Shown here: positions 1-64,000 of the stretch, in pieces
How the letters are laid out: each line of letters opens with the position of its first letter
How positions within the stretch are numbered: position 1 is the stretch's first letter
DNA from: Propioniciclava tarda
GTDB taxonomy: Bacteria > Actinomycetota > Actinomycetes > Propionibacteriales > Propionibacteriaceae
DNA: 64,000 nucleotides
Direction of reading: 5' to 3'
Assembly (NCBI RefSeq): GCF_900182665.1
Contig: NZ_FXTL01000001.1
Location: 1 to 64,000 of the forward strand
Notes under the pieces: model-generated
What the model saw: only the letters and a program-made list of their open reading frames with translations
What the model was told of the DNA's origin: nothing
The model's database searches: none
Program-made: the position numbers and the translations under genes

Positions 1-141
1 CTGATCGAAGCTGCCCAGGCCCGGTGGCGCATGGTCAACGCCCCCCACCTGGTCGCCCTCGTCCGTGCCGGCGTCCCCTTCACCAACGGCAAACAGGTCG
101 AACGGCCCGACCAATCGGACACCCAACCGAACGCCGCCTAA
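1..141 (+). CDS. Transposase C-terminal end (IS256/Mutator-like), 5' cut by window
   Basis: The reading frame is open from the first base and ends at TAA 139-141, giving 46 residues. The tail contains RWRMVNAPHLVALVRAG followed by an FTNGKQVERP segment, which resembles the C-terminus of actinobacterial IS256 (Mutator) family transposases. The DDE catalytic core would lie upstream of the window, so catalytic integrity cannot be judged. The next gene starts 84 bp downstream. No terminal inverted repeat was identified. The family call rests on remembered similarity of this tail and could be another transposase family. Confidence 0.55.
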   Translation: MIEAAQARWRMVNAPHLVALVRAGVPFTNGKQVERPDQSDTQPNAA

Positions 142-224
142 GACACGCCGATCCACAGGATTTGACTATTCCTCCCTCTCGACGCGCTTGAGGGCATCTG
201 CCGCACCGCCGCTACGGTGAGCCC

Positions 225-2981
225 GTGTCAGTTCGCGCCAGATTGCGTGTCCCGGATCCGCGCCGGACGCTGCTGCCACGCCCCCGGCTTGCCAACCCGC
301 TCCGGGCCAGCAATCGTCCGCGGCTCGTCCTGCTGTCCGCCGCGCCGGGGTCGGGTAAGACCACGCTGCTGCGGCAGTGGCTCGCCGAGCTCGCCGCGTT
401 CACCAATCCCTCCGAGCCGTCCCCACCCTCCGGACGCCAGCGCCTCCGTCTCGCCTGGGTCGGACTCGATCAGTCGGACGCCGACGGCGTCCAGTTCGTC
501 GCCGACATCGTCGACTCGCTCCGCGCCGTCGAGCCCGAGATCGGCATCGGGGCCCAAGCCCTGCTGGCCACCGGACGCGCCAACCCGGACGATGTCGTGG
601 TCTCCCTCCTCGACGATCTCGACAACGCGGACGGCCTCACGGTCCTGGCCCTCGATGACCTGCACCGCACCGCAGACAATCCCGCAGCCATCGGCGTCCT
701 CGAGTTGCTGCTCGACAACCTGCCGCCCGGCGTCGTCGTCGCAGCAACCAGCCGCGCCGACCCGGATCTCCCCCTCGCGCGTCTCCGGGCGCGGGGCGAG
801 TTGGTCGAGGTCAGGGGCCCCGCGCTGCGGTTCACCGCCGCGGAGGCCGACGAGTTCCTCCGGACCGTCCTCGGCCTCGACCTGCCGCCCGCCCACGTCG
901 AGGCGCTCGTCGCCAAGACCGAGGGGTGGGCGGTCGGCCTGCAACTGGCCGGGGTGTCCGCCTTGGCCCGCGCGCACGACGGCCCCGAGAGCCTGGACGC
1001 CTTCGTGCGCGCCTTCAGCGGCACGCACCGCTTCGTCCTGGACTACCTCGTCGAGGAGGTCCTGGACGCCCAACCCCCGGACGACCGCGCCTTCCTGCTC
1101 GCCACGTCCGTGCTGGATCGCCTCACCGGCGCCCTCGCCGACGCAGTGACCGGCCTGCCCCACGGCCAGCGCCGCCTCGACCGCCTGGAGCGGGCCAACG
1201 TGTTCCTCAGCGCCAGCGATGACGAAGGCTGGTACCGCTACCACCCCCTGTTCGCCGACGCCCTCCGCGGACGCCTCGCCCTCGAACTCCCGGACGCCGC
1301 CCCGCAGCTCCACCGCGTCGCGAGCGCCTGGTTCGCCGCCCACGGCCAGCTGGACGATGCCCTGCAGCACGCGGCGTCCGCCGAAGACGGCCCCTGGTTC
1401 GCGGACCTGATGGAGTGCGCCGCGCCGATCCTCCGCCGCGAGCGTCGTGATCGGCGGCTCATCGCCTGGCTCGCCGAGCTTCCGGACGCCGAGGTGCGAC
1501 GGCGTCCGCTGCTCGCCATGACGGCCGCGGCGGCGAAGATTTCCGAGGGCGACCTGGCCGCTGCCCAGGCCTGGCTCGACCTGGCCGAGGCCCCCGCGGA
1601 CGCCCCAGCCCTCAGCCAGCAGATCCCGGCGAACCTGGCCGCCACCAGGGACGATGCCCTCCGCGCCGTGCCCGCCAACGTTCAACTCTTCCGCGCCTCC
1701 CTCGCCCAGGCGTCCGGCGACCTGCCCGCAACCGTCGCCCACGCCAAGCGCGCCCTGGCCACCGCCGCCCCCGCGGACCACTTCGTCCGCGGCGCGGCCG
1801 CGGGCTTCCTGGGGCTCGCGCACTGGGCCGCCGGCGCCTTGACCGAGGGCATCGACGTCTTCACCGGAGCCCTCGACCACCTGGCCGCGGCGGGCAACCA
1901 CACGGACGCCGCCGGCGCGACCGTCGTGCTGGGCGCGATGGCCCTCGCGGACGGCCGCCCCGCCGACGCCGAGCGCCTCTACCGGGCGGCCCTCGAGCGC
2001 GCGACCAGCACCCCCTCGACCGCCACGGCCGTCCTCGCCGACCTGCACGTCGGGCTCGCCGACGTGCTGCGGCAGCGGAACGCTCTGGACGCGGCGGCGT
2101 CCCACCTCGAGCAGGCCGCCCAGCTGGGCGAGGCCGCGTCGCTGCCGGAGAACCGCTTCCGCTGGTTCGCCGTGCGCGCCGGCGTCCAGGTCGCTCTCGG
2201 CCAACACGACGCCGCCTTGCGCGACCTGGACGAGGCCGAGCGCCGCTACCGACCCGGCTTCTTCCCCGACACCCGCCCGCTGCACGCGGCGCGAGCGCGC
2301 GTCATGGTCTGGTCCGGCAACCTCTCGGACGCCCGCGCTTGGGCCCGTCGGCACGGCGTCCCGGACGCCGATCCGGCGGCCTTCCTCCGCGAGGACGAGG
2401 TGCTGACCCATGCACGTCTCGTGGCGGCCGAGCGTCGGGTTGGGCTGGCCGACGACGCCGCCGTGGCGAAGGTCCTGGCTCAGATCGCCGGCATCATCGA
2501 GGCGGCCATCCGAGCCGGACGCCAGGGCAGTCTGATCGAGGCGCGGATGGTCCAGGCGCTCGTGCTCCAGGCGCTTGGCAAGTCCACGGAGGCCACTGAT
2601 GCCCTTGCGGACGCCGTCGAACTCGGCGTCCCGGCGGGCTACGCCCGCCTCTTCCTCGACGAAGGGACGCCGCTGCAGCCCCTGCTCGGACAACTCGCTT
2701 CCACGGCCCCAATGCCCACCGCCCTCGCGGCACGGACGTTGCTCCAGACCGATCCACGGCACCAACCTCTCCCCATCGCGGGCCCCGGCGGGGCACTCAG
2801 CGAGCGCGAACTGGAGGTGCTACGCCTGCTGGCGTCCGACCTGAGCGGCCCCGAGATCGCGGCGCGCCTGTTCGTCTCCATCAACACCCTGCGCAGCCAT
2901 TCCAAGAGCATCTTCACCAAGCTGGACGTCCGCACCCGCCGGGCCGCCGTCACCCGGGCGCGCGAGGGCGGACTGCTGTAG
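225..2981 (+). CDS. LuxR-family ATP-binding (LAL/MalT-type) transcriptional regulator
   Basis: This 918-residue protein has the architecture of LAL regulators such as MalT. An N-terminal STAND ATPase carries Walker A APGSGKTT at residues 40-47 and Walker B LALDD at about 141-145. A long Ala/Leu-rich helical-repeat (TPR-like) middle follows, and a LuxR helix-turn-helix sits at the C-terminus (about residues 858-918, starting LSERELEVLRLLASD). Such proteins bind ATP and an inducer, oligomerise and activate promoters. The start is GTG 225. The regulator lies 119 bp upstream of a co-directional three-gene membrane operon that it may control; this is inference from position. The gene is rich in GGACGC/GCGTCC hexamers. 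Confidence 0.9.
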   Translation: MSVRARLRVPDPRRTLLPRPRLANPLRASNRPRLVLLSAAPGSGKTTLLRQWLAELAAFTNPSEPSPPSGRQRLRLAWVGLDQSDADGVQFVADIVDSLRAVEPEIGIGAQALLATGRANPDDVVVSLLDDLDNADGLTVLALDDLHRTADNPAAIGVLELLLDNLPPGVVVAATSRADPDLPLARLRARGELVEVRGPALRFTAAEADEFLRTVLGLDLPPAHVEALVAKTEGWAVGLQLAGVSALARAHDGPESLDAFVRAFSGTHRFVLDYLVEEVLDAQPPDDRAFLLATSVLDRLTGALADAVTGLPHGQRRLDRLERANVFLSASDDEGWYRYHPLFADALRGRLALELPDAAPQLHRVASAWFAAHGQLDDALQHAASAEDGPWFADLMECAAPILRRERRDRRLIAWLAELPDAEVRRRPLLAMTAAAAKISEGDLAAAQAWLDLAEAPADAPALSQQIPANLAATRDDALRAVPANVQLFRASLAQASGDLPATVAHAKRALATAAPADHFVRGAAAGFLGLAHWAAGALTEGIDVFTGALDHLAAAGNHTDAAGATVVLGAMALADGRPADAERLYRAALERATSTPSTATAVLADLHVGLADVLRQRNALDAAASHLEQAAQLGEAASLPENRFRWFAVRAGVQVALGQHDAALRDLDEAERRYRPGFFPDTRPLHAARARVMVWSGNLSDARAWARRHGVPDADPAAFLREDEVLTHARLVAAERRVGLADDAAVAKVLAQIAGIIEAAIRAGRQGSLIEARMVQALVLQALGKSTEATDALADAVELGVPAGYARLFLDEGTPLQPLLGQLASTAPMPTALAARTLLQTDPRHQPLPIAGPGGALSERELEVLRLLASDLSGPEIAARLFVSINTLRSHSKSIFTKLDVRTRRAAVTRAREGGLL

Positions 2982-3004
2982 AGGCGTCCGGTCACAGCGC
3001 GGTT

Positions 3005-3018
3005 CACATCATCATGTG
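3005..3018. promoter_or_regulatory. CACAT-N4-ATGTG dyad upstream of membrane operon
   Basis: A 5-bp dyad (CACAT, 4 nt, ATGTG) lies between the LAL regulator stop and the operon starting at 3101. It is a candidate operator for the upstream regulator. Short dyads arise by chance, so this is tentative. Confidence 0.3.
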
Positions 3019-3100
3019 ATGTCAGCTCACGAGGGCGACGCCTAGCGTCGATCAGGTGCCCCGGAACGTCTGGGGCTTTCCTGACCCGGGAGTCATCCTC

Positions 3101-3778
3101 ATGAGTTCTCACCCGTTCCGACTCGGACGCCTCGCCGGCGCCACCCTGGCGGCCGCCGGTGCCGTGTTCATCGCCGTCCAGATCAACCATCCGCCCTTGA
3201 CACTCGAGCTCGTCGGCACCCGCGAGTTCGTCCTGCGCGAGTCCGCCAAGATCGTCATGGCCGGCCTCGCCCTGACCGGCATCACGACCCTGACGGTCTG
3301 GCACGGACGCCGGTTCGGCCTCTTCGGACGCCTCAGCGCGGCCCTGTTCGGGGCCGGCTATCTGGCCATGCTGTGCGTCCAGACGATCGCGGCGCTCGTG
3401 CTGCCCGCCATCGCCGCAACCTCACCTGACTACGTGCGGAGCGTCCTGGCGGCTGCCAAGGGCGGGCAAGCCGCGACTGACATCGGCGGGATCCAGGTGC
3501 TGCTCACGCTGTCGGGCATCGGCTACCTGGTGGGTGGCCTGCTGTTCGGCATCGCGCTGTTCCGGGCAGGCGTGGTGGCCCGCTGGGCCGGTGCGCTGCT
3601 GGCGGTCGCGACCACGAGCACGGTGGCCCTGGCGGTGCTGCCCGAGTTCTTCGCCCGCGTCCTGGCGATCCCGACCGGGATCGCGTTCCTCGGCATCGGC
3701 TGGTCGGCGTGGCGCGCCGCGACCCGACCCCCGGCCGACGTGACCGACGGCGTCCGGGTGGCTGAAGGCGTCCGATGA
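3101..3778 (+). CDS. Multi-pass membrane protein of unknown function
   Basis: This 225-residue protein is dominated by hydrophobic segments, about six predicted membrane helices, starting with an Ala/Gly-rich helix near residues 8-26. I do not recognise the family. ATG 3101 is preferred over GTG 3056 because a GGGAG Shine-Dalgarno-like sequence (about 3088-3092) sits at suitable distance and the extra upstream residues look non-coding. The stop codon overlaps the next start (ATGA at 3775-3778), implying translational coupling with the acyltransferase. First gene of a three-gene operon behind a LAL regulator. Confidence 0.7.
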   Translation: MSSHPFRLGRLAGATLAAAGAVFIAVQINHPPLTLELVGTREFVLRESAKIVMAGLALTGITTLTVWHGRRFGLFGRLSAALFGAGYLAMLCVQTIAALVLPAIAATSPDYVRSVLAAAKGGQAATDIGGIQVLLTLSGIGYLVGGLLFGIALFRAGVVARWAGALLAVATTSTVALAVLPEFFARVLAIPTGIAFLGIGWSAWRAATRPPADVTDGVRVAEGVR

Positions 3779-4980
3779 CGGAGGTTCGACGGTCGGCGAC
3801 TGCCGCGGCGTCCGAACGGATCGCGAGTCTGGACGCCTTACGCGCCGGGGCTCTGTTTCTGGGCGTCGTTCTGCACTCCCTGATGAGCGTCGGCACGATC
3901 GGGTGGGTCGTGACGGACGACTCCCGCGTGCCGGTGGCCGACGCGATCATCAACGGGATCCATGTGTTCCGGATGCCACTGTTCTTCGCCCTGGCCGGCT
4001 ACTTTGCGCGCGGCTCGCTGGCGCGCCGGGGCCCCCGTCGGTTCGCGGCGGATCGCGCCAAGCGCATCCTGGCCCCGATGGTCGCGCTCTGGCCGGTGGC
4101 CGTACTGCCGGTCATCGTCGTGGCGATCGCGTTCGCGATCACCCACCCCGACGTGCCGACCACCCCGCCGTCCGACGACCCGCTGGCCATCGCCACGCCG
4201 GCGCACCTGTGGTTCTTGTGGTCGCTCACGCAGCTCTACGTCCTGTTGTTGCTGGCCAGCTGGCTCCTGCCCAAGGTCACCTCGGCCGAGCGGCGCGAGC
4301 GAGTTTCGGACGCCCTCGCGCGAGTCCTCACCGGGCCGGCGGCCCCGCTGTGGGCGGCGATTCCCCTGGTCGCGGCACTGTGGTTGCAGCCGAGCGGCAT
4401 CGTCGGGCCGGCCACCCTCCGGCCTGAACTCCCCGCCACGCTCGCCTTCGGCGGCGCGTTCGGTGTGGGGTGGTGCTGGGCCGGGACGGCGGACGCGCTC
4501 GACCGGCTCCGGCGGGGCTGGCAGCTGCGTCTGGCCGGGGGAGTCGTGCTCACTGCCCTGTGCCTGATTGTGGGGGCGCCGGCGCCCGGGCAGTCTTCGC
4601 TCCTGGGGCTGCTCACCACGCTCGTCGCCTACCCGTTGGCGACCTGGCTGTGGGTCTACGGCCTGGTCGGGTTCGCCGCCACCTGGCTGCGGGCGCCGCG
4701 GACGGGCGTGCGGTATCTCGCGGAGGCGTCCTACTGGGTCTACCTCACCCATCTCGGCTGGGTGTGCCTGCTGCAGTTCGCGGTCGCCGACCTGGCGTGG
4801 CCGTGGCCATTGAAGGTCCTGCTCGTCATCGCCGGGACGATGGTCGCCACCCTGTCGACCTACCACCTGCTGGTCCGCTCCACGCTGATCGGACGCTGGC
4901 TCAACGGGCGCACCTACTCGTTCCGGAGGCCGTCCGCCGGCTCGGACCAGCCTGCCGAACTGGCGGAGGCGTCCCGATGA
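3775..4980 (+). CDS. Acyltransferase-3 family membrane protein
   Basis: This 401-residue integral membrane protein has the acyltransferase-3 (OafA/OpgC-like) layout. The N-terminal motif SLDALRAGALFLGVVLHS is at about residues 18-35, with the characteristic His at the end of the first helix. A second motif, MPLFFALAGYFARGSL, is at about 67-82, and roughly ten hydrophobic segments follow. The family transfers acyl groups to sugars, peptidoglycan or lipids at the membrane; the substrate here is unknown. Start and stop codons overlap both neighbours by 4 nt, so the three proteins are probably made together. Confidence 0.8.
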   Translation: MTEVRRSATAAASERIASLDALRAGALFLGVVLHSLMSVGTIGWVVTDDSRVPVADAIINGIHVFRMPLFFALAGYFARGSLARRGPRRFAADRAKRILAPMVALWPVAVLPVIVVAIAFAITHPDVPTTPPSDDPLAIATPAHLWFLWSLTQLYVLLLLASWLLPKVTSAERRERVSDALARVLTGPAAPLWAAIPLVAALWLQPSGIVGPATLRPELPATLAFGGAFGVGWCWAGTADALDRLRRGWQLRLAGGVVLTALCLIVGAPAPGQSSLLGLLTTLVAYPLATWLWVYGLVGFAATWLRAPRTGVRYLAEASYWVYLTHLGWVCLLQFAVADLAWPWPLKVLLVIAGTMVATLSTYHLLVRSTLIGRWLNGRTYSFRRPSAGSDQPAELAEASR

Positions 4981-5369
4981 CAAAGCCAACCGCCAAGTCG
5001 AGTGACGCGCGTCCCGGACCCCAACCGGGGCTCGATCGCGCCCTGCGGATCTTCCCGCTCGTGCTGCTCGCGCTCGGCGTGGGCTTGACGGTCGGCGTCC
5101 AGGACGGACGGCTCGGCCAGCGCGAGGTGCTCATCGTCCTGGTCCTCGGCGGACTCCTGACGACCTATCGCGTGGCCCTCGCCGCCTGGGCGGTGCCGAA
5201 ACGCGTCCGACAGGCGGGGTTCTGGCTGACCCTCCCGATCGTGGTAGCACTGGTGGTGGTGGCGCCTGCGTTCGTCCTGTACGCCGTGGGCCAGCTCGTC
5301 GAAGGCTGGCTGCTGTTCGGCCCACGTGCCCGCGTCGACTCGCGCGGTCATCAGGACGGTTCGCCGTGA
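4977..5369 (+). CDS. Small membrane protein, third gene of acyltransferase operon
   Basis: This 130-residue protein starts at ATG 4977, overlapping the acyltransferase stop (ATGA). It has about three hydrophobic segments: near residues 23-38, 44-66, and a long one around 78-108. No recognised domain. The overlap with the acyltransferase suggests a small accessory subunit or co-regulated protein; the function is unknown. Confidence 0.65.
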   Translation: MTKPTAKSSDARPGPQPGLDRALRIFPLVLLALGVGLTVGVQDGRLGQREVLIVLVLGGLLTTYRVALAAWAVPKRVRQAGFWLTLPIVVALVVVAPAFVLYAVGQLVEGWLLFGPRARVDSRGHQDGSP

Positions 5370-5388
5370 TCCGGCGCCACCAACGCAG

Positions 5389-5540
5389 CTACGCGGATGA
5401 ACGCAACGGTTCGAGGGCGTCCAGGATGAGATCGAGCCCGACGTCGAACTCGTCGGCCGGGTTGTAGCCCGCAGCGACGAGCGCGGCCGCCAACGCCAGC
5501 ACGTGGCTCCAGCCCGCACCGGCGCTGATCGCCTCCCTTG
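5389..5540 (-). pseudogene. C-terminal remnant of a TetR-family regulator
   Basis: On the minus strand a frame ending at 5389 encodes about 48 residues with an Ala-rich helix (HVLALAAALVAAGYNPAD) followed by FDVGLDLILDALEPLR. The latter resembles the last helices of TetR/AcrR regulators, where a glycine-leucine-aspartate stretch often closes the ligand domain. Neither the N-terminal DNA-binding domain nor a start codon with a ribosome site is present upstream, so this looks like a decayed fragment. It is short, and the call is moderate at best. Confidence 0.4.
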
Positions 5541-5584
5541 GGGGCTGATGGTGCGCCGGGCGCGGCCGGCGGGCAGCCGAGTGG

Positions 5585-6004
5585 TCAGGCGCTGGCCCGG
5601 TGTGTGTCTCGCGCGAGCGAGTACAGCACGGCTGCGCCGAAGGCCAGGAGCAGCCCGAGCCCCATGTGCAGCCCGACGACGCCACCGCTGATCCGCCCAG
5701 GAGCCGGAGTGCTCAGCAGCCCCCAGTACGTCTGCAGGCCGGCACCGACCGCGACGAGGAGAGCCAGCTTGAGCGCCATCGTGGGCGCTCCGCGCCGCGT
5801 CCAGAGGATCGCGAGGACGAGCGTCACGACGGCCCCGGCCGCGAACACGTAGCCGAGGCCGCCGTGCATCTTGGTGAGCGGGGTGGAGTTCGTCACGACG
5901 CTGGCGACCGCCAGCAGGGGCTGCGCCGCGCCGATCGCGGCGGTGCTGAACGCCGTCTGGCGCAGCAGGGTCTGAATCACCGGGGGCTTCGTCGACTCCG
6001 TCAC
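5585..6004 (-). CDS. Four-helix membrane protein, paralogue of the 38698 gene
   Basis: This 139-residue protein (GTG start at 6004) has four hydrophobic segments. Two carry conserved-looking histidines: KMHGGLGYVFAAG (about residues 45-57) and GLHMGLGLLLAFGA (about 109-122). The product of the gene at 38698-39201 has matching segments (AHEGLGYLFAAAA and VHMVLGLLILGGA) with histidines in the same places. The two are therefore probably paralogues. Paired histidines in membrane helices could bind haem or metal, but that is speculation; no named family was recognised. Confidence 0.65.
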   Translation of the reverse strand: MTESTKPPVIQTLLRQTAFSTAAIGAAQPLLAVASVVTNSTPLTKMHGGLGYVFAAGAVVTLVLAILWTRRGAPTMALKLALLVAVGAGLQTYWGLLSTPAPGRISGGVVGLHMGLGLLLAFGAAVLYSLARDTHRASA

Positions 6005-6339
6005 GCGGACAGGCTAGACGAGCGGTCAATCACCGTCGACTGCTGCCCCGAGACCTCGGCCATCACCGACCTCTTCGCTTGAGGCCGCCGCTGGCCTGTC
6101 CAGCCAGGTGTCCGACGCGGAGCTCGACGGCTCTCATCGTGCAGACGCGCGACGGCGTCCAGGTGAATCCATAATGTCCCCTGGAGCACGGACATTGTGC
6201 GTAGTTCAAGGGCTGCGAAGTCATCGCCTCATTTGAGGCATGGCAAGACAGTAGAAACGGCCGCATTTTTGGCGACATGCATTGCCACCAGTCTCCTCGC
6301 GGGAGGCGCCGTCGGGACGCCGCCGCTTACGATCGGCTC

Positions 6340-6453
6340 GTGACTGAATCCGGACGCCGCCCTGCGGCTGGGCCGTCTGCCTGGGTGGACGCCCGCGCCG
6401 GCGTCGCCGGCGACATGCTCTTGGGGGCGTTGCTGGACGCGGGGGCGTCCTAG
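6340..6453 (+). pseudogene. larC: 5' remnant of larC (nickel-pincer cofactor biosynthesis)
   Basis: GTG 6340 opens a 37-codon frame containing [21 protein letters not shown], close to the conserved N-terminus of LarC, which inserts nickel into the pincer cofactor of lactate racemase and related enzymes. The frame stops at TAG 6451-6453, so well over 90% of a normal LarC of about 400 residues is missing. It ends head-on against the truncated gnd gene at a GGCGTCC hexamer (6444-6450). The simplest reading is one deletion that removed the 3' parts of two convergent genes. Confidence 0.7.
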
Positions 6454-7290
6454 CGCGTTCTGGACGGTCCAGCGTCCGGTGCCCTTCTGTCCGGCCTGGT
6501 CGACGATGATGTCGACGAACGGACGCCCCGTCTCGGCGTCCACGTGATGAAGCACCTCGGCGGTGATCTCGATGAGGAACGACTCCAGGTCGCCGGAGTT
6601 CCACTCGGCGAAGATGTCGCCGATCTCGGCCGGGGTCGCGCCGAGGCCGGTGCGCAGCAGCTGGTAGGCCTCGCCGATCAGCTGCATGTCGGCGTACTCG
6701 ATGCCGTTGTGGACCATCTTGACGAAGTGGCCGGCGCCGTCCGGGCCGACGTGGGTGCAGCACGGGACGCCGTCGACGACCGCCGAGATGCTCTCCAGCA
6801 GCGGTCCGAGGGCCTCGTAGGACGCCGCGGGGCCGCCGGGCATGATCGCCGGACCCTTCAGTGCGCCCTCCTCGCCGCCGGAGATGCCGGCGCCGACGAA
6901 GTGGATGCCGACCTCCTTCAGCGCAGCCTCGCGCCGGATCGTGTCGGGGAAGTGGGCGTTGCCGCCGTCCACGAGGATGTCGCCGGACTCCAGGTGGGGC
7001 AGCAGCGACTCGATGGCGGCGTCCGTGCCCTGCCCGGCCTTGACCATCATGATGATCCGGCGCGGACGCTCCAGGCTGGCGACGAAGTCTTCAACCGTGT
7101 CGGACGCCACAAAGTCGCCTTCGGTGCCGTGCGCGGCCATCAGCTCGTGCGTGCGCGACGGGGTCCGGTTGATCAAGGCGACGCGGTGGCCGCGGCTGGC
7201 GAAGTTGCGGGCCAGGTTGCTGCCCATGACGGCGAGACCGACGACGCCGATCTGGGCGGTGCCGATCCGATCGGCGGGGGTGGTGGTCAT
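6449..7290 (-). pseudogene. gnd: 6-phosphogluconate dehydrogenase, 3' half deleted
   Basis: From ATG 7290, with an AAAGGG ribosome site about 8 nt upstream, the frame encodes a clear 6-phosphogluconate dehydrogenase: Rossmann motif [56 protein letters not shown] and [16 protein letters not shown], up to [11 protein letters not shown] at about residue 280. Homology then ends abruptly near 6455 and unrelated sequence continues to a stop at 6229. Normal enzymes have about 300 residues (NAD-type) to 470-480; the C-terminal all-helical domain that completes the substrate site is gone. The breakpoint coincides with the larC remnant and a GGCGTCC hexamer. An inactive product is likely. Confidence 0.85.
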
Positions 7291-7344
7291 CTGGGAACCC
7301 TTTCGATGGTGCGCGGGAGGCGTCCGGCGGGATGCGTGCGGTGC

Positions 7345-7362
7345 TGGTTGGACGACCAACCA
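7345..7362. promoter_or_regulatory. Palindrome TGGTTGG-ACGA-CCAACCA upstream of gnd
   Basis: A perfect 7-bp inverted repeat with 4-nt spacer lies 55 bp upstream of the gnd start. Its TTGG-N4-CCAA core resembles the operator core of GntR-family hexuronate regulators such as UxuR/ExuR. Given neighbouring uxaC, uxuB and kdgK genes, an operator role is plausible but unproven. Confidence 0.4.
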
Positions 7363-7369
7363 AAACCGC

Positions 7370-7454
7370 ACGCCCGGCTCACCGTCGAGGGCGCCACGCC
7401 GGCGGCCTTGGCCACGTGGTAGATCGTGACCGGATTACGGGATTGCTCGGACAC
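7370..7454 (-). pseudogene. 5' remnant of a LacI-family regulator
   Basis: GTG 7454 opens a minus-strand frame. Its residues 9-27 ([19 protein letters not shown]) are the helix-turn-helix and start of the hinge of a LacI/GalR regulator. Similarity ends at about 7372, after which the frame runs into the palindrome upstream of gnd, so the sugar-binding domain is deleted. The remnant lies between gnd and uxaC, where a regulator of hexuronate or gluconate genes would be expected. Two LacI-like operator dyads (7484-7497 and 7869-7882) remain. Confidence 0.65.
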
Positions 7455-7483
7455 GCGCTCACAGGAGCGCCGCAGCAACGCGT

Positions 7484-7497
7484 GGCAACCCGTTGCC
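7484..7497. promoter_or_regulatory. LacI-type operator candidate GGCAAC-CC-GTTGCC
   Basis: A perfect 6-bp inverted repeat with a 2-nt centre lies 30 bp upstream of the lacI remnant start, a typical autoregulatory position for LacI-family operators. Confidence 0.45.
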
Positions 7498-7732
7498 GCA
7501 AGGTCGCTTCGTTGATTGGCTGGCAGTGACAGTTCAAACGTGGGCTCCGGTTTCCGGGAAGGCGGCCAACTCGGCGACGATCGAGCATCGGACATGGCTC
7601 CACTGTCGTCCAGTCGTACCGCGCGCTCAAGGGCGGCGGGCAACTGAGCGCAACCGGCAGATTCGCCTGGCTGGTGTGCGTGGCACCTCACGGATCGGGA
7701 AAGCACGGCCACGTGAACGATCAGCCGATTGG

Positions 7733-7771
7733 TGGCGGAGTTGTTGTTGTCAGGGAACAGTAACTCCGCCA
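7733..7771. repeat. 39-bp hairpin repeat, copy 1 (TGGCGGAGTT...AACTCCGCCA)
   Basis: Inverted arms TGGCGGAGTT and AACTCCGCCA flank about 19 nt. A second copy at 35936-35974 has the same length and differs at only a few bases, mostly in the loop. It lies in a gene-free stretch before the uxaC remnant. The rest of the gap 7455-7912 shows only the two operator-like dyads and no convincing gene. Confidence 0.7.
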
Positions 7772-7868
7772 GCAGTGCGCCGAACGCCCAGCGTGGGTGC
7801 TCCAGCCACCGGACGGGCCCATCGCTGAGCCCCCGCTCGGGTTCTGTTCCGCCGGTGTGGCAACTCGC

Positions 7869-7882
7869 GGCAACGGTTGGCC
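7869..7882. promoter_or_regulatory. Second LacI-type operator candidate upstream of uxaC
   Basis: GGCAACGGTTGGCC is an imperfect dyad sharing GGCAAC and GTTG elements with the site at 7484-7497. It ends 31 bp before the uxaC start and is consistent with control by the now-truncated LacI-type regulator. Confidence 0.35.
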
Positions 7883-7912
7883 GAGGAATCTGGAGTGCAG
7901 CACGATCGGACC

Positions 7913-8597
7913 ATGCCAGGACTTGCTCTCCATCCCGAGCGGATGCTCCCCGCGGACGCGACGCTGCGTCCGATCGCGCGTGAGCTCTACGCCAGCGTCC
8001 GCGACCTGCCGATCATCTCGCCCCACGGCCACGTGCCCCCGGTGTGGCTGGCCGACGATGTGCCCTTCGCCGACCCCACCTCGCTGCTCATCACCCCTGA
8101 TCACTACGTGAATCGCATGCTCCACAGCCACGGCGTCTCGCTCGCCGACCTGGGCGTCGCGCAGGCCGACTTCACCCCCGAGCAGTCCCGCAACGCGTTC
8201 CGTATCTTGTGCTCACACTGGTCCGACTACCGCGGGACGCCGGTGAGGTTTTGGCTGGAGTCCGAGCTGGCCGACATCTTCGGCATCGACCTAGCCCCGT
8301 CCGCCGACACCGCGGATCAGATCTACGACTCCATCGCCGCCGCCCTGGTCACCCCGGCGTTCAAGCCGCGCGCGCTGTTCGAGCGGTTCAAGATCTCGTT
8401 CCTGGCGACCACGGACGACCCCTGCGACAACCTCGAACACCACGCCAAGCTCGCCGCGGACGCGTCCTGGCACGGCACGGTCGTCCCGACGTTCCGCCCC
8501 GACAAGTACCTCGAGCCGGCCCGCCCCGACTGGACCGAACTCGTCGACAACCTCGCCGCCGTCTCCGGCATCGCCACCGACACCTACGCCGGCGGCC
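7913..8597 (+). pseudogene. uxaC: Glucuronate isomerase, 5' part, fused out of frame to uxuB
   Basis: ATG 7913 begins a uronate isomerase of the amidohydrolase superfamily: SPHGHVPPVWLADD near the N-terminus (the HxH metal-binding motif), then DHYVNRMLHSHG, FRILCSHW and FLATTDDPCDN segments. UxaC converts glucuronate or galacturonate to the keto-sugar in the first step of hexuronate breakdown. Homology stops near residue 227 (ATDTYAG), where about 470 residues would be expected, and the sequence enters the uxuB remnant in another frame, reading on to a stop at 8692. The C-terminal half with remaining active-site residues is absent. Confidence 0.85.
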
Positions 8598-9128
8598 CGC
8601 AAGCTGGCGCTGCTCAACGGCTCGCACTCGCTGCTCGCCTACGCGGGCACCATCGTCGGACACGAAACCGTCGCGGATGCCATCGGCGATGAGCGCTGCC
8701 GGTCCTGGGTCGAGGCCTGGTGGGACGAGGCCTGTCGGCAGCTGCCCTTGCCAGGTGATGAATTGGACGCGTATCGCGCGGCCCTCCTGGACCGGTTCGC
8801 CAACCCGAACATCCGCCACGCGCTGGCCCAGATCGCGGGCGACGGGTCGCTCAAGCTGCCGGTCCGGATCGTGCCGACCCTGCGCGCCGAGGTCGCCGCA
8901 GGCCGGACGCCGACCGGTGCCGCCCGCGTCATCGCCGCCTGGGTGCTGCACCTGCGCGGCCTCGGAGCGCCGGTCAAAGACGTCAACGCCGAGAGGCTCA
9001 CGCCGCTCGCCGAGGGCACCCTGGACGAGTCGGTCGGGAAGGTCCTGACCTTCTTGGACGCCGACCTGCCCGGCGTCCGGGAGGCCGTGTTGGCCGCCGC
9101 GCAGGAACTCGCGGCGTCGGCGTCCTAA
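8592..9128 (+). pseudogene. uxuB: Fructuronate reductase/mannitol dehydrogenase family, 3' part only
   Basis: From about 8598 to TAA 9128 the frame encodes the C-terminal domain of the mannitol dehydrogenase family. The hallmark KLALLNGSHSLLAYAGTIVG is followed by VADAIGDERC and FANPNIRHALAQIAGDGSLK. In UxuB this domain completes the active site for reducing fructuronate to mannonate; the N-terminal NAD-binding domain is missing. The fragment joins the uxaC remnant within a few bases at about 8592-8598, so a single deletion between neighbouring uxaC and uxuB explains both. ATG 8748 could start a short product, but no activity is expected. Confidence 0.85.
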
Positions 9129-9160
9129 CGACCAAGGGCCGATGAGGTACTACTGAAGGT

Positions 9161-9179
9161 CCCTGAGCTTGTCGAAGGG
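9161..9179. repeat. CTGAGCTTGTCGAAG-type interspersed repeat
   Basis: The core CTGAGCTTGTCGAAG with flanking CCC/GGG recurs, sometimes as its complement, at 39933-39951, 54579-54597 and 54682-54700, and as a variant at 49184-49201. Here it lies between the uxuB remnant and kdgK. Confidence 0.6.
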
Positions 9180-9197
9180 ACGGAAGCGAGGAAGACG

Positions 9198-10307
9198 ATG
9201 AAGCTACGCGAGGACGCCCGCTGGTCGCTGGTGGTGCCGACGTCGATGGGGATCCGGATCACGCCGGAGCACCGCCAAAGCGTCCACACGGCCGACCGGT
9301 ACCTGCTGCAGGCGACGAGCGCCGAGACGAACGTGGCGTCCGTGGTGTCTCACCTCGGCGAGCCCACGAAGGTGCTGACGGCGTTCGTGGCGGGCTCCCC
9401 GATGGCGACGATCATCAAGGCGAACCTGCGGGCGCGGGGGATGGACTTCGAGGGTCCGGAGCTGCCGCAGGGCGACGCGTGGGGGCTCCGGCACCAGTTC
9501 AACATCGCCGACTCCGGCTACGGCGGACGCGCCCCGCGCGTCTGGAACGACCGTGCGGGCGAGGTCGGTCGGGAGCTGTCCGTCGACCAGTTCGACCTGG
9601 ACCGGCTGTTCGGACGCGAGGGCGTCAAGGTGCTGCACCTGTCCGGGCTGATCGCCTCGTTGTCGCCCAAGACGTCGGCCTTCTGCGTCGAGCTGGCCCG
9701 GGCCGCGAAGCGCCACGGCACTGTCGTGAGCATGGACATGAACTATCGGGCGTCCTTCTGGAAGGGACGCGAGTCCGAGCTGGCTACGGCTTTCGCCGAG
9801 CTGGCGTCGCTGTGCGACATCCTCTACGGCAACGAGGAGGACTTTCAGCTCTGCCTCGGCATCCCCGGACCCGAGGCGGGCGGCGAGGGCATCGACGCCG
9901 AGATCGAGGGCTTCAAGGCCATGATCGGGCGCATTTCCGCGGCGTACCCGTGGGCGTCCATGATCGGCACGTCGCTGCGCGAGGTGGTCTCCGCCGGACG
10001 CCATCGCTGGGGCCTGATCCTGTGGGAGCGTAACGATTCGGACGCCGCCGGCGCCGGTGAGCTGGGCGGCACGACGGTCGTGCTGCCGCTGCGCGAGATC
10101 GAGGTCCTGGACCGCATCGGCGGTGGGGACGGCTCGGTCGGCGGGGTGCTGTACGGCGTCCTGCAGGAGTGGCCCGTCGAGCTGTGCGCCCAGTTCGGCT
10201 GGGCCTGCGGGGCGCTCGCGGCGACGTCGCTGCACGACTATGCGGCACCCGCCGACGAGGCTCAGGTGTGGTCGATCTGGGAGGGCAACGCCCGCGTCCA
10301 GCGGTGA
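9198..10307 (+). CDS. kdgK: PfkB-family sugar kinase, probable 2-keto-3-deoxygluconate kinase
   Basis: This 369-residue PfkB/ribokinase-fold kinase starts at ATG 9198 behind a GAGGAAG ribosome site. The second PfkB signature appears as DRIGGGDGSVGG (about residues 307-318), retaining the catalytic Asp but with GGGD in place of the usual GAGD, a form I associate with keto-deoxygluconate kinases. The neighbouring uxaC and uxuB remnants support phosphorylation of 2-keto-3-deoxygluconate. It is the only intact gene of the locus; without UxaC and UxuB its substrate supply would have to come from another route. Gly-Arg pairs are encoded GGA-CGC four times (9525, 9612, 9765, 9996). Confidence 0.75.
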   Translation: MKLREDARWSLVVPTSMGIRITPEHRQSVHTADRYLLQATSAETNVASVVSHLGEPTKVLTAFVAGSPMATIIKANLRARGMDFEGPELPQGDAWGLRHQFNIADSGYGGRAPRVWNDRAGEVGRELSVDQFDLDRLFGREGVKVLHLSGLIASLSPKTSAFCVELARAAKRHGTVVSMDMNYRASFWKGRESELATAFAELASLCDILYGNEEDFQLCLGIPGPEAGGEGIDAEIEGFKAMIGRISAAYPWASMIGTSLREVVSAGRHRWGLILWERNDSDAAGAGELGGTTVVLPLREIEVLDRIGGGDGSVGGVLYGVLQEWPVELCAQFGWACGALAATSLHDYAAPADEAQVWSIWEGNARVQR

Positions 10308-10329
10308 ACTCAGTCCAGCGGTGAACTCG
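10296..10329. repeat. 17-bp tandem duplication across the kdgK stop
   Basis: GTCCAGCGGTGAACTC(A/G) occurs twice in a row. The first copy contains the last codons and TGA stop of kdgK, the second lies just after it. It is a small recent-looking duplication. Confidence 0.8.
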
Positions 10330-10357
10330 GGCCCGATACGGAGTCGCCACCGGGTTC

Positions 10358-10403
10358 ACTGGGTGCTCGTTGTTGCGGTCTTCCGGGAGCTTCAGCACCC
10401 AGT
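10358..10403. repeat. ACTGGGTGCT...AGCACCCAGT hairpin element
   Basis: 10-bp inverted arms enclose a core containing TTCCGGGAG. Core and arms match, in reverse complement, the units of the tandem array at 37673-37968 (GAGTGCTGAAC...CCCGGAA...GAGCACTC), so this is a dispersed single copy of that family. It lies between kdgK and the lipoprotein gene. Confidence 0.6.
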
Positions 10404-10454
10404 TGGGCTCCTGTTCCTCGGCCGTCACTGTGAGCGAGCCCTCGTCAGTGGGCC

Positions 10455-11087
10455 CTATTCGCCACAGGGCGTGAAGGTTCCCCCGATGACGCCGATGCTT
10501 TGGTCTGTGGGCTTGGGATCGATGCTCGGGAACGTGTAGCCCCAGTGCTGGCCGACCAAGGCGTCCCCGGTGAGGTCGGGCAGGTCCCCGCCGGCGGCCT
10601 GGAGGGCCTGGAAGGTGGTCGTCCAACTCTTCCCGGCGTCCAGGGTCAGGGTGGCGGGACGTGTGGCGGTCTTGACCCGCCACCACATCAACGGAGTCCC
10701 GGCCACGCCGGTGTCGAACGTCAGCGTCAGCCCTTGCCAGCGCACCATGTGCAGCTTCGCGGGGCGTCCGGTGCAGGGGATGGTGGCCGTCTCCGTCGGC
10801 TTCCCGAGGGTCGACTCCAGGGCGGGCAGCACCTGGGCGAGCTTCGCCGAACCGAGGGTGAAGGATCCCACCTGGGTCTCGGTCAGCCGAAGGGTGGACG
10901 CTCCCGGCGACGGGGCCGACGCCGCCGGGTCGGCCGCTGAGCCGTCCACCGCGGCCGGTTCGCCTGCCGCGGCCGCGGCTGGTGCGTTGTAGGCGGGCGG
11001 GGTGGCGTGCGGTCGGTCGCGCCGCTCGGCGACGCAGCCGGTCACGGCGATGGCGCACGCCAGAACCGCCACGATCGATCGCCGCAC
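10455..11087 (-). CDS. Lipoprotein of unknown function
   Basis: The 210-residue product starting at GTG 11087 has a lipoprotein signal peptide: RRSIVAVLACAIAVTGC, with the lipobox cysteine near residue 18. An Ala/Pro-rich low-complexity spacer follows, then a globular domain of about 140 residues with two further cysteines (TIPCTGRP and the C-terminal FTPCGE). It should be anchored outside the membrane. No known family was recognised. Upstream alternative starts would place a long charged stretch before the signal peptide and are unlikely. Confidence 0.7.
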   Translation of the reverse strand: MRRSIVAVLACAIAVTGCVAERRDRPHATPPAYNAPAAAAAGEPAAVDGSAADPAASAPSPGASTLRLTETQVGSFTLGSAKLAQVLPALESTLGKPTETATIPCTGRPAKLHMVRWQGLTLTFDTGVAGTPLMWWRVKTATRPATLTLDAGKSWTTTFQALQAAGGDLPDLTGDALVGQHWGYTFPSIDPKPTDQSIGVIGGTFTPCGE

Positions 11088-11152
11088 TGGGTCAGGGGTT
11101 GGCGTCCGATCAGGGCCGGCTTCCGGGGCAGGCGTCCGAAGATAGGACGCCG

Positions 11153-11788
11153 TCAGGCGCCTTCCCACTCCCAGAGGGTGCCGGGACGCCCGCGTCCGAG
11201 GACGACTTTCCGGGGGCTCACGCCGAGTCCCTTGACGGACGCCAGGCGTCGATTGAGGTTGCCGCGGTCGGGTGACGAGCCGGTCAGTGACTTCGTGATC
11301 GCCACCGCGGACGACACCGGGAAGCTCGGACCCGTCAGCGCGCGTGTGAAGTCCGTGTTGCGCCACAGCCGCTCGACCAGCAGCGGACGGCACTGGCTGA
11401 TGATGAAGTTGTGGTCGAAGCCGAGCTCCGGCAGCTCGTCGAGGGGGAACCATTGCACCTTGTCGAACGCGGATCGGTCGGCGGGGGAGTCCGCGACGGC
11501 CCACATGGCGATCGACAGCGTGGCCCCGCGGGGGTCGCGGCTGGGCTCGTCGAAGACGGTGAGCTGGCCCTGGGCGCGCAGGTGCAGGCCGAGCTTGCCG
11601 AGCGCGGCGCGCTCGGCGGCGTCCGCCAGCCGCTCACCCTCGCGCAGGACGACACCGGGCAGCGAGAGTCGACCCAGGTAGGGCTCGGTCCGGCGCGGCG
11701 AGACGGCAATCTCAACCTGCCGCTCGGCGGTGCTGTAGCGAAGGGTCAGCACATCGACCGAGACCATCGAGCTGTTCGGCCGCTCCAC
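11153..11788 (-). CDS. NUDIX-fold protein with degenerate catalytic box, NrtR-like
   Basis: The 211-residue protein has a NUDIX domain followed by a C-terminal segment that could form a winged helix, the layout of NrtR-type NAD-metabolism regulators. The NUDIX box reads GVVLREGERLADAAERAALGKLGL. The GE and AA elements are kept, but the RExxEE acidic cluster needed for Mg2+ and hydrolysis is replaced by RAALGK. This suggests a binding or regulatory role rather than hydrolysis. GTG 11788 is chosen because a strong AAGGAGG lies 5 nt upstream; ATG 11767 has no such site. Whether it controls NAD genes is unknown. Confidence 0.7.
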   Translation of the reverse strand: MERPNSSMVSVDVLTLRYSTAERQVEIAVSPRRTEPYLGRLSLPGVVLREGERLADAAERAALGKLGLHLRAQGQLTVFDEPSRDPRGATLSIAMWAVADSPADRSAFDKVQWFPLDELPELGFDHNFIISQCRPLLVERLWRNTDFTRALTGPSFPVSSAVAITKSLTGSSPDRGNLNRRLASVKGLGVSPRKVVLGRGRPGTLWEWEGA

Positions 11789-11851
11789 GCGTCCCTCCTT
11801 CGGTTGACCTACGCGATTGGTTCTGACGTACTGCGACTCTAGCCGCCCAAT

Positions 11852-11868
11852 TTGGTGCCAGGCACCAA
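11852..11868. promoter_or_regulatory. TTGGTGCC-A-GGCACCAA palindrome
   Basis: A perfect 8-bp inverted repeat with one central base lies 64 bp upstream of the NUDIX-like gene and 185 bp before the DsbA-like remnant. It could be an operator for either divergent gene or a small hairpin. The rest of 11869-12052 shows no gene I can support. Confidence 0.4.
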
Positions 11869-12052
11869 TGTTCTGCGGTTGAGGCGCTGGAACAAGCCTG
11901 GGGCCCGTTGTGGCCCGCCGAACGGGAGCCTCCCTCGATCCGGGGTGGGTCGCGTCCGGCCGACGGGACCCGTTGGCCTCGGACCCGGCGCGGCGTCCGA
12001 CGGCGTGGCTTGCTGCTGGCGGACGCCTCCGCAGCCCCGAACAGGAGTGACC

Positions 12053-12464
12053 ATGAGCCAGACCAGCCGCCGCGAGGCGCTGAAAGCGCAACAGCTCGCC
12101 CAAGCCAAGGCCGCGCGGCGAATGCGGATGATCGGCCTGGGAGCGGCCGTGGCCGCAGTGCTCCTTGCCGTCTTGCTGATCGTGGCGCTGGTCAACGGCG
12201 GGTCGACGGCGTCGGCGTCCTACCTGAAGAACTCGGAATTGCCGGAGCCGACCTGACCACCTACCAGCAGTGCTACGACACGAAGGCCCCAAGCCGTTCC
12301 TCGACGCGGTGTCGAAGGCGTACTACAACTCGGGGGTTCGAGGGACACCCACGTTCGTCCGCAACGGCGCGCAATTGCCGATTCAGCCCGTGGACGACAC
12401 CAAGAACAAGATTCCGGCGACGACCGTCGATCAGTTCAAGTCGCTGATCTTGACCGGCAAGTAG
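12053..12464 (+). pseudogene. DsbA-like thioredoxin-fold membrane protein, internally deleted and frameshifted
   Basis: ATG 12053 opens a cytoplasmic stretch and one membrane helix (IGLGAAVAAVLLAVLLIVAL), the usual N-terminus of actinobacterial DsbA-like (Thioredoxin_4) proteins. The end of the family is also present (YYNSGVRGTPTFVRNGAQ, with the cis-Pro GTPTF loop, to a stop at 12464). The middle with the CxxC active site is missing, so about 100 residues are deleted, probably at GGCGTCC near 12214-12220. The parts are further separated by two apparent frameshifts: an A-run near 12235-12240 (one A short) and a C-run at 12287-12290 (one C short). The homopolymer indels may be sequencing errors; the loss of the CxxC region is not explained by them. 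Confidence 0.75.
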
Positions 12465-12602
12465 GGCGGCTGGTTCGCGTGGTGGCCAGCACCCACGAAC
12501 GGCAGCGCGAGCCTCAACCCCAGTGGACGCCGCTTGTTAGCTCGTGGGTCCGGGCCATAGCCTCCGGATACTTCATTCGATGAACTGTTCTGGAGGATCA
12601 CC

Positions 12603-14849
12603 GTGTCACCGCTGCGTCGCCTGGACCGCCCACACTCGGACGCACCAGCAACGCGCGCCAACCGGACGCCACGCCTGGTGCTGCTCGGGAACCTGATCCT
12701 GGTGTTGCTGTGGCTCGCCGCGGCCGGCATCGGCGGGCCGAAGCTCGGCCAGCTGTCGGGGCTGCAAGAGAACGACTCCACCGCCCTTCTCGCCGCGAGC
12801 GCCGAGTCGAGCGTGGCGCGCGAGCAGGCGTCCGCCTTCTCCGACAGCTTGACCCTGCCCCTGTTCGTCGTGTTGACCAAGGACGCCGACATCAGCGCCG
12901 ACGACCTGAAAGCCGTCGGCACCTACCTCGGCAAGCTCGGCGAGCTCAAGATCCACGACGGCACCACCCTGTCTGAGGTCGTCACGGAGGCGCCCGCCGC
13001 GCTGATCCCGTCCGAGGACAAGCGCGCCATCTTGGTGCCCATCGCCCTCGACTCTGACAAGGCGACCAAGAAGCTCGGCGAGGCCTCCGTGACCCGGCTC
13101 GTGATCGACGCCGTGCAGGCCGACGCGACGACCCAGCTGTCGGCGTCCGGCTTCAGCGTCGCCACCACCGGACCCGCCGCCTATGTGGCCGACTTCGCGA
13201 AGGCGTTCGCGGGCATCGACGGGATCCTGCTCATCGTGGCGCTGGTCGTCGTCTTCGTGATCTTGGTGCTGGTCTACCGCAGCCCCTTCCTGCCGATCGT
13301 GGTGCTGCTGTCTGCGGTGTTCGGGCTATCTGCTGCGGGCATCGTCGTGTACGAACTGGCGAAGCGCGGCCTGTTGTCGGTGTCGGGACAGTCCCAGGGC
13401 ATCTTGTCGATCCTCGTCGTCGGCGCCGCGACCGACTACGCGCTGCTGATCGTGTCCCGGTTCCGCGAGGAGCTGACGCGGACGGCGTCCACCTTCGACG
13501 CCATGAAGCGCACCTGGCGAGGCACCGTCGAGCCGATCAGCGCGAGCGCCGCCACCGTCATCGCCGGGCTGCTGTGCCTGCTGCTGTCGGACCTGGGCTC
13601 AACGCGTTCGCTCGGTCCCATCTCGGCGGCCGGCATCGTGGCCGCCCTGCTGGGCGCGCTCACCTTCCTGCCGGCGGTGTTGTTGCTGATCGGACGCCGC
13701 ATCTTCTGGCCGCGCATCCCGCGGTTCGTCGGCACCTCGGACGCCGTGGGCGACGACGGCGTCGACGGGACCGGGCTGTGGGCGTCCATCGCTCGGTTCG
13801 TCGGACGCCGGGCGCGTCCGGTCTGGATCGGGGCGACGCTGTTGCTGCTCGCCTGCGCCGCGTTTGTGCCGCAGTTGAAGACCGACGGCCTTGGGAACAC
13901 CGAGGTGTTCAGGGTCAAGGTGGCCAGCGTCGAGGGCGAGAAGGTGCTGGCCCAGCACTTCCCGGCCGGGGCGGCGTCGCCGCTGACAGTGGTGGTGCCC
14001 GAGGCGTCCTCGCAGGCGCTCGTCGACAAACTCGCCGCCCTGCCGGGCGTCGCGTCGGCGTCCATCGCGACGGAGAAGCCGGCCCCGCAGACGGGGCCGC
14101 CCGGACCACCCGCGGCACCGAAGACCAAGGTGGTGGACGGCAAGGTCCTGGTGAACGTGACCCTGGACGCCGAAGGGCAGACGCGGGCGGCGCAGGACGG
14201 GGTGGCAGCGGTGAGGACGGCGGTACACGAGGCCGATCCCGGGCTCAAGGTGGGCGGCATCGCCGCGCAGGCCCTGGACACCCGGCTCGCGAACGAACGA
14301 GACGTCCGGACGGTGCTGCCCGCGATCATCGGCGTCGTGTTCGTGGTGCTGGTGCTGCTGCTGCGCGCGCTGGTCGCACCGCTGGCGCTCGTCGTGGCCA
14401 ACCTGCTGTCGTTCCTGGCGACCTTGGGGGTGTCGGCGCTGGTGTTCGAGCACGTGCTCGGGTTCAAGAACTCAGATCCGTCGACGCCGATCTATGCGTT
14501 CGTTTTCCTGATCGCGTTGGGCATCGACTACTCGATCTTCCTGATGACGCGCGTCCGGGAGGAGTGGCCGCGCGCCGGCGGACGCGTCGCCGTGTTGCGT
14601 GGCCTCAGCGTGACGGGCGGGGTGATCACGTCGGCCGGGGTGGTGCTGGCGGCGACGTTCGCGGCGCTGTTCGTCATTCCCTTGGTGTTCATGGCGCAGA
14701 TCGCGTTCATGGTGGCGTTCGGGGTGCTGATCGACACGTTCATCGTCCGGGCGTTGCTGGTCAGCGGGCTCATCTACGACCTCGGACGCTGGTCCTGGTG
14801 GCCGAGTCGCTTCGGCCAGTCCGCCGCCCCCAGGCGGGCCGCCCGTTGA
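12603..14849 (+). CDS. MMPL/RND-family membrane transporter
   Basis: This 748-residue protein starts at GTG 12603 behind GGAGG. It has the duplicated RND/MMPL layout: one N-terminal helix, a large extracytoplasmic loop, five or six helices, a second loop and a final helix bundle. Family-typical motifs AATDYALLIVSRFREE (first half) and GIDYSIFLMTRVREEW (second half) carry the conserved Asp-Tyr pair used for proton coupling. MMPL proteins export lipids, siderophores or drugs; the cargo is not indicated. No partner gene is adjacent; the upstream gene is the broken DsbA-like one. Confidence 0.9.
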   Translation: MSPLRRLDRPHSDAPATRANRTPRLVLLGNLILVLLWLAAAGIGGPKLGQLSGLQENDSTALLAASAESSVAREQASAFSDSLTLPLFVVLTKDADISADDLKAVGTYLGKLGELKIHDGTTLSEVVTEAPAALIPSEDKRAILVPIALDSDKATKKLGEASVTRLVIDAVQADATTQLSASGFSVATTGPAAYVADFAKAFAGIDGILLIVALVVVFVILVLVYRSPFLPIVVLLSAVFGLSAAGIVVYELAKRGLLSVSGQSQGILSILVVGAATDYALLIVSRFREELTRTASTFDAMKRTWRGTVEPISASAATVIAGLLCLLLSDLGSTRSLGPISAAGIVAALLGALTFLPAVLLLIGRRIFWPRIPRFVGTSDAVGDDGVDGTGLWASIARFVGRRARPVWIGATLLLLACAAFVPQLKTDGLGNTEVFRVKVASVEGEKVLAQHFPAGAASPLTVVVPEASSQALVDKLAALPGVASASIATEKPAPQTGPPGPPAAPKTKVVDGKVLVNVTLDAEGQTRAAQDGVAAVRTAVHEADPGLKVGGIAAQALDTRLANERDVRTVLPAIIGVVFVVLVLLLRALVAPLALVVANLLSFLATLGVSALVFEHVLGFKNSDPSTPIYAFVFLIALGIDYSIFLMTRVREEWPRAGGRVAVLRGLSVTGGVITSAGVVLAATFAALFVIPLVFMAQIAFMVAFGVLIDTFIVRALLVSGLIYDLGRWSWWPSRFGQSAAPRRAAR

Positions 14850-14896
14850 TGCGCCAGCCGGCTGAGCCTGGCGAAGCTGGCTGAGTGGTCTGCTCG

Positions 14897-15685
14897 TCAG
14901 GCCAGGGCGTCCAGCAGCTGCCGGGCCGCGGCGTCGGCGTCCGATCGCCTGCCGGCTAGGCAGACTGCGCCCCGAGCCAGCGCGCCGGACGCCAGCAGCA
15001 CCTCCCGTGGACGCGTCAGCGCCGCGACGGCGTTGTCGACCAGCGCCAAGGCGGCGCGTCCCGGATCGAGGGGGGTCAGGACGCCGTCGGCGTCCGGGTC
15101 GTAGGTGACGCTCGCGACCAGCGCGCAGAGCAGCGGGGCGTCCTGGACGCGGGCCCCCAGCTCGGACGCCGGCACGTTCCAGCGTCCGCCCTCGCCCCGG
15201 ATCGACAGCCGCCGCGGGTACGGGTGGATCAGGCCGCCGGCGTCCACGACGGCGTACTCGTCGGACAGGTAGCTGCAGCCGGCGCGCAGCAGCGCGCTGA
15301 CCAGCGTCGTCTTGCCGGCGAAGCTGCGGCCGGGCAGCAAGATCGCGCCGCGCGGCGTCCCGACGGCGCCCGCATGGAAGAAGACGGCGTCTGGGGAGTG
15401 CAGCGCCACGTACGAGGCGAGGTCCCGCTCGACGGCGTGCAGCAGACCGTCCCAGTGGGCGTGGCGTGCGCGTCCGTCGGGGCCGTCGAGGACGAACCGG
15501 CCATCGGCGTCGACCGGGCCATCGGCGCGCACTGTGACGCGGCGTCCTGGCTCATCATCGGTCGGCGTGGCGCCGGGCGGCAGGGTCGCCGCCAGGTTGG
15601 CCGCCGCGTCCGGGTGGACGCCGTCGTCCCAGGCGAGCTCGACCACGACCCCGAAGCTGCGCACCCGGAGGCGTCCGCCGCTCAT
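14897..15685 (-). CDS. HPr-kinase-like P-loop protein of a PqqD/NTase cluster
   Basis: This 262-residue protein carries Walker A GRSFAGKT (about residues 117-124), followed by SALLRAGCSYLSDEYAVVD, the arrangement of the HPr kinase C-terminal domain. Homologues without the HPr-binding part (HprK-related kinases) occur in peptide-modification loci beside PqqD-like and nucleotidyltransferase genes, as here. It may phosphorylate a peptide or carbohydrate of the cluster; this is inference. Its ATG overlaps the stop of the nucleotidyltransferase gene (ATGA at 15682-15685), so it is the last gene of the minus-strand operon and probably suffers polarity from the insert at 16848-18619. Confidence 0.75.
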   Translation of the reverse strand: MSGGRLRVRSFGVVVELAWDDGVHPDAAANLAATLPPGATPTDDEPGRRVTVRADGPVDADGRFVLDGPDGRARHAHWDGLLHAVERDLASYVALHSPDAVFFHAGAVGTPRGAILLPGRSFAGKTTLVSALLRAGCSYLSDEYAVVDAGGLIHPYPRRLSIRGEGGRWNVPASELGARVQDAPLLCALVASVTYDPDADGVLTPLDPGRAALALVDNAVAALTRPREVLLASGALARGAVCLAGRRSDADAAARQLLDALA

Positions 15686-16497
15686 CGAGCGCCGCCGCGT
15701 CGTCGATACCAGGCGCTGGAGCCGTCCATCAGCCGGCGGACGCGTCCGGCCTGCCAGCGCGCCCAGTTCTCACCCAGGCGGAGTTGCCGGCGCCCGCGCT
15801 CCGACCAGTGTGCCGACGAGGTGAGATAGCCGCGCAAGCCGCGCTCGGCGATGTCGTTCGGCGCCAGTTTCGGGCGTCCGAAAAGGGCGGCCAGCTCGGA
15901 CGCCCCCGCCTGGGTCAGCGCCCACGCGACCGTGGGCGCCACCTCGAGTTCGCGTGCCACGGACGCCGCCGCCCGCCACTGCGTCGTGTCGACCACCTCG
16001 ATCGCAGGGGCGAGGTCGTCCTTGGGGCGCTGGGTGGCGTCCTGGGTGGCGTGGATCGCCAGGTGGACCAGCCTGGCCGGCACGTCGAGCACCTCGACGG
16101 TGGCGTCCCCGAGCTTCAGCTCGTCGGCGTGCGCGAACAGCACCCGGCACGCCTGGCGCGGGCTGAGGCCGACGCGGGGCAGCGTCCGGTGCAGGTCGAC
16201 GGAGGCGCGGGTGGGGTGCGTCCAGTTCTCCGAGTGGATGCCGCGGGCGCGCGTGTAGCCGAGTCGACGCAGAAGCGCGCCGGCGGGGCGGCGTCCGGAC
16301 GGGGCGACCAGCACGTCGATGTCGGCCGACGACCGCTCGGGCAGCCGGAGCAGCGCCCGCGTGGCGGCTCCCTTGAGGAGCAGGGCACGGACGCCCACGG
16401 CTCGCAGGTCTGCCACCAGGGACGCCGCCGCCCGGTCGTTGCGGGCCACCAGGTGGCGGTCCAGGGCGACGCGGAGGGCGTCGGGCGGGACGGTCAC
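15682..16497 (-). CDS. Nucleotidyltransferase family protein (NTP_transf_5-like)
   Basis: The 271-residue product has the nucleotidyltransferase core: LLKGAATRALLRLPERSS followed by ADIDVLV, the DxD metal-binding pair, with basic residues beyond. This type is found in peptide-modification and capsule-like clusters with PqqD and HPr-kinase-like proteins. GTG 16497 overlaps the glycosyltransferase stop (GTGA), and its own stop overlaps the kinase start, so the three genes form one operon. The substrate is unknown; nucleotidylation of a protein, peptide or sugar is possible. Confidence 0.75.
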   Translation of the reverse strand: MTVPPDALRVALDRHLVARNDRAAASLVADLRAVGVRALLLKGAATRALLRLPERSSADIDVLVAPSGRRPAGALLRRLGYTRARGIHSENWTHPTRASVDLHRTLPRVGLSPRQACRVLFAHADELKLGDATVEVLDVPARLVHLAIHATQDATQRPKDDLAPAIEVVDTTQWRAAASVARELEVAPTVAWALTQAGASELAALFGRPKLAPNDIAERGLRGYLTSSAHWSERGRRQLRLGENWARWQAGRVRRLMDGSSAWYRRRGGAR

Positions 16498-16847
16498 GGC
16501 GTCCCGTCTCGGAAGCGCTCGGGCTCGGCGACCGCCGACGGATAGTGCAGGTGCGCCTCCTGGACGGCCACGTCCGGGGTGACCAGGAGTGCCGTCAGCC
16601 GGCCCGCCGCCGTCTCGTTCGCCAGCCACTGATCGATGGCGAGGTGGTCTGCAATCCAAGCCGCGGCGTCGGTCGGGTCGGCGGGTACGGCGTCCAGGAT
16701 GGCGTCGAACGCCCGCGCGTGGACGGCGAGCGCGTGCGTGGTGGTGGCGCCGGTCAGCCGGACGAGGTGGTCGGCGTCCGGCAGGGGCGTCCGGACGCCG
16801 CGATCGAGCGGGACCCCGAGGTAGCACAGGTCCCACTCGCTCGCGTA
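16494..16847 (-). pseudogene. 3' part of the two-domain glycosyltransferase, separated by the insert
   Basis: This frame encodes 116 residues starting (Y)ASEWDLCYLGVPLDRG and including TGATTTHALAVHARAFDAIL. That is the C-terminal part of a GT25-type domain, where a W-D-L-YLG strand follows the metal-binding EDD region and a Thr-His-Ala motif comes later. No start codon or ribosome site of its own is present. It is in frame with the 5' part at 18617-19840: joining the TAC codon at 16847-16845 with that at 18619-18617 gives one 524-codon gene. Its stop overlaps the nucleotidyltransferase start. Confidence 0.85.
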
Positions 16848-16866
16848 ACGCCATGCGCATGGCGTT
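16847..16866. repeat. 20-bp perfect palindrome at the left end of the insert
   Basis: AACGCCATGCGCATGGCGTT is its own reverse complement. It begins at the junction between the glycosyltransferase gene and the low-GC insert. No matching palindrome is seen at the right end. Confidence 0.8.
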
Positions 16867-16985
16867 GACCATAATGACACCCTTTGCAAGCGTTACAGCG
16901 GCAGTGCTATTGACTTCTTTTTGAGCATATGGTGTGTAATACGTAATGGTAATAGCCCTGTGGGGCAAAGGAGTGTTTGTATATT

Positions 16986-17780
16986 ATGAGAAAACCAAAT
17001 AGATTTGAAGCTATAGCCACTGGTCTAACGGCCGCTATGGCACTATCCTTAGGTGGATGCGCCACTCATGCCGCCGAGACCCCAAAGGCACCCATTACCG
17101 CTACCGCAACACCTGACAAGCCCGTCGATACACCTCAAAGCCATGCGGCCTATGATAAGTATAAAGCCCTGAGCTTAGCCGAGTTTGAAAAGCTTCCAAG
17201 GAGTGAACAACTGACCTTTACATATGAAGCAACCCGCACGGGCACATTTGCGGTACCTCCAACAAAGACGCTCGGTAGAGGGTTCAGTCAGTTGCCAGAG
17301 TATGACCTATTTGCAACATCTGATGAATCTACTTCAGACCAAAAAGTTTTAGACTCTCTCTGGGATGCCTTAAATGCCGCCCAGACAGCCGCAAATGATG
17401 ATATGTCACCAAACAACGAGCTTGGACAAAAGATACTCGCTTCATTATCTACAATGACAGACCGAAGTGAGGGCAACAACAGCTCACGACTTTACAACAC
17501 TCTTCAAGAAGTAACAGCTAACCGTTCATCATTAACATGGTTTAAGGAGTTTGTGACAGCTACGGGCCCTGGTGTAAATAAGCACGGCGTAGCAACGGTT
17601 GGCGACAAACAGCGGTCAGTCTCGTATCGCGACATACCTGCACGCATTGATTTTGCCGGCCCAGATAAAGGTACTGATACAACCGCAAGGCTTGTGCTAA
17701 TTGAGGCGAGCGACGGGCACAAAGCATATGTGTTAGATATATTAAGCGCAGGCCAATTACCAGACCTACCAGATAAATAA
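16986..17780 (+). CDS. Lipoprotein of unknown function within the foreign insert
   Basis: The protein of about 264 residues starts at ATG 16986. It has a lipoprotein signal (LTAAMALSLGGC, cysteine near residue 25), followed by a Thr/Pro-rich spacer and a mixed alpha/beta region. An AAAGGAG site at 16967-16973 lies 12 nt before this ATG; TTG 16977 is an alternative start. Residues such as Lys, Asn and Asp are far more frequent than in neighbouring proteins. No family was recognised. Expression in the high-GC host is uncertain. Confidence 0.65.
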   Translation: MRKPNRFEAIATGLTAAMALSLGGCATHAAETPKAPITATATPDKPVDTPQSHAAYDKYKALSLAEFEKLPRSEQLTFTYEATRTGTFAVPPTKTLGRGFSQLPEYDLFATSDESTSDQKVLDSLWDALNAAQTAANDDMSPNNELGQKILASLSTMTDRSEGNNSSRLYNTLQEVTANRSSLTWFKEFVTATGPGVNKHGVATVGDKQRSVSYRDIPARIDFAGPDKGTDTTARLVLIEASDGHKAYVLDILSAGQLPDLPDK

Positions 17781-17808
17781 AGCCCTAGAGATTTTTGCGC
17801 ATTACTGA

Positions 17809-17842
17809 TAAAATAACGCATGTAAGCATGTGCGCTATTTTA
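17809..17842 (+). terminator. Imperfect hairpin after the insert lipoprotein gene
   Basis: TAAAATAACGCATG and CATGTGCGCTATTTTA form an imperfect stem with loop TAAG. The T-rich descending arm makes it a plausible terminator of the lipoprotein gene; it also overlaps the start region of the next gene. Confidence 0.45.
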
Positions 17843-17844
17843 TT

Positions 17845-18619
17845 ATGAGAGTTAGGGCAACATCATTACTATCTTTATACTTGCTAAGCACAGTCTTGGC
17901 ATTATTCTCCTTTGCTCCGTCTGCACATGCCGCAGAAACCAGCTTTTGGTCGGGGATGTCATTTTACCAAAAAGAGGCGTACGCTAACAGAGTAATGGCT
18001 GAGCGAGCCTGCTTGACATACAACGTTAATAAAGAGATATTTGTAGCCGCCGACCGAAGTGTTAATGTTCGAGACCCTGGTTGGTGGCTGTTTAATGACG
18101 ATCATGCCGTTGGTGTTGGTTGGCAGACCAGCACTGCTGACAAGGGAACATTGAAGTGCTCTGGGTTGCTACGCTCTTCACTGTTAGCAGATACTGGCTA
18201 CGAGGGCAAAAATGGCCAACTCCTCATCGACCTGGGGTTTAAACAAGGTAACCCCCCTGGAGGCTCATATACCCTTAACCCAGACGGCGCCCCTGAAAGG
18301 GCGGCACTTGCTGGGGCATTTGACCAGATTATAAAAACAAAACAGGCCTAGCCCCACCAGACCTCTACAAATCTGCTGAGGTATCGTATACACGCTATTA
18401 CACCGCCTTTACGGCAGGATGCGGAGTACAACTTGATCCCTCCAAGGCAACCGACCCAGCTTACGCTGGATATCCAAAACTAAAAGGGTTTATCACGTCG
18501 GACGGTAAAGTAGTTGAGGCGGCGGTAACCAATGGTACTTCTGGTGGTGGCCTGCCATCATCGCCTGGCAAAATGAATTAATGTCGTTGAGGGCTATGAT
18601 GGCGACGTTATCCTTGGTA
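17845..18619 (+). pseudogene. Secreted protein gene in the insert, frameshifted and cut by the junction
   Basis: ATG 17845 begins a Sec signal peptide (SLYLLSTVLALFSFAPSAHA) and a secreted domain, stopping at TAG 18349-18351. Shifting frame within the A-rich stretch near 18330-18345 continues the protein for about 75 codons (LYKSAEVSYTRYYTAFTAGC onwards) to TAA 18579-18581. A second shift there reads NVVEGYDGDVILGTT up to the insert edge. The original gene was therefore longer and lost its 3' end at the junction. Both shifts are in AT-rich or homopolymer sequence and might be sequencing errors. No family was recognised. Confidence 0.6.
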
Positions 18620-19840
18620 CAACTCGGCCATCGCCGGCCGCAGGACGTCGAGGGTGTCCGAGGCGAACAGGACGTCGTCCTCGAGCACCAGGACTCTGGA
18701 CAGCCCCCGCCGCTTCGCTTCGGCGATCGCCGCCCGCCACGACAGGGCGCAGCCGACGTGGTGGTTGTCGGGGGTGGGGACGGCCGCCACCCGCTCGAGT
18801 CGCCACCCGACACCCAGGGCCTCCACGCGCGGGACCAGCCTCGCCCACCGCTGCGGGTCGGCGTCCAGGTTGATCGCCATGACGGCGTCGAAGCCCGCTA
18901 GCGGATGGGTGGGCGCGGCCGCGGCACGCTCGAAGAGCGCGTCGTCGGTGACGAAGGTGCGGAAGTGCTCGCGGCCCTCGGTGAGGTCCCAGCCAAGCTC
19001 GGCCCAGCCCAGCTCGTAGTTGCGGAGGAAGCTCTCCCACGTGTGCTCGTAGGGCACACCCCGGGGGCGGACGAAGCGGTGCCCCCAGGCAAGCGCGGGC
19101 AAGCCGACCGTGCGTCCGCCGGCGCGGCGCATCTTCTCGTGCAGGTAGCCCTCCTCGGCGCCGAAGCGCCGAAACAGCGAGTGGAAGCCTGGCCAGGCGT
19201 CCTTGCGGCAGGCGAACAGTCCGAGCCCCTGGGACGCCAGCTCGTACGGCTCTTCGCTGAAGTCGTCGGCGAGTCCGTTGTTGCCCCAGGAGCCGAACAT
19301 GCCGCTGCTCCAAGTGGGGTGGAGGTGTGTCGCGGCCACGGCGGTGAGTCGGTCGTCGAGCAACGGACCCTGGACGAGGTCGCGACACTCGGGACGGGCG
19401 TCGAAGTAGCGCAGCAGGGCCGCTAGCCCGCCCGGCCTGATCAGGACGTGGGAGTCGACGCAGCACACGATGTCGGCCTGGGCCTCCCGGAACACCAGGT
19501 CTCGGACTGAGGTGCCCTGGAAGGCGCGGAACGGCACGTAGCGCAGCCGCGGCCACATCGCCTCCAGGCCCTTCAGCGCCTGGGAGACCGGCCCGGTCGG
19601 GTGGTTGTCGATGATCACGAACGACAGGTCGTCGGCCACCTCGGGGTGATGCAGCAGGATCGAGGCGATCGTGAACCAGACCCCGTCGAAGTCGTCGAAG
19701 GTGGCCATACCGATGCAGAGCCGCGTGCTCGTCGCGAGCGGTGCGGTCGGGGACGGGATCGGTCCGGTCAGCTCCCGCCAGGCACGCAGCTGTTCCTTGC
19801 CGGCCGCCAAGCCGGCCGCGATGGCGGTGGGGCCGTGCAT
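18617..19840 (-). pseudogene. 5' part of two-domain glycosyltransferase (GT2-like + GT25-like), interrupted
   Basis: ATG 19840 begins a 408-codon segment. The first ~270 residues are a GT-A-type (family 2-like) glycosyltransferase with IGMATFDDFDGVWFTI, IIDNHPTG and CVDSHVLIRPGG (DxD-like). The second part is a GT25/LPS-type domain beginning AVMAINLDADPQRW and reaching the metal-binding VLVLEDDVLF. At 18617 the frame enters the insert, adds a Gly and stops at 18608. The missing GT25 end is at 16494-16847. The enzyme would transfer sugars in the cytoplasm, possibly to the Thr/Pro-rich neighbour encoded from 19991; that is inference. The truncated product lacks part of the GT25 domain. Confidence 0.85.
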
Positions 19841-19990
19841 AAGGACCAAGGCTAGGTGGGACGGCGAGTGCGATGCGCGGCCCCCTCGTCCCCTGTTTGG
19901 AGGACATGCGCCCCCACCCGCGACCACGTTGGAATGCAAGCTGGCCCATCGGGGGCCACCACCTAGGACCGCCTTCAACGGGGAGCAACC

Positions 19991-20500
19991 GTGATCAATC
20001 CCACCTGGTCGCAACGCCACGACGACCTCACCACCGACACCGTCGACGGCCAGCTCGTCGACTACGACCTGCGCACCAACCAGGTCCACTGCCTCGACAA
20101 CGTCGCCGCCAACGTCTGGGCCGCCTGCACCGGAGCCGACGCCGACCAGATCGCGCGCACCACCGGAGTCGGCCGCTCCGAGGTCGCCGCCCACCTCTCC
20201 GCCCTGGCCGAACGTCAGCTCATCACCACCGACGCCGCCGCCCTCGAGCGGCGCACCTTCCTGAAGGCCGCCGCCATCTCCGCCGCCGTCACCAGCGTCG
20301 GCATCTGGTCCATCGCCGCCCCGCTGCCCGCCGCCGCGGCCAGCGGCGCCACGGCCACCACGACCGCCACGCCCGCCACGACTGGTCCCGGCACCACGGC
20401 GCCGTCCACCACGGCGGCGCCGAGCACGAACACTCCCGCTGGCTGCGCAGCCGCCGGCGGCTACTGGAACGAGTTCATCGGCATGTGCGAGTTCCTCTGA
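19991..20500 (+). CDS. PqqD-like domain fused to Tat-type signal and Thr/Pro-rich tail with two cysteines
   Basis: This 169-residue protein begins at GTG 19991 with GGGGAG just upstream. Residues about 12-78 look like a PqqD/RRE-type winged helix (DYDLRTNQVHCLDNVAANVW). It continues into ERRTFLKAAAISAAVTSVG, a twin-arginine signal with its hydrophobic helix placed internally. An Ala cleavage region, a Thr/Ser/Pro-rich stretch of about 35 residues and a short tail with two cysteines (GCAAAGGYWNEFIGMCEFL) follow. Cleavage after the Tat helix would release a small Thr-rich, possibly disulphide-bonded peptide outside the cell. It is divergent from the glycosyltransferase operon, with a 150-bp shared upstream region. 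I infer it is the substrate of that operon. Confidence 0.7.
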   Translation: MINPTWSQRHDDLTTDTVDGQLVDYDLRTNQVHCLDNVAANVWAACTGADADQIARTTGVGRSEVAAHLSALAERQLITTDAAALERRTFLKAAAISAAVTSVGIWSIAAPLPAAAASGATATTTATPATTGPGTTAPSTTAAPSTNTPAGCAAAGGYWNEFIGMCEFL

Positions 20501-20524
20501 TCGCGCCCCGGAGCCTCATCGCCC

Positions 20525-20557
20525 GAGCCGCCCGCGACCATCGGTCGCGGGCGGCTC
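20525..20557 (+). terminator. Rho-independent-like hairpin after the PqqD-Tat gene
   Basis: GAGCCGCCCGCGACC and its exact complement form a 15-bp perfect stem around loop ATC, 25 bp after the stop of the PqqD-Tat gene. The T tract is weak, so it may act on both converging genes. Confidence 0.75.
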
Positions 20558-20625
20558 ACTGTCTTGTTGGCTGAAGGCCTCGGACGCCGAATCGCACGTC
20601 CAGGACGCGGCGGCCCGCGGCGTCC

Positions 20626-22314
20626 CTACTTCTTCGTCAACTGCAGGACGACCGGCTTGAACTCGTTGAAGAAGTCGTTGCCCTTGTCGTCGACCACGAT
20701 GAAGGCCGGGAAGTTCTCGACCTCGATCTTCCAGATCGCCTCCATGCCCAGCTCGGGGTACTCGACGACCTCGACGGACTTGATGCAGTCCTGGGCGAGG
20801 CGCGCGGCCGGGCCACCGATCGAGCCGAGGTAGAAGCCGCCGTGCGCCTTGCAGGCGTCGGTGACCTGCTGGCTGCGGTTGCCCTTGGCCAGCATCACCA
20901 TCGAGCCGCCCTTGGACTGGAACAGGTCGACGTAGGAGTCCATGCGTCCGGCGGTGGTGGGGCCGAACGAGCCGGACGCCATCCCGTCGGGAGTCTTCGC
21001 CGGGCCGGCGTAGTAGACCGGATGGTTCTTGAGGTACTCGGGCATGTCCTCGCCGGCGTCCAGGCGCTCTTTGATCTTGGCGTGCGCGATGTCGCGGCCG
21101 ACGATCAGCGGACCGGTCAGCGACAGCCGGGTCTTGACGGGGTGCTTGGAGAGCTCGGCGAGGATCGCGTCCATCGGCTGGGTGAGGTCGATGTGGACGA
21201 CTGATCCGGCCTGGTGGTCCTCGGACGCCCCCTCGGGTCCGGCGAGGTCGTGGTGGGTGATGTCGGGCAGGAAGCGTCCGGGATCGAACTCGAGCTGCTC
21301 GATGAACGCGCCCTCGGCGGTGATCTTGGCGCGGCACTGGCGGTCGGCGCTGCAGCTCACGGCGATGGCGATCGGCAGGGACGCCCCATGGCGCGGCAGC
21401 CGGACGACCCGCACGTCGTGGCAGAAGTACTTGCCGCCGAACTGGGCGCCGATGCCCATGTCCTGGGTGAGCTTGAGCACCTTGGCCTCGAGCTCGAGGT
21501 CGCGGAAGCCGTGCCCGGCCGGGGAGCCCTGCGTGGGCAGCGTGTCGAGGTACTTCGCCGAGGCGTACTTGGCGGTCTTGAGTGCGAACTCGGCGCTGGT
21601 GCCGCCGATGACGATGGCCAGGTGGTACGGCGGGCAGGCCGCGGTGCCGAGCGAGCGGATCTTCTCGTCGAGGAACTTCATCATGGCGTCCGGGTTGAGG
21701 ACGGCCTTGGTCTCCTGGAACAGATAGCTCTTGTTGGCGCTGCCGCCGCCCTTGGCCATGAACAGGAAGCTGTACTCGGCCTCGTGGCCGGGTTCGGTGT
21801 TGGCGTAGAGCTCGATCTGGGCGGGCAGGTTGGTGCCGGTGTTCTTCTCGTCCCACATCGTCAGCGGGGCGTTCTGGCTGTAGCGCAGGTTGAGCTTGGT
21901 GTAGGCGTCGTAGACGCCCTTGCTGAGCGGACGCTCGTCCGTGCCCTCGGTGAGCACGTGCTGGCCGCGTTCGCCCTTGATGATGGCGGTGCCGGTGTCT
22001 TGGCACATCGGCAGGACGCCCGCGGCGGCGATGTTGGCGTTCTTCAGCAGGTCGAGGGCGACGAACTTGTCGTTACCGGACGCCTCGGGGTCGTCGATGA
22101 TCTTGGCCACCTGGGCGAGGTGCGCGGAGCGGAGGTAGAACGCGATGTCGTGCATCGCCGTGGCGCTCAGGAGTTCGAGCGTGGAGGGGGCGACCTTGAG
22201 GAACGTGATGCCGTCCGGACCCTCAACCGTTTCCACGCCCTCGGTGGTGACCAGGCGGTACGGGGTGTCGTCGTGCCCGTGCGGCAGCATGCTCTCGTAG
22301 AGGAACTCGGCCAT
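20626..22314 (-). CDS. fumA: Class I (iron-sulfur) fumarate hydratase
   Basis: The 562-residue protein starts at ATG 22314 after an AAGGAG site. It has the two-domain layout of class I fumarases. The N-terminal Fe-S domain has cysteines in [27 protein letters not shown] and [11 protein letters not shown]. The C-terminal beta domain runs from about residue 350 with [20 protein letters not shown] and [18 protein letters not shown]. It interconverts fumarate and malate using an oxygen-sensitive 4Fe-4S cluster, which fits an organism with anaerobic or fermentative metabolism. It is a single-gene unit; no fumarate reductase genes are adjacent. Confidence 0.92.
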
Positions 22315-22388
22315 CTCAAACTCCTTCGTCGCGGCTCGGCCCCATCTTTCCATCGTCACGTTGCGTCCGCAGCGGCGTTCGCCTGTTC

Positions 22389-22453
22389 CGGACGCCGACG
22401 CTGCGGGCCGGCCCTCCACTCACCTCGGACGCTGACGCTGCGGGCCGGCCCTC
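22389..22453. repeat. Direct repeat pair (28 bp) upstream of fumarase
   Basis: CGGACGC(C/T)GACGCTGCGGG followed by CCGGCCCTC occurs at 22389-22416 and 22426-22453, differing at one base. Both copies contain the GGACGC hexamer. They lie in the gene-free gap 22315-22828. Confidence 0.75.
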
Positions 22454-22519
22454 GTCCGGCGACGGTGCACGCCGGCCGGGGCGGCTCGGCTCGAGCTGCA
22501 GCCGTTGGACTTGGCTGGC

Positions 22520-22763
22520 GATCACGGTGGCCTTTGGGCCCATAGAGGGGCTCTCTCCCCACAGTGATGGCGCAGCACCGGAGGAGTTCCGGTTCTGGTC
22601 AGCGAGGGCGGGCAGGGCGTCCTCGGTTTGGGTGCCCACGACGAGGGGTCTCGTCGGGACCAGCGTCGCGACGGCTCTTCAGGACTCTCCGAATGGCGGT
22701 GACACTGCCCATGATCATGGTGGGCTTTGGACCCCCAGAGGGGCCCTCTTTCCATCGCGATGG
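22520..22763. repeat. Two 51-bp diverged repeats in the gene-free gap 22315-22828
   Basis: Positions 22520-22570 and 22713-22763 align over 51 bp: GATCAYGGTGGSCTTTGG, then an AGAGGGGCYCTCT palindromic core, then GATGG at the end. They are separated by 142 bp. Frames through the gap show no convincing protein. Function unknown. Confidence 0.65.
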
Positions 22764-22828
22764 GGCGTGCCGACGCGGCGACGTCCCTGGTGGAGCTTCT
22801 CAGCTCCGGTCGGCGCCGCCCGGACCAC

Positions 22829-25800
22829 CTAGCTGATTCGGAGAACCTCCCTCCTTCCGCCCTCGATGAGCTCTTGAGCCAGGGCCACGGTCTCGCCTCG
22901 CAGGTCGACACCCCTGCGGGACGCCGCGCGCTGCAGCTGCCTCAGCAGGGTGGCCACGTCGTCCGGCTGGCCGGCGGCGTCCGCGATGCGCATCAGCTCG
23001 CACACCAGCAACTCGTCGTCGGGGGCCACCAGCCGCCCGCGCTGGCAGGCCCAGCGGGCCGCGTCCAGGTCGCCGGCGATTCGCTCTCGTCGGGCGAGGA
23101 CCACGGCCAGGTCGCGGACCAGCTCGACCATGTCGCTCCGCAGGGCCGACGCCCAGGCCCACTCGCCTGGCGAAGCGTCCGCCATGGGAGCGCCCCCGAC
23201 GAGCGCCAAGGCCGACCGCAGCACGTCGGTCGGCGTCTGGTTGATGCCGGCGTCGATCAAGTGCTTCAGCTCGATCCAGTCCGACGAGACGGTGGACGCC
23301 AGCCGGATGCGTCCGCTGTACGCCTCGGGCAGGTAGAGCTCTCCGTCCGGGCCGGCTCCGAGCCACGACCGCAGTCGGCTCAGGTTCGCCCGGCGCGTCC
23401 CGTCCGTGACGAAGAGGTCGGCGTTCATCTCGGACGCCGTCGCGCCCGGATTCTCCAGCAGCCAGGCGCAGTACTCGACGCAGCTGCGGCGGGACTTCGC
23501 CGGCTCCTCGCCCTGGGCGTGATCGAGTCCCACCGCGCCGAAGAGCCGCAGCCGGGGTGCGCGGACCGCTCGGAACGGGCGCACCGTCGTCGACTCATCC
23601 ACGGGCACCGGCCGTTCGGCGTTCGGAGGTGCTGCGTCCGCTTCGATCAGCCGCAACGAAGGCCCGCTGCGAGCCGACGGTTCCAGGCGCGGGACGGGCA
23701 GCGGCGTGCTCGCAGGTTCTTCGCCCATGTCGACTCCTTCGAGGTCATCGAGTCCTTCGACTGCTTCGAGGTCTTCGCGCCACCAGGACGCCGGGAACGT
23801 CATGTCACTGCGGGCGGACTCGTAGAGATCCGAGATCGCCCGCCGCACCTCGGGTCGCAGCGTCTGAGCGGCCACGCGCACGCTCGCCGGCTCGAGGACG
23901 GCGACCGGCTGCTCGCCGGGCTCACCGGGGACGAGGTGGAGGCGGGGTTCATCCGCGGCCACCGCTGGCGCGACGGCCGAGACCGGCACCACCGCCGAGA
24001 GGCCGAGACGTTCGCCATCCACGGCCGTCCGGATGCGACGCACCTGGGCGGCGTCCGGCTGCCGTTCGAAGAGGTACACGGTAGGCGCCCACGCGTCGCT
24101 GAGATCGGGGTCGAGGCGCAGGGAGTCGTAGCTGCTGGAGGTCAGCAGCAGGAGTGCGCGGCGTTCGCGCGACTGTCGCTCAAGCTCCAGGACGGCCGCC
24201 TCGGGTTCGGCGAACGTCCTGGGCATTGCGACGGAGGCCACCTCCACGAAGCGGCGGTCGGCGGTGGCCACCCGCAGGTTCAGCTCGTCAGCCCACGGCG
24301 CGCAGGCCAGTTCGATCGTCATCGCCGAGAGCGACTGGGTCGGTAGCTCAGCGTCTTCACCGTCGACGGCGAGGACGCCCCACGTCACGACATCGACCAT
24401 CACCAGGTGCCCATCCGCGTCCTGTCCGAGCGTGACCAGTCCCGGGTACACGACGCTCCGGTCGGGAGGCGTGGCCGCTCCCAGCCCGGACCAGGTGACC
24501 TGGCACGAGTTGTCCGGGGCGGTCCGGAAGCCGGGCGGAAGGCTGGGCGGCGGGTCCGCGAACTGGAGCACCAGGACCTGCTCAGTAAGGACCGCGCGGC
24601 GCAACCTCGGCGGACGCAGCCGCGCCGCCCACCAATGGTCGGCGAGTAGCCGCATCGCGGCTCCCACCAGCTCGGGACGTCCGGCGGGCGGTTGGGCGTC
24701 TCCGGGCACCAACTGCCCGGCAAGTCCAAGCGCAGTCTCGAGGCGCCGCACCTCGTCGCTCGGCTCGATGAACCGTCGACCCACCGGCCGCGAGGACTCC
24801 CGCTCCCGACGGAGCAGGCGGGCGCCCAAGAGCACCCCGGACGCCGCCACGGCGGCCAGTCCACCTAGGGCGAGGCGGACGCCGAGCGAGTCGTCTACCA
24901 GCAGCGAGGGCCCCGTTGGATCGGCAGCGGGGGCGTCTGGAACAGCGACGGTCGGAGATGCCGATGCTGAGGGGGACGTTGAGCTCTCAGCCGTCTCGGG
25001 GCTCGGCGCGGCTGTGGAGGTGGGGGCCGCGTCCGTCGCATGGGCGGTCGCGGGCGCTGATGTGGACGCTGTCGCGTCCGGGGCGCCGCCGGCGGCGGCT
25101 GTTGGCGTCGGGAGCGCGGCCGGGGTCGACGCGGTGGGGGACTTCGTAGCGGGGCCCGGCATCGTCTGGGTCGATGCCGTGGAAGTCACCGCCGAGGAGG
25201 AGGTCGCCGAGGGGGACGCGGCCGAACTCGTCGCTCCAGCAGCCCCTTGACCCGGGACCAGGTCGAGGCCGGCGCCGGACGGCACCGAGGGCGCGGCGGC
25301 CGGCGCGGCGGCCGGCGCGGCGGCGTCCGGGAGGGACAGGGGCGCGACCTCGACGTGGCCTCCGCTGTCGGACTGGCTCACCTTCGCGCCGCTCTGCATC
25401 GCGGCTGACTCTGGGGTGACTCGCACGGGCAGCTGGAGCGTCCAGCCGACCTCGATGTGGTCCGGATCGGCCACGAGTCCCGCGTTCAGGCGTTGCAGTT
25501 CGGGGTAACGCTCGCCGGACCCGAGCGTCCGCTCGGCCAGCGCCCAGAGCGTGTCGCCGGGACGCACCACATAGGCCTCCGTCGGACCAGACGGCACGGC
25601 GATGACCAGCTCGCTGCCCTCGATGAGGTCGGCCGTAGGGTCCGCGGCCAGAGCGGGGTTTGCCTGAACGATCCGCCGCCACTGCGTCCCGGAGCCGTAG
25701 TACCGCTGGGCCAGGCTCCAGAGCTCGTCACCCGGCGCGACCACGTGGGTGAGCGTGTGACCGGCGGTCTGATGGGACGCCGTCTGGGACGTGGTCACGA

Positions 25801-26188
25801 GGGACGGCGTCCGATCAACAACGACAGGCACGGACGCCGCAGCTGACGGTCCCGGCGAGGCCTCCGGGGCAGCGAGCGCAGGAGCGGCGCCAGCGGACAG
25901 GATCGTGGCGATGAGCAGCGCGGCCAGCGCCTGGGGCAACCGCAGCCCGGGCAGTTGAATGGCGAGGCGTCCCGAGGTCGCAACTCGCAGCACCTCCAGA
26001 ACCACCGACACCGCGAACACCAGCCAGGCGCACCAACCGACGACCGTCAGCAGCCCCAGCAGGACCCTGAAGTCAGCCGGCGCCCACACGTTGAGCTGCT
26101 GCCACGCGTAGAAACCGAGCCGCGCCAACAACACCGGCGGACCCACCAGCAGCCCGAGGAGCACCACGATGGAAGCGACCCTGCGCAT
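22829..26188 (-). CDS. Membrane-spanning LysM protein with C-terminal SARP/BTAD regulator domains
   Basis: This protein of about 1119 residues closes the Tad operon. The N-terminus has two or three membrane helices. Two LysM domains follow (HVVAPGDELWSLAQRYYGSG and YVVRPGDTLWALAERTLGSG), then a long Ala/Pro/Thr/Ser linker and another membrane helix (VRLALGGLAAVAASGVLL). A large presumably cytoplasmic part ends in an OmpR-like winged helix (RLRLFGAVGLD onward) and a bacterial transcriptional activator domain. The topology places wall-binding LysM outside and a SARP-like module inside. ATG 26188 is preferred, since GGGG is 11 nt upstream; GTG 26197 is possible. It probably senses wall or pilus state. 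Confidence 0.8.
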   Translation of the reverse strand: MRRVASIVVLLGLLVGPPVLLARLGFYAWQQLNVWAPADFRVLLGLLTVVGWCAWLVFAVSVVLEVLRVATSGRLAIQLPGLRLPQALAALLIATILSAGAAPALAAPEASPGPSAAASVPVVVDRTPSLVTTSQTASHQTAGHTLTHVVAPGDELWSLAQRYYGSGTQWRRIVQANPALAADPTADLIEGSELVIAVPSGPTEAYVVRPGDTLWALAERTLGSGERYPELQRLNAGLVADPDHIEVGWTLQLPVRVTPESAAMQSGAKVSQSDSGGHVEVAPLSLPDAAAPAAAPAAAPSVPSGAGLDLVPGQGAAGATSSAASPSATSSSAVTSTASTQTMPGPATKSPTASTPAALPTPTAAAGGAPDATASTSAPATAHATDAAPTSTAAPSPETAESSTSPSASASPTVAVPDAPAADPTGPSLLVDDSLGVRLALGGLAAVAASGVLLGARLLRRERESSRPVGRRFIEPSDEVRRLETALGLAGQLVPGDAQPPAGRPELVGAAMRLLADHWWAARLRPPRLRRAVLTEQVLVLQFADPPPSLPPGFRTAPDNSCQVTWSGLGAATPPDRSVVYPGLVTLGQDADGHLVMVDVVTWGVLAVDGEDAELPTQSLSAMTIELACAPWADELNLRVATADRRFVEVASVAMPRTFAEPEAAVLELERQSRERRALLLLTSSSYDSLRLDPDLSDAWAPTVYLFERQPDAAQVRRIRTAVDGERLGLSAVVPVSAVAPAVAADEPRLHLVPGEPGEQPVAVLEPASVRVAAQTLRPEVRRAISDLYESARSDMTFPASWWREDLEAVEGLDDLEGVDMGEEPASTPLPVPRLEPSARSGPSLRLIEADAAPPNAERPVPVDESTTVRPFRAVRAPRLRLFGAVGLDHAQGEEPAKSRRSCVEYCAWLLENPGATASEMNADLFVTDGTRRANLSRLRSWLGAGPDGELYLPEAYSGRIRLASTVSSDWIELKHLIDAGINQTPTDVLRSALALVGGAPMADASPGEWAWASALRSDMVELVRDLAVVLARRERIAGDLDAARWACQRGRLVAPDDELLVCELMRIADAAGQPDDVATLLRQLQRAASRRGVDLRGETVALAQELIEGGRREVLRIS

Positions 26189-26189
26189 G

Positions 26190-26621
26190 TCAACCACGTC
26201 CCCTGTAGCGATCGAGGGTGGAGGTCGCGGTCGCCTCCACGGAGATGGACCCGGGGATGCCCGGGACCAGAACGTCCGCCAACCGGACGCCGCACGTCAC
26301 GCGCGCCGTGACCCGTGCTGGCTGGCCCACGGGAACGGCGAAGCCGGACGTGTCGAGGGCGAGGGCCGGCGCTCCGGCGAGGCAGGTCAGGCCGCTGGCC
26401 GCGGCGTCCGATCTGACGAGGTCCTGGGCGCTCGACTGAGCCAAGGAGGACGTCCGCGCCAGCGACGCCTGACGGGCAGCAGAAGCGGCGAGTTGCTCGA
26501 CGCCGGATCGCGCCCACTCCAGCCGCGCGCCGGCGATGACGATGCCCGCCAGCAGCAGCAACACCGGAAGCAGCAGCACGAACTCGACGGTGACGGCGCC
26601 GCGCTCGCCCCTGGTCGTCAT
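26190..26621 (-). CDS. TadE-family pseudopilin
   Basis: This 143-residue protein has the TadE hallmark at its N-terminus, RGAVTVEFVLLLPVLLLLAGIV, including the Glu at position 5 of the hydrophobic stretch. A domain with two Cys residues (LTCLAG, VTCGVRL) follows. TadE-like minor pilins sit in or outside the membrane and are needed for pilus assembly. ATG 26621 overlaps the upstream stop (ATGA). Confidence 0.8.
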   Translation of the reverse strand: MTTRGERGAVTVEFVLLLPVLLLLAGIVIAGARLEWARSGVEQLAASAARQASLARTSSLAQSSAQDLVRSDAAASGLTCLAGAPALALDTSGFAVPVGQPARVTARVTCGVRLADVLVPGIPGSISVEATATSTLDRYRGRG

Positions 26622-26983
26622 GGTTGGGTCACCGACTCGCGCGTCCGCGTGACCTGAGCGACGAGGCTGGGAGCGGCGAGGTCGACGAGTCCGGGCATGC
26701 GTCCGGACACGCGGGCCACGACATCATCGCCGGAATAGGTCACGCTGACCGCGATGTCACTGAGCCCGCCTCGGGTCGCCAGGGAGCGTCCGACGGCGGT
26801 GCCCTGGGCGAGGGTGGCGCCGAGCGGGGCGGCCTCTTCGGCCGCAGCCCCCGCCGCGTTTGCCACGACCGTGCGGCCGTAGCCCCACAGCCCCAGTTGG
26901 ATGATGCCCAGCACGACGAGCATGAGCACCGGCGTGATCATGACCCACTGGACGGACTCCGACAGCCCCCGCTGATTGCGCAT
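26618..26983 (-). CDS. TadE-like minor pilin
   Basis: This 121-residue protein begins MRNQRGLSESVQWVMITPVL. It has a short basic leader and one hydrophobic helix, shares the RGLS-x-S element with the next small pilin, and has an extracytoplasmic domain of about 85 residues. It is placed between the Flp-like and TadE genes, and its stop overlaps the start of the next gene by 4 nt. A TadE/TadF-type role is inferred from context. Confidence 0.7.
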   Translation of the reverse strand: MRNQRGLSESVQWVMITPVLMLVVLGIIQLGLWGYGRTVVANAAGAAAEEAAPLGATLAQGTAVGRSLATRGGLSDIAVSVTYSGDDVVARVSGRMPGLVDLAAPSLVAQVTRTRESVTQP

Positions 26984-26985
26984 GA

Positions 26986-27171
26986 TCAGGGCGTCAGAAC
27001 CAGGTTCTGGGTGACGAAGCGGGTGACGAGTCCGATCACGGTGATCGCGATCGCCACGGCGCCCACGAGCAGGATCACGTTCTCGGTGGACTGCGACAGG
27101 CCGCGCTCGTCACGACGCCGCAGCGAGGACGCGGTGCCGACCGCGAGGTGGATCAGGCGTTCGACGGTCAT
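26986..27171 (-). CDS. Flp/TadE-like small pilin (61 residues)
   Basis: The 61-residue product has a basic leader ending DERGLSQSTENVILLVGAVA followed by a single hydrophobic helix. Size and layout fit a Flp-type major pilin candidate. It lies just after tadC, where actinobacterial loci encode the pilin. A canonical Glu-Tyr pair of Flp pilins is not obvious, so the subtype is uncertain. Confidence 0.65.
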   Translation of the reverse strand: MTVERLIHLAVGTASSLRRRDERGLSQSTENVILLVGAVAIAITVIGLVTRFVTQNLVLTP

Positions 27172-27191
27172 GGTTGTCTCCTTCGGTTGGA

Positions 27192-28067
27192 TCAGCTCTG
27201 GATGAGCCTGAGGATGGGTGGAGCGAGGAACAGCAGCCCGAACAGCAGGCTGGGGATCACCATGAAGACGGTCATCCGCTCCGAGATGCGGGTGGCGGTC
27301 ATCTTGAGGTCGGTGAGGTGGGCGTCACGCAGCTCTTTGACGCGTGCGCGCAGCGTGTTGGACAGGGCGGCGCCCGACTCGTCCAGCCGCATCACGTCGG
27401 CGAGGTCGACGAGCGCCGGAAGCTCCAGCCGCTGCCCCAGTGCCTTGAGCTCGGCGAACGGCATCCGTTGTTCGAGTCGTGCTCGGTCGAGCGCGCCCCG
27501 GAGCTGCGCGAAGACGGCGTTGTCGGAGATGGCCGCTGCGGCGTGCAGCGACTGCGTGGCGGACTGGTTCGCCATCCGCTCGACCGTCACCAGGTCGAAG
27601 TAGGTCAGCAGTGACTCGGTGGCGTCCGAGGAGAGGTGCTCGGCCTGGCCGCGCAGCAACAAGTCAGGGAGGAGGAAGCCGACCACCGCCCCCACCACGC
27701 TCACGACCAACGGGACGGACGCGTCCAGGCCGAGCCCGAAGGTGGCCAGGGCGCCCAGCGCCAGCGGTGTGACGAAGCCAGCCAGCGCGCCCGTGACCTT
27801 CAAGCTGTAGTGCCGGGGCAGGCTGCGGCCCTTCAGTTCGAGGGCGCGTCTCGTGGTCTTCGTGACCGCGACCGGACGCCGGCGCAGCCACCACGCACCC
27901 AGACGCTCGCCCGGCTCGGGCGTCGGCCCCGATTCGTGCCGGGCCTCGCCGCCCAACGCCGCGAGCGCATCGTCCAGGCGGACGTGCTCAGGCCTGAACG
28001 CCGCCACGATCAGGAGGACTCCGGCGACGAGCACCATGCCGGGCAGCACGACGAGGGCCGACGTCAT
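27192..28067 (-). CDS. tadC: Tad pilus inner-membrane platform protein TadC (T2SSF domain)
   Basis: This 291-residue protein has hydrophobic segments at the N-terminus, around residues 95-135 and at the C-terminus, flanking a helical T2SSF cytoplasmic domain (LLTYFDLVTVERMANQSATQ and ALGQRLELPALVDLADVMRL). TadC pairs with TadB as the platform for the TadA ATPase. Its start overlaps the tadB stop. Confidence 0.82.
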   Translation of the reverse strand: MTSALVVLPGMVLVAGVLLIVAAFRPEHVRLDDALAALGGEARHESGPTPEPGERLGAWWLRRRPVAVTKTTRRALELKGRSLPRHYSLKVTGALAGFVTPLALGALATFGLGLDASVPLVVSVVGAVVGFLLPDLLLRGQAEHLSSDATESLLTYFDLVTVERMANQSATQSLHAAAAISDNAVFAQLRGALDRARLEQRMPFAELKALGQRLELPALVDLADVMRLDESGAALSNTLRARVKELRDAHLTDLKMTATRISERMTVFMVIPSLLFGLLFLAPPILRLIQS

Positions 28068-28930
28068 GTCACGGACCTCAGGATTCGCTCACGACTCCGC
28101 GCCAGGGTCATCCGCCGCATGGTCCAGACCGCGAGGACGTACAAGGCGAGCAGGATCGCCAAGATGACCTGCCCCAGCGGCGTCCCGTACGGCGCGAAGA
28201 AGCCAGGGGAGAGGAGCACGAAGGCCGCCAACGTGATCCCCGAGATGAACGACACCTGGCGCACCACGACGCGAGGCTTGGCGCGCTCGGCCTCGATCTC
28301 GCGCAGCGCTCGCAGCCGCTCCTGGATCGCCTCGGCAAGCGCATACAGCGTGACGGACGCTCCCGTGCCGCCTCGTTGCGCCGACAAGACCAGGGCTGCC
28401 AGGACGGCGTCCGCGTCGGCGCTGGCCAGTTCATCGGCCATCGCCTGCAGGGCCTGAGGAGTGGTCCAGCGATCGTCGAGGCGTCGCACCAGAAGCGCCA
28501 GCGGATCGCCGAGACCGGTCGGTGGCTGGCGTGCCGACGCGCGGAGGGCGTCGGTGATGGAGCGTCCGGTCGACATCTGGGCGAGCATCCCGCGGACCCA
28601 GCGATCCAGCGCCTCCAGCAGTCGGATGTTGTCCTGGGGCGGATCGCTCAGCAGCCGCGGGACGCCGACCAGCGCGGCCGGGACCAGCAGCACCAACAAC
28701 GGCCAGCCCGTGGCGTACATCAGCACGAGCCCCAGAGCCACGCCGAGCAGCACCGACAGCAGCGTCCGCCTCGGAATCCGCGCGATTCGCTCAAGGACCG
28801 AGCTGAACCGACGCAGCGGCCGCCGGGCATGCCGGGGCGCCCGCGGGATCACACCGAACGCGGCCGCGAGAGCGACCACCAGGCCCGCGAGCGCGAGCAT
28901 GGAGCACAGCACAGCCGAGACGAGGATCAT
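28064..28930 (-). CDS. tadB: Tad pilus inner-membrane platform protein TadB (T2SSF domain)
   Basis: This 288-residue T2SSF-family protein has N-terminal membrane helices, a cytoplasmic helical domain (GRSITDALRASARQPPTGLG, LVLSAQRGGTGASVTLYALA) and C-terminal membrane helices. ATG 28930 overlaps the ATPase stop (ATGA) and has GGAGG 6 nt upstream; it is favoured over GTG 28942. It forms the platform with TadC. Confidence 0.85.
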   Translation of the reverse strand: MILVSAVLCSMLALAGLVVALAAAFGVIPRAPRHARRPLRRFSSVLERIARIPRRTLLSVLLGVALGLVLMYATGWPLLVLLVPAALVGVPRLLSDPPQDNIRLLEALDRWVRGMLAQMSTGRSITDALRASARQPPTGLGDPLALLVRRLDDRWTTPQALQAMADELASADADAVLAALVLSAQRGGTGASVTLYALAEAIQERLRALREIEAERAKPRVVVRQVSFISGITLAAFVLLSPGFFAPYGTPLGQVILAILLALYVLAVWTMRRMTLARSRERILRSVT

Positions 28931-30351
28931 CGCTGCCTCCACGTCGGCAGGAACGGAGCCAACGACTCGAGGAAGTCCTGTTCCGGGTGGAAGAGGGCCT
29001 GATCGGTGTCGGTAGCGGCTCGGTAGACGAGGTGTGAGACGGGCCGGTTGCCCTCCATGCCGCCCGTGAGCCGACGCACCTCCGAGACCCGGCGCGTCCG
29101 GACGCCACCGCGCCAGGTGTCGTCGATCAGGCTGACGTGCACGATCAACGCAATGTGATGGGCGATCTGGCGGAACGCCTCGTCGATGCTCAGGACGCCG
29201 CCCTGCGCCACGCGGGCTGCCAGGCGGTCCATCGTCGAGGCCGAGTCGTGGCTGTGCGTCGTGCTGAGCGTCCCCGCGCCCGCCTGCATCGCCTCGAACA
29301 TCGCGCCCGCCTCGCTGCCGCGCACCTCGCCGACCACGAGGCGCGAGAGGTTCTGCCGGAGGGCTTCTGGGATCAGGTCGGCGACCGTGAACTCCCCGAC
29401 CGGACGCCCGTCCTGCCGCTCACCCAGACCGATGCGGGCTTGGAGGGCCAGCATGTTGCGCCTGGTCGGCTGCAGGTGGGTGAGCAACTCGTAGTCGGTT
29501 TCCAGGGTGCCGAACCGCTCGTTCGCGGGAATCGACGCGATCATCGCGCGTAATAGCGTCGTCTTTCCGGCGCCCTGGTCTCCTGAAATGACAACCGACC
29601 GCCGGCCCAACACAGCCGCGTGCAGGAGGCGTCCGACCTCCTCGGGCATCATGCCGCGATCGACGAGTTCCGGCAGATCGACCGAGGTGAGGATGTGCTG
29701 TCGAATCGTCACCGAAGGGCGGTACGACAGCCCAAAGCCGATGGCGTGGAGCCGGAAGCGATCGCCCAGGGCGAGCGTCATCGTGGGGTGGGCGTCGTCG
29801 AACGGACGCGTCGGCGTCACGCTCTCACCCAGGAACCGCACCGCCTCGACGAGTTCCTCGTCCGAGTCGGCGACCGGCGGATGAGCCTCGCGATGCCCGT
29901 CCCCGAACTGCACCATCACCGAGTCGCAGCCCGCGATCTCGATGTTCTCGGCGTCCGGGATCTCGAACAGCGGCTGCAGGCGTCCGTACCCGTAGATCGC
30001 GTTTTCGAGCGCCTGGGCGTACGCCCGCTCCGTCTCCAACGGCCAGAGCGCCTCGCCGCGCGCGCCCTGCTCGTCGGCGTACTCGCGCACGATCCGGCGC
30101 ACCATCGACCGCCCCAACAGACGCCGATCCGTCTCGGGCATCGGGCTGTCGGTGCGTTCGTTGTGCGCCTCAATCTCGCGGCTGATGCGCTCGCTGGCGC
30201 GCCGCCGCAGGAGCACGACCAGGCCCCAGTCCACCTCGTCGGACTTCACGAACGACTGGTTCGCCTCGACCAGGTCCGCCTTGGTCAGGACGAAGTCGCC
30301 GAGCGGCTCGAAGAGCGGAACGTCGGCCAGCCGGACGCCGTCGCCGCTCAT
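28927..30351 (-). CDS. tadA: Tad pilus assembly ATPase TadA/CpaF
   Basis: This 474-residue secretion ATPase of the GspE/CpaF family has an N-terminal helical domain and a region ENIEIAGCDSVMVQFGDG. Walker A SGDQGAGKTTLL, an Asp-box/Walker B region (RLVVGEVRGSEAGAMFEAMQ) and a His-box (TTHSHDSASTMDRLAARV) follow. It powers pilus assembly at the cytoplasmic face. ATG 30351 overlaps the stop of the upstream CpaE-like gene. All expected motifs are intact. Confidence 0.92.
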   Translation of the reverse strand: MSGDGVRLADVPLFEPLGDFVLTKADLVEANQSFVKSDEVDWGLVVLLRRRASERISREIEAHNERTDSPMPETDRRLLGRSMVRRIVREYADEQGARGEALWPLETERAYAQALENAIYGYGRLQPLFEIPDAENIEIAGCDSVMVQFGDGHREAHPPVADSDEELVEAVRFLGESVTPTRPFDDAHPTMTLALGDRFRLHAIGFGLSYRPSVTIRQHILTSVDLPELVDRGMMPEEVGRLLHAAVLGRRSVVISGDQGAGKTTLLRAMIASIPANERFGTLETDYELLTHLQPTRRNMLALQARIGLGERQDGRPVGEFTVADLIPEALRQNLSRLVVGEVRGSEAGAMFEAMQAGAGTLSTTHSHDSASTMDRLAARVAQGGVLSIDEAFRQIAHHIALIVHVSLIDDTWRGGVRTRRVSEVRRLTGGMEGNRPVSHLVYRAATDTDQALFHPEQDFLESLAPFLPTWRQR

Positions 30352-31127
30352 GCCGGAGCCCCGATCCGTGCCCGCTCGGTCACGTCCTGCGCCACGAACT
30401 CGGCCGCGGTCCGCGCGTAGGACGCTGCCAGCGCCTGCCGACCCCAGCGCTTCGACAGCGGCTGTCCCTCGTGCAGGTCGGCGGCACCCGCGGCGTCCCA
30501 GGCGATCGTCGCTTGGACGCCCACGCCGAACTGCTCGGACACTTCCTTCGCCCCGTATGGACGCCCCGGGCCGACCAGCACGAGGCCGACCTTGCCCTCG
30601 CCCGCCTGCTCGACCAGCGCCGATAGATACAGCCGCACCGCGGCCAGCGAGACCAGCGACGAGCGGCAGACCAGCCAGACCTTGTCGGACGCCTCGACGA
30701 GGTCGCCCGGCAGACCGCGATGGCCGATGCGTCCGGCGTCCACGACCGCGTCGAACGGGGCCGCCTGCAGCGCCAGCCCGAGTTCGCGCCACACGCCGCC
30801 GAACAGGTCGACCGAGCCCAGGTGGACGAATCCGGGCAGGAACCTGCGCGACACCGACGACCCCGAGGCGATCGGCTCCGGAAGATCCACCGCCTGATCG
30901 ACGAGCGCCTCGCTCAGCGGACGCCTCTCCCGGTGCGCCTGCAGTACCCCGGGCAGCCCGCGATCCCGCGCGGAGACGCCCCGCAAGTACCCCGCTAGGA
31001 CCGCCTGCGACGGCGTCCGATCGGCATCGACCAAGAGGACGTCGCGAGGCCACGTCAGCGCCAGCCCGAGCGCCGTCAGCGTGACCCCCGGGGCCCCGCT
31101 GGCCGAGCACAGCAGCAGGGTGGCCAT
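30348..31127 (-). CDS. cpaE: CpaE/TadZ-like ParA-family protein with degenerate Walker A
   Basis: This 259-residue protein has the MinD/ParA-like fold: an initial strand with SASGAPGVTLTALGLALT in the place of the deviant Walker A, VLLVDADRTPSQAVLAG, then AVVDAGRIGHRG and VWLVCRSSLVSLAAVRLY. The P-loop lacks the usual lysines (GAPGVT rather than GGxGKT), as reported for some TadZ proteins, so ATP hydrolysis may be lost. It would localise the pilus machinery. Its stop overlaps the tadA start; the cpaB-like stop lies directly upstream. Confidence 0.75.
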   Translation of the reverse strand: MATLLLCSASGAPGVTLTALGLALTWPRDVLLVDADRTPSQAVLAGYLRGVSARDRGLPGVLQAHRERRPLSEALVDQAVDLPEPIASGSSVSRRFLPGFVHLGSVDLFGGVWRELGLALQAAPFDAVVDAGRIGHRGLPGDLVEASDKVWLVCRSSLVSLAAVRLYLSALVEQAGEGKVGLVLVGPGRPYGAKEVSEQFGVGVQATIAWDAAGAADLHEGQPLSKRWGRQALAASYARTAAEFVAQDVTERARIGAPA

Positions 31128-31763
31128 CTACGACTCCGACTTCTGGATGATCGCGATCTGCTTCATCGCCCCTAGTCGGGCCACCTGTTCGGCGTTCGCG
31201 AGCGGGACGTTCAGGTCCACGACGAAGCCGCCATCAGGGGACGCCGCGGGTGCGGTCGCCAGGGTCGCCTCCACGCTCGGGGCCAACGTGGAGTCGGCGC
31301 CGGCCGCCGCACCCCCGGGCAGCGCGACCACCAACACGAGCGTGCCGGGCGCCAGGGGCGACGCCGGGAGGCGTCCGGACTCGACCTTGACCCCGACCCG
31401 GGCCAACCCGGCCGCCAACTCGGGCGGGCCGAAGCTGCCGGCGACCAACAGTCCACCGCCCGGCAGGTCGGTGCGTGCGGTCTGGCCGACGATGGAGTTC
31501 AACTGCTCGCCCGGAATGGCGGCGACGTCGGCGTTGCGTCCGATCGGGATGACAGCCAGCTTGCTGGCGTCGATGACCTGGCCGCGATGAACCGTCGTCG
31601 TGACCTTGATCGCCGACCGAGTGTCCGTGGCCGTGGCGAACAGCGCCCAGGTGCCGAGGCCGCCCAGCACCACGGCCAGGATGCCCGCCGCGAGCCAGCG
31701 CACGTTGCGTCGCACTCGGACGCGACTCGTCCGAACGGTCGCCGGGATCGCCTGCTCTGCCAT
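31128..31763 (-). CDS. cpaB: CpaB/RcpC-like SAF-domain pilus protein
   Basis: This 211-residue protein has one N-terminal membrane helix (WLAAGILAVVLGGLGTWALF). A SAF domain follows (TTTVHRGQVIDASKLAVIPI) and a C-terminal beta-rich region (VLVVALPGG). CpaB/RcpC proteins are extracytoplasmic components of Tad systems. It is the first gene of the operon, and ATG 31763 is the first start after the divergent promoter region 31764-31958. Confidence 0.75.
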   Translation of the reverse strand: MAEQAIPATVRTSRVRVRRNVRWLAAGILAVVLGGLGTWALFATATDTRSAIKVTTTVHRGQVIDASKLAVIPIGRNADVAAIPGEQLNSIVGQTARTDLPGGGLLVAGSFGPPELAAGLARVGVKVESGRLPASPLAPGTLVLVVALPGGAAAGADSTLAPSVEATLATAPAASPDGGFVVDLNVPLANAEQVARLGAMKQIAIIQKSES

Positions 31764-31958
31764 GAGTCGATGTCCTTGTTCCTGGGGTGGGACATCAAGG
31801 TAGGTCAGATCGTTGAAACGGAGCAGCAGTTTCACGCGATCTGTGGATAACTACGGGGCCTGACCGAACGCCAGCCCGTCAGGAAACCGCTGCCAACGGC
31901 GTCCGAACTTCTTCGGTTTCTCCTCCAACTATGGCCAAAGTACGGAATACTTAGGCGG

Positions 31959-33482
<1,524 letters not shown>

Positions 33483-33495
33483 GTTCAGTGTCGAG

Positions 33496-33521
33496 CGGCC
33501 CGCAGCTTCGGCTGCGGGCCG
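33496..33521 (+). terminator. Strong UUCG-loop terminator after the PLP enzyme
   Basis: CGGCCCGCAGC-TTCG-GCTGCGGGCCG forms an 11-bp perfect stem with an extra-stable TTCG loop, followed by TTCTTCTGTT. It ends the transcript from 31959. Confidence 0.9.
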
Positions 33522-33676
33522 TTCTTCTGTTCGGACGCCGACGCGCGGGTCGGCGTCCTGCCGGGGGTTGGGAGGGCTGCGGTCCGGGGACCGCTGTCTC
33601 CAGCGGCTCGCACGGGGCTGTTATCGGTGAAGAACTGGTGATTGATCCGGCCGATGGGACGTGATGGTCTGGACGC

Positions 33677-35836
33677 GTGAGCGAACACGACATCAGCACC
33701 CCCGACGAGCCCCGCGACGACGCGGCCGAGCCTGCGGCGTCCAACCCGAAGGACATCACGGACCCGCCGCTCGGCTCTCCGTGGGAGGACCTCCGGGCCT
33801 ACGTAGCGACCCCGCGCCTGACGGGGCTACGCCTGTCGCCCGACGGGACGCGCCTGGTGGCGTCCGTGTCGACCCTGAACAAGGACAAGAACGCGTACGT
33901 CACGTCGCTGTGGCAGGTCGACCCGTCCGGCGCCCAGCCGGCCCGGCGTCTCACCCGCGGCGTCGACGGCGACGCGGCGTCCGCGTTCACGCGTGGCGGC
34001 GATCTGCTGTTCACCTCGAAGCGGACCGTCCCGGCCGGGGACGAGCCCGCCAAGGACTCCACCAAGGCCCTCTGGTGCCTGCCCGCTGGGGGCGGGGAGG
34101 CGTACGTCGCCGGACGCCGCGACGGTGGCTGGGAAGCCATCCTGACCAGCACGGACGCCGACACGGTCGTCCTCGCCGCGCCGGCCCACCCGGGCACGGC
34201 CGACGAGAAGGCGGACGCCGAACGGCGCGAGGCACGCTCCAAGGCGAAGGTGAGCGCGATCCTGCACAAGGGCGTCCCGGTGCGCTTCTGGGACCACGAC
34301 CTCGGCGCCGAGACCACCCGGTTGTTCGCGTCGTCCATCTCGGACGCCGACGACGCGACCCTGACCGCCCCGCGTCCGCTGTCGGGCGATGTCGGCGGCT
34401 CGCTGGACGGGCCGTTCTCGCTGAGCGCCGACGGCCAGGTGGCCGTCAGCTCCTGGCGGACGCCGCAGCGCAAGGGCGATCAGCACTACTCGGTGGCCAT
34501 CTGGGACGTCGCGTCCGGCGAGCGTCGGGTCATCGACGCGACCGAGTGCGACTACGAGATTCCGCTGGTTTCCCCCGATGGATCCCTCGTCGCCGCGATC
34601 TGTTCGACCCGCCCGACGCCGCAGCGCGTGTCCGAGTCGTGGCTGGTCCTGATTGACGCGACGACCGGCGTGTCCACCCCCCTTGCCCGCTCCTGGGATC
34701 GCTGGGGAGCCCCGGCCGCCTGGTCGCCCGACTCGAAGACGCTCTACGTCACCGCCGACGACGACGGCGACAGCCCGGTCTTCGCCGTGCAGGTGGGCCA
34801 GGGCGCCAATGCTGGCGGATTAGGTATCGCTCAGCGAGACCTTTCCCGCCAGGAAACGGCCGATCCGCGTCGGTTGACTGGCCAAGGGGCGTTTTCGAGC
34901 ATCTCCGTCGCCCCGGACGGCACCCTGTACGCCCTGCGCTCGTCCTACACCGACCCGGGAAGCATCGTCCGGATCGACCAGTCGTCCGGTGAGACGACCG
35001 AGCTCAAGTCGCCCGTGACCTATCCCGATCTCCCCGGACGCCTCGAGCGCATCGAAACAGAAGCGTCCGACGGCGCTCGCGTGCCGGCGTACCTGCTGCT
35101 GCCCCCGGACTCCTCGTCCGAGAAGCCGGCGCCGCTCGCACTCTGGATCCACGGCGGACCCCTCGGCAGCTGGAACGCCTGGTCGTGGCGCTGGTGCCCG
35201 TGGCTGCTGGTGTCGCGCGGCTACGCGGTGGTGCTGCCCGACCCGGCGCTGTCGACCGGCTACGGCTGGGATTACATCCAGCGCGGTTGGGGACGTTGGG
35301 GCTTCGAGCCGTTCACCGATCTGATGGCCGTGACGGACGCCGTCGTGGCCCGCGACGACATCGACGAGTCCCGGACGGTCGCCATGGGCGGCTCGTTCGG
35401 CGGCTACATGGCCAACTGGGTCGCTGGCCAGACCGATCGTTTCAAGGCGATCGTGACGCACGCGTCCCTGTGGAACCTCGAGACGTTCGGCAACACGACG
35501 GACGCGCCGTGGTTCTGGGCTAACGAGATGACGCCCGAGATGCGGGCCGCGAACTCGCCTCATCACCAGGCCGACAAGATCGTCACGCCGATGCTCGTCG
35601 TCCACGGTGACAAGGACTATCGCGTGCCCATCGGCGAGGGACTGGCCCTGTGGTGGGCGCTGGCGTCCGGCTGGGATGGCGAGCCCGACGACCTGCCGCA
35701 CCGCTTCCTCTACTTCCCCGACGAGAACCACTGGATCCTCACGCCCAACCACGCGCGGGTCTGGTACGAGACCGTGCTGGCCTTCCTGGCGCGGCACGTC
35801 GACGGGCGCGAGATCGCCGGGTCCGAGTTGGTGTAG
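33677..35836 (+). CDS. S9-family serine peptidase (prolyl oligopeptidase/acylaminoacyl-peptidase type)
   Basis: This 719-residue cytoplasmic protein starts at GTG 33677. The N-terminal ~430 residues form a beta-propeller-like WD/PD40 region (RLSPDGTRLVASVS, LSADGQVAVSSW, WSPDSKTLYVTADD). The C-terminal alpha/beta hydrolase contains WIHGGPLGSWN, the nucleophile GGSFGGYMANW, the Asp loop HGDKDYRVP and the His region DENHWI, so the catalytic triad is present. It cleaves short peptides. Hand counting found about 18 GGACGC/GCGTCC hexamers in its 2160 bp, one of the densest genes here. Confidence 0.9.
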   Translation: MSEHDISTPDEPRDDAAEPAASNPKDITDPPLGSPWEDLRAYVATPRLTGLRLSPDGTRLVASVSTLNKDKNAYVTSLWQVDPSGAQPARRLTRGVDGDAASAFTRGGDLLFTSKRTVPAGDEPAKDSTKALWCLPAGGGEAYVAGRRDGGWEAILTSTDADTVVLAAPAHPGTADEKADAERREARSKAKVSAILHKGVPVRFWDHDLGAETTRLFASSISDADDATLTAPRPLSGDVGGSLDGPFSLSADGQVAVSSWRTPQRKGDQHYSVAIWDVASGERRVIDATECDYEIPLVSPDGSLVAAICSTRPTPQRVSESWLVLIDATTGVSTPLARSWDRWGAPAAWSPDSKTLYVTADDDGDSPVFAVQVGQGANAGGLGIAQRDLSRQETADPRRLTGQGAFSSISVAPDGTLYALRSSYTDPGSIVRIDQSSGETTELKSPVTYPDLPGRLERIETEASDGARVPAYLLLPPDSSSEKPAPLALWIHGGPLGSWNAWSWRWCPWLLVSRGYAVVLPDPALSTGYGWDYIQRGWGRWGFEPFTDLMAVTDAVVARDDIDESRTVAMGGSFGGYMANWVAGQTDRFKAIVTHASLWNLETFGNTTDAPWFWANEMTPEMRAANSPHHQADKIVTPMLVVHGDKDYRVPIGEGLALWWALASGWDGEPDDLPHRFLYFPDENHWILTPNHARVWYETVLAFLARHVDGREIAGSELV

Positions 35837-35935
35837 TCCGGACGCCGTCGGCGGACGTGACTGCCGGCCAAGCGCATCGTGGCGCCACCCAGCGGGGCGC
35901 AAGGCCACGGCCCACGCGAGCGATCGGCTGCATAG

Positions 35936-35974
35936 TGGCGGAGTTGTTGTCGTCAGAGAACAGCAACTCCGCCA
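35936..35974. repeat. 39-bp hairpin repeat, copy 2 (TGGCGGAGTT...AACTCCGCCA)
   Basis: Same element as 7733-7771, with identical arms and a few changed loop bases. Both copies are preceded by a similar CGATC(A/G)GC(C/T)G stretch. It sits between the convergent S9 peptidase and DUF2252 genes, in a gap that holds no gene. Confidence 0.75.
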
Positions 35975-36083
35975 GCAAGAGGCCCGAGCCAGGCTGGGGG
36001 TCGCGCAGCTCACTCCGAGCTCGTCGCGATCGGAAAGGCCCTCAACTCGTCCTGGCCCTGGACTGACGCTGACGGCGTCCGGA

Positions 36084-37559
36084 CTAGGGACGAAAGGCCG
36101 TCCCGACCACCGTTTCGTCGAGCGGGAGGCGTCCGGCTTTCGCTGCCGCCGCAAAGGCGGCGTGGTCGGCCTCGGTCTGGTCCGCGTACGCCGTCGCGTA
36201 CGCCGCAAATGCTTCGGACGCCGCCGCCCCATTGCCCAGGTACCCCGAGACCATGGACGCCCCCGAGGTGCGGGCGTGGCCTTTAGCGAGCAGGTGGCCG
36301 ACGAGTCCGGCGTAGTCAGACAGGGCTTCGGCGGTCATGGCGTCCAGCGGGACCGTGCCCTTCATGTTGCGGAACTGCCGCACGTAGAAGTCGCGGGCGA
36401 TGACGTCGGCGTCCCAGTTGACGACCTCGGCGTCCACGGGGGTGTGGACGGTGGTCCAGCCGAGCAGCGGGTCCGACACGGTCTGCAACGCCTGCTGGTA
36501 CTCGACCACGCGCTGGCCCTGATGCTGGTGCAGGGCGCGTCCGCCGTGCACGTACTTCGCCAGCACCGACCGCCGTGCCTGCTTGAGCTGCAGGAAGAGC
36601 ACATCGTCCGGGGACGACCCCTCCAGCAGGACCACGTAGGCGCGCAGGCCCACCGACCCGACGCCGACGACCTTGTGCGCGATGTCGACGAGCGTGTAGC
36701 CGCCGACGACCCGCTGCCAGTGCGGCTGCAGCGACGCGAGGTAGTGGTCGAGCGCCTCGGCCACCGCCTCGAACTCGCCTTGGGGCAGCCGCGTGATGAG
36801 CGGCGGCTCGGCGACGATGCGGCGTCCCTGGCCGGTCTCGGTGGTGAACCGCGGCAGCGCTCGGTCGGAGGTCTTCTTGCGCGCCACCGCGACCGCGCGG
36901 CCGATCTCGCTGCGCAGGGTCTCGTTGCGGACGGTCCGCTTCAGCCGCGACACGTCCAGGCGGTTGAAGGAGCGTCCGAACAGTGGCTGCTCGGCCAGGT
37001 CGTGCATTTCATCGCGGTAGGCCAGGACGCACGCGCGGACGGCGTCGCTGCAGGCGTCCTCGGAGTGCCCGTTCTCGCGTCCGGCGACGTGAATGGACGC
37101 CGTCAGTCGCCGCAGATCCCACTCCCACGAGCCCGGATGCGCCTCGTCGAAGTCGTTGAGGTCCATGACCTGCTCGCCCTCGGGGCTGCGGTAGAAGCCG
37201 AAGTTGCCCAGGTGGCTGTCGCCGCAAATCACCGGACGGATCCCCGTGCTGGGCAGCTGCGCAGAGTCGGACGCCATCACCACCGCCGATCCGCGCAGGA
37301 ACCCGTACGGGGACGCCGCCATCCGCGCCACCCGGACGCCGACCAGCTCGCTGACGCGTCCGATGTGGTTCGCGATGACCAGCTCGACCGGGTCGTCACG
37401 GCGATCGGACGCCGACCAGCGGGCGAGGTCGGCGATGGGCACCGTTTGGCGCAGCCGTTTGCCCAGCGCGAGGCGCTCGGCCCGGGTCGGGGGAGCGGCC
37501 CGCAGCGACTGGAAACCGCTGGCGTCCTGGGCGTCGATGATCGCGTGCTGTCCGGGCAT
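36084..37559 (-). CDS. DUF2252 family protein
   Basis: This 491-residue protein starts at ATG 37559 with GGAGG 7 nt upstream. It carries the DUF2252 pattern: FLRGSAVVMASD, CGDSHLGNFGFYRSPEG, DLNDFDEAHPGSWEWDLRRL, later DIAHKVVGVGSVGLRAYVVL and QLKQARRSVLAKY. The CGDxHLxNFG and DFD motifs recall aminoglycoside phosphotransferase/kinase folds, so a phosphotransferase activity is possible. No substrate is known to me. It is a monocistronic unit. Confidence 0.85.
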   Translation of the reverse strand: MPGQHAIIDAQDASGFQSLRAAPPTRAERLALGKRLRQTVPIADLARWSASDRRDDPVELVIANHIGRVSELVGVRVARMAASPYGFLRGSAVVMASDSAQLPSTGIRPVICGDSHLGNFGFYRSPEGEQVMDLNDFDEAHPGSWEWDLRRLTASIHVAGRENGHSEDACSDAVRACVLAYRDEMHDLAEQPLFGRSFNRLDVSRLKRTVRNETLRSEIGRAVAVARKKTSDRALPRFTTETGQGRRIVAEPPLITRLPQGEFEAVAEALDHYLASLQPHWQRVVGGYTLVDIAHKVVGVGSVGLRAYVVLLEGSSPDDVLFLQLKQARRSVLAKYVHGGRALHQHQGQRVVEYQQALQTVSDPLLGWTTVHTPVDAEVVNWDADVIARDFYVRQFRNMKGTVPLDAMTAEALSDYAGLVGHLLAKGHARTSGASMVSGYLGNGAAASEAFAAYATAYADQTEADHAAFAAAAKAGRLPLDETVVGTAFRP

Positions 37560-37672
37560 GGGTCGATCCTCCGCCCGATCGGCGTCCAAGGCCACCCTTG
37601 GCTGCGTAGCGCCGATGAACACCTCCGACTACAGCGTCGGCGCATGGCTCGGCCACCTCACTGTGGCCGTCT

Positions 37673-37968
37673 GAGTGCTGAACATCTCGGAAAACCGACA
37701 CCCTGAGCACTCAGTCAACCGCCGGCGCGTCCACCTCTACTCCGGCGACGTGACGGAGTGCTGAACCTCCCGGAAAGCCGACACCTTGAGCACTCAGTCA
37801 ACCGCCGGCGCGTCCACCTCTACTCCGGCGACGTCACTGAGTGCTGAACCTCCCGGAAAACCGACACACTGAGCACTCAGTCAACCGCTGGTGGGTCGGA
37901 CCGCGGCGTCCGGGAGGTGACTGGGTGCTGAGTGCTTCGGATCACCGAGACGGGGAGCGCCCAGTCAA
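37673..37968. repeat. Tandem array of ~83-bp units with internal GAGTGCT...GAGCACTC dyad
   Basis: Units start at 37673, 37756, 37839 and 37923 (period 83, 83, 84). The first two are nearly identical, the third is close over its first half, and the fourth is diverged. Each holds GAGTGCTGAAC, a CCCGGAAAACCGACAC-type core and GAGCACTCAGTC, which can pair into a hairpin. The array ends 36 bp before the pdxH start. A dispersed relative lies at 10358-10403. Confidence 0.85.
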
Positions 37969-38004
37969 ACCCCACCCGCGTCCACCTGCCCCTACGCTGA
38001 CCCC

Positions 38005-38637
38005 ATGGATCTGCGCAGCATGCGGAAGAGCTACGAGGCGTCCGAACTGGACGAGGCGACGGCGGCGTCCGAGCCACTGAAGCAGTTCGAACGCTGGTTC
38101 TCGGACGCCGTCGCGGCGAAGGTGCCGGAGCCGAACGCGATGACCCTGGCGACCGTGGGCGCCGACGGACGCCCCTCGACCCGCATCGTCCTGGTCAAGA
38201 CCTTCGACGAAGCCGGCATCGTGTTCTACACCAACTACGCCTCCCGCAAGGGTGTCGAGTTGGCGGCGCATCCGCTAGCCGCGCTGCAGTTCCACTGGGT
38301 CGAGCTCGAGCGTGTCGTCCGCATCGAGGGACGCGTCGAGAAGGTCTCGGACGCCGATTCGGACGCCTACTTCGCGGTCCGGCCTCTCGACAGCCGGATC
38401 GGGGCGTGGGCGTCCCCGCAGTCGCAGGTCATCGGGTCCCGGGCAACGCTCGTCGCGAACGCCGCCAAGGCGGGCGCGCGGTTCGGCGTCCGGCCACCGC
38501 GGCCCGAGCACTGGGGCGGCTACCGGCTCGTCCCAGACACGTGGGAGTTTTGGCAGGGACGCCCCTCGCGGCTGCACGACCGCGTCCGGTATCGCCTCGT
38601 CGCCGACGACTGGGTGCGCGAACGCCTCGCCCCCTGA
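38005..38637 (+). CDS. pdxH: Pyridoxamine 5'-phosphate oxidase
   Basis: This 210-residue FMN enzyme oxidises pyridoxine or pyridoxamine 5'-phosphate to pyridoxal 5'-phosphate. Recognisable segments: [32 protein letters not shown] (FMN phosphate site), [56 protein letters not shown] and the C-terminal [10 protein letters not shown]...WVRERLAP. The length is normal. ATG 38005 follows the tandem-repeat array closely, so the repeats may affect its expression. Confidence 0.93.
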
Positions 38638-38697
38638 TCCGCACCAGCCAGGGGAGGCACATTCGCCCGTGTGCCCCGTGTGGCTTACCCTGAGCGT

Positions 38698-39201
38698 GTG
38701 CCAATCACCACGCTCGAGCCCACGACCTCCCACAAGCGCCTTCGGATGTTCGCGGCCATCACGGCCGTGATCGCAGTGCTGCAGACGATCGTGGCCGTGA
38801 TCATGATCGCCGTCGACAACGAGATGCTTTTGCACGCGCACGAAGGCCTGGGGTACCTGTTCGCCGCGGCCGCCATCGCCACGGCCGTCCCGGCCGTCAT
38901 CTGGGGACGCCTCAGCCGCGGCACCGGGCTCATCGGCCACGCCGTGGGCCTCGCCGTCGCGGGAGTCGTCCAGTTGCTGCTCGGCCTGTTCTTCGCGCCC
39001 GAGGACGGCGCCCCGCTCGGCGCCATGATGTACGTCCACATGGTGCTCGGCCTGCTGATCCTCGGCGGCGCGGTGTTCCTGTACGTCATCGCCCGCCGGC
39101 AGCCGATCATCGTCACGAACGTCGACGGGACGCCTCGCAGCGCCTGTCGAACCGAATCCGCGGGCTGCTCACCCAAGTTCACCCTGCCCTGGAACGCGTA
39201 A
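38698..39201 (+). CDS. Four-helix membrane protein, 3' end replaced by IS110 DNA; paralogue of 5585-6004
   Basis: GTG 38698 is chosen because TACCCT lies just upstream at a spacing typical of leaderless actinobacterial transcripts; GTG 38671 is an alternative. Four hydrophobic segments include AHEGLGYLFAAAA and VHMVLGLLILGGA, matching the two histidine-bearing helices of the protein encoded at 5585-6004. After the last helix the frame reads IIVTNVDGTPRS and then unnatural sequence to TAA 39201. The DNA from about 39129 is an IS110 transposase fragment in another frame. The true C-terminal tail has therefore been lost, with the junction at GGGACGCC (39127-39134). Confidence 0.65.
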   Translation: MPITTLEPTTSHKRLRMFAAITAVIAVLQTIVAVIMIAVDNEMLLHAHEGLGYLFAAAAIATAVPAVIWGRLSRGTGLIGHAVGLAVAGVVQLLLGLFFAPEDGAPLGAMMYVHMVLGLLILGGAVFLYVIARRQPIIVTNVDGTPRSACRTESAGCSPKFTLPWNA

Positions 39202-39902
39202 TCGGACCAAGATTGGCCACCAAACAGGTCCTCGCCCTGCTCAAGACCCACGGCGGCCCCCAAGGCATGGCCACCGCCGGGAAGACCCGGCTGCTGCGAA
39301 CCGCGACCAAGGCCAACCCGCGGCGGGCAACCGAACTCGTCGACGCCATCGTGAAGGCCCTTGGTGAACAAACAGTGACCGTTCCCGGGACCGCTGCGGC
39401 CGACACTGTCCTGCCGAAACTCGCGGCCAGCCTGGCCACCGCGCTGGATCAGCGGGCCGAGATCGCCACCCAGGTCGAACAGGTCCTCGATGCACACCCT
39501 CTTGCCGAGGTCCTGACCTCCATGCCCGGCGTCGGGGTCAGGACCGCAGCCCGCATCCTCCTCGACGTCGGCGACGGCAGCGCGTTCCGCACCGCCGGCC
39601 ACCTCGCTGCCTACGCCGGACTCGCGCCGGTGACTCGCCGCTCGGGCACCTCGATCCGCGGCGAGTTCCCCGCCCGCAGCGGCAACAAGCACCTCAAACG
39701 GGCACTGTTCCTGTCCGCGTTCGCCGCCCTGCGAGCCGACCCCGTCAGCCGCGCCTACTACGACCGCAAACGAGCCCAGGGCAAGAAGCACAACGCTGCA
39801 CTCATCTGCCTGGCGCGCCGCCGCTGCGACGTGCTCCACGCCATGCTCAGGACCGGCAGCCACTACCAGACACCACCCGTCGAATCAGTCCCCGCCGCTT
39901 GA
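39129..39902 (+). pseudogene. IS110-family transposase, 3' part only
   Basis: From about 39129 to TGA 39902 one frame encodes the C-terminal two-thirds of an IS110/IS1111-type transposase. A helical linker (QRLSNRIRGLLTQVHPALER) is followed by the Transposase_20 region: MPGVGVRTAARILLDVGD, HLAAYAGLAPVTRRSG and GNKHLKRALFLSAFAAL. The N-terminal DEDD RuvC-like domain is absent, so it is inactive; an internal start at 39213 would give only the C-terminal part. No GGACGC hexamer was seen within the fragment apart from the one at its left edge, consistent with foreign origin. Confidence 0.85.
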
Positions 39903-39932
39903 CACAGAACATAGGGACACCCCTCTATCAAG

Positions 39933-39951
39933 GGCTTCGACAAGCTCAGCC
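39933..39951. repeat. CTTCGACAAGCTCAG interspersed repeat
   Basis: GGCTTCGACAAGCTCAGCC lies just after the IS110 remnant. It is identical to the copy at 54579-54597 and complementary to that at 54682-54700. Confidence 0.65.
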
Positions 39952-39998
39952 AACGGGGCTACGGCTCGCGCGCCACGGCTGCGTGGCCACCCGACACC

Positions 39999-41894
39999 TC
40001 AAACGATGAAGATCGTCACCGCGGACCCCTTGGGCACCAGCGTCCCCTCGGCGGGGTTCGTGTTGGTCGCGCGCATCAGGTACTTCGACCGGTAGCTGAC
40101 GTTCGCCTTGAGCCCCGCATTGGTGATCGCCTTCACCGCCGCCGCCTCGGCAAGCCCGGTGATCTTCGGAACGGCCACCATGACCGGCCCCTTCGACACC
40201 ACGAACGAGACCGTGCCGCCCTTGGCCACCGTGCCGGACGCGGGATCCTGCGAGATCACGCTCCCCGACGGAACCCGATCGTCGTTCTGCTCCGCCGAGA
40301 CGGCGACCTTGAGTCCGGCGCCCTCGTAGAACGCCTTCGCCTCGGCCAGGGGCTTGCCGACGTAGCTGACGAGCGTGACGGGCTGCGGACCCTTCGACAC
40401 GGTGAGGTTGACGCCCGTCCCGGACTTCACCGACGCGCCGGCGTCCGGATCGCTGCTGATGACGACCCCGGCGGCGACGGTGTCGCTCCAGACCTCGGTG
40501 GGGGTGCCCAGCGCCAGATGGGCGTTGCTCAGCGCCGCGGCGGCGTCCGCGGCAGGCGTGCCGGCGAGCTTGGGGACCGTGTAGCGCTCGGGCCCCTTCG
40601 AGAGGTAGGCGCTGACCTCGCCGCCCGAGATCACCCGGACGCCGGCGTCCGGATCGGACGAGATCACCTTCCCGGCCGGCACCGTCTCGCTGAAGTCGCT
40701 GTTGAAATGCACGGTGAGGTGGTGGTCCTTGGCGAGCCCGACCGCCTCGGCTTCGGTGAGCCCGGCGAGCGCGGGCATCGTCGTGAAGCGTCCCTCCAAG
40801 AGGTACCAGCTGCCCGCCCCGCCCAGCAGCCCGAGGATCAGCAGCACGGCCAGCAGCGGCAGCAGGCGCCGGCGACGCCGCTTCCGGGCGACCACCACCG
40901 GCGCGAGCTTCGCCGTCGTGTTCGGCACCGCGACCGTCGCGCCCGGCCGAGGGGACGCCAGGTGTTGCGTCGCCGTCTCGTCCGGCCCAAGCCCGACCGC
41001 CGCTTGCTGGGCGGCGAGTAACGGGCTGTTCCGGACGCCGGCCGCGAGCGCGTCCCGGACCTGTCGTAGCCGCGCCAGCAGGACGCCGGCGTCCGCCAGC
41101 CGCTGCGCGGGCTCGCGCGCGGTCGCGGCCAGCACCAGGGCGTCCAGGTAGTCGGGGATGCCCGGCACCCCGACCGACGACGGCGGCGCGACGTTGGTGT
41201 GGACGTGGCTGTAGGCCACCTGCAGGGGGGTCTCGCCGGTGTGTGGCTGCTTGCCGGTGAGCAGCTCGTAGAGGACCACGCCGAGCGCATACACGTCCGA
41301 GCGGGTGTCGGCCTGGCCCTCGGTGACGACCTCGGGCGCCGCGTACGACACGGTGCCGAGCAGCGTGCTGAAGCCTGACGCCGTCGTCGCGGTCACCGCG
41401 CGAGCGAGTCCGAAGTCGGCCACCTTCAGCTGCTCACGCGCCGCGACCAGGATGTTCTCGGGCTTGAGGTCGCGGTGGATGATCCCGGCCTCGTGGGCCG
41501 CCGCCACCCCCTCGGCGACTTGGATCATCAGTCCCACCGCGCGGGACGGGTCGAGCGGCGCCTGGTCGGTGACCACGCTGCGCAGCGTCGGCCCGTCGAC
41601 GTACTCCATGACGAGGTACGGACGGTCCCCGTCGACGCCCTGGTCGAACACGCCCACCACGTGCGGATGAACGAGCCGCGCAGCCGAACGGGCCTCCACG
41701 TCGAAGCGGCGCACGAAGTCGGGGTCGTGGCCCAGGCTCTCGTACATCATCTTGAGCGCCACGGTGCGGGCCAGCCGGAGGTCCTGGGCGACGTAGACCA
41801 CGGCCATGCCGCCGCGCGCCAGTCGACGGACGATCCGGTAACGGTCGTCGACGAGCCGTCCCACCATGGGGTCGGAGGCGTCCGTCGTGGTCAT
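39999..41894 (-). CDS. PASTA-domain Ser/Thr protein kinase (PknB/StkP type)
   Basis: This 631-residue membrane kinase starts at ATG 41894. The N-terminal Hanks-type domain has a glycine loop (LARGGMAVVYVAQ), VALKMMYES, catalytic IIHRDLKPENILV and VADFGLARAV. One membrane helix follows (LLPLLAVLLILGLLGG), then four extracellular PASTA repeats, each ending in a SKGP-type strand (the fourth ends the protein). Such kinases sense muropeptides and control cell-wall growth and division. No phosphatase or division genes (pstP, pbpA, rodA) are adjacent. The upstream gap 41895-42126 separates it from a divergent permease. Confidence 0.93.
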   Translation of the reverse strand: MTTTDASDPMVGRLVDDRYRIVRRLARGGMAVVYVAQDLRLARTVALKMMYESLGHDPDFVRRFDVEARSAARLVHPHVVGVFDQGVDGDRPYLVMEYVDGPTLRSVVTDQAPLDPSRAVGLMIQVAEGVAAAHEAGIIHRDLKPENILVAAREQLKVADFGLARAVTATTASGFSTLLGTVSYAAPEVVTEGQADTRSDVYALGVVLYELLTGKQPHTGETPLQVAYSHVHTNVAPPSSVGVPGIPDYLDALVLAATAREPAQRLADAGVLLARLRQVRDALAAGVRNSPLLAAQQAAVGLGPDETATQHLASPRPGATVAVPNTTAKLAPVVVARKRRRRRLLPLLAVLLILGLLGGAGSWYLLEGRFTTMPALAGLTEAEAVGLAKDHHLTVHFNSDFSETVPAGKVISSDPDAGVRVISGGEVSAYLSKGPERYTVPKLAGTPAADAAAALSNAHLALGTPTEVWSDTVAAGVVISSDPDAGASVKSGTGVNLTVSKGPQPVTLVSYVGKPLAEAKAFYEGAGLKVAVSAEQNDDRVPSGSVISQDPASGTVAKGGTVSFVVSKGPVMVAVPKITGLAEAAAVKAITNAGLKANVSYRSKYLMRATNTNPAEGTLVPKGSAVTIFIV

Positions 41895-42126
41895 GAGCGT
41901 CGCACTTTCACGCGAGAAAACTGCAGGGGAAGTCACGCCGATGATAGCCACGGCGTCCGGTCAGACCCTCCAGGACCCACCGCGGACCGCACGGGCGGCG
42001 TCCGAGTTGTACCGCGCTACGAAAGCGTTGTCTGACAACCATTGACCCGCGACGCCGCCGCCGGGTCTACTAAGCCAACCCGGGGGCGAGGTCGCCCCGA
42101 CCTGACACGACCGAATGGGGGCCCGT

Positions 42127-43656
42127 ATGAGCGCGGAAAAGCGCCAGGCCGAAATTGATCAGATTCACGAAGCCGATATTGCCCAGCTCGCCGAACTTGG
42201 CTACAAGCAGGAACTCCGCCGGACGATGTCCGGCTTCACCAACTTCGCCGTCTCGTTCTCGATCATCTCGATCCTGGCCGGCTGCATCACGTCGTACTCG
42301 ATCGCGATGAACGCAGGCGGTCCGATGGCGATCACGATCGGCTGGCCCGTCGTCGGAGTCTTCGTCGTGCTGGTGGCCCTGGCGATGGCCGAGATCTGCT
42401 CCGTCTACCCGACGGCCGGTGGCCTGTACTACTGGGCCGGACGCCTCGCCACCAAGAACAAGCGCGGCTGGGCCTGGGTGGTGGGCTGGTTCAACTTCAT
42501 GGGCGAGGTCGCGGTCACCGCGGCCGTCGACTTCGGCGCTGCGGTCACGTGGATGGCCTTCTTGAACCAGGTGGCCGGGATCCCGGTCGATCACGTGACG
42601 CAGTTCGTCTGCTTCCTGATCATCCTCGGCCTGCACGGGCTGCTCAACGCCTTCAACGTCAACGTCGTGAAGCTGCTGACGACGGTCTCGGCGTGGTGGC
42701 ACCTGGCGGGGGCGGCGATCATTATCGGCGTCCTCTTCTTCGTCCCGAAGCACCACCAACCGCTCGACTGGACCTTCACCGCCTTCGTCAACAACACCGG
42801 CTGGGCGAGCCCGATCTACGCCGTCCTCATCGGCCTGCTCATGGCCCAGTACACGTTCACCGGCTTCGACGCGTCCGCGCACGTCGCTGAGGAGACGCGC
42901 AACGCGGCCATCAACGCTCCCAAGGGCATCGTGAACTCGGTGCTGGTCTCGCTGTTCGCCGGCTGGCTGCTGCTGATCGCCGTAACGTCCGCCATCAAGG
43001 ACTACGACGGCGCCCTCGGCACCGAGCTGGGTCTGCCGCCCGCGCAGATCTTCATCGACGCGGTCGGCCCGACGCTGGGCCTGTTCCTGCTGTTCATCTG
43101 CGCCGTCGCCCAGTTCTTCTGCGGCATGGCGTGCGTGACGTCGTCCTCGCGCATGTCGTACGCGTTCAGCCGGGACAACGCGCTGCCCGGCTCGCGCCTG
43201 TGGTCGCAGGTCAACCCGCGGACCGGCACCCCGACCAACTCCATCTGGCTGGTCGTGGCCTGCTCGGCGATCCTCGCCGCCCCGTCGCTCGTGTCGACGA
43301 CCGCCTACCTGGCCGTCACCTCGATCGCGGTCATCGGCCTCTACATCGCCTACGTGACCCCGGTCTTCCTGCGTCGCACGAACACGCACTTCGTGCCCGG
43401 TCGCTGGAACCTGGGCAAGTACAGCACCATCGTGGGTTGGATCGCGGTCGCCTGGGTCGTCTTCATCGTGATCCTCTTCATGCTGCCGCCGGCCAACCCG
43501 ATCACGGTTGACACGTTCAACTACGCGCCGGTGACGGTGCTGATCGTGATCATCTTCTCGGCGGTCACGTGGTTCCTCGGTGGCAAGAACCACTTCATGA
43601 AGGACCGCACCGGTCACAACACCAAGGAGGCCGAGGAGATCCTCGCCGACGACTGA
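42127..43656 (+). CDS. APC-superfamily amino acid permease
   Basis: This 509-residue protein has twelve or so hydrophobic segments. The N-terminal region TMSGFTNFAVSFSIISILAG and the AMAEICSVYPTAGGLYYWAG motif are typical of the amino acid/choline transporter (ACT) branch of APC permeases; FTGFDASAHVAEETRNA is the conserved helix 8 region. It imports an amino acid or amine, identity unknown. ATG 42127 is preferred over ATG 42115 because GGGGG lies just upstream. The gene has only about two GGACGC/GCGTCC hexamers in 1.5 kb, much fewer than most neighbours. Confidence 0.88.
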   Translation: MSAEKRQAEIDQIHEADIAQLAELGYKQELRRTMSGFTNFAVSFSIISILAGCITSYSIAMNAGGPMAITIGWPVVGVFVVLVALAMAEICSVYPTAGGLYYWAGRLATKNKRGWAWVVGWFNFMGEVAVTAAVDFGAAVTWMAFLNQVAGIPVDHVTQFVCFLIILGLHGLLNAFNVNVVKLLTTVSAWWHLAGAAIIIGVLFFVPKHHQPLDWTFTAFVNNTGWASPIYAVLIGLLMAQYTFTGFDASAHVAEETRNAAINAPKGIVNSVLVSLFAGWLLLIAVTSAIKDYDGALGTELGLPPAQIFIDAVGPTLGLFLLFICAVAQFFCGMACVTSSSRMSYAFSRDNALPGSRLWSQVNPRTGTPTNSIWLVVACSAILAAPSLVSTTAYLAVTSIAVIGLYIAYVTPVFLRRTNTHFVPGRWNLGKYSTIVGWIAVAWVVFIVILFMLPPANPITVDTFNYAPVTVLIVIIFSAVTWFLGGKNHFMKDRTGHNTKEAEEILADD

Positions 43657-43683
43657 CCTCAGGACGGCGCCGAACAAAGACAA

Positions 43684-43721
43684 AGGTGGATTCGCCCCCG
43701 ACATCGGGGGCGAATCCACCT
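43684..43721. terminator. Bidirectional terminator between permease and pyrB
   Basis: AGGTGGATTCGCCCCCGA and its perfect complement form an 18-bp stem with a two-base loop. It is flanked by A- and T-containing sequence on both sides and lies between convergent genes. Confidence 0.9.
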
Positions 43722-43737
43722 CTTATGTTGAGGCGGC

Positions 43738-44817
43738 TTACCAGTCCTGCGCCTGGCGGACCGCGCCGTGCAGCTTCGGACGCGAGATCGGCTTGGCGCT
43801 GTGCCACTTCGGCACCGTGTAGGACGCCTTGAGCGCCTTGGCGTCCAAGCCGAAGATCGTGCAGAAGATCGCCATGCGGACCATGAGGCCGTTGTCGGTC
43901 TGGTGGAAGATCGACAGGCCGGGCAGGTCGTCGACGTCGTCGCTCAGGTCGAAGCTGCCCGGACGCGAGTCGCGCGGCAGCGGGTGCATGATGATCAGGT
44001 CCTTGGAGTTGTGCTCCAGCACCATGTCGCGGTTGAGCAGGACCGACTTCTCGATGGACGCCGCCACCTGCTCGTCGGTGATCCGCTCGCGCTGGACGCG
44101 GGTGCAGTAGACGACGTCGGCACCCTTGAGGGCCTCGCCCACCGAGTTGCAGACGGTCAGGCGGTGGGCGTCCGAACGCTCGAAGAACTCGGCGGGCAGC
44201 TCCAGCGATGCCGGCGAGTAGAGGCGGAACCGGACGCCCTTGTAGAGGCGCATGAGGTCGATCAGCGAGTGGACGGTGCGTCCGTAGCGGAGGTCGCCGA
44301 TGATCGCAACGACCGAGCCCTCGACCGCCTTGTTGCGGTTGGCCAGCTCGCGGCGCAGCGTGTAGACGTCCAGCAGGGCCTGCGTCGGGTGCTCGCCGGC
44401 GCCGTCTCCGGCGTTGACCACCGGGACGAGCGAGGCGTCCGCCAGCTCCTTGACCGAGCCCTTGTCGGGGTGGCGCATGACCATGACGTCGCAGTAGCCC
44501 GAGATGACTCGGGCCGTGTCGTGGATCGACTCGCCCTTCGCCATGGACGAGAACGTGAAGCCCGTCGTCGTGAGCACCTTGCCGCCGAGGTAGGAGAACG
44601 CGGCCTCGAAGCTGAGGCGGGTTCGGGTCGACGGCTCGAAGAACAGGCTCGACAAGACCGCGCCGCCCAGCACGTCGCAGGCGTATTCGCTGCGGCCCAG
44701 CGGGCGGAGGCTGTCGGCAAGAGAGAAGAGACGCTCGACCGAATCACGGTCGAACTGGGTGGTGGAGATGAGGTCTGCACCCTCACCGAACGGCGCCGCG
44801 ATGGCCTGGTTCATCAT
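43738..44817 (-). CDS. pyrB: Aspartate carbamoyltransferase
   Basis: This 359-residue catalytic subunit joins carbamoyl phosphate and aspartate in pyrimidine synthesis. Signature FFEPSTRTRLSFEAAFSYLG holds the carbamoyl-phosphate STRT loop; GDGAGEHPTQALLDVYTLRR, IIGDLRYGRTVHSL and the C-terminal HPLPRDSR are also present. It is some 40-50 residues longer than typical bacterial PyrB. It stands alone with no pyrC, carA or pyrI adjacent. ATG 44817 is used, with AAGGAG 10 nt upstream; ATG 44814 is equally possible. Confidence 0.92.
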   Translation of the reverse strand: MMNQAIAAPFGEGADLISTTQFDRDSVERLFSLADSLRPLGRSEYACDVLGGAVLSSLFFEPSTRTRLSFEAAFSYLGGKVLTTTGFTFSSMAKGESIHDTARVISGYCDVMVMRHPDKGSVKELADASLVPVVNAGDGAGEHPTQALLDVYTLRRELANRNKAVEGSVVAIIGDLRYGRTVHSLIDLMRLYKGVRFRLYSPASLELPAEFFERSDAHRLTVCNSVGEALKGADVVYCTRVQRERITDEQVAASIEKSVLLNRDMVLEHNSKDLIIMHPLPRDSRPGSFDLSDDVDDLPGLSIFHQTDNGLMVRMAIFCTIFGLDAKALKASYTVPKWHSAKPISRPKLHGAVRQAQDW

Positions 44818-44949
44818 GAGAAAATGGCTCCTTCTGCGCCCGGCGTCATCGTCCCGGGGCCGGGCCGGGCGCCACTCTACTTCCTCGGACGCCTCCCGTT
44901 CGCATCGGCCCGTTGGTGGGCTGTCGTTGGGGGCTCGAGGGGCGTCCGG

Positions 44950-45200
44950 AGCGGTCAGCGCAATAAGCTGCACGTCGTGCCTGAGTCAGCGCAATGAATC
45001 GCACGCCAGGGCGCACGAGACATTGCGCTGACCGCGCGGCTGAGAGCGGGACGGCACGCACTGACTCGGACCGCGCCCATTGGCCGGGGGGGATGAGCGG
45101 CGGGTGCTTCGTCACCGGTCAGTGCAATGATCTGCACGCTCGCGTCCGGTCAGCGCAATGAAGGACACACCAGGGCGCACCAGACATTGCGCTGACCGGC
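44950..45200. repeat. Cluster of GTCAGCGCAATG...CATTGCGCTGAC hairpin repeats
   Basis: Two full copies, 44985-45032 and 45148-45197, have 12-13 bp perfect inverted arms around a 24-nt loop containing CCAGGGCGCAC. Half-copies occur at about 44953-44964 and 45117-45129. They fill the gap between the divergent pyrB and AEC transporter genes. No gene is seen in 44818-45324. Confidence 0.85.
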
Positions 45201-45324
45201 GTCCGAGTAACGACGGCACCGGGTAGTGCGCTGACCTGGCGTCCGAGCCGCTCCAGCAAGCAGGCTCGGTCCGGCGTCCGATATCGGCGACGATCGGACG
45301 CCGTCGCGGCATAGCCTGCGAGTC

Positions 45325-46224
45325 GTGGTTCGCGCGCTGACCGAGGTCATCCTCCCCGTCATTCTGGTGGCGGGGCTTGGGGCGTTCTTGGCGCGGAAGT
45401 TCACGATCGACCAGACCTCGACGAACAAGATCCAGCTGTTCGGACTCGTGCCCGCGCTGGCGTTCAGCTCGATCATGAAGACACAGCTGCCCATGGGCCA
45501 GGTCGTCGGCCTCGGTGTGGCCTACCTGGCGACCTCGCTGGCGATCGGGCTGATCGCCTGGGTCGCGGCGCGGGGCGTCCCGGCCAAGTCCCGCGGACCC
45601 GTCATCGCCTGCGCCGTCGTCGGCAACAACGGAAACTTCGGGCTGCCGATCGCGCTGCTGGCCCTCGGCCAGGCCGGCCTCGATCAGGCCGTAGTGATCT
45701 TCCTGTTCTCGATCGTGCTGATGTGGACCGTGGGACCCGTCCTGCTCGGCTCTCACGGCGGGCCGCGCGCGGCCCTGCTGGCGATCGTCCGGCTGCCCGC
45801 GCTGTGGGCGATGGCGGCGGCGCTCGTTCTGAAGGCGACCAACCTGACCCTGCCCGTCGGGGTCAACGCGGCCGTCGAGCTGGTGGCCCAGGCGTGCATC
45901 CCGATGGTGCTGCTGAGCCTCGGCGTCCAGTTGGGGTCGTCCAAGAAGATCCACGTGACGCGTCCGGTGCTGCTGGCGACGGCACTGCGCGTCGTGGTGT
46001 TGCCTCTGCTCGCCTGGGGCGTCGGACGCCTCGTCGGCCTGTCCGGACTGCCGCTGCAGTCGCTGGTCCTGGCGTGCGCGATGCCGACCGCGGTGAACAT
46101 CGCGATGATCGCCTTGGAGTATTCCGAGGACGCCGACACGGTCGCATCCGAGGTCGCGCTCTCGACCCTGTTGTCCATCGGGACGCTGGCGATCGTCGTC
46201 ACGAACCTGCCGGTCTTCGCCTAG
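45325..46224 (+). CDS. AEC-family (auxin efflux carrier-like) transporter
   Basis: This 299-residue membrane protein has ten hydrophobic segments. It carries the AEC pattern: NKIQLFGLVPALAFSSIM in helix 2 and CAVVGNNGNFGLPIALLALG in helix 4, a repeat of the fold in the second half (QACIPMVLLSLGVQLG), and LACAMPTAVNIAMIALEY near the end. AEC proteins move small carboxylates or other metabolites; the substrate is unknown. GTG 45325 is the start. Confidence 0.85.
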   Translation: MVRALTEVILPVILVAGLGAFLARKFTIDQTSTNKIQLFGLVPALAFSSIMKTQLPMGQVVGLGVAYLATSLAIGLIAWVAARGVPAKSRGPVIACAVVGNNGNFGLPIALLALGQAGLDQAVVIFLFSIVLMWTVGPVLLGSHGGPRAALLAIVRLPALWAMAAALVLKATNLTLPVGVNAAVELVAQACIPMVLLSLGVQLGSSKKIHVTRPVLLATALRVVVLPLLAWGVGRLVGLSGLPLQSLVLACAMPTAVNIAMIALEYSEDADTVASEVALSTLLSIGTLAIVVTNLPVFA

Positions 46225-46341
46225 TCCCTTCTGTCTTGCACCCCGCCGCTCCCCGCTGATCGCCTCGGACGCCTCGAGCAACGCACCGCGTTCCCCCTTC
46301 GTCCGGCGGACCGTTCACCGGGGGTCGTCTGGTGGCGGCTC

Positions 46342-46605
46342 GTGGTGATCTTCGCGATCGCAGCGACGCTGTTCTTCTTCTGGTTCCGCGCCCAGGCGGG
46401 CCTGTGGTGGGCCTACTCGCGCCTGCGCCTGTTCAGCATCGTCTTCCCGTGCGTGGCGATCGGCACGTGCCTGATCCCGGGCCTGTACCCATCCTGGATG
46501 ATCGCCGAGCAGATCGTGTTCTCGTGCCTGGTCCTAGTGGCCTTCGTCGTGCTGTCCCAGCGCGACGTCGCGGACGCCTACCGCAAGCCGGGGCGTCCGG
46601 CGTGA
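46342..46605 (+). CDS. Small membrane protein (~87 residues), start uncertain
   Basis: The frame encodes two or three hydrophobic segments (VIFAIAATLFFFWFRAQAGL, FSIVFPCVAIGTCLI, IVFSCLVLVAFVVL) and ends ADAYRKPGRPA. GTG 46342 or 46339 are candidate starts with no clear ribosome site. The frame stays open upstream with protein-like sequence (LEQRTAFPLRPADRSPG) but no standard start, so the 5' end may be lost. No family recognised. Confidence 0.5.
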   Translation: MVIFAIAATLFFFWFRAQAGLWWAYSRLRLFSIVFPCVAIGTCLIPGLYPSWMIAEQIVFSCLVLVAFVVLSQRDVADAYRKPGRPA

Positions 46606-46612
46606 ACCTCGC

Positions 46613-47197
46613 TCAGGCGATCAGCCCGTGCGTCCGAAGAATCTTGGCCAAGCCTGGGGCGGCGTGGTCCTGCTGCAACTGCTCAGCGACCAGGCCGGCG
46701 GCGCGGGCGCCCTCGACGTTGGCGGCGATATCGTCCACGAACAGCGTCTCTGCCGGCGCGCAGCCCAGCCGGGCGACGATGGTCCGGAAGAACTCCGGAT
46801 CAGGCTTGGCCAGCCCCAGATCGCAGCTGAAGAAGAACCCGTCCAGATGCGCGCGGTAGGGCAGGTCGCGCATCGCGGCCGCCCGGACGGGCTGCTGGTT
46901 CGACGCCAGATGCACCGAGACGCCCCGCTCCCGGACCCGGTCGATCAGCTCCAGCGCCGCGGCGTCCACCACCGTCAGGTTCCAGTAGTCGAGGATCTCT
47001 GACACCTCAACCGTGCGGTTCGGGAACCCCGTCTCGTAGCGGGACGCGACATCGCCGCCCACCATCAACGGACCCTCGATCGTGGCGATCTCCGCCCAGT
47101 CCCGGGCGCCGGTGCGCCGCAGGACGCCCGCCGTCCAGCCGAACGGCGCATGCTGGCAGACGCCGTCACCGTCGAGCAGCAGCGCCCGGATCGTCAC
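46613..47197 (-). CDS. HAD-superfamily hydrolase
   Basis: This 194-residue protein has all four HAD motifs: LLLDGDGV (motif I, with D-G-D), HLASNQQ (motif II), GLAKPDPEFF (motif III) and FVDDIAANVEGA (motif IV). A helical cap follows motif I, as in subfamily IA phosphatases and epoxide-hydrolase-like HADs. The substrate is unknown. GTG 47197 lies 2 nt after the ilvD stop, so the gene is probably translated from the ilvD transcript. Confidence 0.82.
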   Translation of the reverse strand: MTIRALLLDGDGVCQHAPFGWTAGVLRRTGARDWAEIATIEGPLMVGGDVASRYETGFPNRTVEVSEILDYWNLTVVDAAALELIDRVRERGVSVHLASNQQPVRAAAMRDLPYRAHLDGFFFSCDLGLAKPDPEFFRTIVARLGCAPAETLFVDDIAANVEGARAAGLVAEQLQQDHAAPGLAKILRTHGLIA

Positions 47198-47199
47198 GG

Positions 47200-49047
47200 T
47201 CAGTCCAGGACGCGCCGCGCGGCGCCCTTGTCGGCCGACTGGGCGAGCGAGGCGTAGATCTTCAGCGAGTTCGACACGACGCGGACCCGGTTCTTCGGAC
47301 GCCAGCCCGCGGCGTCCTGCCGTGCCCGGCGCTCGGCCAGGACGTCCTCGGGGACGTCCAGGTGAATGCGCCGCTCGGGGATCGAGATCTCGATGATGTC
47401 GCCGTCCTCGACCAGTCCGATGGTGCCGCCGGACGCCGCCTCGGGCGAGATGTGCCCTAGTGACAGCCCGGACGACCCACCGGAGAACCGCCCGTCGGTG
47501 ATGAGCGCGCACTTGGGTCCGAGGCCGACGCCCTTGAGGTACGAGGTGGGGTAGAGCATCTCCTGCATGCCCGGACCACCCTTCGGGCCCTCATACCGGA
47601 CGACCACGCAATCGCCCTCGGCGATCGCACCGCCGAGGATCATCTCGACGGCCTCGTCTTGGCTTTCCGCGACCTTCGCGGGCCCGCGGAACGTCCACTG
47701 CGCCTCCGGGACGCCCGCCGTCTTCACGATGCAGCCGTCCGGGGCCAGGTTGCCCTTCAAGATGCCCAGCCCCCCGTCGCGCGTGTACGCGTGCTCCACC
47801 GACCGGATGCAGCCGCCCGCGGCGTCCGTGTCGAGCGTCTCCCACCGGTTCGTGGACGAGAACGCCTGCGTCGTGCGGACGCCTCCCGGCGCGGCGTACC
47901 AGAGGTCGCGGGCGGCGTCCGACGTGGACCCCGATCGCAGATCCCAGGCGCCCAGCCAGGCCTCGAGCGACGGCGAGTGCACCGCGTGGACGCCCCGGTC
48001 GAGCAGCCCGCCGCGGTCGAGCTCGCCCATGATCGCCGGGATGCCGCCAGCGCGGTGGACATCCTCCATGTAGTAGTCGTGCGTGTTCGGCGCCACCTTG
48101 CAGATGCACGGCACCTGCCGGCTCAGCGCGTCGATGTCGTCGCTGTCGAAGTCGACGCCCGCCTCCTGCGCGGCGGCGAGCAGGTGCAGCACGGTGTTCG
48201 TCGAGCCGCCCATCGCGATGTCGACGGTCATCGCGTTCATGAACGCGGACTTCGTCGCGATCGCCCGCGGCAGCACCGAGGAGTCGTCGCCCTCGTAATA
48301 GCGCTTGCAGAGGTCGACGATGAGGCGTCCGGCCTCGTCGAAGAGCCCCTTTCGGGCGGACGCCGTCGCGAGCGTCGACCCGTTGCCGGGGAGCCCGAGG
48401 CCGAGCACCTCCACGAGGCAGTTCATGGAATTAGCGGTGAACATGCCGGAGCACGAGCCGCACGTCGGGCAGGCCGACCGCTCGATGGTCTGGATGGACT
48501 CGTCGGAGACGTTGCGGTCGACCGCCTGGACCATGGCATCGATGAGATCGAGGCGAGTCTGGACGGTGCCCTTGGCCGGGTCCACGACGGCCATGCCGGC
48601 CTCCATCGGACCACCCGAGACGAACACCGTCGGGATGTTCAGCCGGAGCGCCGCCAGCATCATGCCGGGCGTGATCTTGTCGCAGTTGGAGATGCAGACG
48701 AGGGCGTCCGCGGCGTGCGCGTTGACCATGTACTCCACGGAGTCGGCGATGATCTCCCTACTCGGCAGCGAGTAGAGCATGCCCGCGTGGCCCATCGCGA
48801 TGCCGTCGTCGACAGCGATCGTGTCGAACTCGCGACCGACGCCGCCGGCGTCCCCGATGGCCTTGCAGACCAACTGGCCGAGATCCTGCAGGTGGACGTG
48901 ACCGGGCACAAACTGGGTGAAGCTGTTGGCCACCGCCACGATCGGCTTGCCGAAATCGGACTCGACCAGGCCGGTCGCGCGCCAGAGCGCGCGGGCGCCG
49001 GCCATGTTGCGGCCGTGGGTCGTGGTCCGGGAGCGAAGTGCGGGCAT
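47200..49047 (-). CDS. ilvD: Dihydroxy-acid dehydratase
   Basis: This 615-residue Fe-S enzyme catalyses the third common step of branched-chain amino acid synthesis. It shows the expected IlvD segments: [20 protein letters not shown] at the N-terminus, cluster ligands in [13 protein letters not shown] and [20 protein letters not shown], and [20 protein letters not shown] near the C-terminus. The length is normal. ATG 49047 follows an AAGGAG site. It is followed directly by a HAD hydrolase; no other ilv genes are adjacent. Confidence 0.94.
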
Positions 49048-49183
49048 GGAAACTCCTTTGGTCTCGCGGGCCACCTTAGTTCGGCGTCCCGCGTGCGGCT
49101 GCGGCCGCCCGAGCGTCGAACGGGACGGGGACATTCGAGGGAAGGGTGATGAGTCGCCAGCTGAGTTGGCGAGGCTACTCCTG

Positions 49184-49201
49184 GGGTTCGACAGGCTCAG
49201 C
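49184..49201. repeat. Variant of the TTCGACAAGCTCAG repeat
   Basis: GGGTTCGACAGGCTCAGC differs from the 39933 and 54579 copies at a few bases. It overlaps the very end of the sortase-like gene. Confidence 0.5.
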
Positions 49202-49702
49202 TAGCGTCGCCCGTGGTCCGGAGGCCGCTCGTGCGTCTTCGGCGTGGTCTTCGCCAGGACGCCGAAGGCGACGGTGCGCTCGTCTGACCGGAACAGGTTC
49301 TTGCAGGTGATCAGGGTGATCAACGCCTGGGTGGGGGTCACGCCGGTCTTGCCGGGCACGGGGTCCGTCACCCAGGTCTCGGTGTGGTCGACCCAGCTCT
49401 GCGCGGGGGGTGTTGGTCAGGTGGTACTCGTAGACGGCGTCCCGGGTCTCGACCAGCACGACGGCGCCGGGCTTCGGGTCGAGCAACTCGCGGACGATGC
49501 CCTGAGTGCCGTGGTGACCGGCGACGGCGACGTTGCCGATCTGACCGGGGGAGGCCGTGTCCTCGAACCAGCCAACGCCGACGTGCAGCGCCTCGGGGGT
49601 CACGCCCTTGACGACGGGCATCACCCAGTCCGATGCGGCGTGAGACCGCAAGCCCAGTCCGGCAGCAACCCTTCGGCGACGCGTCGCGTCGGCGTCCGAC
49701 AT
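49201..49702 (-). pseudogene. Sortase (class E-like), frameshifted in a C6 run
   Basis: The first frame (ATG 49702) contains DWVMPVVKGVTPEALHVGVG and NVAVAGHHGT, with the catalytic histidine, as far as VYEYHLTNTP. The remaining sortase sequence lies in another frame: QSWVDHTETWVTDPVPGKTG, the catalytic TLITC motif and LFRSDERTVAFGV with the arginine, ending at TAG 49201. Both meet at the run of six C/G near 49406-49411; removing one base restores a single frame. The N-terminus lacks the usual membrane helix, so it is also probably truncated. The frameshift may be a sequencing error. Confidence 0.75.
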
Positions 49703-49721
49703 CGACTGTGAGAAAACACGA

Positions 49722-49749
49722 AGCCCGCCCCGGACGGATCCGGGGCGGG
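49722..49749 (-). terminator. Terminator after the subtilisin gene
   Basis: GCCCGCCCCGGA-CGGA-TCCGGGGCGGGC is a 12-bp perfect stem. On the minus strand it is followed by TTCGTGTTTTCTC, a good T tract, so it terminates the S8 peptidase transcript before the sortase gene. Confidence 0.85.
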
Positions 49750-49766
49750 CCTGGCGTGAGGGTGGG

Positions 49767-51995
49767 CTACTTGGACATGCCCCACAGCGCCGCGTGAGCC
49801 GCGTCGCCCAGGTGCAGTTGCGCCTGGCTCATCGAGTTGGCATGGGAGCCCGCCGCGTTGGCGTACGAGATCGTCAACGTCGCCGAACCGCCGGGGGCGA
49901 GCGTGATCGAGCTCTTGTCGACCCCGAACGACCCGGAGCCCTGCTTCTCGCCCACCGTGACCGGCAACGTCATGGTGGATGCCGTCAGGTTCGTCACAGT
50001 GACCTGCTGGGTCCGCGGGGCGGTGCTGCCCTTGGGGACGCCGCCGAACGACACGCTCGGACGGCTCAGCGCCACCGTCGCGTTCAGCGAGGCGACCAGG
50101 TCAGCGCGTCCGGAGCCGACCTTCATGACGTCCCGCTCGACGACCTTTCCGGTCTTGGTGTCGAGAACGCCGTCCTGGATGGACGTGTTGATGATCGCCG
50201 AGCGGACCTGCCAGGGAGCCCAATCCGGGTGCACGTCGCGCACCACCGCTGCCATGCCGGCGAGGTGCGGCGTGGCCATCGAGGTGCCGCTGAAGAACGC
50301 CCAGCAGCCCACGACCTTGTCGGTGCAGGTGTGCATGGGCACGGACGACAGCACGTTCACGCCGGGGGCGACGACGTCGGGCTTGATCTGCAGGTCGACG
50401 GTCGTCGGACCCCAGGACGAGAACCCGGCCAGGATGTTGTCGTACTGCGGGTGCCGGAAGTACGACAGATCGGACTGGATCGTGATGGCGGAGCCAGCGG
50501 CCGCCACCAGCTGAGCCTTGTCGTCCTGGCCCACCATGACCGCGGGGATCGTGGTCGGGAACAGCGGGTCGGACGCCATCGCGGTCGGGTCGCCGGCCAC
50601 GTTGTTGATGACGATCGCCGCGACGGCCCCCGCCTTCTCGGCGTTGAACACCTTGTTGCTGAACGTACACACGCCGCGCGAGATGAGGGCGATCTTGCCG
50701 GTCAGCGAGCCGGCCGGCAGCGCCGCACAGCCTGCGCCCGGATCATAGGTCAGTCCGTTGCTCTCCTGGGACGGGGCCAGGGCGGCCACGGGGGCCGTGA
50801 CGGGTGCCGTCGGGACGCCGAACTCGCCGGTCGCCGCGGAGGCGTCCACGTTGGTGCCGGTGACCCGGAGGCCGACGAAGTGTCCGACGGCGGACGCGCC
50901 CGCGGTGAGCGCGCGCTCCGCGGTGCCGGGGGAGCCGGCGGTGAAGTAGCCGGGGCCTTCGTTGCCGTTGGCCACGGCGACCACGATGCCCGCCTTGTCG
51001 AGGTTGTTCACGGCCTGGCTGTCGAGGTCGTTGGTGCCCTTGGCGCCACCGCCGAGCGACATGTTGATGACGTCCATGCCGTCCTCGGCCGCGGCCTGCA
51101 GGGCCTTGAAGATGTCCTCGGAGCGCGCGTCCTCGATGTTGGCCGGGAAGACGTTGTAGCTGCCCAGTTGGACGCCGGGGGCGACGCCGCTCGGCGCGTA
51201 CGGGATAGCGACGCCGCTGACGGCGGCCGGGGTGAGCAGGTTGCAGCCGATGGTGCCGGCGACGTGGGTGCCGTGCGACTGGATGGCCTGGGCGGTCACC
51301 TTGTTCTGCTGGATCTTGTTGTTGAAGACCCGCGCCGCGATGACCTTGTTGTTGGTGAAGCGGGTGTCGCCGAGCTGGGTCGTCGCCGGGAAGCCGGCGT
51401 CGTTGAAGCAGGGATGGGTGAAGTCGATGCCGGTGTCGACGACGCCGACCTTGATGCCGAAGCCGGCCCACCCGGACGGGTTCGTTCCGGACGTCGCGAA
51501 GTTCGACTGCTGCCACGCCTGAACGCCCTTGACGAGCGCGAGATCGGGGTCGACGGCCTGCGGCGTGTAGATCGCCTCGTACTCGACCGCGGCCACGCCG
51601 GGTGCCGTGCGCAGGACGCCGATCCCGGTGCCGTTCAAGGTCACCGTGACGGCGTTGAGGGCGACGTCGAACTCGCCCGTGACCTTCGCCTTGGGCGCGT
51701 TGGACTGGAGCCACTTCTTCAGGGCGTTGCGCTGCTCGTTGAGCTGCGCCCGGACGGCCTTGGTCGCCGCGGCGTTCAGGTCGACCTTGCCGTTCTTCTT
51801 GGTGACGGACGCCGACGTCGCGACCGGGTCGGACGCCAGGAGGATCGTGGCGCGGGTCGCGTCCTGACCGGGTCCGGCTGGGGCGTCCGTGTTGGGGTTG
51901 AAGGCTTGGGCGGGCAGGGCCGTGAGGCCGCTGACCAGTAGTGCGCCGGAGGCGACGATCGTCGCCAGTCGCCGGGTGAGGCGAAGAGTGCTCAT
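49767..51995 (-). CDS. Secreted subtilisin-like serine protease (S8) with PA domain
   Basis: This 742-residue protein has a Sec signal peptide (RRLATIVASGALLVSGLTALPAQA). An inhibitor-type propeptide precedes the S8 domain with catalytic Asp in VGVVDTGIDFTHP, His in SHGTHVAGTIG and Ser in FSGTSMATPHLAGM. A protease-associated domain is inserted before the Ser region (LISRGVCTFSNKVFNAEKAG). The last ~100 residues are beta-rich (fibronectin-like). No LPxTG-type sorting signal or C-terminal anchor was seen, so it is likely released. The catalytic triad is intact. Confidence 0.92.
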   Translation of the reverse strand: MSTLRLTRRLATIVASGALLVSGLTALPAQAFNPNTDAPAGPGQDATRATILLASDPVATSASVTKKNGKVDLNAAATKAVRAQLNEQRNALKKWLQSNAPKAKVTGEFDVALNAVTVTLNGTGIGVLRTAPGVAAVEYEAIYTPQAVDPDLALVKGVQAWQQSNFATSGTNPSGWAGFGIKVGVVDTGIDFTHPCFNDAGFPATTQLGDTRFTNNKVIAARVFNNKIQQNKVTAQAIQSHGTHVAGTIGCNLLTPAAVSGVAIPYAPSGVAPGVQLGSYNVFPANIEDARSEDIFKALQAAAEDGMDVINMSLGGGAKGTNDLDSQAVNNLDKAGIVVAVANGNEGPGYFTAGSPGTAERALTAGASAVGHFVGLRVTGTNVDASAATGEFGVPTAPVTAPVAALAPSQESNGLTYDPGAGCAALPAGSLTGKIALISRGVCTFSNKVFNAEKAGAVAAIVINNVAGDPTAMASDPLFPTTIPAVMVGQDDKAQLVAAAGSAITIQSDLSYFRHPQYDNILAGFSSWGPTTVDLQIKPDVVAPGVNVLSSVPMHTCTDKVVGCWAFFSGTSMATPHLAGMAAVVRDVHPDWAPWQVRSAIINTSIQDGVLDTKTGKVVERDVMKVGSGRADLVASLNATVALSRPSVSFGGVPKGSTAPRTQQVTVTNLTASTMTLPVTVGEKQGSGSFGVDKSSITLAPGGSATLTISYANAAGSHANSMSQAQLHLGDAAHAALWGMSK

Positions 51996-52160
51996 GCGGG
52001 AAACTCCTCAACGAGGTGCGGGCGGCGAACAGCCCGCAGGTGGGACGACGCTAAGCGCGCGACGGCGCATCGTCTGTCACCCGGGCGGGGACGTGGGGGC
52101 GATAACAGTTACGTTCGGTCGATTGTGAACGAGCGAGTGGGCTTGTCAGAGCGGCAAACC

Positions 52161-52202
52161 GGGTGCCCGCCGTCGGAGATGGTTCCGGCACGGCGAGCAC
52201 CC
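52161..52202. repeat. GGGTGCCCGCCGT...ACGGCGAGCACCC hairpin
   Basis: 13-bp arms with one mismatch form a hairpin between the divergent subtilisin start region and the end of the aldo/keto reductase gene. The GGGTGC/GCACCC arms and following CAGT resemble the element at 10358-10403, but the core differs, so family membership is uncertain. Confidence 0.5.
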
Positions 52203-52239
52203 AGTGGAGACGCGACGGACGGCGTCCGACCAGGAAGAC

Positions 52240-53250
52240 CTAGCAGGGACGCCCCTTCGGCATGCCCTCGTAGGTCTTGCCGGGATCCCGAACGACGACG
52301 TCGCCGAGCGCCTCGTCGATACGGGCGAGCACGTCGTCGGTCAACGTCACTCCTGACGCCTTGACGTTCTCGGTCATCTGTCCCGGCCGGGACGCCCCGA
52401 CGATCGCCGCGGCGACGTTCGGGTGGTGCAGGACCCAGGCGACGGCCAGCTGCGCCATGGTCAGCCCCAGGTCGGACGCGATGGGCTTGAGGTCCTGGAC
52501 GCGTCCGAGGATGTCGTCGTTCATCCAGCGCGCGATCATGCCGGCGCCGCCGTGCTTGTCGGTCGCGCGGGAGCCCTCGGGCAGCGGCGCGCCAGGGGCG
52601 TACTTGCCCGACAGGACGCCCTGGGCGATCGGCGACCAGACGATCTGGCTGACGCCCAACTGCTCGCAGGTCGGGATGACCTCGCCCTCGATGACGCGCC
52701 ACAGCATCGAGTACTGGGGCTGGCTGCTGATCAGCTGAACACCCATCTCGGTGGCCAGGCGATGACCCTCGCGGATCTGGTCGGCCGTCCACTCCGAGAC
52801 GCCGATGTAGAGGGCCTTGCCCTGCTTCACGACGTCGGCGAGGGCGGTCATGGTCTCCCACAGCGGCGTCTCGACGTCGTAGCGGTGCGCCTGGTAGACG
52901 TCGACGTAGTCGGTGCGCAGGCGCTTCAGCGAGCCGTTGATCGACTCCATGATGTGCTTGCGCGACAGACCGCAGTCGTTGTGCCCGCGCGGACCCGTCG
53001 GCCAGTACACCTTCGTCAGGATCTCGAGGCCCTCCCGCCGCTGGCCCTTGAGCGCCTTACCGAGCACCTTCTCGGCGGCGGTGTTGGCGTAGACGTCCGC
53101 GGTGTCGAAGGTCGTGATGCCCAGCTCCAGGGCCTCGCGCACGCAGGCGTCCGCGACCTTGTTCTCCACCTGAGAGCCGTGCGTCAGCCAGTTGCCGTAC
53201 GTGATCTCCGAGATCTTCAGGCCCGAGTTGCCGAGGTAACGATGCTTCAT
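52240..53250 (-). CDS. Aldo/keto reductase (potassium-channel beta-subunit-like)
   Basis: This 336-residue TIM-barrel NADPH oxidoreductase contains GITTFDTADVYANTAAEKVL (catalytic Asp and Tyr), LEILTKVYWPTG (catalytic Lys) and YVDVYQAHRYDVETPLWETM (catalytic His), followed by YIGVSEWTADQIREG. These are typical of the YghZ/Kv-beta-like AKR group, which reduces methylglyoxal and other carbonyls. ATG 53250 follows AAAGGAACC. It is a single gene. Confidence 0.9.
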   Translation of the reverse strand: MKHRYLGNSGLKISEITYGNWLTHGSQVENKVADACVREALELGITTFDTADVYANTAAEKVLGKALKGQRREGLEILTKVYWPTGPRGHNDCGLSRKHIMESINGSLKRLRTDYVDVYQAHRYDVETPLWETMTALADVVKQGKALYIGVSEWTADQIREGHRLATEMGVQLISSQPQYSMLWRVIEGEVIPTCEQLGVSQIVWSPIAQGVLSGKYAPGAPLPEGSRATDKHGGAGMIARWMNDDILGRVQDLKPIASDLGLTMAQLAVAWVLHHPNVAAAIVGASRPGQMTENVKASGVTLTDDVLARIDEALGDVVVRDPGKTYEGMPKGRPC

Positions 53251-53343
53251 GGTGGTTCCTTTCGCCGGTCCGTCCATCCTCGCCTGTGTGTCGTCCGGAC
53301 GCCAACCGTCGCGTCCCCGGGTGGGCCGAATTACGCTGAACCC

Positions 53344-53718
53344 ATGCAGTTCGAGTCCTGGATCGACCGGCAAATCCGCGAGGCCATGGAGCGCGGGGAG
53401 TTCGACAACCTGCCCGGCGCCGGACGCCCCCTCGAGCTGGACGACGACCCCGAGTGGTGGATCAAGTCGAAGATCAAGCGCGAGAACCTCGAGCCCGTGC
53501 TGCCCGATGCGCTGTCGCTGCGCAAGGAGGTGGCGGCCGTCCAGGATCAGCTGCGAGGCGTCCGGACCGAGTCCGCGGCCCGCGCGGTGCTGGAGGGGCT
53601 GAACGAGCGCATCCGCAGTTTCTACGCCGCTGCGACCACGCGGCCGCAGATCGTGGTGCGACTGGTCGATGTTGAGCGCGAACTGAGAGTTTGGCGAGAA
53701 AGCCGCCAGAACTCGTAG
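53344..53718 (+). CDS. DUF1992 (DnaJ-homologue-subfamily-C-like) protein
   Basis: The 124-residue protein begins MQFESWIDRQIREAMERGEF and contains DNLPGAGRPLELDDDPEWW, the conserved DUF1992 pattern also found in DNAJC28. The remainder is charged and helical. Function unknown; cytoplasmic. ATG 53344. Confidence 0.85.
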   Translation: MQFESWIDRQIREAMERGEFDNLPGAGRPLELDDDPEWWIKSKIKRENLEPVLPDALSLRKEVAAVQDQLRGVRTESAARAVLEGLNERIRSFYAAATTRPQIVVRLVDVERELRVWRESRQNS

Positions 53719-53762
53719 CTCGATTTCCCTTCGCTCGGACGCCGACGTACCGTTGATTAGTC

Positions 53763-54518
53763 ATGAGTGCTAAAACTGAGGCCACAGAGGTCGAGTCCAC
53801 CGCGGTCGAGAAGGTCGAGTTCAAGTTCCAGATCGCCCAGCTGCTTGCTGGCGTGACGGCGGCCGTCGCTGCCGCGCTGATCGGATCGCGCCTCGGCGTC
53901 CAGGGCACCCTCATCGGCGCGGCCGTCACGGCCGTCGTCGCGGGCATGGTCTCGCAGTTCGCCACCTTCGGCTTCCAGCGCACGCACGCCGGTCTGCAGC
54001 TCGTCATCTCGCGCCGCGGGCCGAGCGACTCGGACGCCGTCGCCGCCGAGCAGGCCGTGGTCGCGTCTGGGGCGAGCGTGGTCCGGGCCGCCGCTCCCCA
54101 GGCGAAGCGTGGCCGAAGTGTCCACTGGGGACTCGCCCTGGGCGGCGTCGCCCTGAGCGCCGTCGTCACCTTCGCTCTCACCATGGGTGTCTTGACCGTC
54201 GCCGAGAGCGCCGCAGGACGCAGCGTCGACGGGGGCTACTCGACCACCGTCGGTGGGGTGGCAGGCAAGGCGGTCGTGGAGCAGCCTGACGCCGCACCTC
54301 TCGTCATCCCCACGGCCACGGCGTCCCCGACGCCGGCGCCCGTCACCGTCTCACCCGTCACGGACGCCTCGCCCTCGCCGGTGTCGCCCGATTCCCCTGC
54401 CCCGGCCCCGTCGGCGACGCCCACTGTCACCACCGCCCCGCAAGCGACCCCCGATCCCGCGGCTGCGTCGACCACGGTGGCCGCGCCGTCGGCCGCCCCC
54501 CAGCCGGCGAGCCCGTAG
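53763..54518 (+). CDS. Membrane protein with low-complexity Pro/Ala/Thr/Ser tail
   Basis: The 251-residue protein has an acidic N-terminus, two close hydrophobic segments (about residues 25-65), a basic cytoplasmic loop and another helix near 123-145. An extracellular-looking tail of about 90 residues, rich in Pro, Ala, Thr and Ser, follows without folded features. No known family. ATG 53763. The tail could span the cell wall or be a glycosylation target. Confidence 0.65.
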   Translation: MSAKTEATEVESTAVEKVEFKFQIAQLLAGVTAAVAAALIGSRLGVQGTLIGAAVTAVVAGMVSQFATFGFQRTHAGLQLVISRRGPSDSDAVAAEQAVVASGASVVRAAAPQAKRGRSVHWGLALGGVALSAVVTFALTMGVLTVAESAAGRSVDGGYSTTVGGVAGKAVVEQPDAAPLVIPTATASPTPAPVTVSPVTDASPSPVSPDSPAPAPSATPTVTTAPQATPDPAAASTTVAAPSAAPQPASP

Positions 54519-54578
54519 AAGACGCTGAGAACGGGTCATCCCGTTGGCTCCGGGCCGGTGGGAAGACCCTGCGGTTGC

Positions 54579-54700
54579 GGCTTCGACAAGCTCAGCCAGC
54601 GCTGTCAGGGATTGGCGGTGCCGCGCGCGCGGCGTCCGATATCGAGGATCGATCCCTCTGTAGTCGCGTGGCCAATCGGTGGGCTGAGCTTGTCGAAGCC
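54579..54700. repeat. Pair of 19-bp inverted repeats GGCTTCGACAAGCTCAGCC
   Basis: Copies at 54579-54597 and 54682-54700 are perfect inverted repeats separated by 84 bp. They lie between the membrane-protein gene and the globin gene. No gene is seen between them. The same 19-mer occurs at 39933. Confidence 0.8.
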
Positions 54701-54711
54701 CTTAACGGGAC

Positions 54712-55110
54712 CTACTCGTCGGCGTTGACGAGGAAGTCGGCGGCGCGCTCGATGTAGTCGCGCATCCAGAACTCTTCCTCGGCGGGCAGCTCGACGCTCG
54801 TCACGGCCCGGTGCATGCAGCCGAGCCAGTGATCGCGCATGCGCGGGGTCACCTTGTAGGGCATGTGGCGCATCTTCAGCCGCGGGGCGCCGCGGGTGCG
54901 CGAGTAGGTCATCGGGCCGCCCCAGTACTGCTCGAAGAACTGCAGCAGCCGCTCCTCGGCGCCGACCATGTCGTGGGAGTACATCGCCAGGAGTTCGGGG
55001 TCGTCCTTGACCCCGTCGAAGAAGACGCCGATCAGCTTGGCGAACGTGTCGTGTCCGCCAACCTTGTCGAAGTACGACTGCGCGTCGTAGGCGTCAGCAG
55101 TTCCAAGCAC
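54712..55110 (-). CDS. glbO: Truncated haemoglobin, group II (GlbO-like)
   Basis: This 132-residue truncated globin (2-on-2 fold) contains VGGHDTFAKLIGVFFDGVKD, the CD/E segment YWGGPMTYSRTRGAPRLKMR with proximal-side MRHMPYKV (His), and DHWLGCMHRAV with the group II Trp. GlbO proteins bind O2 or NO and support respiration or nitrosative-stress defence. Start GTG 55110, preceded by a GAGG-containing stretch. Confidence 0.88.
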   Translation of the reverse strand: MLGTADAYDAQSYFDKVGGHDTFAKLIGVFFDGVKDDPELLAMYSHDMVGAEERLLQFFEQYWGGPMTYSRTRGAPRLKMRHMPYKVTPRMRDHWLGCMHRAVTSVELPAEEEFWMRDYIERAADFLVNADE

Positions 55111-55212
55111 GTCCTCATTCTCTCCCCGCGACGCTTGGCCTGCTGGCGATTCGGAAGACTCAGCGGACGCCCCTGCCGGGCGCCTATGAGCGTGGCGGCT
55201 AGCATGGGCGCC

Positions 55213-55830
55213 GTGACTCCAGCGATGACGACGAGCCCTGCGGCGGCCTCCGAGACCGCGCCCGAGGGGCGTCCGCGCTCGGCCGGAAAGGCGCTCGACT
55301 GGCTGCTGGCGGCTCTCGCGAACGTCCTGGTGGTGGCGGCCTGGGGGATCACGGCGGCGTCCATCATGGGGTCGCTCGCGATCCCGCGCCGGATGCTGAT
55401 GAACAGCGAATGGGCCCTCGACTTCGGACGCCTCCCGCAGCCCTGGATGATCGCCGTCGGGGTCGTCGCGATCGTTGTCGCGCACCGGTTCTTCGCCCTT
55501 GCGATGCGTCGCTACACCCGTGGCGCCCCGGCGTACGGCGCCTCGGTGCTGGCCTGGTGCGGGCTGGCGCTCGGCGTCGCCTACGGCGCCTACTACTGGG
55601 CGCCGCCGGTCGTGGTGGGCAAGCAAGTGGGTCCGGCCGCCGGGCAGTCGACCCGCTGGGGCATCCCGGCCTACGTCGCGTACTACGCGCGGCTCGGGCT
55701 GCCGGCCGTCTTCGCCCTGGTCGCGGGGCTGTTGGTGTTGTTCGGCAAGCAGTCTCCGTGGCGGGCGTTCCTTCGTGGACGCCGTCGCGCCCGGATCGCC
55801 GCGCTGCGGCGCCGCGCGGCCGGGAGCTGA
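55213..55830 (+). CDS. Four-helix membrane protein of unknown function
   Basis: The ~205-residue product has a Thr/Ala-rich N-terminus and four hydrophobic segments (LLAALANVLVVAAWGITAA; MIAVGVVAIVVAHRFFALA; LAWCGLALGVAYGAYYWA; LGLPAVFALVAGLLVLFG) and ends in a highly basic tail. GTG 55213 is proposed because TAGCAT lies 9-14 nt upstream, consistent with a leaderless transcript; ATG 55204 and ATG 55186 are alternatives. Family not recognised. Confidence 0.6.
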   Translation: MTPAMTTSPAAASETAPEGRPRSAGKALDWLLAALANVLVVAAWGITAASIMGSLAIPRRMLMNSEWALDFGRLPQPWMIAVGVVAIVVAHRFFALAMRRYTRGAPAYGASVLAWCGLALGVAYGAYYWAPPVVVGKQVGPAAGQSTRWGIPAYVAYYARLGLPAVFALVAGLLVLFGKQSPWRAFLRGRRRARIAALRRRAAGS

Positions 55831-55941
55831 TGAGGCGTACGCCCAGTCGGTGTGACGGTGACGTCGCCGGACCTGTCCTCGTCTGGCGTCTTAGGGCCGA
55901 TAACGGCGTGGTCGGGGGACGCCGCCGTCGTCACCTGCGGG

Positions 55942-57363
55942 TCAGCGCACCGTCAGGTCCGGACGCCCCCGCTTGATGTACTGCCCCGGGGCCAACTCGG
56001 CGAGCGGCTCCCCGTCGACCACGACCTGACGCCCGCGCAGGAACACGTCGCGCACCTTGCCGGTCAGCTCGCGTCCCTCGTACTGGCTGTAGTCGCCGGC
56101 GTCGTGCAAGTCGTCGTGCCGGACGGTCCAGACGCGCGCCGGATCGAAAAGCACCAGGTCGGCGTCCGAGCCGGCGGCGATGACGCCCTTACGCGGGAAC
56201 ATCCCGAAGTAGCGGGCCGCGTTCTCGCTGGTCACGGCGACGAAGCGCTCGGGCGTGAGCCTGCCCGGGACGACCCCGTACGACCACAGCAGCGGCAGCC
56301 GCAGCTCGATGCCCGGTGCGCCGTTGGCCACCTGGTTGAACGCAGTCGCCCGCGCCTTCTGGTCGTCCAGGGTGAACGAGCAGTGGTCGGTGCCGACGAA
56401 GTTCAGCGTGCCGTCGGCCAGCAGCCTGAAGAGCCGGTCGTTGTTGGACGCCTCCCGCAGCGGCGGGCTCATCATGAACTGGCGCGCGTGCCGCTCGGAC
56501 GCCGCGTCCGCCACCCCACCGGCTGGCTCGGGGCCGTACTCGGAGGCGTCCGCCACGAGGTACTGCGGGCAGGTTTCCGCCCCGTACCGGACGCCGCGCG
56601 CCCGGAACTGCTCGACGACATCCAGCGTCCCCGCGGACGAGACGTGGACGACGTACACACCGGCGTCCGCGGTCTCGGCGAGGAAGCCGAGCCGGTTCGC
56701 GGCTTCCCACTCGGACGCCTCCGGGCGCGTGTGCTGGTGGTAGTAGGACGCCGTGTGCCCCTTGGCGAGCTCCTCGCCGACCCGCGCGGCGATGATGCGT
56801 CCGTTCTCGCAGTGGAAGCCGACCACGATGCCGGCCTCGCGGGCCGCGCGCAGCGCCGCCAAGATCTGGTCGTCCTCGACCATCATCGACCCGAAGTAGC
56901 CCATGTACATCTTGGCGCTGGTCACCCCGGCCTCGACCAGGGCCCCGAACTGGTCGGCGAACTCGGGCTTCCACTCGGTGAAGGCGAGGTGGAAGGCGTA
57001 GTCGGAGACCGCGTGGCCGTCGGCCATGGCGTGCCAGGCGGCCAGCCCTTCCAGCGGCGTCTGCCCGTGGAACTGGGTGGCGAAGTCGATCATCATCGTG
57101 GTGCCGCCGGCCAGCGCCGCCCGCGACCCGGACGCCCAGTCGTCGATCGTCCGCAGCCCCGGACCACAGTCCAGCTCCAGGTGCGTATGGGTGTCGATGC
57201 CGCCCGGTAGGACGAGCAAGCCGGAGGCGTCCACGACCTTCTCGCCCGGACGCGGCGCCAGCTCGCCGACCTCATCGATGACCTCGCCCGAGATCCGCAC
57301 GTCGGCGCGCGCCGAGCCGTCCGGGGTGACGACGGTTCCGCCGATGATGAGGGTCGTTGTCAT
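55942..57363 (-). CDS. hyuA: Dihydropyrimidinase/hydantoinase-family amidohydrolase
   Basis: The 473-residue cyclic amidase has the metal-binding GGIDTHTHLELDCGP, the lysine that is carboxylated in this family (SAKMYMGYFGS), VHVSS and the CxxTDHC-like NFVGTDHCSFTLDDQKA. It hydrolyses cyclic diamides such as dihydropyrimidines or hydantoins. In E. coli hyuA sits with ygfK and ssnA in a purine-related cluster, and here it is upstream-adjacent to the same two genes' 3' end, all on the minus strand. ATG 57363 is preceded by a CTCC-complement (GGAGG) site. A 12-bp inverted repeat lies 45-113 bp upstream. Confidence 0.88.
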   Translation of the reverse strand: MTTTLIIGGTVVTPDGSARADVRISGEVIDEVGELAPRPGEKVVDASGLLVLPGGIDTHTHLELDCGPGLRTIDDWASGSRAALAGGTTMMIDFATQFHGQTPLEGLAAWHAMADGHAVSDYAFHLAFTEWKPEFADQFGALVEAGVTSAKMYMGYFGSMMVEDDQILAALRAAREAGIVVGFHCENGRIIAARVGEELAKGHTASYYHQHTRPEASEWEAANRLGFLAETADAGVYVVHVSSAGTLDVVEQFRARGVRYGAETCPQYLVADASEYGPEPAGGVADAASERHARQFMMSPPLREASNNDRLFRLLADGTLNFVGTDHCSFTLDDQKARATAFNQVANGAPGIELRLPLLWSYGVVPGRLTPERFVAVTSENAARYFGMFPRKGVIAAGSDADLVLFDPARVWTVRHDDLHDAGDYSQYEGRELTGKVRDVFLRGRQVVVDGEPLAELAPGQYIKRGRPDLTVR

Positions 57364-57407
57364 CCAAGGTCCTCCTTCGGACGCCGCACGCGGGCGCGTC
57401 CACGTCG

Positions 57408-57476
57408 TTCGCCCTACAGGTCGCGCGAGATTCTGGCTCAGCCGTTGTAGGGAGATGGGCCTAACTGTAGGGCGAA
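57408..57476. promoter_or_regulatory. TTCGCCCTACAG...CTGTAGGGCGAA inverted repeat upstream of hyuA
   Basis: Perfect 12-bp arms at 57408-57419 and 57465-57476 are separated by 45 bp. A third half-site TGTAGGG occurs at 57446-57452. Three half-sites in the hyuA promoter region suggest an operator for an unidentified regulator. The rest of 57477-57599 shows nothing recognisable. Confidence 0.6.
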
Positions 57477-57599
57477 GCTGGCGGGGTGTTCCGTCGCGGT
57501 TCGACGACTCCGGGCCACCGGGCCGTCGCTTCCGACCCCAGTTCGGTGCCAGGGACGCCGGACTGGGCGCCGGCAGCCCGACGCCCAATCCGGCGCGAC

Positions 57600-58922
57600 C
57601 TACATGTGCTTCCAGATCTCCACCGCACGCTCGGCGGACCGGGCGTCCGACCGAGCCTCGTCCAGGGTCAGCAGCTCGCGGTCGCGCATCAGCCACGTGC
57701 CGCCGCACATGGTGTCGTTGACGAGGGAGCCATTGAGGCCGAAGATGACGTGGCCCCACATCGAGTTCGCGTTGAACGGCGTGTGCGGGTGGTAGTCGAG
57801 CGTGATCACATCGGCGAAGTTGCCGGCCTTGAGGCGTCCGAGGCCACCGCCGAAGAAGTGGGACGCGAGGTCCGGGTTCGTGCCGAACAGCAGCTTGACC
57901 GACTCCATGAAGCCGACCGTCGGATCCTCCAGCGACGACGACATGAGCACCTTCGCCAGCCCCAGCGAGGCCAGCATGTCGGAGGTGTAGGCGTCCGTGC
58001 CGAGGCCCATCTTGACCCCGCGCTTCAGCAACTCGGCGACGCGCGCCGTGCCGACCGCGTTGCCCATGTTGCTGTACGGGTTGTGGACGGCCCACGAGCC
58101 GGACGTCTGCAGCAGCTCCATCTCGCGGTTGTTGACGTGGACCAGGTGGATGAACAGCGAGTCGTCGCCGAGCATGCCCAGCTCCTCGAAGCGCTGCACG
58201 ATCGGACGCCCGTACTTGCGGTACGAGTCGACCTCGTCGCCGGGGCCTTCAGCGGTGTGGACGTGCCATCCACCCGGCACCGAGCCCTTGGCCTCGATGC
58301 ACTTCTCGAGCGACGCTTGCGACAGGGTGAACGCCGCGTGCAGGCCGAACATGCCGCGCAGATAGGCGTCCGGATCGGTGTTGACCGACTTCATGAAGTC
58401 GACGTTCTCGGCGACCTGCTCGGCAAAGATCTCGGTGCCGTCCCGGTCGGACGTCTCGAAGCACAGCGACGCCCGCACGCCCATGTCGCGGACGACCTTG
58501 GCCTCCGCCTCGAGCGAGCCGGTCACCGCGTTCGGCGACGAATGGTGATCGAAGAACGTCGTCACGCCGTTGCGGATGCCCTCCTTGAAGGTGAACTCCG
58601 CGTTCAGCTTGACGTCCTCGAGCGTCAGCAGCCGATCGAGCCGCCACCACAGGTTCTCCAGGGTCTCTTGGAAGTTCCGCGTCGGCAGCGAGACGGGGCC
58701 ACCACGCGCATACGCCGAGTAGGCGTGCGTGTGGGCGTTGATCAGGCCGGGCATGATCAACTTGCCCTCGACGTCGTGCACCTCGGACGCCTGCGGCTTG
58801 AGTTCCGCCGTGGGCCCGACCGCGACGATCACGTCGTCGTCGATCAGGACGCCGCCGTCACCGACGATGAACGGGTTGTCGGGGTCGTTGGTCAGGACGG
58901 GTCCGCCAGCGATCAGCAGCAT
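57600..58922 (-). CDS. ssnA: SsnA-type putative aminohydrolase
   Basis: The 440-residue amidohydrolase carries GLINAHTHAYSAYARGG (metal HxH), FDHHSSPNAV, WHVHTAEGPGDEVDSYRKYG (His), HLVHVNN and GLGTDAYTSDMLASL (catalytic Asp). This matches SsnA, a guanine-deaminase/chlorohydrolase-like member of the conserved ygfK-ssnA-hyuA cluster. A purine-deaminase-like role is inferred. ATG 58922 is 7 nt after the ygfK stop, so both are co-transcribed. Confidence 0.88.
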   Translation of the reverse strand: MLLIAGGPVLTNDPDNPFIVGDGGVLIDDDVIVAVGPTAELKPQASEVHDVEGKLIMPGLINAHTHAYSAYARGGPVSLPTRNFQETLENLWWRLDRLLTLEDVKLNAEFTFKEGIRNGVTTFFDHHSSPNAVTGSLEAEAKVVRDMGVRASLCFETSDRDGTEIFAEQVAENVDFMKSVNTDPDAYLRGMFGLHAAFTLSQASLEKCIEAKGSVPGGWHVHTAEGPGDEVDSYRKYGRPIVQRFEELGMLGDDSLFIHLVHVNNREMELLQTSGSWAVHNPYSNMGNAVGTARVAELLKRGVKMGLGTDAYTSDMLASLGLAKVLMSSSLEDPTVGFMESVKLLFGTNPDLASHFFGGGLGRLKAGNFADVITLDYHPHTPFNANSMWGHVIFGLNGSLVNDTMCGGTWLMRDRELLTLDEARSDARSAERAVEIWKHM

Positions 58923-58929
58923 CTCAGAC

Positions 58930-61900
58930 TCACTTTCCGGCCGGGGCGGCCAGCAGGTAGGCGTAGTTGGCTTCGAGCGCGGTCAGCACCGCGGCCATCT
59001 CGGCCGGGAGCTTCGGGTCGGACGCCCCCGAGATCGTCGTCTCCTCGCCGCCGGGCAGGCGGACCAGGTAGCCGCCGTCGTGGTTCGGCAAGAAGCCGAC
59101 GTTCGTGGACTCCTCGAAGTCCTCGTGCGTCCAGAAGGTCGTGATCTTGTCCTTGTAGGGCAGGCCGGCGTGCGGGCAGAACGTGCCGCAGTTGCCGCAC
59201 TCGTTGCACAGCCCGTCGATGTGGACGATCTGGAAGGGATCGCTGCCGAAGCCGGGCACCTTGACCGAGATGTTCGCCCGGTTGGGGCAGACCTCGGTGC
59301 AGATCTCGCAGATGTCCTGGCAGGTGAGGCAGCGGCCGCCCTCGTCCTTGCCGTGCAGCGGGTTGATGATCAGCGCACGGTTCGCGCGGATCGGCGCCAC
59401 CGGCTGGTGCACGGTCGGGTGCGGACGGTCGTAGTCGGCCTTGACCCCGACCTCGCGCATGATCGCGCGGGCCGCGACCTTGGCGTCCGCCACGGCCTGG
59501 ACGATCGTGGACGGGCCCTTGCGGCCGTCGCCGATGACGAAGACGCCCGGACGCGACGACTGGAAGTCGGCGTCCAACACGATGCGTCCGCGGTCGTCGA
59601 GGGCGATGCCGTTGCGCTCGTAGGGCTCGCGGATCACCGTGGCGCCGGTGGCGGCCACGACGGTCTCGGCCTCGAAGTCGACGAACTCGCCGGTGCCGAC
59701 CATGGCGCGGCGGCCGGAGGCGTCCCGACCCTCGAGGCGCATGACCTCGCAGTGCAGCACCTTGCCGTCGTAGGTGAGCGGCGCGACGAGCTGGATCATC
59801 TCCAGGCCCTCCTCGCGGACCGTGTTCACCTCTTCCTGCAGCGCCGGCATGTTGGCCTCGTTGCGGCGGTAGACGATGAAGGCCCGCTCGACGCCCGGGG
59901 TACGAGCGGCCGTCCGGACGCAGTCCATCGCGACGTCGCCGGCGCCGATGACGGCGACGGTCTTGCCGCACGGGAAGCCGCCCTCGTTGATCGACTGCCA
60001 GAGGAAGTCGAAGGCGTCCACCAGCAGTTCGCCGCCCTCGCGAACTGGCGTCGGGCACTTGCCCCAAGCGCCGGTCGCGACGATCACGTGCGAGTAAGTC
60101 TTCTGCAGTTCAGCAACGTCGAAGTTCGGATCGCAGTTGAAGTGGAACGTGATGCCCAGGTCCTCGGCGAGGCGGAAGTCGCGCATGATCTGCTCGGTCG
60201 AGATGCGGAACTTCGGGATGATGTAGTTGACGACGCCGTAGGGGCCGTCCAGCTTCTCGAAGACCTCGACGTCGACGCCGTTGCGGCGCAGGAAGATCGC
60301 CGCGCCGATGCCGGCCGGGCCGGCGCCGATGATCGCGACCTTCTTGTCGGTCACCAGGGCCGGGGCCACCTGAGCCTGGCTGAACTCGTCCTGGGCGTGA
60401 TCGGACGCCACCAGCTTCACCGACCGGATGTGGATCGACTGGTCGTAGTCGAGGCGCGTGCACTTCGGACGGCAGTCCTGGGCGCACAGCACCCCGTTGA
60501 TCGTTGGCGCCGTGTTGTCGAGCGCGATGACGTTGAACGCCTCGGCGTAGCGGCCCTGCGCGGTCAGCGTCAGGTACTCGGGGATCTGCTGCTCGATCGG
60601 GCAGCCGCCATGCTCACAGGGCGCCTTGAAGCAGTCGGTCAGCGGCAGGGCCGACGTGGTCTTCCGGCTCGGGAACTTCTCGCGGTAGCGCTTGTGGAAG
60701 ATCGGGTCGGCCATGAACCGGCCCACGAGCTCGCGCAAGGCGGCGAGGTCGATGGGGCCGGCGTCCGACATGACCTTGACGGCCTCGTCGGCGAGCTGCT
60801 GGAACCGCTGCGGTCCGCCCGGCTTGAGAACGGTCGTCGCCACCGTGATCGGCTGGATGCCCGTCTTGAGGATGTCGGCCACGGTCAGCGCGTCCACGCC
60901 GCCCGAGAACGAGATGGCCAGGTCGCCGTCGAAGGCGTCCGCGAGCTTGAGTGCCAGCGAGATCGTCAGCGGGAGCAGGGAGCGTCCGGACATGTACATC
61001 TCTTCGGACGGCAGTTCGCCGGCGGCCACCTTGATCGGGAAGGTGTTGGTCAGCTTGACGCCGAAGCGCAGGCCCTTCGCGGCGGCCTCGGCCTTGAGGC
61101 GCTTGAACATCGGGACGGCGTCCGCGAACTGCAGGTCGGCCTTGAAGTGGTGGTCGTCGAAGACCATGTAGTCGTAGCCGAGGGCGTCCAGGGTGCCGCG
61201 GGCGAACTCGTAGCCGAGCAGCGTCGGGTTGCACTTCACGAAGGTGTTAACGCCCTTGTTGTTGATCAGGTGCGAGGCGATCGACTCGATTTCGCCAGCG
61301 GGGCAGCCGTGCAGGGTCGACAGGGTGATCGAGTTGGAGATCTGCGTCGGGATCGCGGCCAGGTGCTCGGCGGTGAAGTGCTCGAACTCGCCCAGGTGCG
61401 CCTCGAGCCAGCCGTAGCACTCGGCCCACACGGGGGTCTGGGAGGCGTCCTTCAGGCCCTCGATGTAGTTGTCGATCTTCGGCAGCTTGATGCCCTCGAG
61501 GTCGTAGCCGACGCTCATGTTGAAGGCGACGTCGCCGACCTGGCCCAGGCCCAGCTCGACACCGAAGAACGCGCAGGCGAACCAGGCGCGGACGTACTCG
61601 TCGAAGGCCTGCTGAACCGTCAGCTCGGTGGACCACTCGCAGTTGTAGCCCTCGTCCTCCATCTGGATGCAGGGCTTGGGCACGCACGCCATCAGCTCGG
61701 CGCCGTCCATCTTCTGAACGGTCTTGAGCTCCATGAAGCGGGCGCCGGAGAGGTAGCAGACAAGGATGTTGTTCGACAGCTGCGTCGAGGGCCCAGCGGC
61801 GGGGCCGACCGGGTTGGCGACGGAGTCTCCGAAGCTGTCCTTGATCATCACGTCCGACGTGGGACGCCACATCTTCTCGACGTGGACGCCGAAGATCGCA

Positions 61901-61974
61901 TGATCGTGAGCGAGCTCGGTGCGCGCCCAGGACATGAGGTGATCGAAAGACAGGGGACGCATGATGTCGCTCAT
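58930..61974 (-). CDS. ygfK: YgfK: putative selenate reductase subunit, FAD/Fe-S oxidoreductase
   Basis: The 1014-residue protein has a DHOD/TIM-barrel-like N-terminal part (GGVDALTVADILKTGIQPIT). A cysteine-rich linker (CEHGGCPIEQQIP; CAQDCRPKCTRLDYDQSIH) and a GltD-like FAD/NAD(P) region with two Rossmann motifs (IIGAGPAGIGAAIFLRRNG; VAVIGAGDVAMDCVRTA) follow. It ends with 4Fe-4S motifs (CLTCQDICEICTEVCPN; CNECGNCGTFCPHAG). The layout resembles dihydropyrimidine dehydrogenase. In E. coli ygfK belongs to a cluster now linked to anaerobic purine/urate breakdown. It is the first gene of ygfK-ssnA and probably hyuA; ATG 61974. Confidence 0.9.
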   Translation of the reverse strand: MSDIMRPLSFDHLMSWARTELAHDHAIFGVHVEKMWRPTSDVMIKDSFGDSVANPVGPAAGPSTQLSNNILVCYLSGARFMELKTVQKMDGAELMACVPKPCIQMEDEGYNCEWSTELTVQQAFDEYVRAWFACAFFGVELGLGQVGDVAFNMSVGYDLEGIKLPKIDNYIEGLKDASQTPVWAECYGWLEAHLGEFEHFTAEHLAAIPTQISNSITLSTLHGCPAGEIESIASHLINNKGVNTFVKCNPTLLGYEFARGTLDALGYDYMVFDDHHFKADLQFADAVPMFKRLKAEAAAKGLRFGVKLTNTFPIKVAAGELPSEEMYMSGRSLLPLTISLALKLADAFDGDLAISFSGGVDALTVADILKTGIQPITVATTVLKPGGPQRFQQLADEAVKVMSDAGPIDLAALRELVGRFMADPIFHKRYREKFPSRKTTSALPLTDCFKAPCEHGGCPIEQQIPEYLTLTAQGRYAEAFNVIALDNTAPTINGVLCAQDCRPKCTRLDYDQSIHIRSVKLVASDHAQDEFSQAQVAPALVTDKKVAIIGAGPAGIGAAIFLRRNGVDVEVFEKLDGPYGVVNYIIPKFRISTEQIMRDFRLAEDLGITFHFNCDPNFDVAELQKTYSHVIVATGAWGKCPTPVREGGELLVDAFDFLWQSINEGGFPCGKTVAVIGAGDVAMDCVRTAARTPGVERAFIVYRRNEANMPALQEEVNTVREEGLEMIQLVAPLTYDGKVLHCEVMRLEGRDASGRRAMVGTGEFVDFEAETVVAATGATVIREPYERNGIALDDRGRIVLDADFQSSRPGVFVIGDGRKGPSTIVQAVADAKVAARAIMREVGVKADYDRPHPTVHQPVAPIRANRALIINPLHGKDEGGRCLTCQDICEICTEVCPNRANISVKVPGFGSDPFQIVHIDGLCNECGNCGTFCPHAGLPYKDKITTFWTHEDFEESTNVGFLPNHDGGYLVRLPGGEETTISGASDPKLPAEMAAVLTALEANYAYLLAAPAGK

Positions 61975-62392
61975 TGAGAACCTCTTCCGTGCCAGTTTCT
62001 AAGGTCATGGGACGGACGCTCGGCGACCGTGAAGGTCGGCCTCGCCAGTGGCAAGAACCGGTCGACTCGGTGGTGCTCCGCTCCGTCGCGGGACGCCTTC
62101 GACTGTAGTTCGCACTTCAGCCTAGGGATTGAGATCACTGTAGAACGATGGACGCCTCCGCGGGCTACTTCGGCCAAAGTCTTGGCTCCCTCGGTGGAAA
62201 TCGGGCAACTTTCGCCTCTTCTCTCAAAAGCGTCTACCGACCGCCGGATGAGGAATACGATGAAGATCCACTCAGGGACGCGCGCGTCGATGCGCGGTGT
62301 GTCCTGCGGCCGTGCGGCCGACCACAGTGCTGGCGCGAGGCCCGGACAGACCCCGTGCGACGGGTGCAGCAGCTAGCCAGGAGGGCATTTAT
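61975..62392. other. Divergent intergenic region between ygfK and nifJ
   Basis: These 418 bp separate two divergent redox genes. No convincing gene, dyad operator or riboswitch was recognised. The sequence holds several GGACGC hexamers and a GGAGGG ribosome site just before nifJ. It presumably carries two promoters. Confidence 0.6.
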
Positions 62393-64000
62393 ATGCAGGC
62401 CGATCAGAACTGGTCGACGATGGACGGGAACGAGGCCGCGGCTCGCGTGGCCCACGCGCTGAGCGAAGTCGTCGCCATCTACCCCATCACCCCGAGCTCG
62501 CCGATGGCCGAGTACTGCGACGCCTGGAGCGCCGCGGGGCGCACCAACATCTGGGGAGGCATCCCCGACGTCGTGGAAATGCAGTCCGAGGGTGGCGCTG
62601 CCGGAACGCTCCACGGAGCGGTGACGAAGGGCGTCCTCGGAACGACGTTCACGGCGTCCCAGGGCCTGCTACTGATGGTCCCGAACATGTTCAAGATCGC
62701 CGGCGAGCTGACCCCGGCCGTCATCCACGTCGCCGCCCGCGCCATCGCGACCCACGCGCTGAGCATCTTCGGTGACCACTCCGACGTGATGCTGTGCCGC
62801 GGCACCGGCTGGGCGATCCTCGGCGCGACCAGCGTCCAGGAGGCGCACGACTGCGCCCTGATCTCGCACGCCGCCACGCTGCGCGCGCGCATCCCCTTCC
62901 TGCACTACTTCGACGGCTTCCGCACGAGCCACGAAGAGAACAAGATCGCGCTGCTGACGAACGACGACCTGCGCGCCCTCGTGCGCGAGGACGACGTGAT
63001 CGCCCACCGCCTGCGCGGCCTCTCGCCCGACCGTCCGACGCTGCGCGGCACCGCGCAGAACCCGGACGCGTTCTTCCAGGGCCGCGAGGCGTCCAACCTC
63101 TTCTATGACGCTGTCCCGGGCATTGTCTCCGAGGTCATGGACGAGTTCTACGAGCGCACCGGACGCCGCTACGACCTCGTCGAGTACTACGGCGCCGACG
63201 ACGCCGAGCGCGTCATCGTGATCATGGGCTCCGGCTGGGGCACGACGAAGGAAGCCATCGACGAGCTGAACGCCCGTGGCGAGAAGGTCGGCGCGCTGCA
63301 CGTCCGCCTGTACCGGCCGTTCCCGTCGGACGCCTTCCTGGCCGCCCTGCCGGCGTCCGTGAAGTCGATCGCCGTCCTCGACCGCGTGAAGGAGCCGGGC
63401 TCGGCGCAGCCGCTGCACGAGGACGTCGTCCTGTCGCTCTTCGAGCGCGGCGGCTCGATGCCCCGCGTCATCGCCGGCATCTACGGCCTCGGCTCGAAGG
63501 ACTACACCCCGGCCATGGCCGCGGCCGTCTACACCGAGCTCGCCAAGGACGCCCCCAAGAAGCGCTTCACCGTCGGCATCAACGACGACGTCACGCACCT
63601 GTCGCTGCCGTGGGATCCCAACTTCAAGCCCGATCTCGGCGTCGTCACCGCGGTGCTCTACGGCCTCGGCTCGGACGGCACCGTCGGCTCGTCCAAGAAC
63701 ACGGTCAAGATCATCGGCTCCGACCCCGGACGCTACGCACAGGGCTACTTCGTCTACGACTCCCGCAAGTCGGGCTCGTCGACCGTGTCGCACCTGCGCT
63801 TCGGCGATAAGCCGATCAACTCGGCCTACCTGATCGACGAGGCCGACTTCGTGGCCGTCCATCAGTTCGGCCTGCTGGCCCAGATGCAGACCCTCGACAT
63901 CGCCAAGAAGGGCGCGAAGGTCCTGATCAACTCGCCGTTCCCGGCGGACGAGACCTGGGCGCAGCTTCCCGTCGAGGTGCAGCAGATCATCATTGACAAG
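62393..64000 (+). CDS. nifJ: Pyruvate:ferredoxin (flavodoxin) oxidoreductase, N-terminal part, cut by window end
   Basis: ATG 62393, with GGAGGG 9 nt upstream, opens a frame that runs to the last base (536 codons). It shows MDGNEAAARVAHALSEVVAI, IYPITPSSPMAEYCDAW (substrate and thiamine-interacting domain I), GAVTKGVLGTTFTASQGLLL, FGDHSDVMLCRGTGWAILGA, a domain III region (LVEYYGADDAERVIVIMGSG) and the start of the gamma-like domain. Full single-chain enzymes have about 1170-1200 residues with two 4Fe-4S ferredoxin motifs, which would lie downstream. The enzyme makes acetyl-CoA and reduced ferredoxin, an anaerobic trait. It is divergent from ygfK. Confidence 0.93.
   Translation, partial: MQADQNWSTMDGNEAAARVAHALSEVVAIYPITPSSPMAEYCDAWSAAGRTNIWGGIPDVVEMQSEGGAAGTLHGAVTKGVLGTTFTASQGLLLMVPNMFKIAGELTPAVIHVAARAIATHALSIFGDHSDVMLCRGTGWAILGATSVQEAHDCALISHAATLRARIPFLHYFDGFRTSHEENKIALLTNDDLRALVREDDVIAHRLRGLSPDRPTLRGTAQNPDAFFQGREASNLFYDAVPGIVSEVMDEFYERTGRRYDLVEYYGADDAERVIVIMGSGWGTTKEAIDELNARGEKVGALHVRLYRPFPSDAFLAALPASVKSIAVLDRVKEPGSAQPLHEDVVLSLFERGGSMPRVIAGIYGLGSKDYTPAMAAAVYTELAKDAPKKRFTVGINDDVTHLSLPWDPNFKPDLGVVTAVLYGLGSDGTVGSSKNTVKIIGSDPGRYAQGYFVYDSRKSGSSTVSHLRFGDKPINSAYLIDEADFVAVHQFGLLAQMQTLDIAKKGAKVLINSPFPADETWAQLPVEVQQIIIDK

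Follow-up and report, generated by a model that had tools for sequence, protein, structure and literature searches.

A low-GC DNA fragment, most likely of Saccharimonadia origin, lies within a glycosyltransferase gene of Propioniciclava tarda

An interrupted glycosyltransferase gene

We analyzed a 64,000-nucleotide stretch of Propioniciclava tarda DNA (contig NZ_FXTL01000001.1, positions 1 to 64,000), hereafter the window. On its minus strand, a glycosyltransferase gene was found in two parts: a 5' part with a family 2 glycosyltransferase (GT2) domain and the start of a GT25-like domain (18620-19840), and a 3' part (16494-16847). Between them lies a segment (16845-18619) that we interpret as inserted foreign DNA, on the grounds of its GC content, hexamers and dinucleotides and of the exact rejoining of the host gene around it. 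The insert measures 1772 bp plus a repeated GTA and may be taken as 16845-18616 or as 16848-18619, its position being ambiguous by 3 bp. The left edge reads ...ACTCGC-GTA-ACGCC..., the host lying on the left, and the right edge ...CCTTG-GTA-CAACTCGG..., with the GTA copies at 16845-16847 and 18617-18619. This direct reading agreed with an earlier interpretation made from the letters alone (the sequence-only reading), which had reported GTA at both edges. The insert is present as a single copy in the genome.

Taking out the 1772 bp gave CTCGC-GTA-CAACTCGG and a 524-codon minus-strand glycosyltransferase gene. The rejoined product matched the family 2 glycosyltransferase domain with 28.3 bits (cut-off 23.3), together with a sub-threshold match to GT25 (15.7 bits, cut-off 24). 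With tblastn, we retrieved relatives from Synechocystis plasmids, where they are annotated as GT25 proteins, and from uncultured-phage records, where they lack annotation; none was found among viral contigs. The gene was present in one of 39 genomes, its own, and in none of the 38 relatives. Thus, a search for an uninterrupted allele in related strains, as had been proposed, returned none, and no such allele from the genus could be compared.

In the same neighbourhood (14897-20500), the glycosyltransferase gene stands beside a P-loop (kinase-like) gene, an NTP_transf_5 nucleotidyltransferase gene (70.7 bits) and a small ORF without family match, whose PqqD-like label is our own reading. This region has the look of a cluster for the modification of peptides or glycans, presumably resembling HPr-kinase-related systems. 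Elsewhere in the window, we noted a complete gene for a YgfK-type putative selenate reductase subunit (58930-61974, 1214 bits).

Genes carried by the insert

Parts of three plus-strand genes were recognized in the insert. The left edge cuts a gene of which about 24 hydrophobic codons remain in translation (16850-16924, stop at 16922-16924) and for which no relative was identified. Then comes an intact gene for a putative 264-aa lipoprotein (16986-17780) with an LGGC lipobox and an alternative TTG start at 16977. It is followed by an intrinsic-terminator-like hairpin with a T-rich tail (17817-17834, plus strand), found by a terminator scan that gave six such sites against a shuffle mean of 1.7. 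The third gene starts with a signal-peptide-bearing segment (17845-18351) and continues in a shifted frame (18336-18581) up to its truncation by the right edge; both segments would belong to the N-terminal domain of a VirB6-like protein, as developed below.

The sequence-only reading had described a gene tail, a complete lipoprotein gene and a gene cut at the right edge. That inventory was upheld, with the correction that the third gene does not keep to one frame: a shift lies at about 18333-18345, beyond which the new frame continues to 18581. There may be a second shift near 18570-18581. The first one is real in this sequence since the profile match described below runs across it. It falls at A-runs in a gene for a surface domain and could reflect decay, a read error or a phase-variable tract of the donor. 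The multi-membrane C-terminal region of the third gene is absent, having been cut off at the insert's right edge, and the third gene is thus a fragment and not a working VirB6-like member.

Composition of the insert

GC content was 0.479 in the insert versus 0.698 in the remaining window. For a wider reference, we sampled 864 kb of host DNA, made up of the window plus 40 further 20-kb stretches of the 2.97-Mb genome, in which 600-bp GC averaged 0.694 (sd 0.033). The lowest 600-bp value in the insert, 0.438, was the minimum of the whole sample. Only two other stretches in the 864 kb fell below 0.57: L175:10400-11300, which overlaps a large ORF judged by eye to be DNA-methylase-like, and L187:100-2800, at a contig start. 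Pieces of small contigs outside this sample had GC values down to 0.507. A native low-GC island was therefore rejected, the insert being the GC minimum with two other stretches below 0.57 in 864 kb.

The dinucleotide distance between insert and host was 0.260, as compared with a mean of 0.066 and a maximum of 0.138 for 200 host pieces of equal length; between the insert and 11 Saccharimonadia loci, it was 0.067-0.150. A sharp composition shift and a foreign origin had been proposed, and both were borne out by GC content and dinucleotide signature. The sequence-only reading had also reported the absence of a host hexamer without naming it. We chose the commonest ones, GCGTCC/GGACGC and GGCGTC/GACGCC, whose expected counts in the insert were 13.6 and 12.8; neither occurred.

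Exactness of the joint

The in-frame restoration of the 524-codon gene had been put forward as an argument for the insertion. The gene is indeed rejoined exactly, but the frame argument had been given too much weight: when nearby breakpoints were joined arbitrarily in this high-GC frame, 3217 of 8000 joins likewise stayed open, so that frame restoration alone is weak evidence. Because of this, we checked exactness against relatives. The rejoined protein was aligned over the joint with four uninterrupted relatives, namely two from uncultured-phage records and two from Synechocystis plasmids. Three aligned ungapped with the same spacing and one was one residue shorter. The claim that the host gene is re-entered exactly holds on the strength of these four alignments.

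Origin of the third gene and of the insert

A long multi-membrane protein family, searched with L124 as query, was present in 227 of 244 genomes from the class of Ca. Saccharibacteria bacterium 47-87, which we take to be Saccharimonadia. Beside its genes lie those for a PrgI protein (50.8 bits) and a type IV secretion system (T4SS) pilin (58.7 bits). The long protein itself gave no VirB6 match in Pfam, and "VirB6-like" is therefore our own name, based on topology and neighbourhood. Across genomes (L160-L170, L236-L255, L260-L264), the N-terminal extracellular domain varies strongly and the membrane part is conserved; it is possible that the variable domain faces the host cell. Often, the VirB6-like gene has arrays of small pilin-like genes beside it.

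After 20 loci had been added, giving 52 N-termini in all, we built a 10-member profile, against which the insert protein scored 41.4 bits, the best of 2000 shuffles reaching 24.0. With the signal peptide removed, it scored 27.2 bits versus 8.2 for the best shuffle. It ranked above the 42 other family N-termini (best 29.3), and it beat the best shuffle in all 10 leave-one-out trials. These scores are to be read knowing that members were picked partly by eye for a common cysteine/WW/VG pattern, a choice that favours the result. An earlier 6-member profile gave the insert 17.3 bits; the best of 3000 shuffles reached 9.9, and 95 other ORFs at most 2.2. On leaving out L164 or L161, two of the six trials, the insert ranked no higher than the best shuffle. 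In pairwise comparisons, the third gene aligned with L166 at z 5.5 (2 of 2000 shuffles equal), and 59 of 2000 shuffles equalled its score with L240.

A profile including the insert protein matched in three of 29 Saccharimonadia genomes, two of the hits being family members (L258 and L259) and one not (L257). No match was obtained in 19 genomes of the host order apart from the insert's own, nor in 10 genomes from other phyla-level CPR groups. The specificity of this profile is unproven because three genomes with known members escaped it. When the first half of the third gene was used as query, 392 Saccharimonadia genomes yielded two matches, L122 and L123, the former being a chance match with two internal stops. 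A read-through query gave eight of 392 genomes at E <= 0.05, below the chance expectation: two of these (L123 and L124) matched within the family's N-terminal region, a third (L125) belongs to the family but was matched in another part of the protein, and we attributed the remaining five to chance. Taken one by one, the best of these single-sequence matches were not significant.

Searches for a close donor in three further families or genera gave 0 of 93 (E <= 0.01), 1 of 218 (E <= 0.01) and 0 of 17 (E <= 0.05). Pattern-based scans of genome and viral contigs with the third gene found no donor, PHROGs and NCBIfam searches gave no donor lead, and Rfam returned nothing for the window and two loci. 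The protein search that had been suggested for identifying the donor thus succeeded in part, with a Saccharimonadia-type profile match and no close donor genome.

The lipoprotein gene was considered by its position as well. In two of 16 neighbourhoods (L260 and L262), the VirB6-like gene is immediately preceded by a lipoprotein gene, which is the order seen in the insert; in several others, the gene at this place encodes a protein of 280-366 aa. Against a profile of these upstream genes, the insert lipoprotein did not score above shuffles. In a pairwise alignment with the L262 lipoprotein, a pair chosen after looking, 17 of 2000 shuffles equalled its score. Its relationship thus rests on position and one pairwise score. 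Among 392 Saccharimonadia genomes, its sole match was a solute-binding protein, rejected as a relative.

Collectively, these data indicate that the third gene most likely comes from a Saccharimonadia type IV secretion locus and encodes the N-terminal domain of its VirB6-like protein. A donor within Saccharimonadia or their near kin is very probable given the profile and pairwise scores, the common gene order and the dinucleotide signature. Another low-GC bacterium would fit with the lack of a close relative, the unplaced lipoprotein and the very divergent domain; against those same scores, gene order and signature, we judge it highly improbable. The sequence-only reading had proposed a lower-GC community member as donor, a view that our data support and sharpen to Saccharimonadia, most likely, and to a type IV secretion locus.

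How the insert may have arrived

Homology at the joints is no longer than a few bases, that is, the 3-bp GTA identity only. This pair may be a 3-bp duplication or microhomology, and the donor sequence would be required to tell which; a 3-bp match at an edge is nothing unusual. The left joint coincides with the outer end of a perfect 20-bp palindrome (16847-16866, AACGCCATGCGCATGGCGTT), which confirmed the palindrome first noticed there. It is the sole perfect one of that length within the window. Since such palindromes are rare, with three in 800 kb of host DNA and one in 155 kb of Saccharimonadia DNA, we estimate the chance of one ending no more than 3 bp from either joint at about 2 in 10,000. 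The position of the palindrome suggests that the end was processed as a hairpin, or that the donor DNA broke at a hairpin base.

The reading that we prefer, with a probability of roughly 0.6, is that the donor fragment was captured at a staggered double-strand break by end joining. A broken fragment of Saccharimonadia (Patescibacteria) DNA with part of a type IV secretion locus would have entered the high-GC actinobacterium and been joined into a double-strand break within the glycosyltransferase gene. Filling in of a break staggered by 3 nt would leave GTA twice, Ku-dependent end joining would seal it, and processing of the left end as a hairpin, or its cutting at a hairpin base, would account for the palindrome at the joint. 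The glycosyltransferase gene would thereby have been inactivated, and the captured genes would now be decaying, as the frame change and truncation suggest. The host encodes Ku (PF02735, 168.2 bits), which makes end joining possible; this is a capacity for end joining and not its action. Bacterial Ku/LigD end joining captures foreign DNA through blunt or short-overlap joints without homology. The insert resembles such captures in its joints without long homology and in the presence of Ku in the genome, and differs from them in being a natural 1.8-kb piece from another phylum.

The same edges could have been produced without Ku, if free DNA had been taken up and had recombined illegitimately at both ends, with GTA microhomology on one or both sides. 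GTA at both edges and the intact host sequence, of which nothing was lost, are in keeping with this route, but a single staggered cut is more likely than two loss-free microhomology joints at one host triplet, and we regard this route as quite unlikely.

Another possibility was that foreign reads had been joined into the host contig during assembly or library preparation. The assembly is metagenome-like and fragmented (40 contigs), the foreign DNA would come from a likely co-occurring epibiont, and no relative carries the interrupted gene. The strongest hint is the frame change at the A-run, which could be an uncorrected read error, although decay after capture is an ordinary alternative. Against an artefact, there are two independent joints, both of which return to the host gene without gain or loss of a codon, the single-copy insert sits in a contig of 411 kb, estimated contamination is 0.19%, and the other contig stretches sampled showed no comparable GC drop. 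An artefact appears unlikely.

The absence of a transposase and of inverted termini, as claimed earlier, was confirmed: no transposase gene was found among the insert ORFs or by family searches, and a search of 16700-18800 for terminal inverted repeats gave no pair joining both ends. A mobile element making 3-bp target duplications, whether IS-like or a passenger segment mobilised in trans, would explain the 3-bp direct repeat but hardly the lack of transposase and matching ends, the gene cut at each edge, the single genome copy and the absence of matches among 72,556 plasmid and 50,697 phage records, and is a most improbable source. A phage or plasmid segment was likewise rejected, with no plasmid or phage DNA match and nothing from PHROGs, and so was, by eye, an integron cassette, there being no attC-length site and no joint at GTT.

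Relation to known systems and meaning

Gene transfer between CPR and other bacteria is already known as a kind: in activated sludge, 84 events involving 43 CPR genomes and fragments of 518-5730 bp were reported from blastn between metagenome-assembled genomes (PMC10031880). As described there, direction and joints are unresolved for those events, whereas both joints here are resolved to the base inside one interrupted gene. In the Saccharimonadia T4SS locus as presented in PMC12102498, VirB6 homologues lie near virB4 and VirB2 pilin arrays. The Saccharimonadia loci that we compared are similar in that PrgI and pilin arrays lie next to the VirB6-like gene; the insert differs from them in holding the N-terminal part only, broken and in another organism.

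Among solved structures, a SecA protein of the insert-bearing genome was closest to 1nkt, the SecA1 of Mycobacterium tuberculosis (458.6 bits; next 384.1), which together with 69% GC suggests a host within Actinomycetota. The probable donor would be a tiny bacterium living on other bacterial cells. Saccharibacteria grow as epibionts on Actinobacteria (PMC10633639). It is conceivable, if unlikely, that Saccharimonadia attached to this actinobacterium passed it secretion-locus DNA, through lysis at the contact site or through a secretion channel, and that host end joining fixed a hairpin-processed end. The intact putative lipoprotein gene could be expressed by the host.

In the portion of the literature surveyed, earlier CPR transfer was inferred from shared genes, and we noticed no base-resolved insertion of epibiont DNA in a genome of host type, an absence that is itself unproven. 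If our reading is true, a base-resolved, apparently homology-free epibiont insertion, found in a phylum that probably includes hosts, would be a direct marker of contact between parasite and host. It would also be a natural record of bacteria sealing foreign DNA into breaks, and would offer a sequence test for the pairing of epibionts and hosts in metagenomes.
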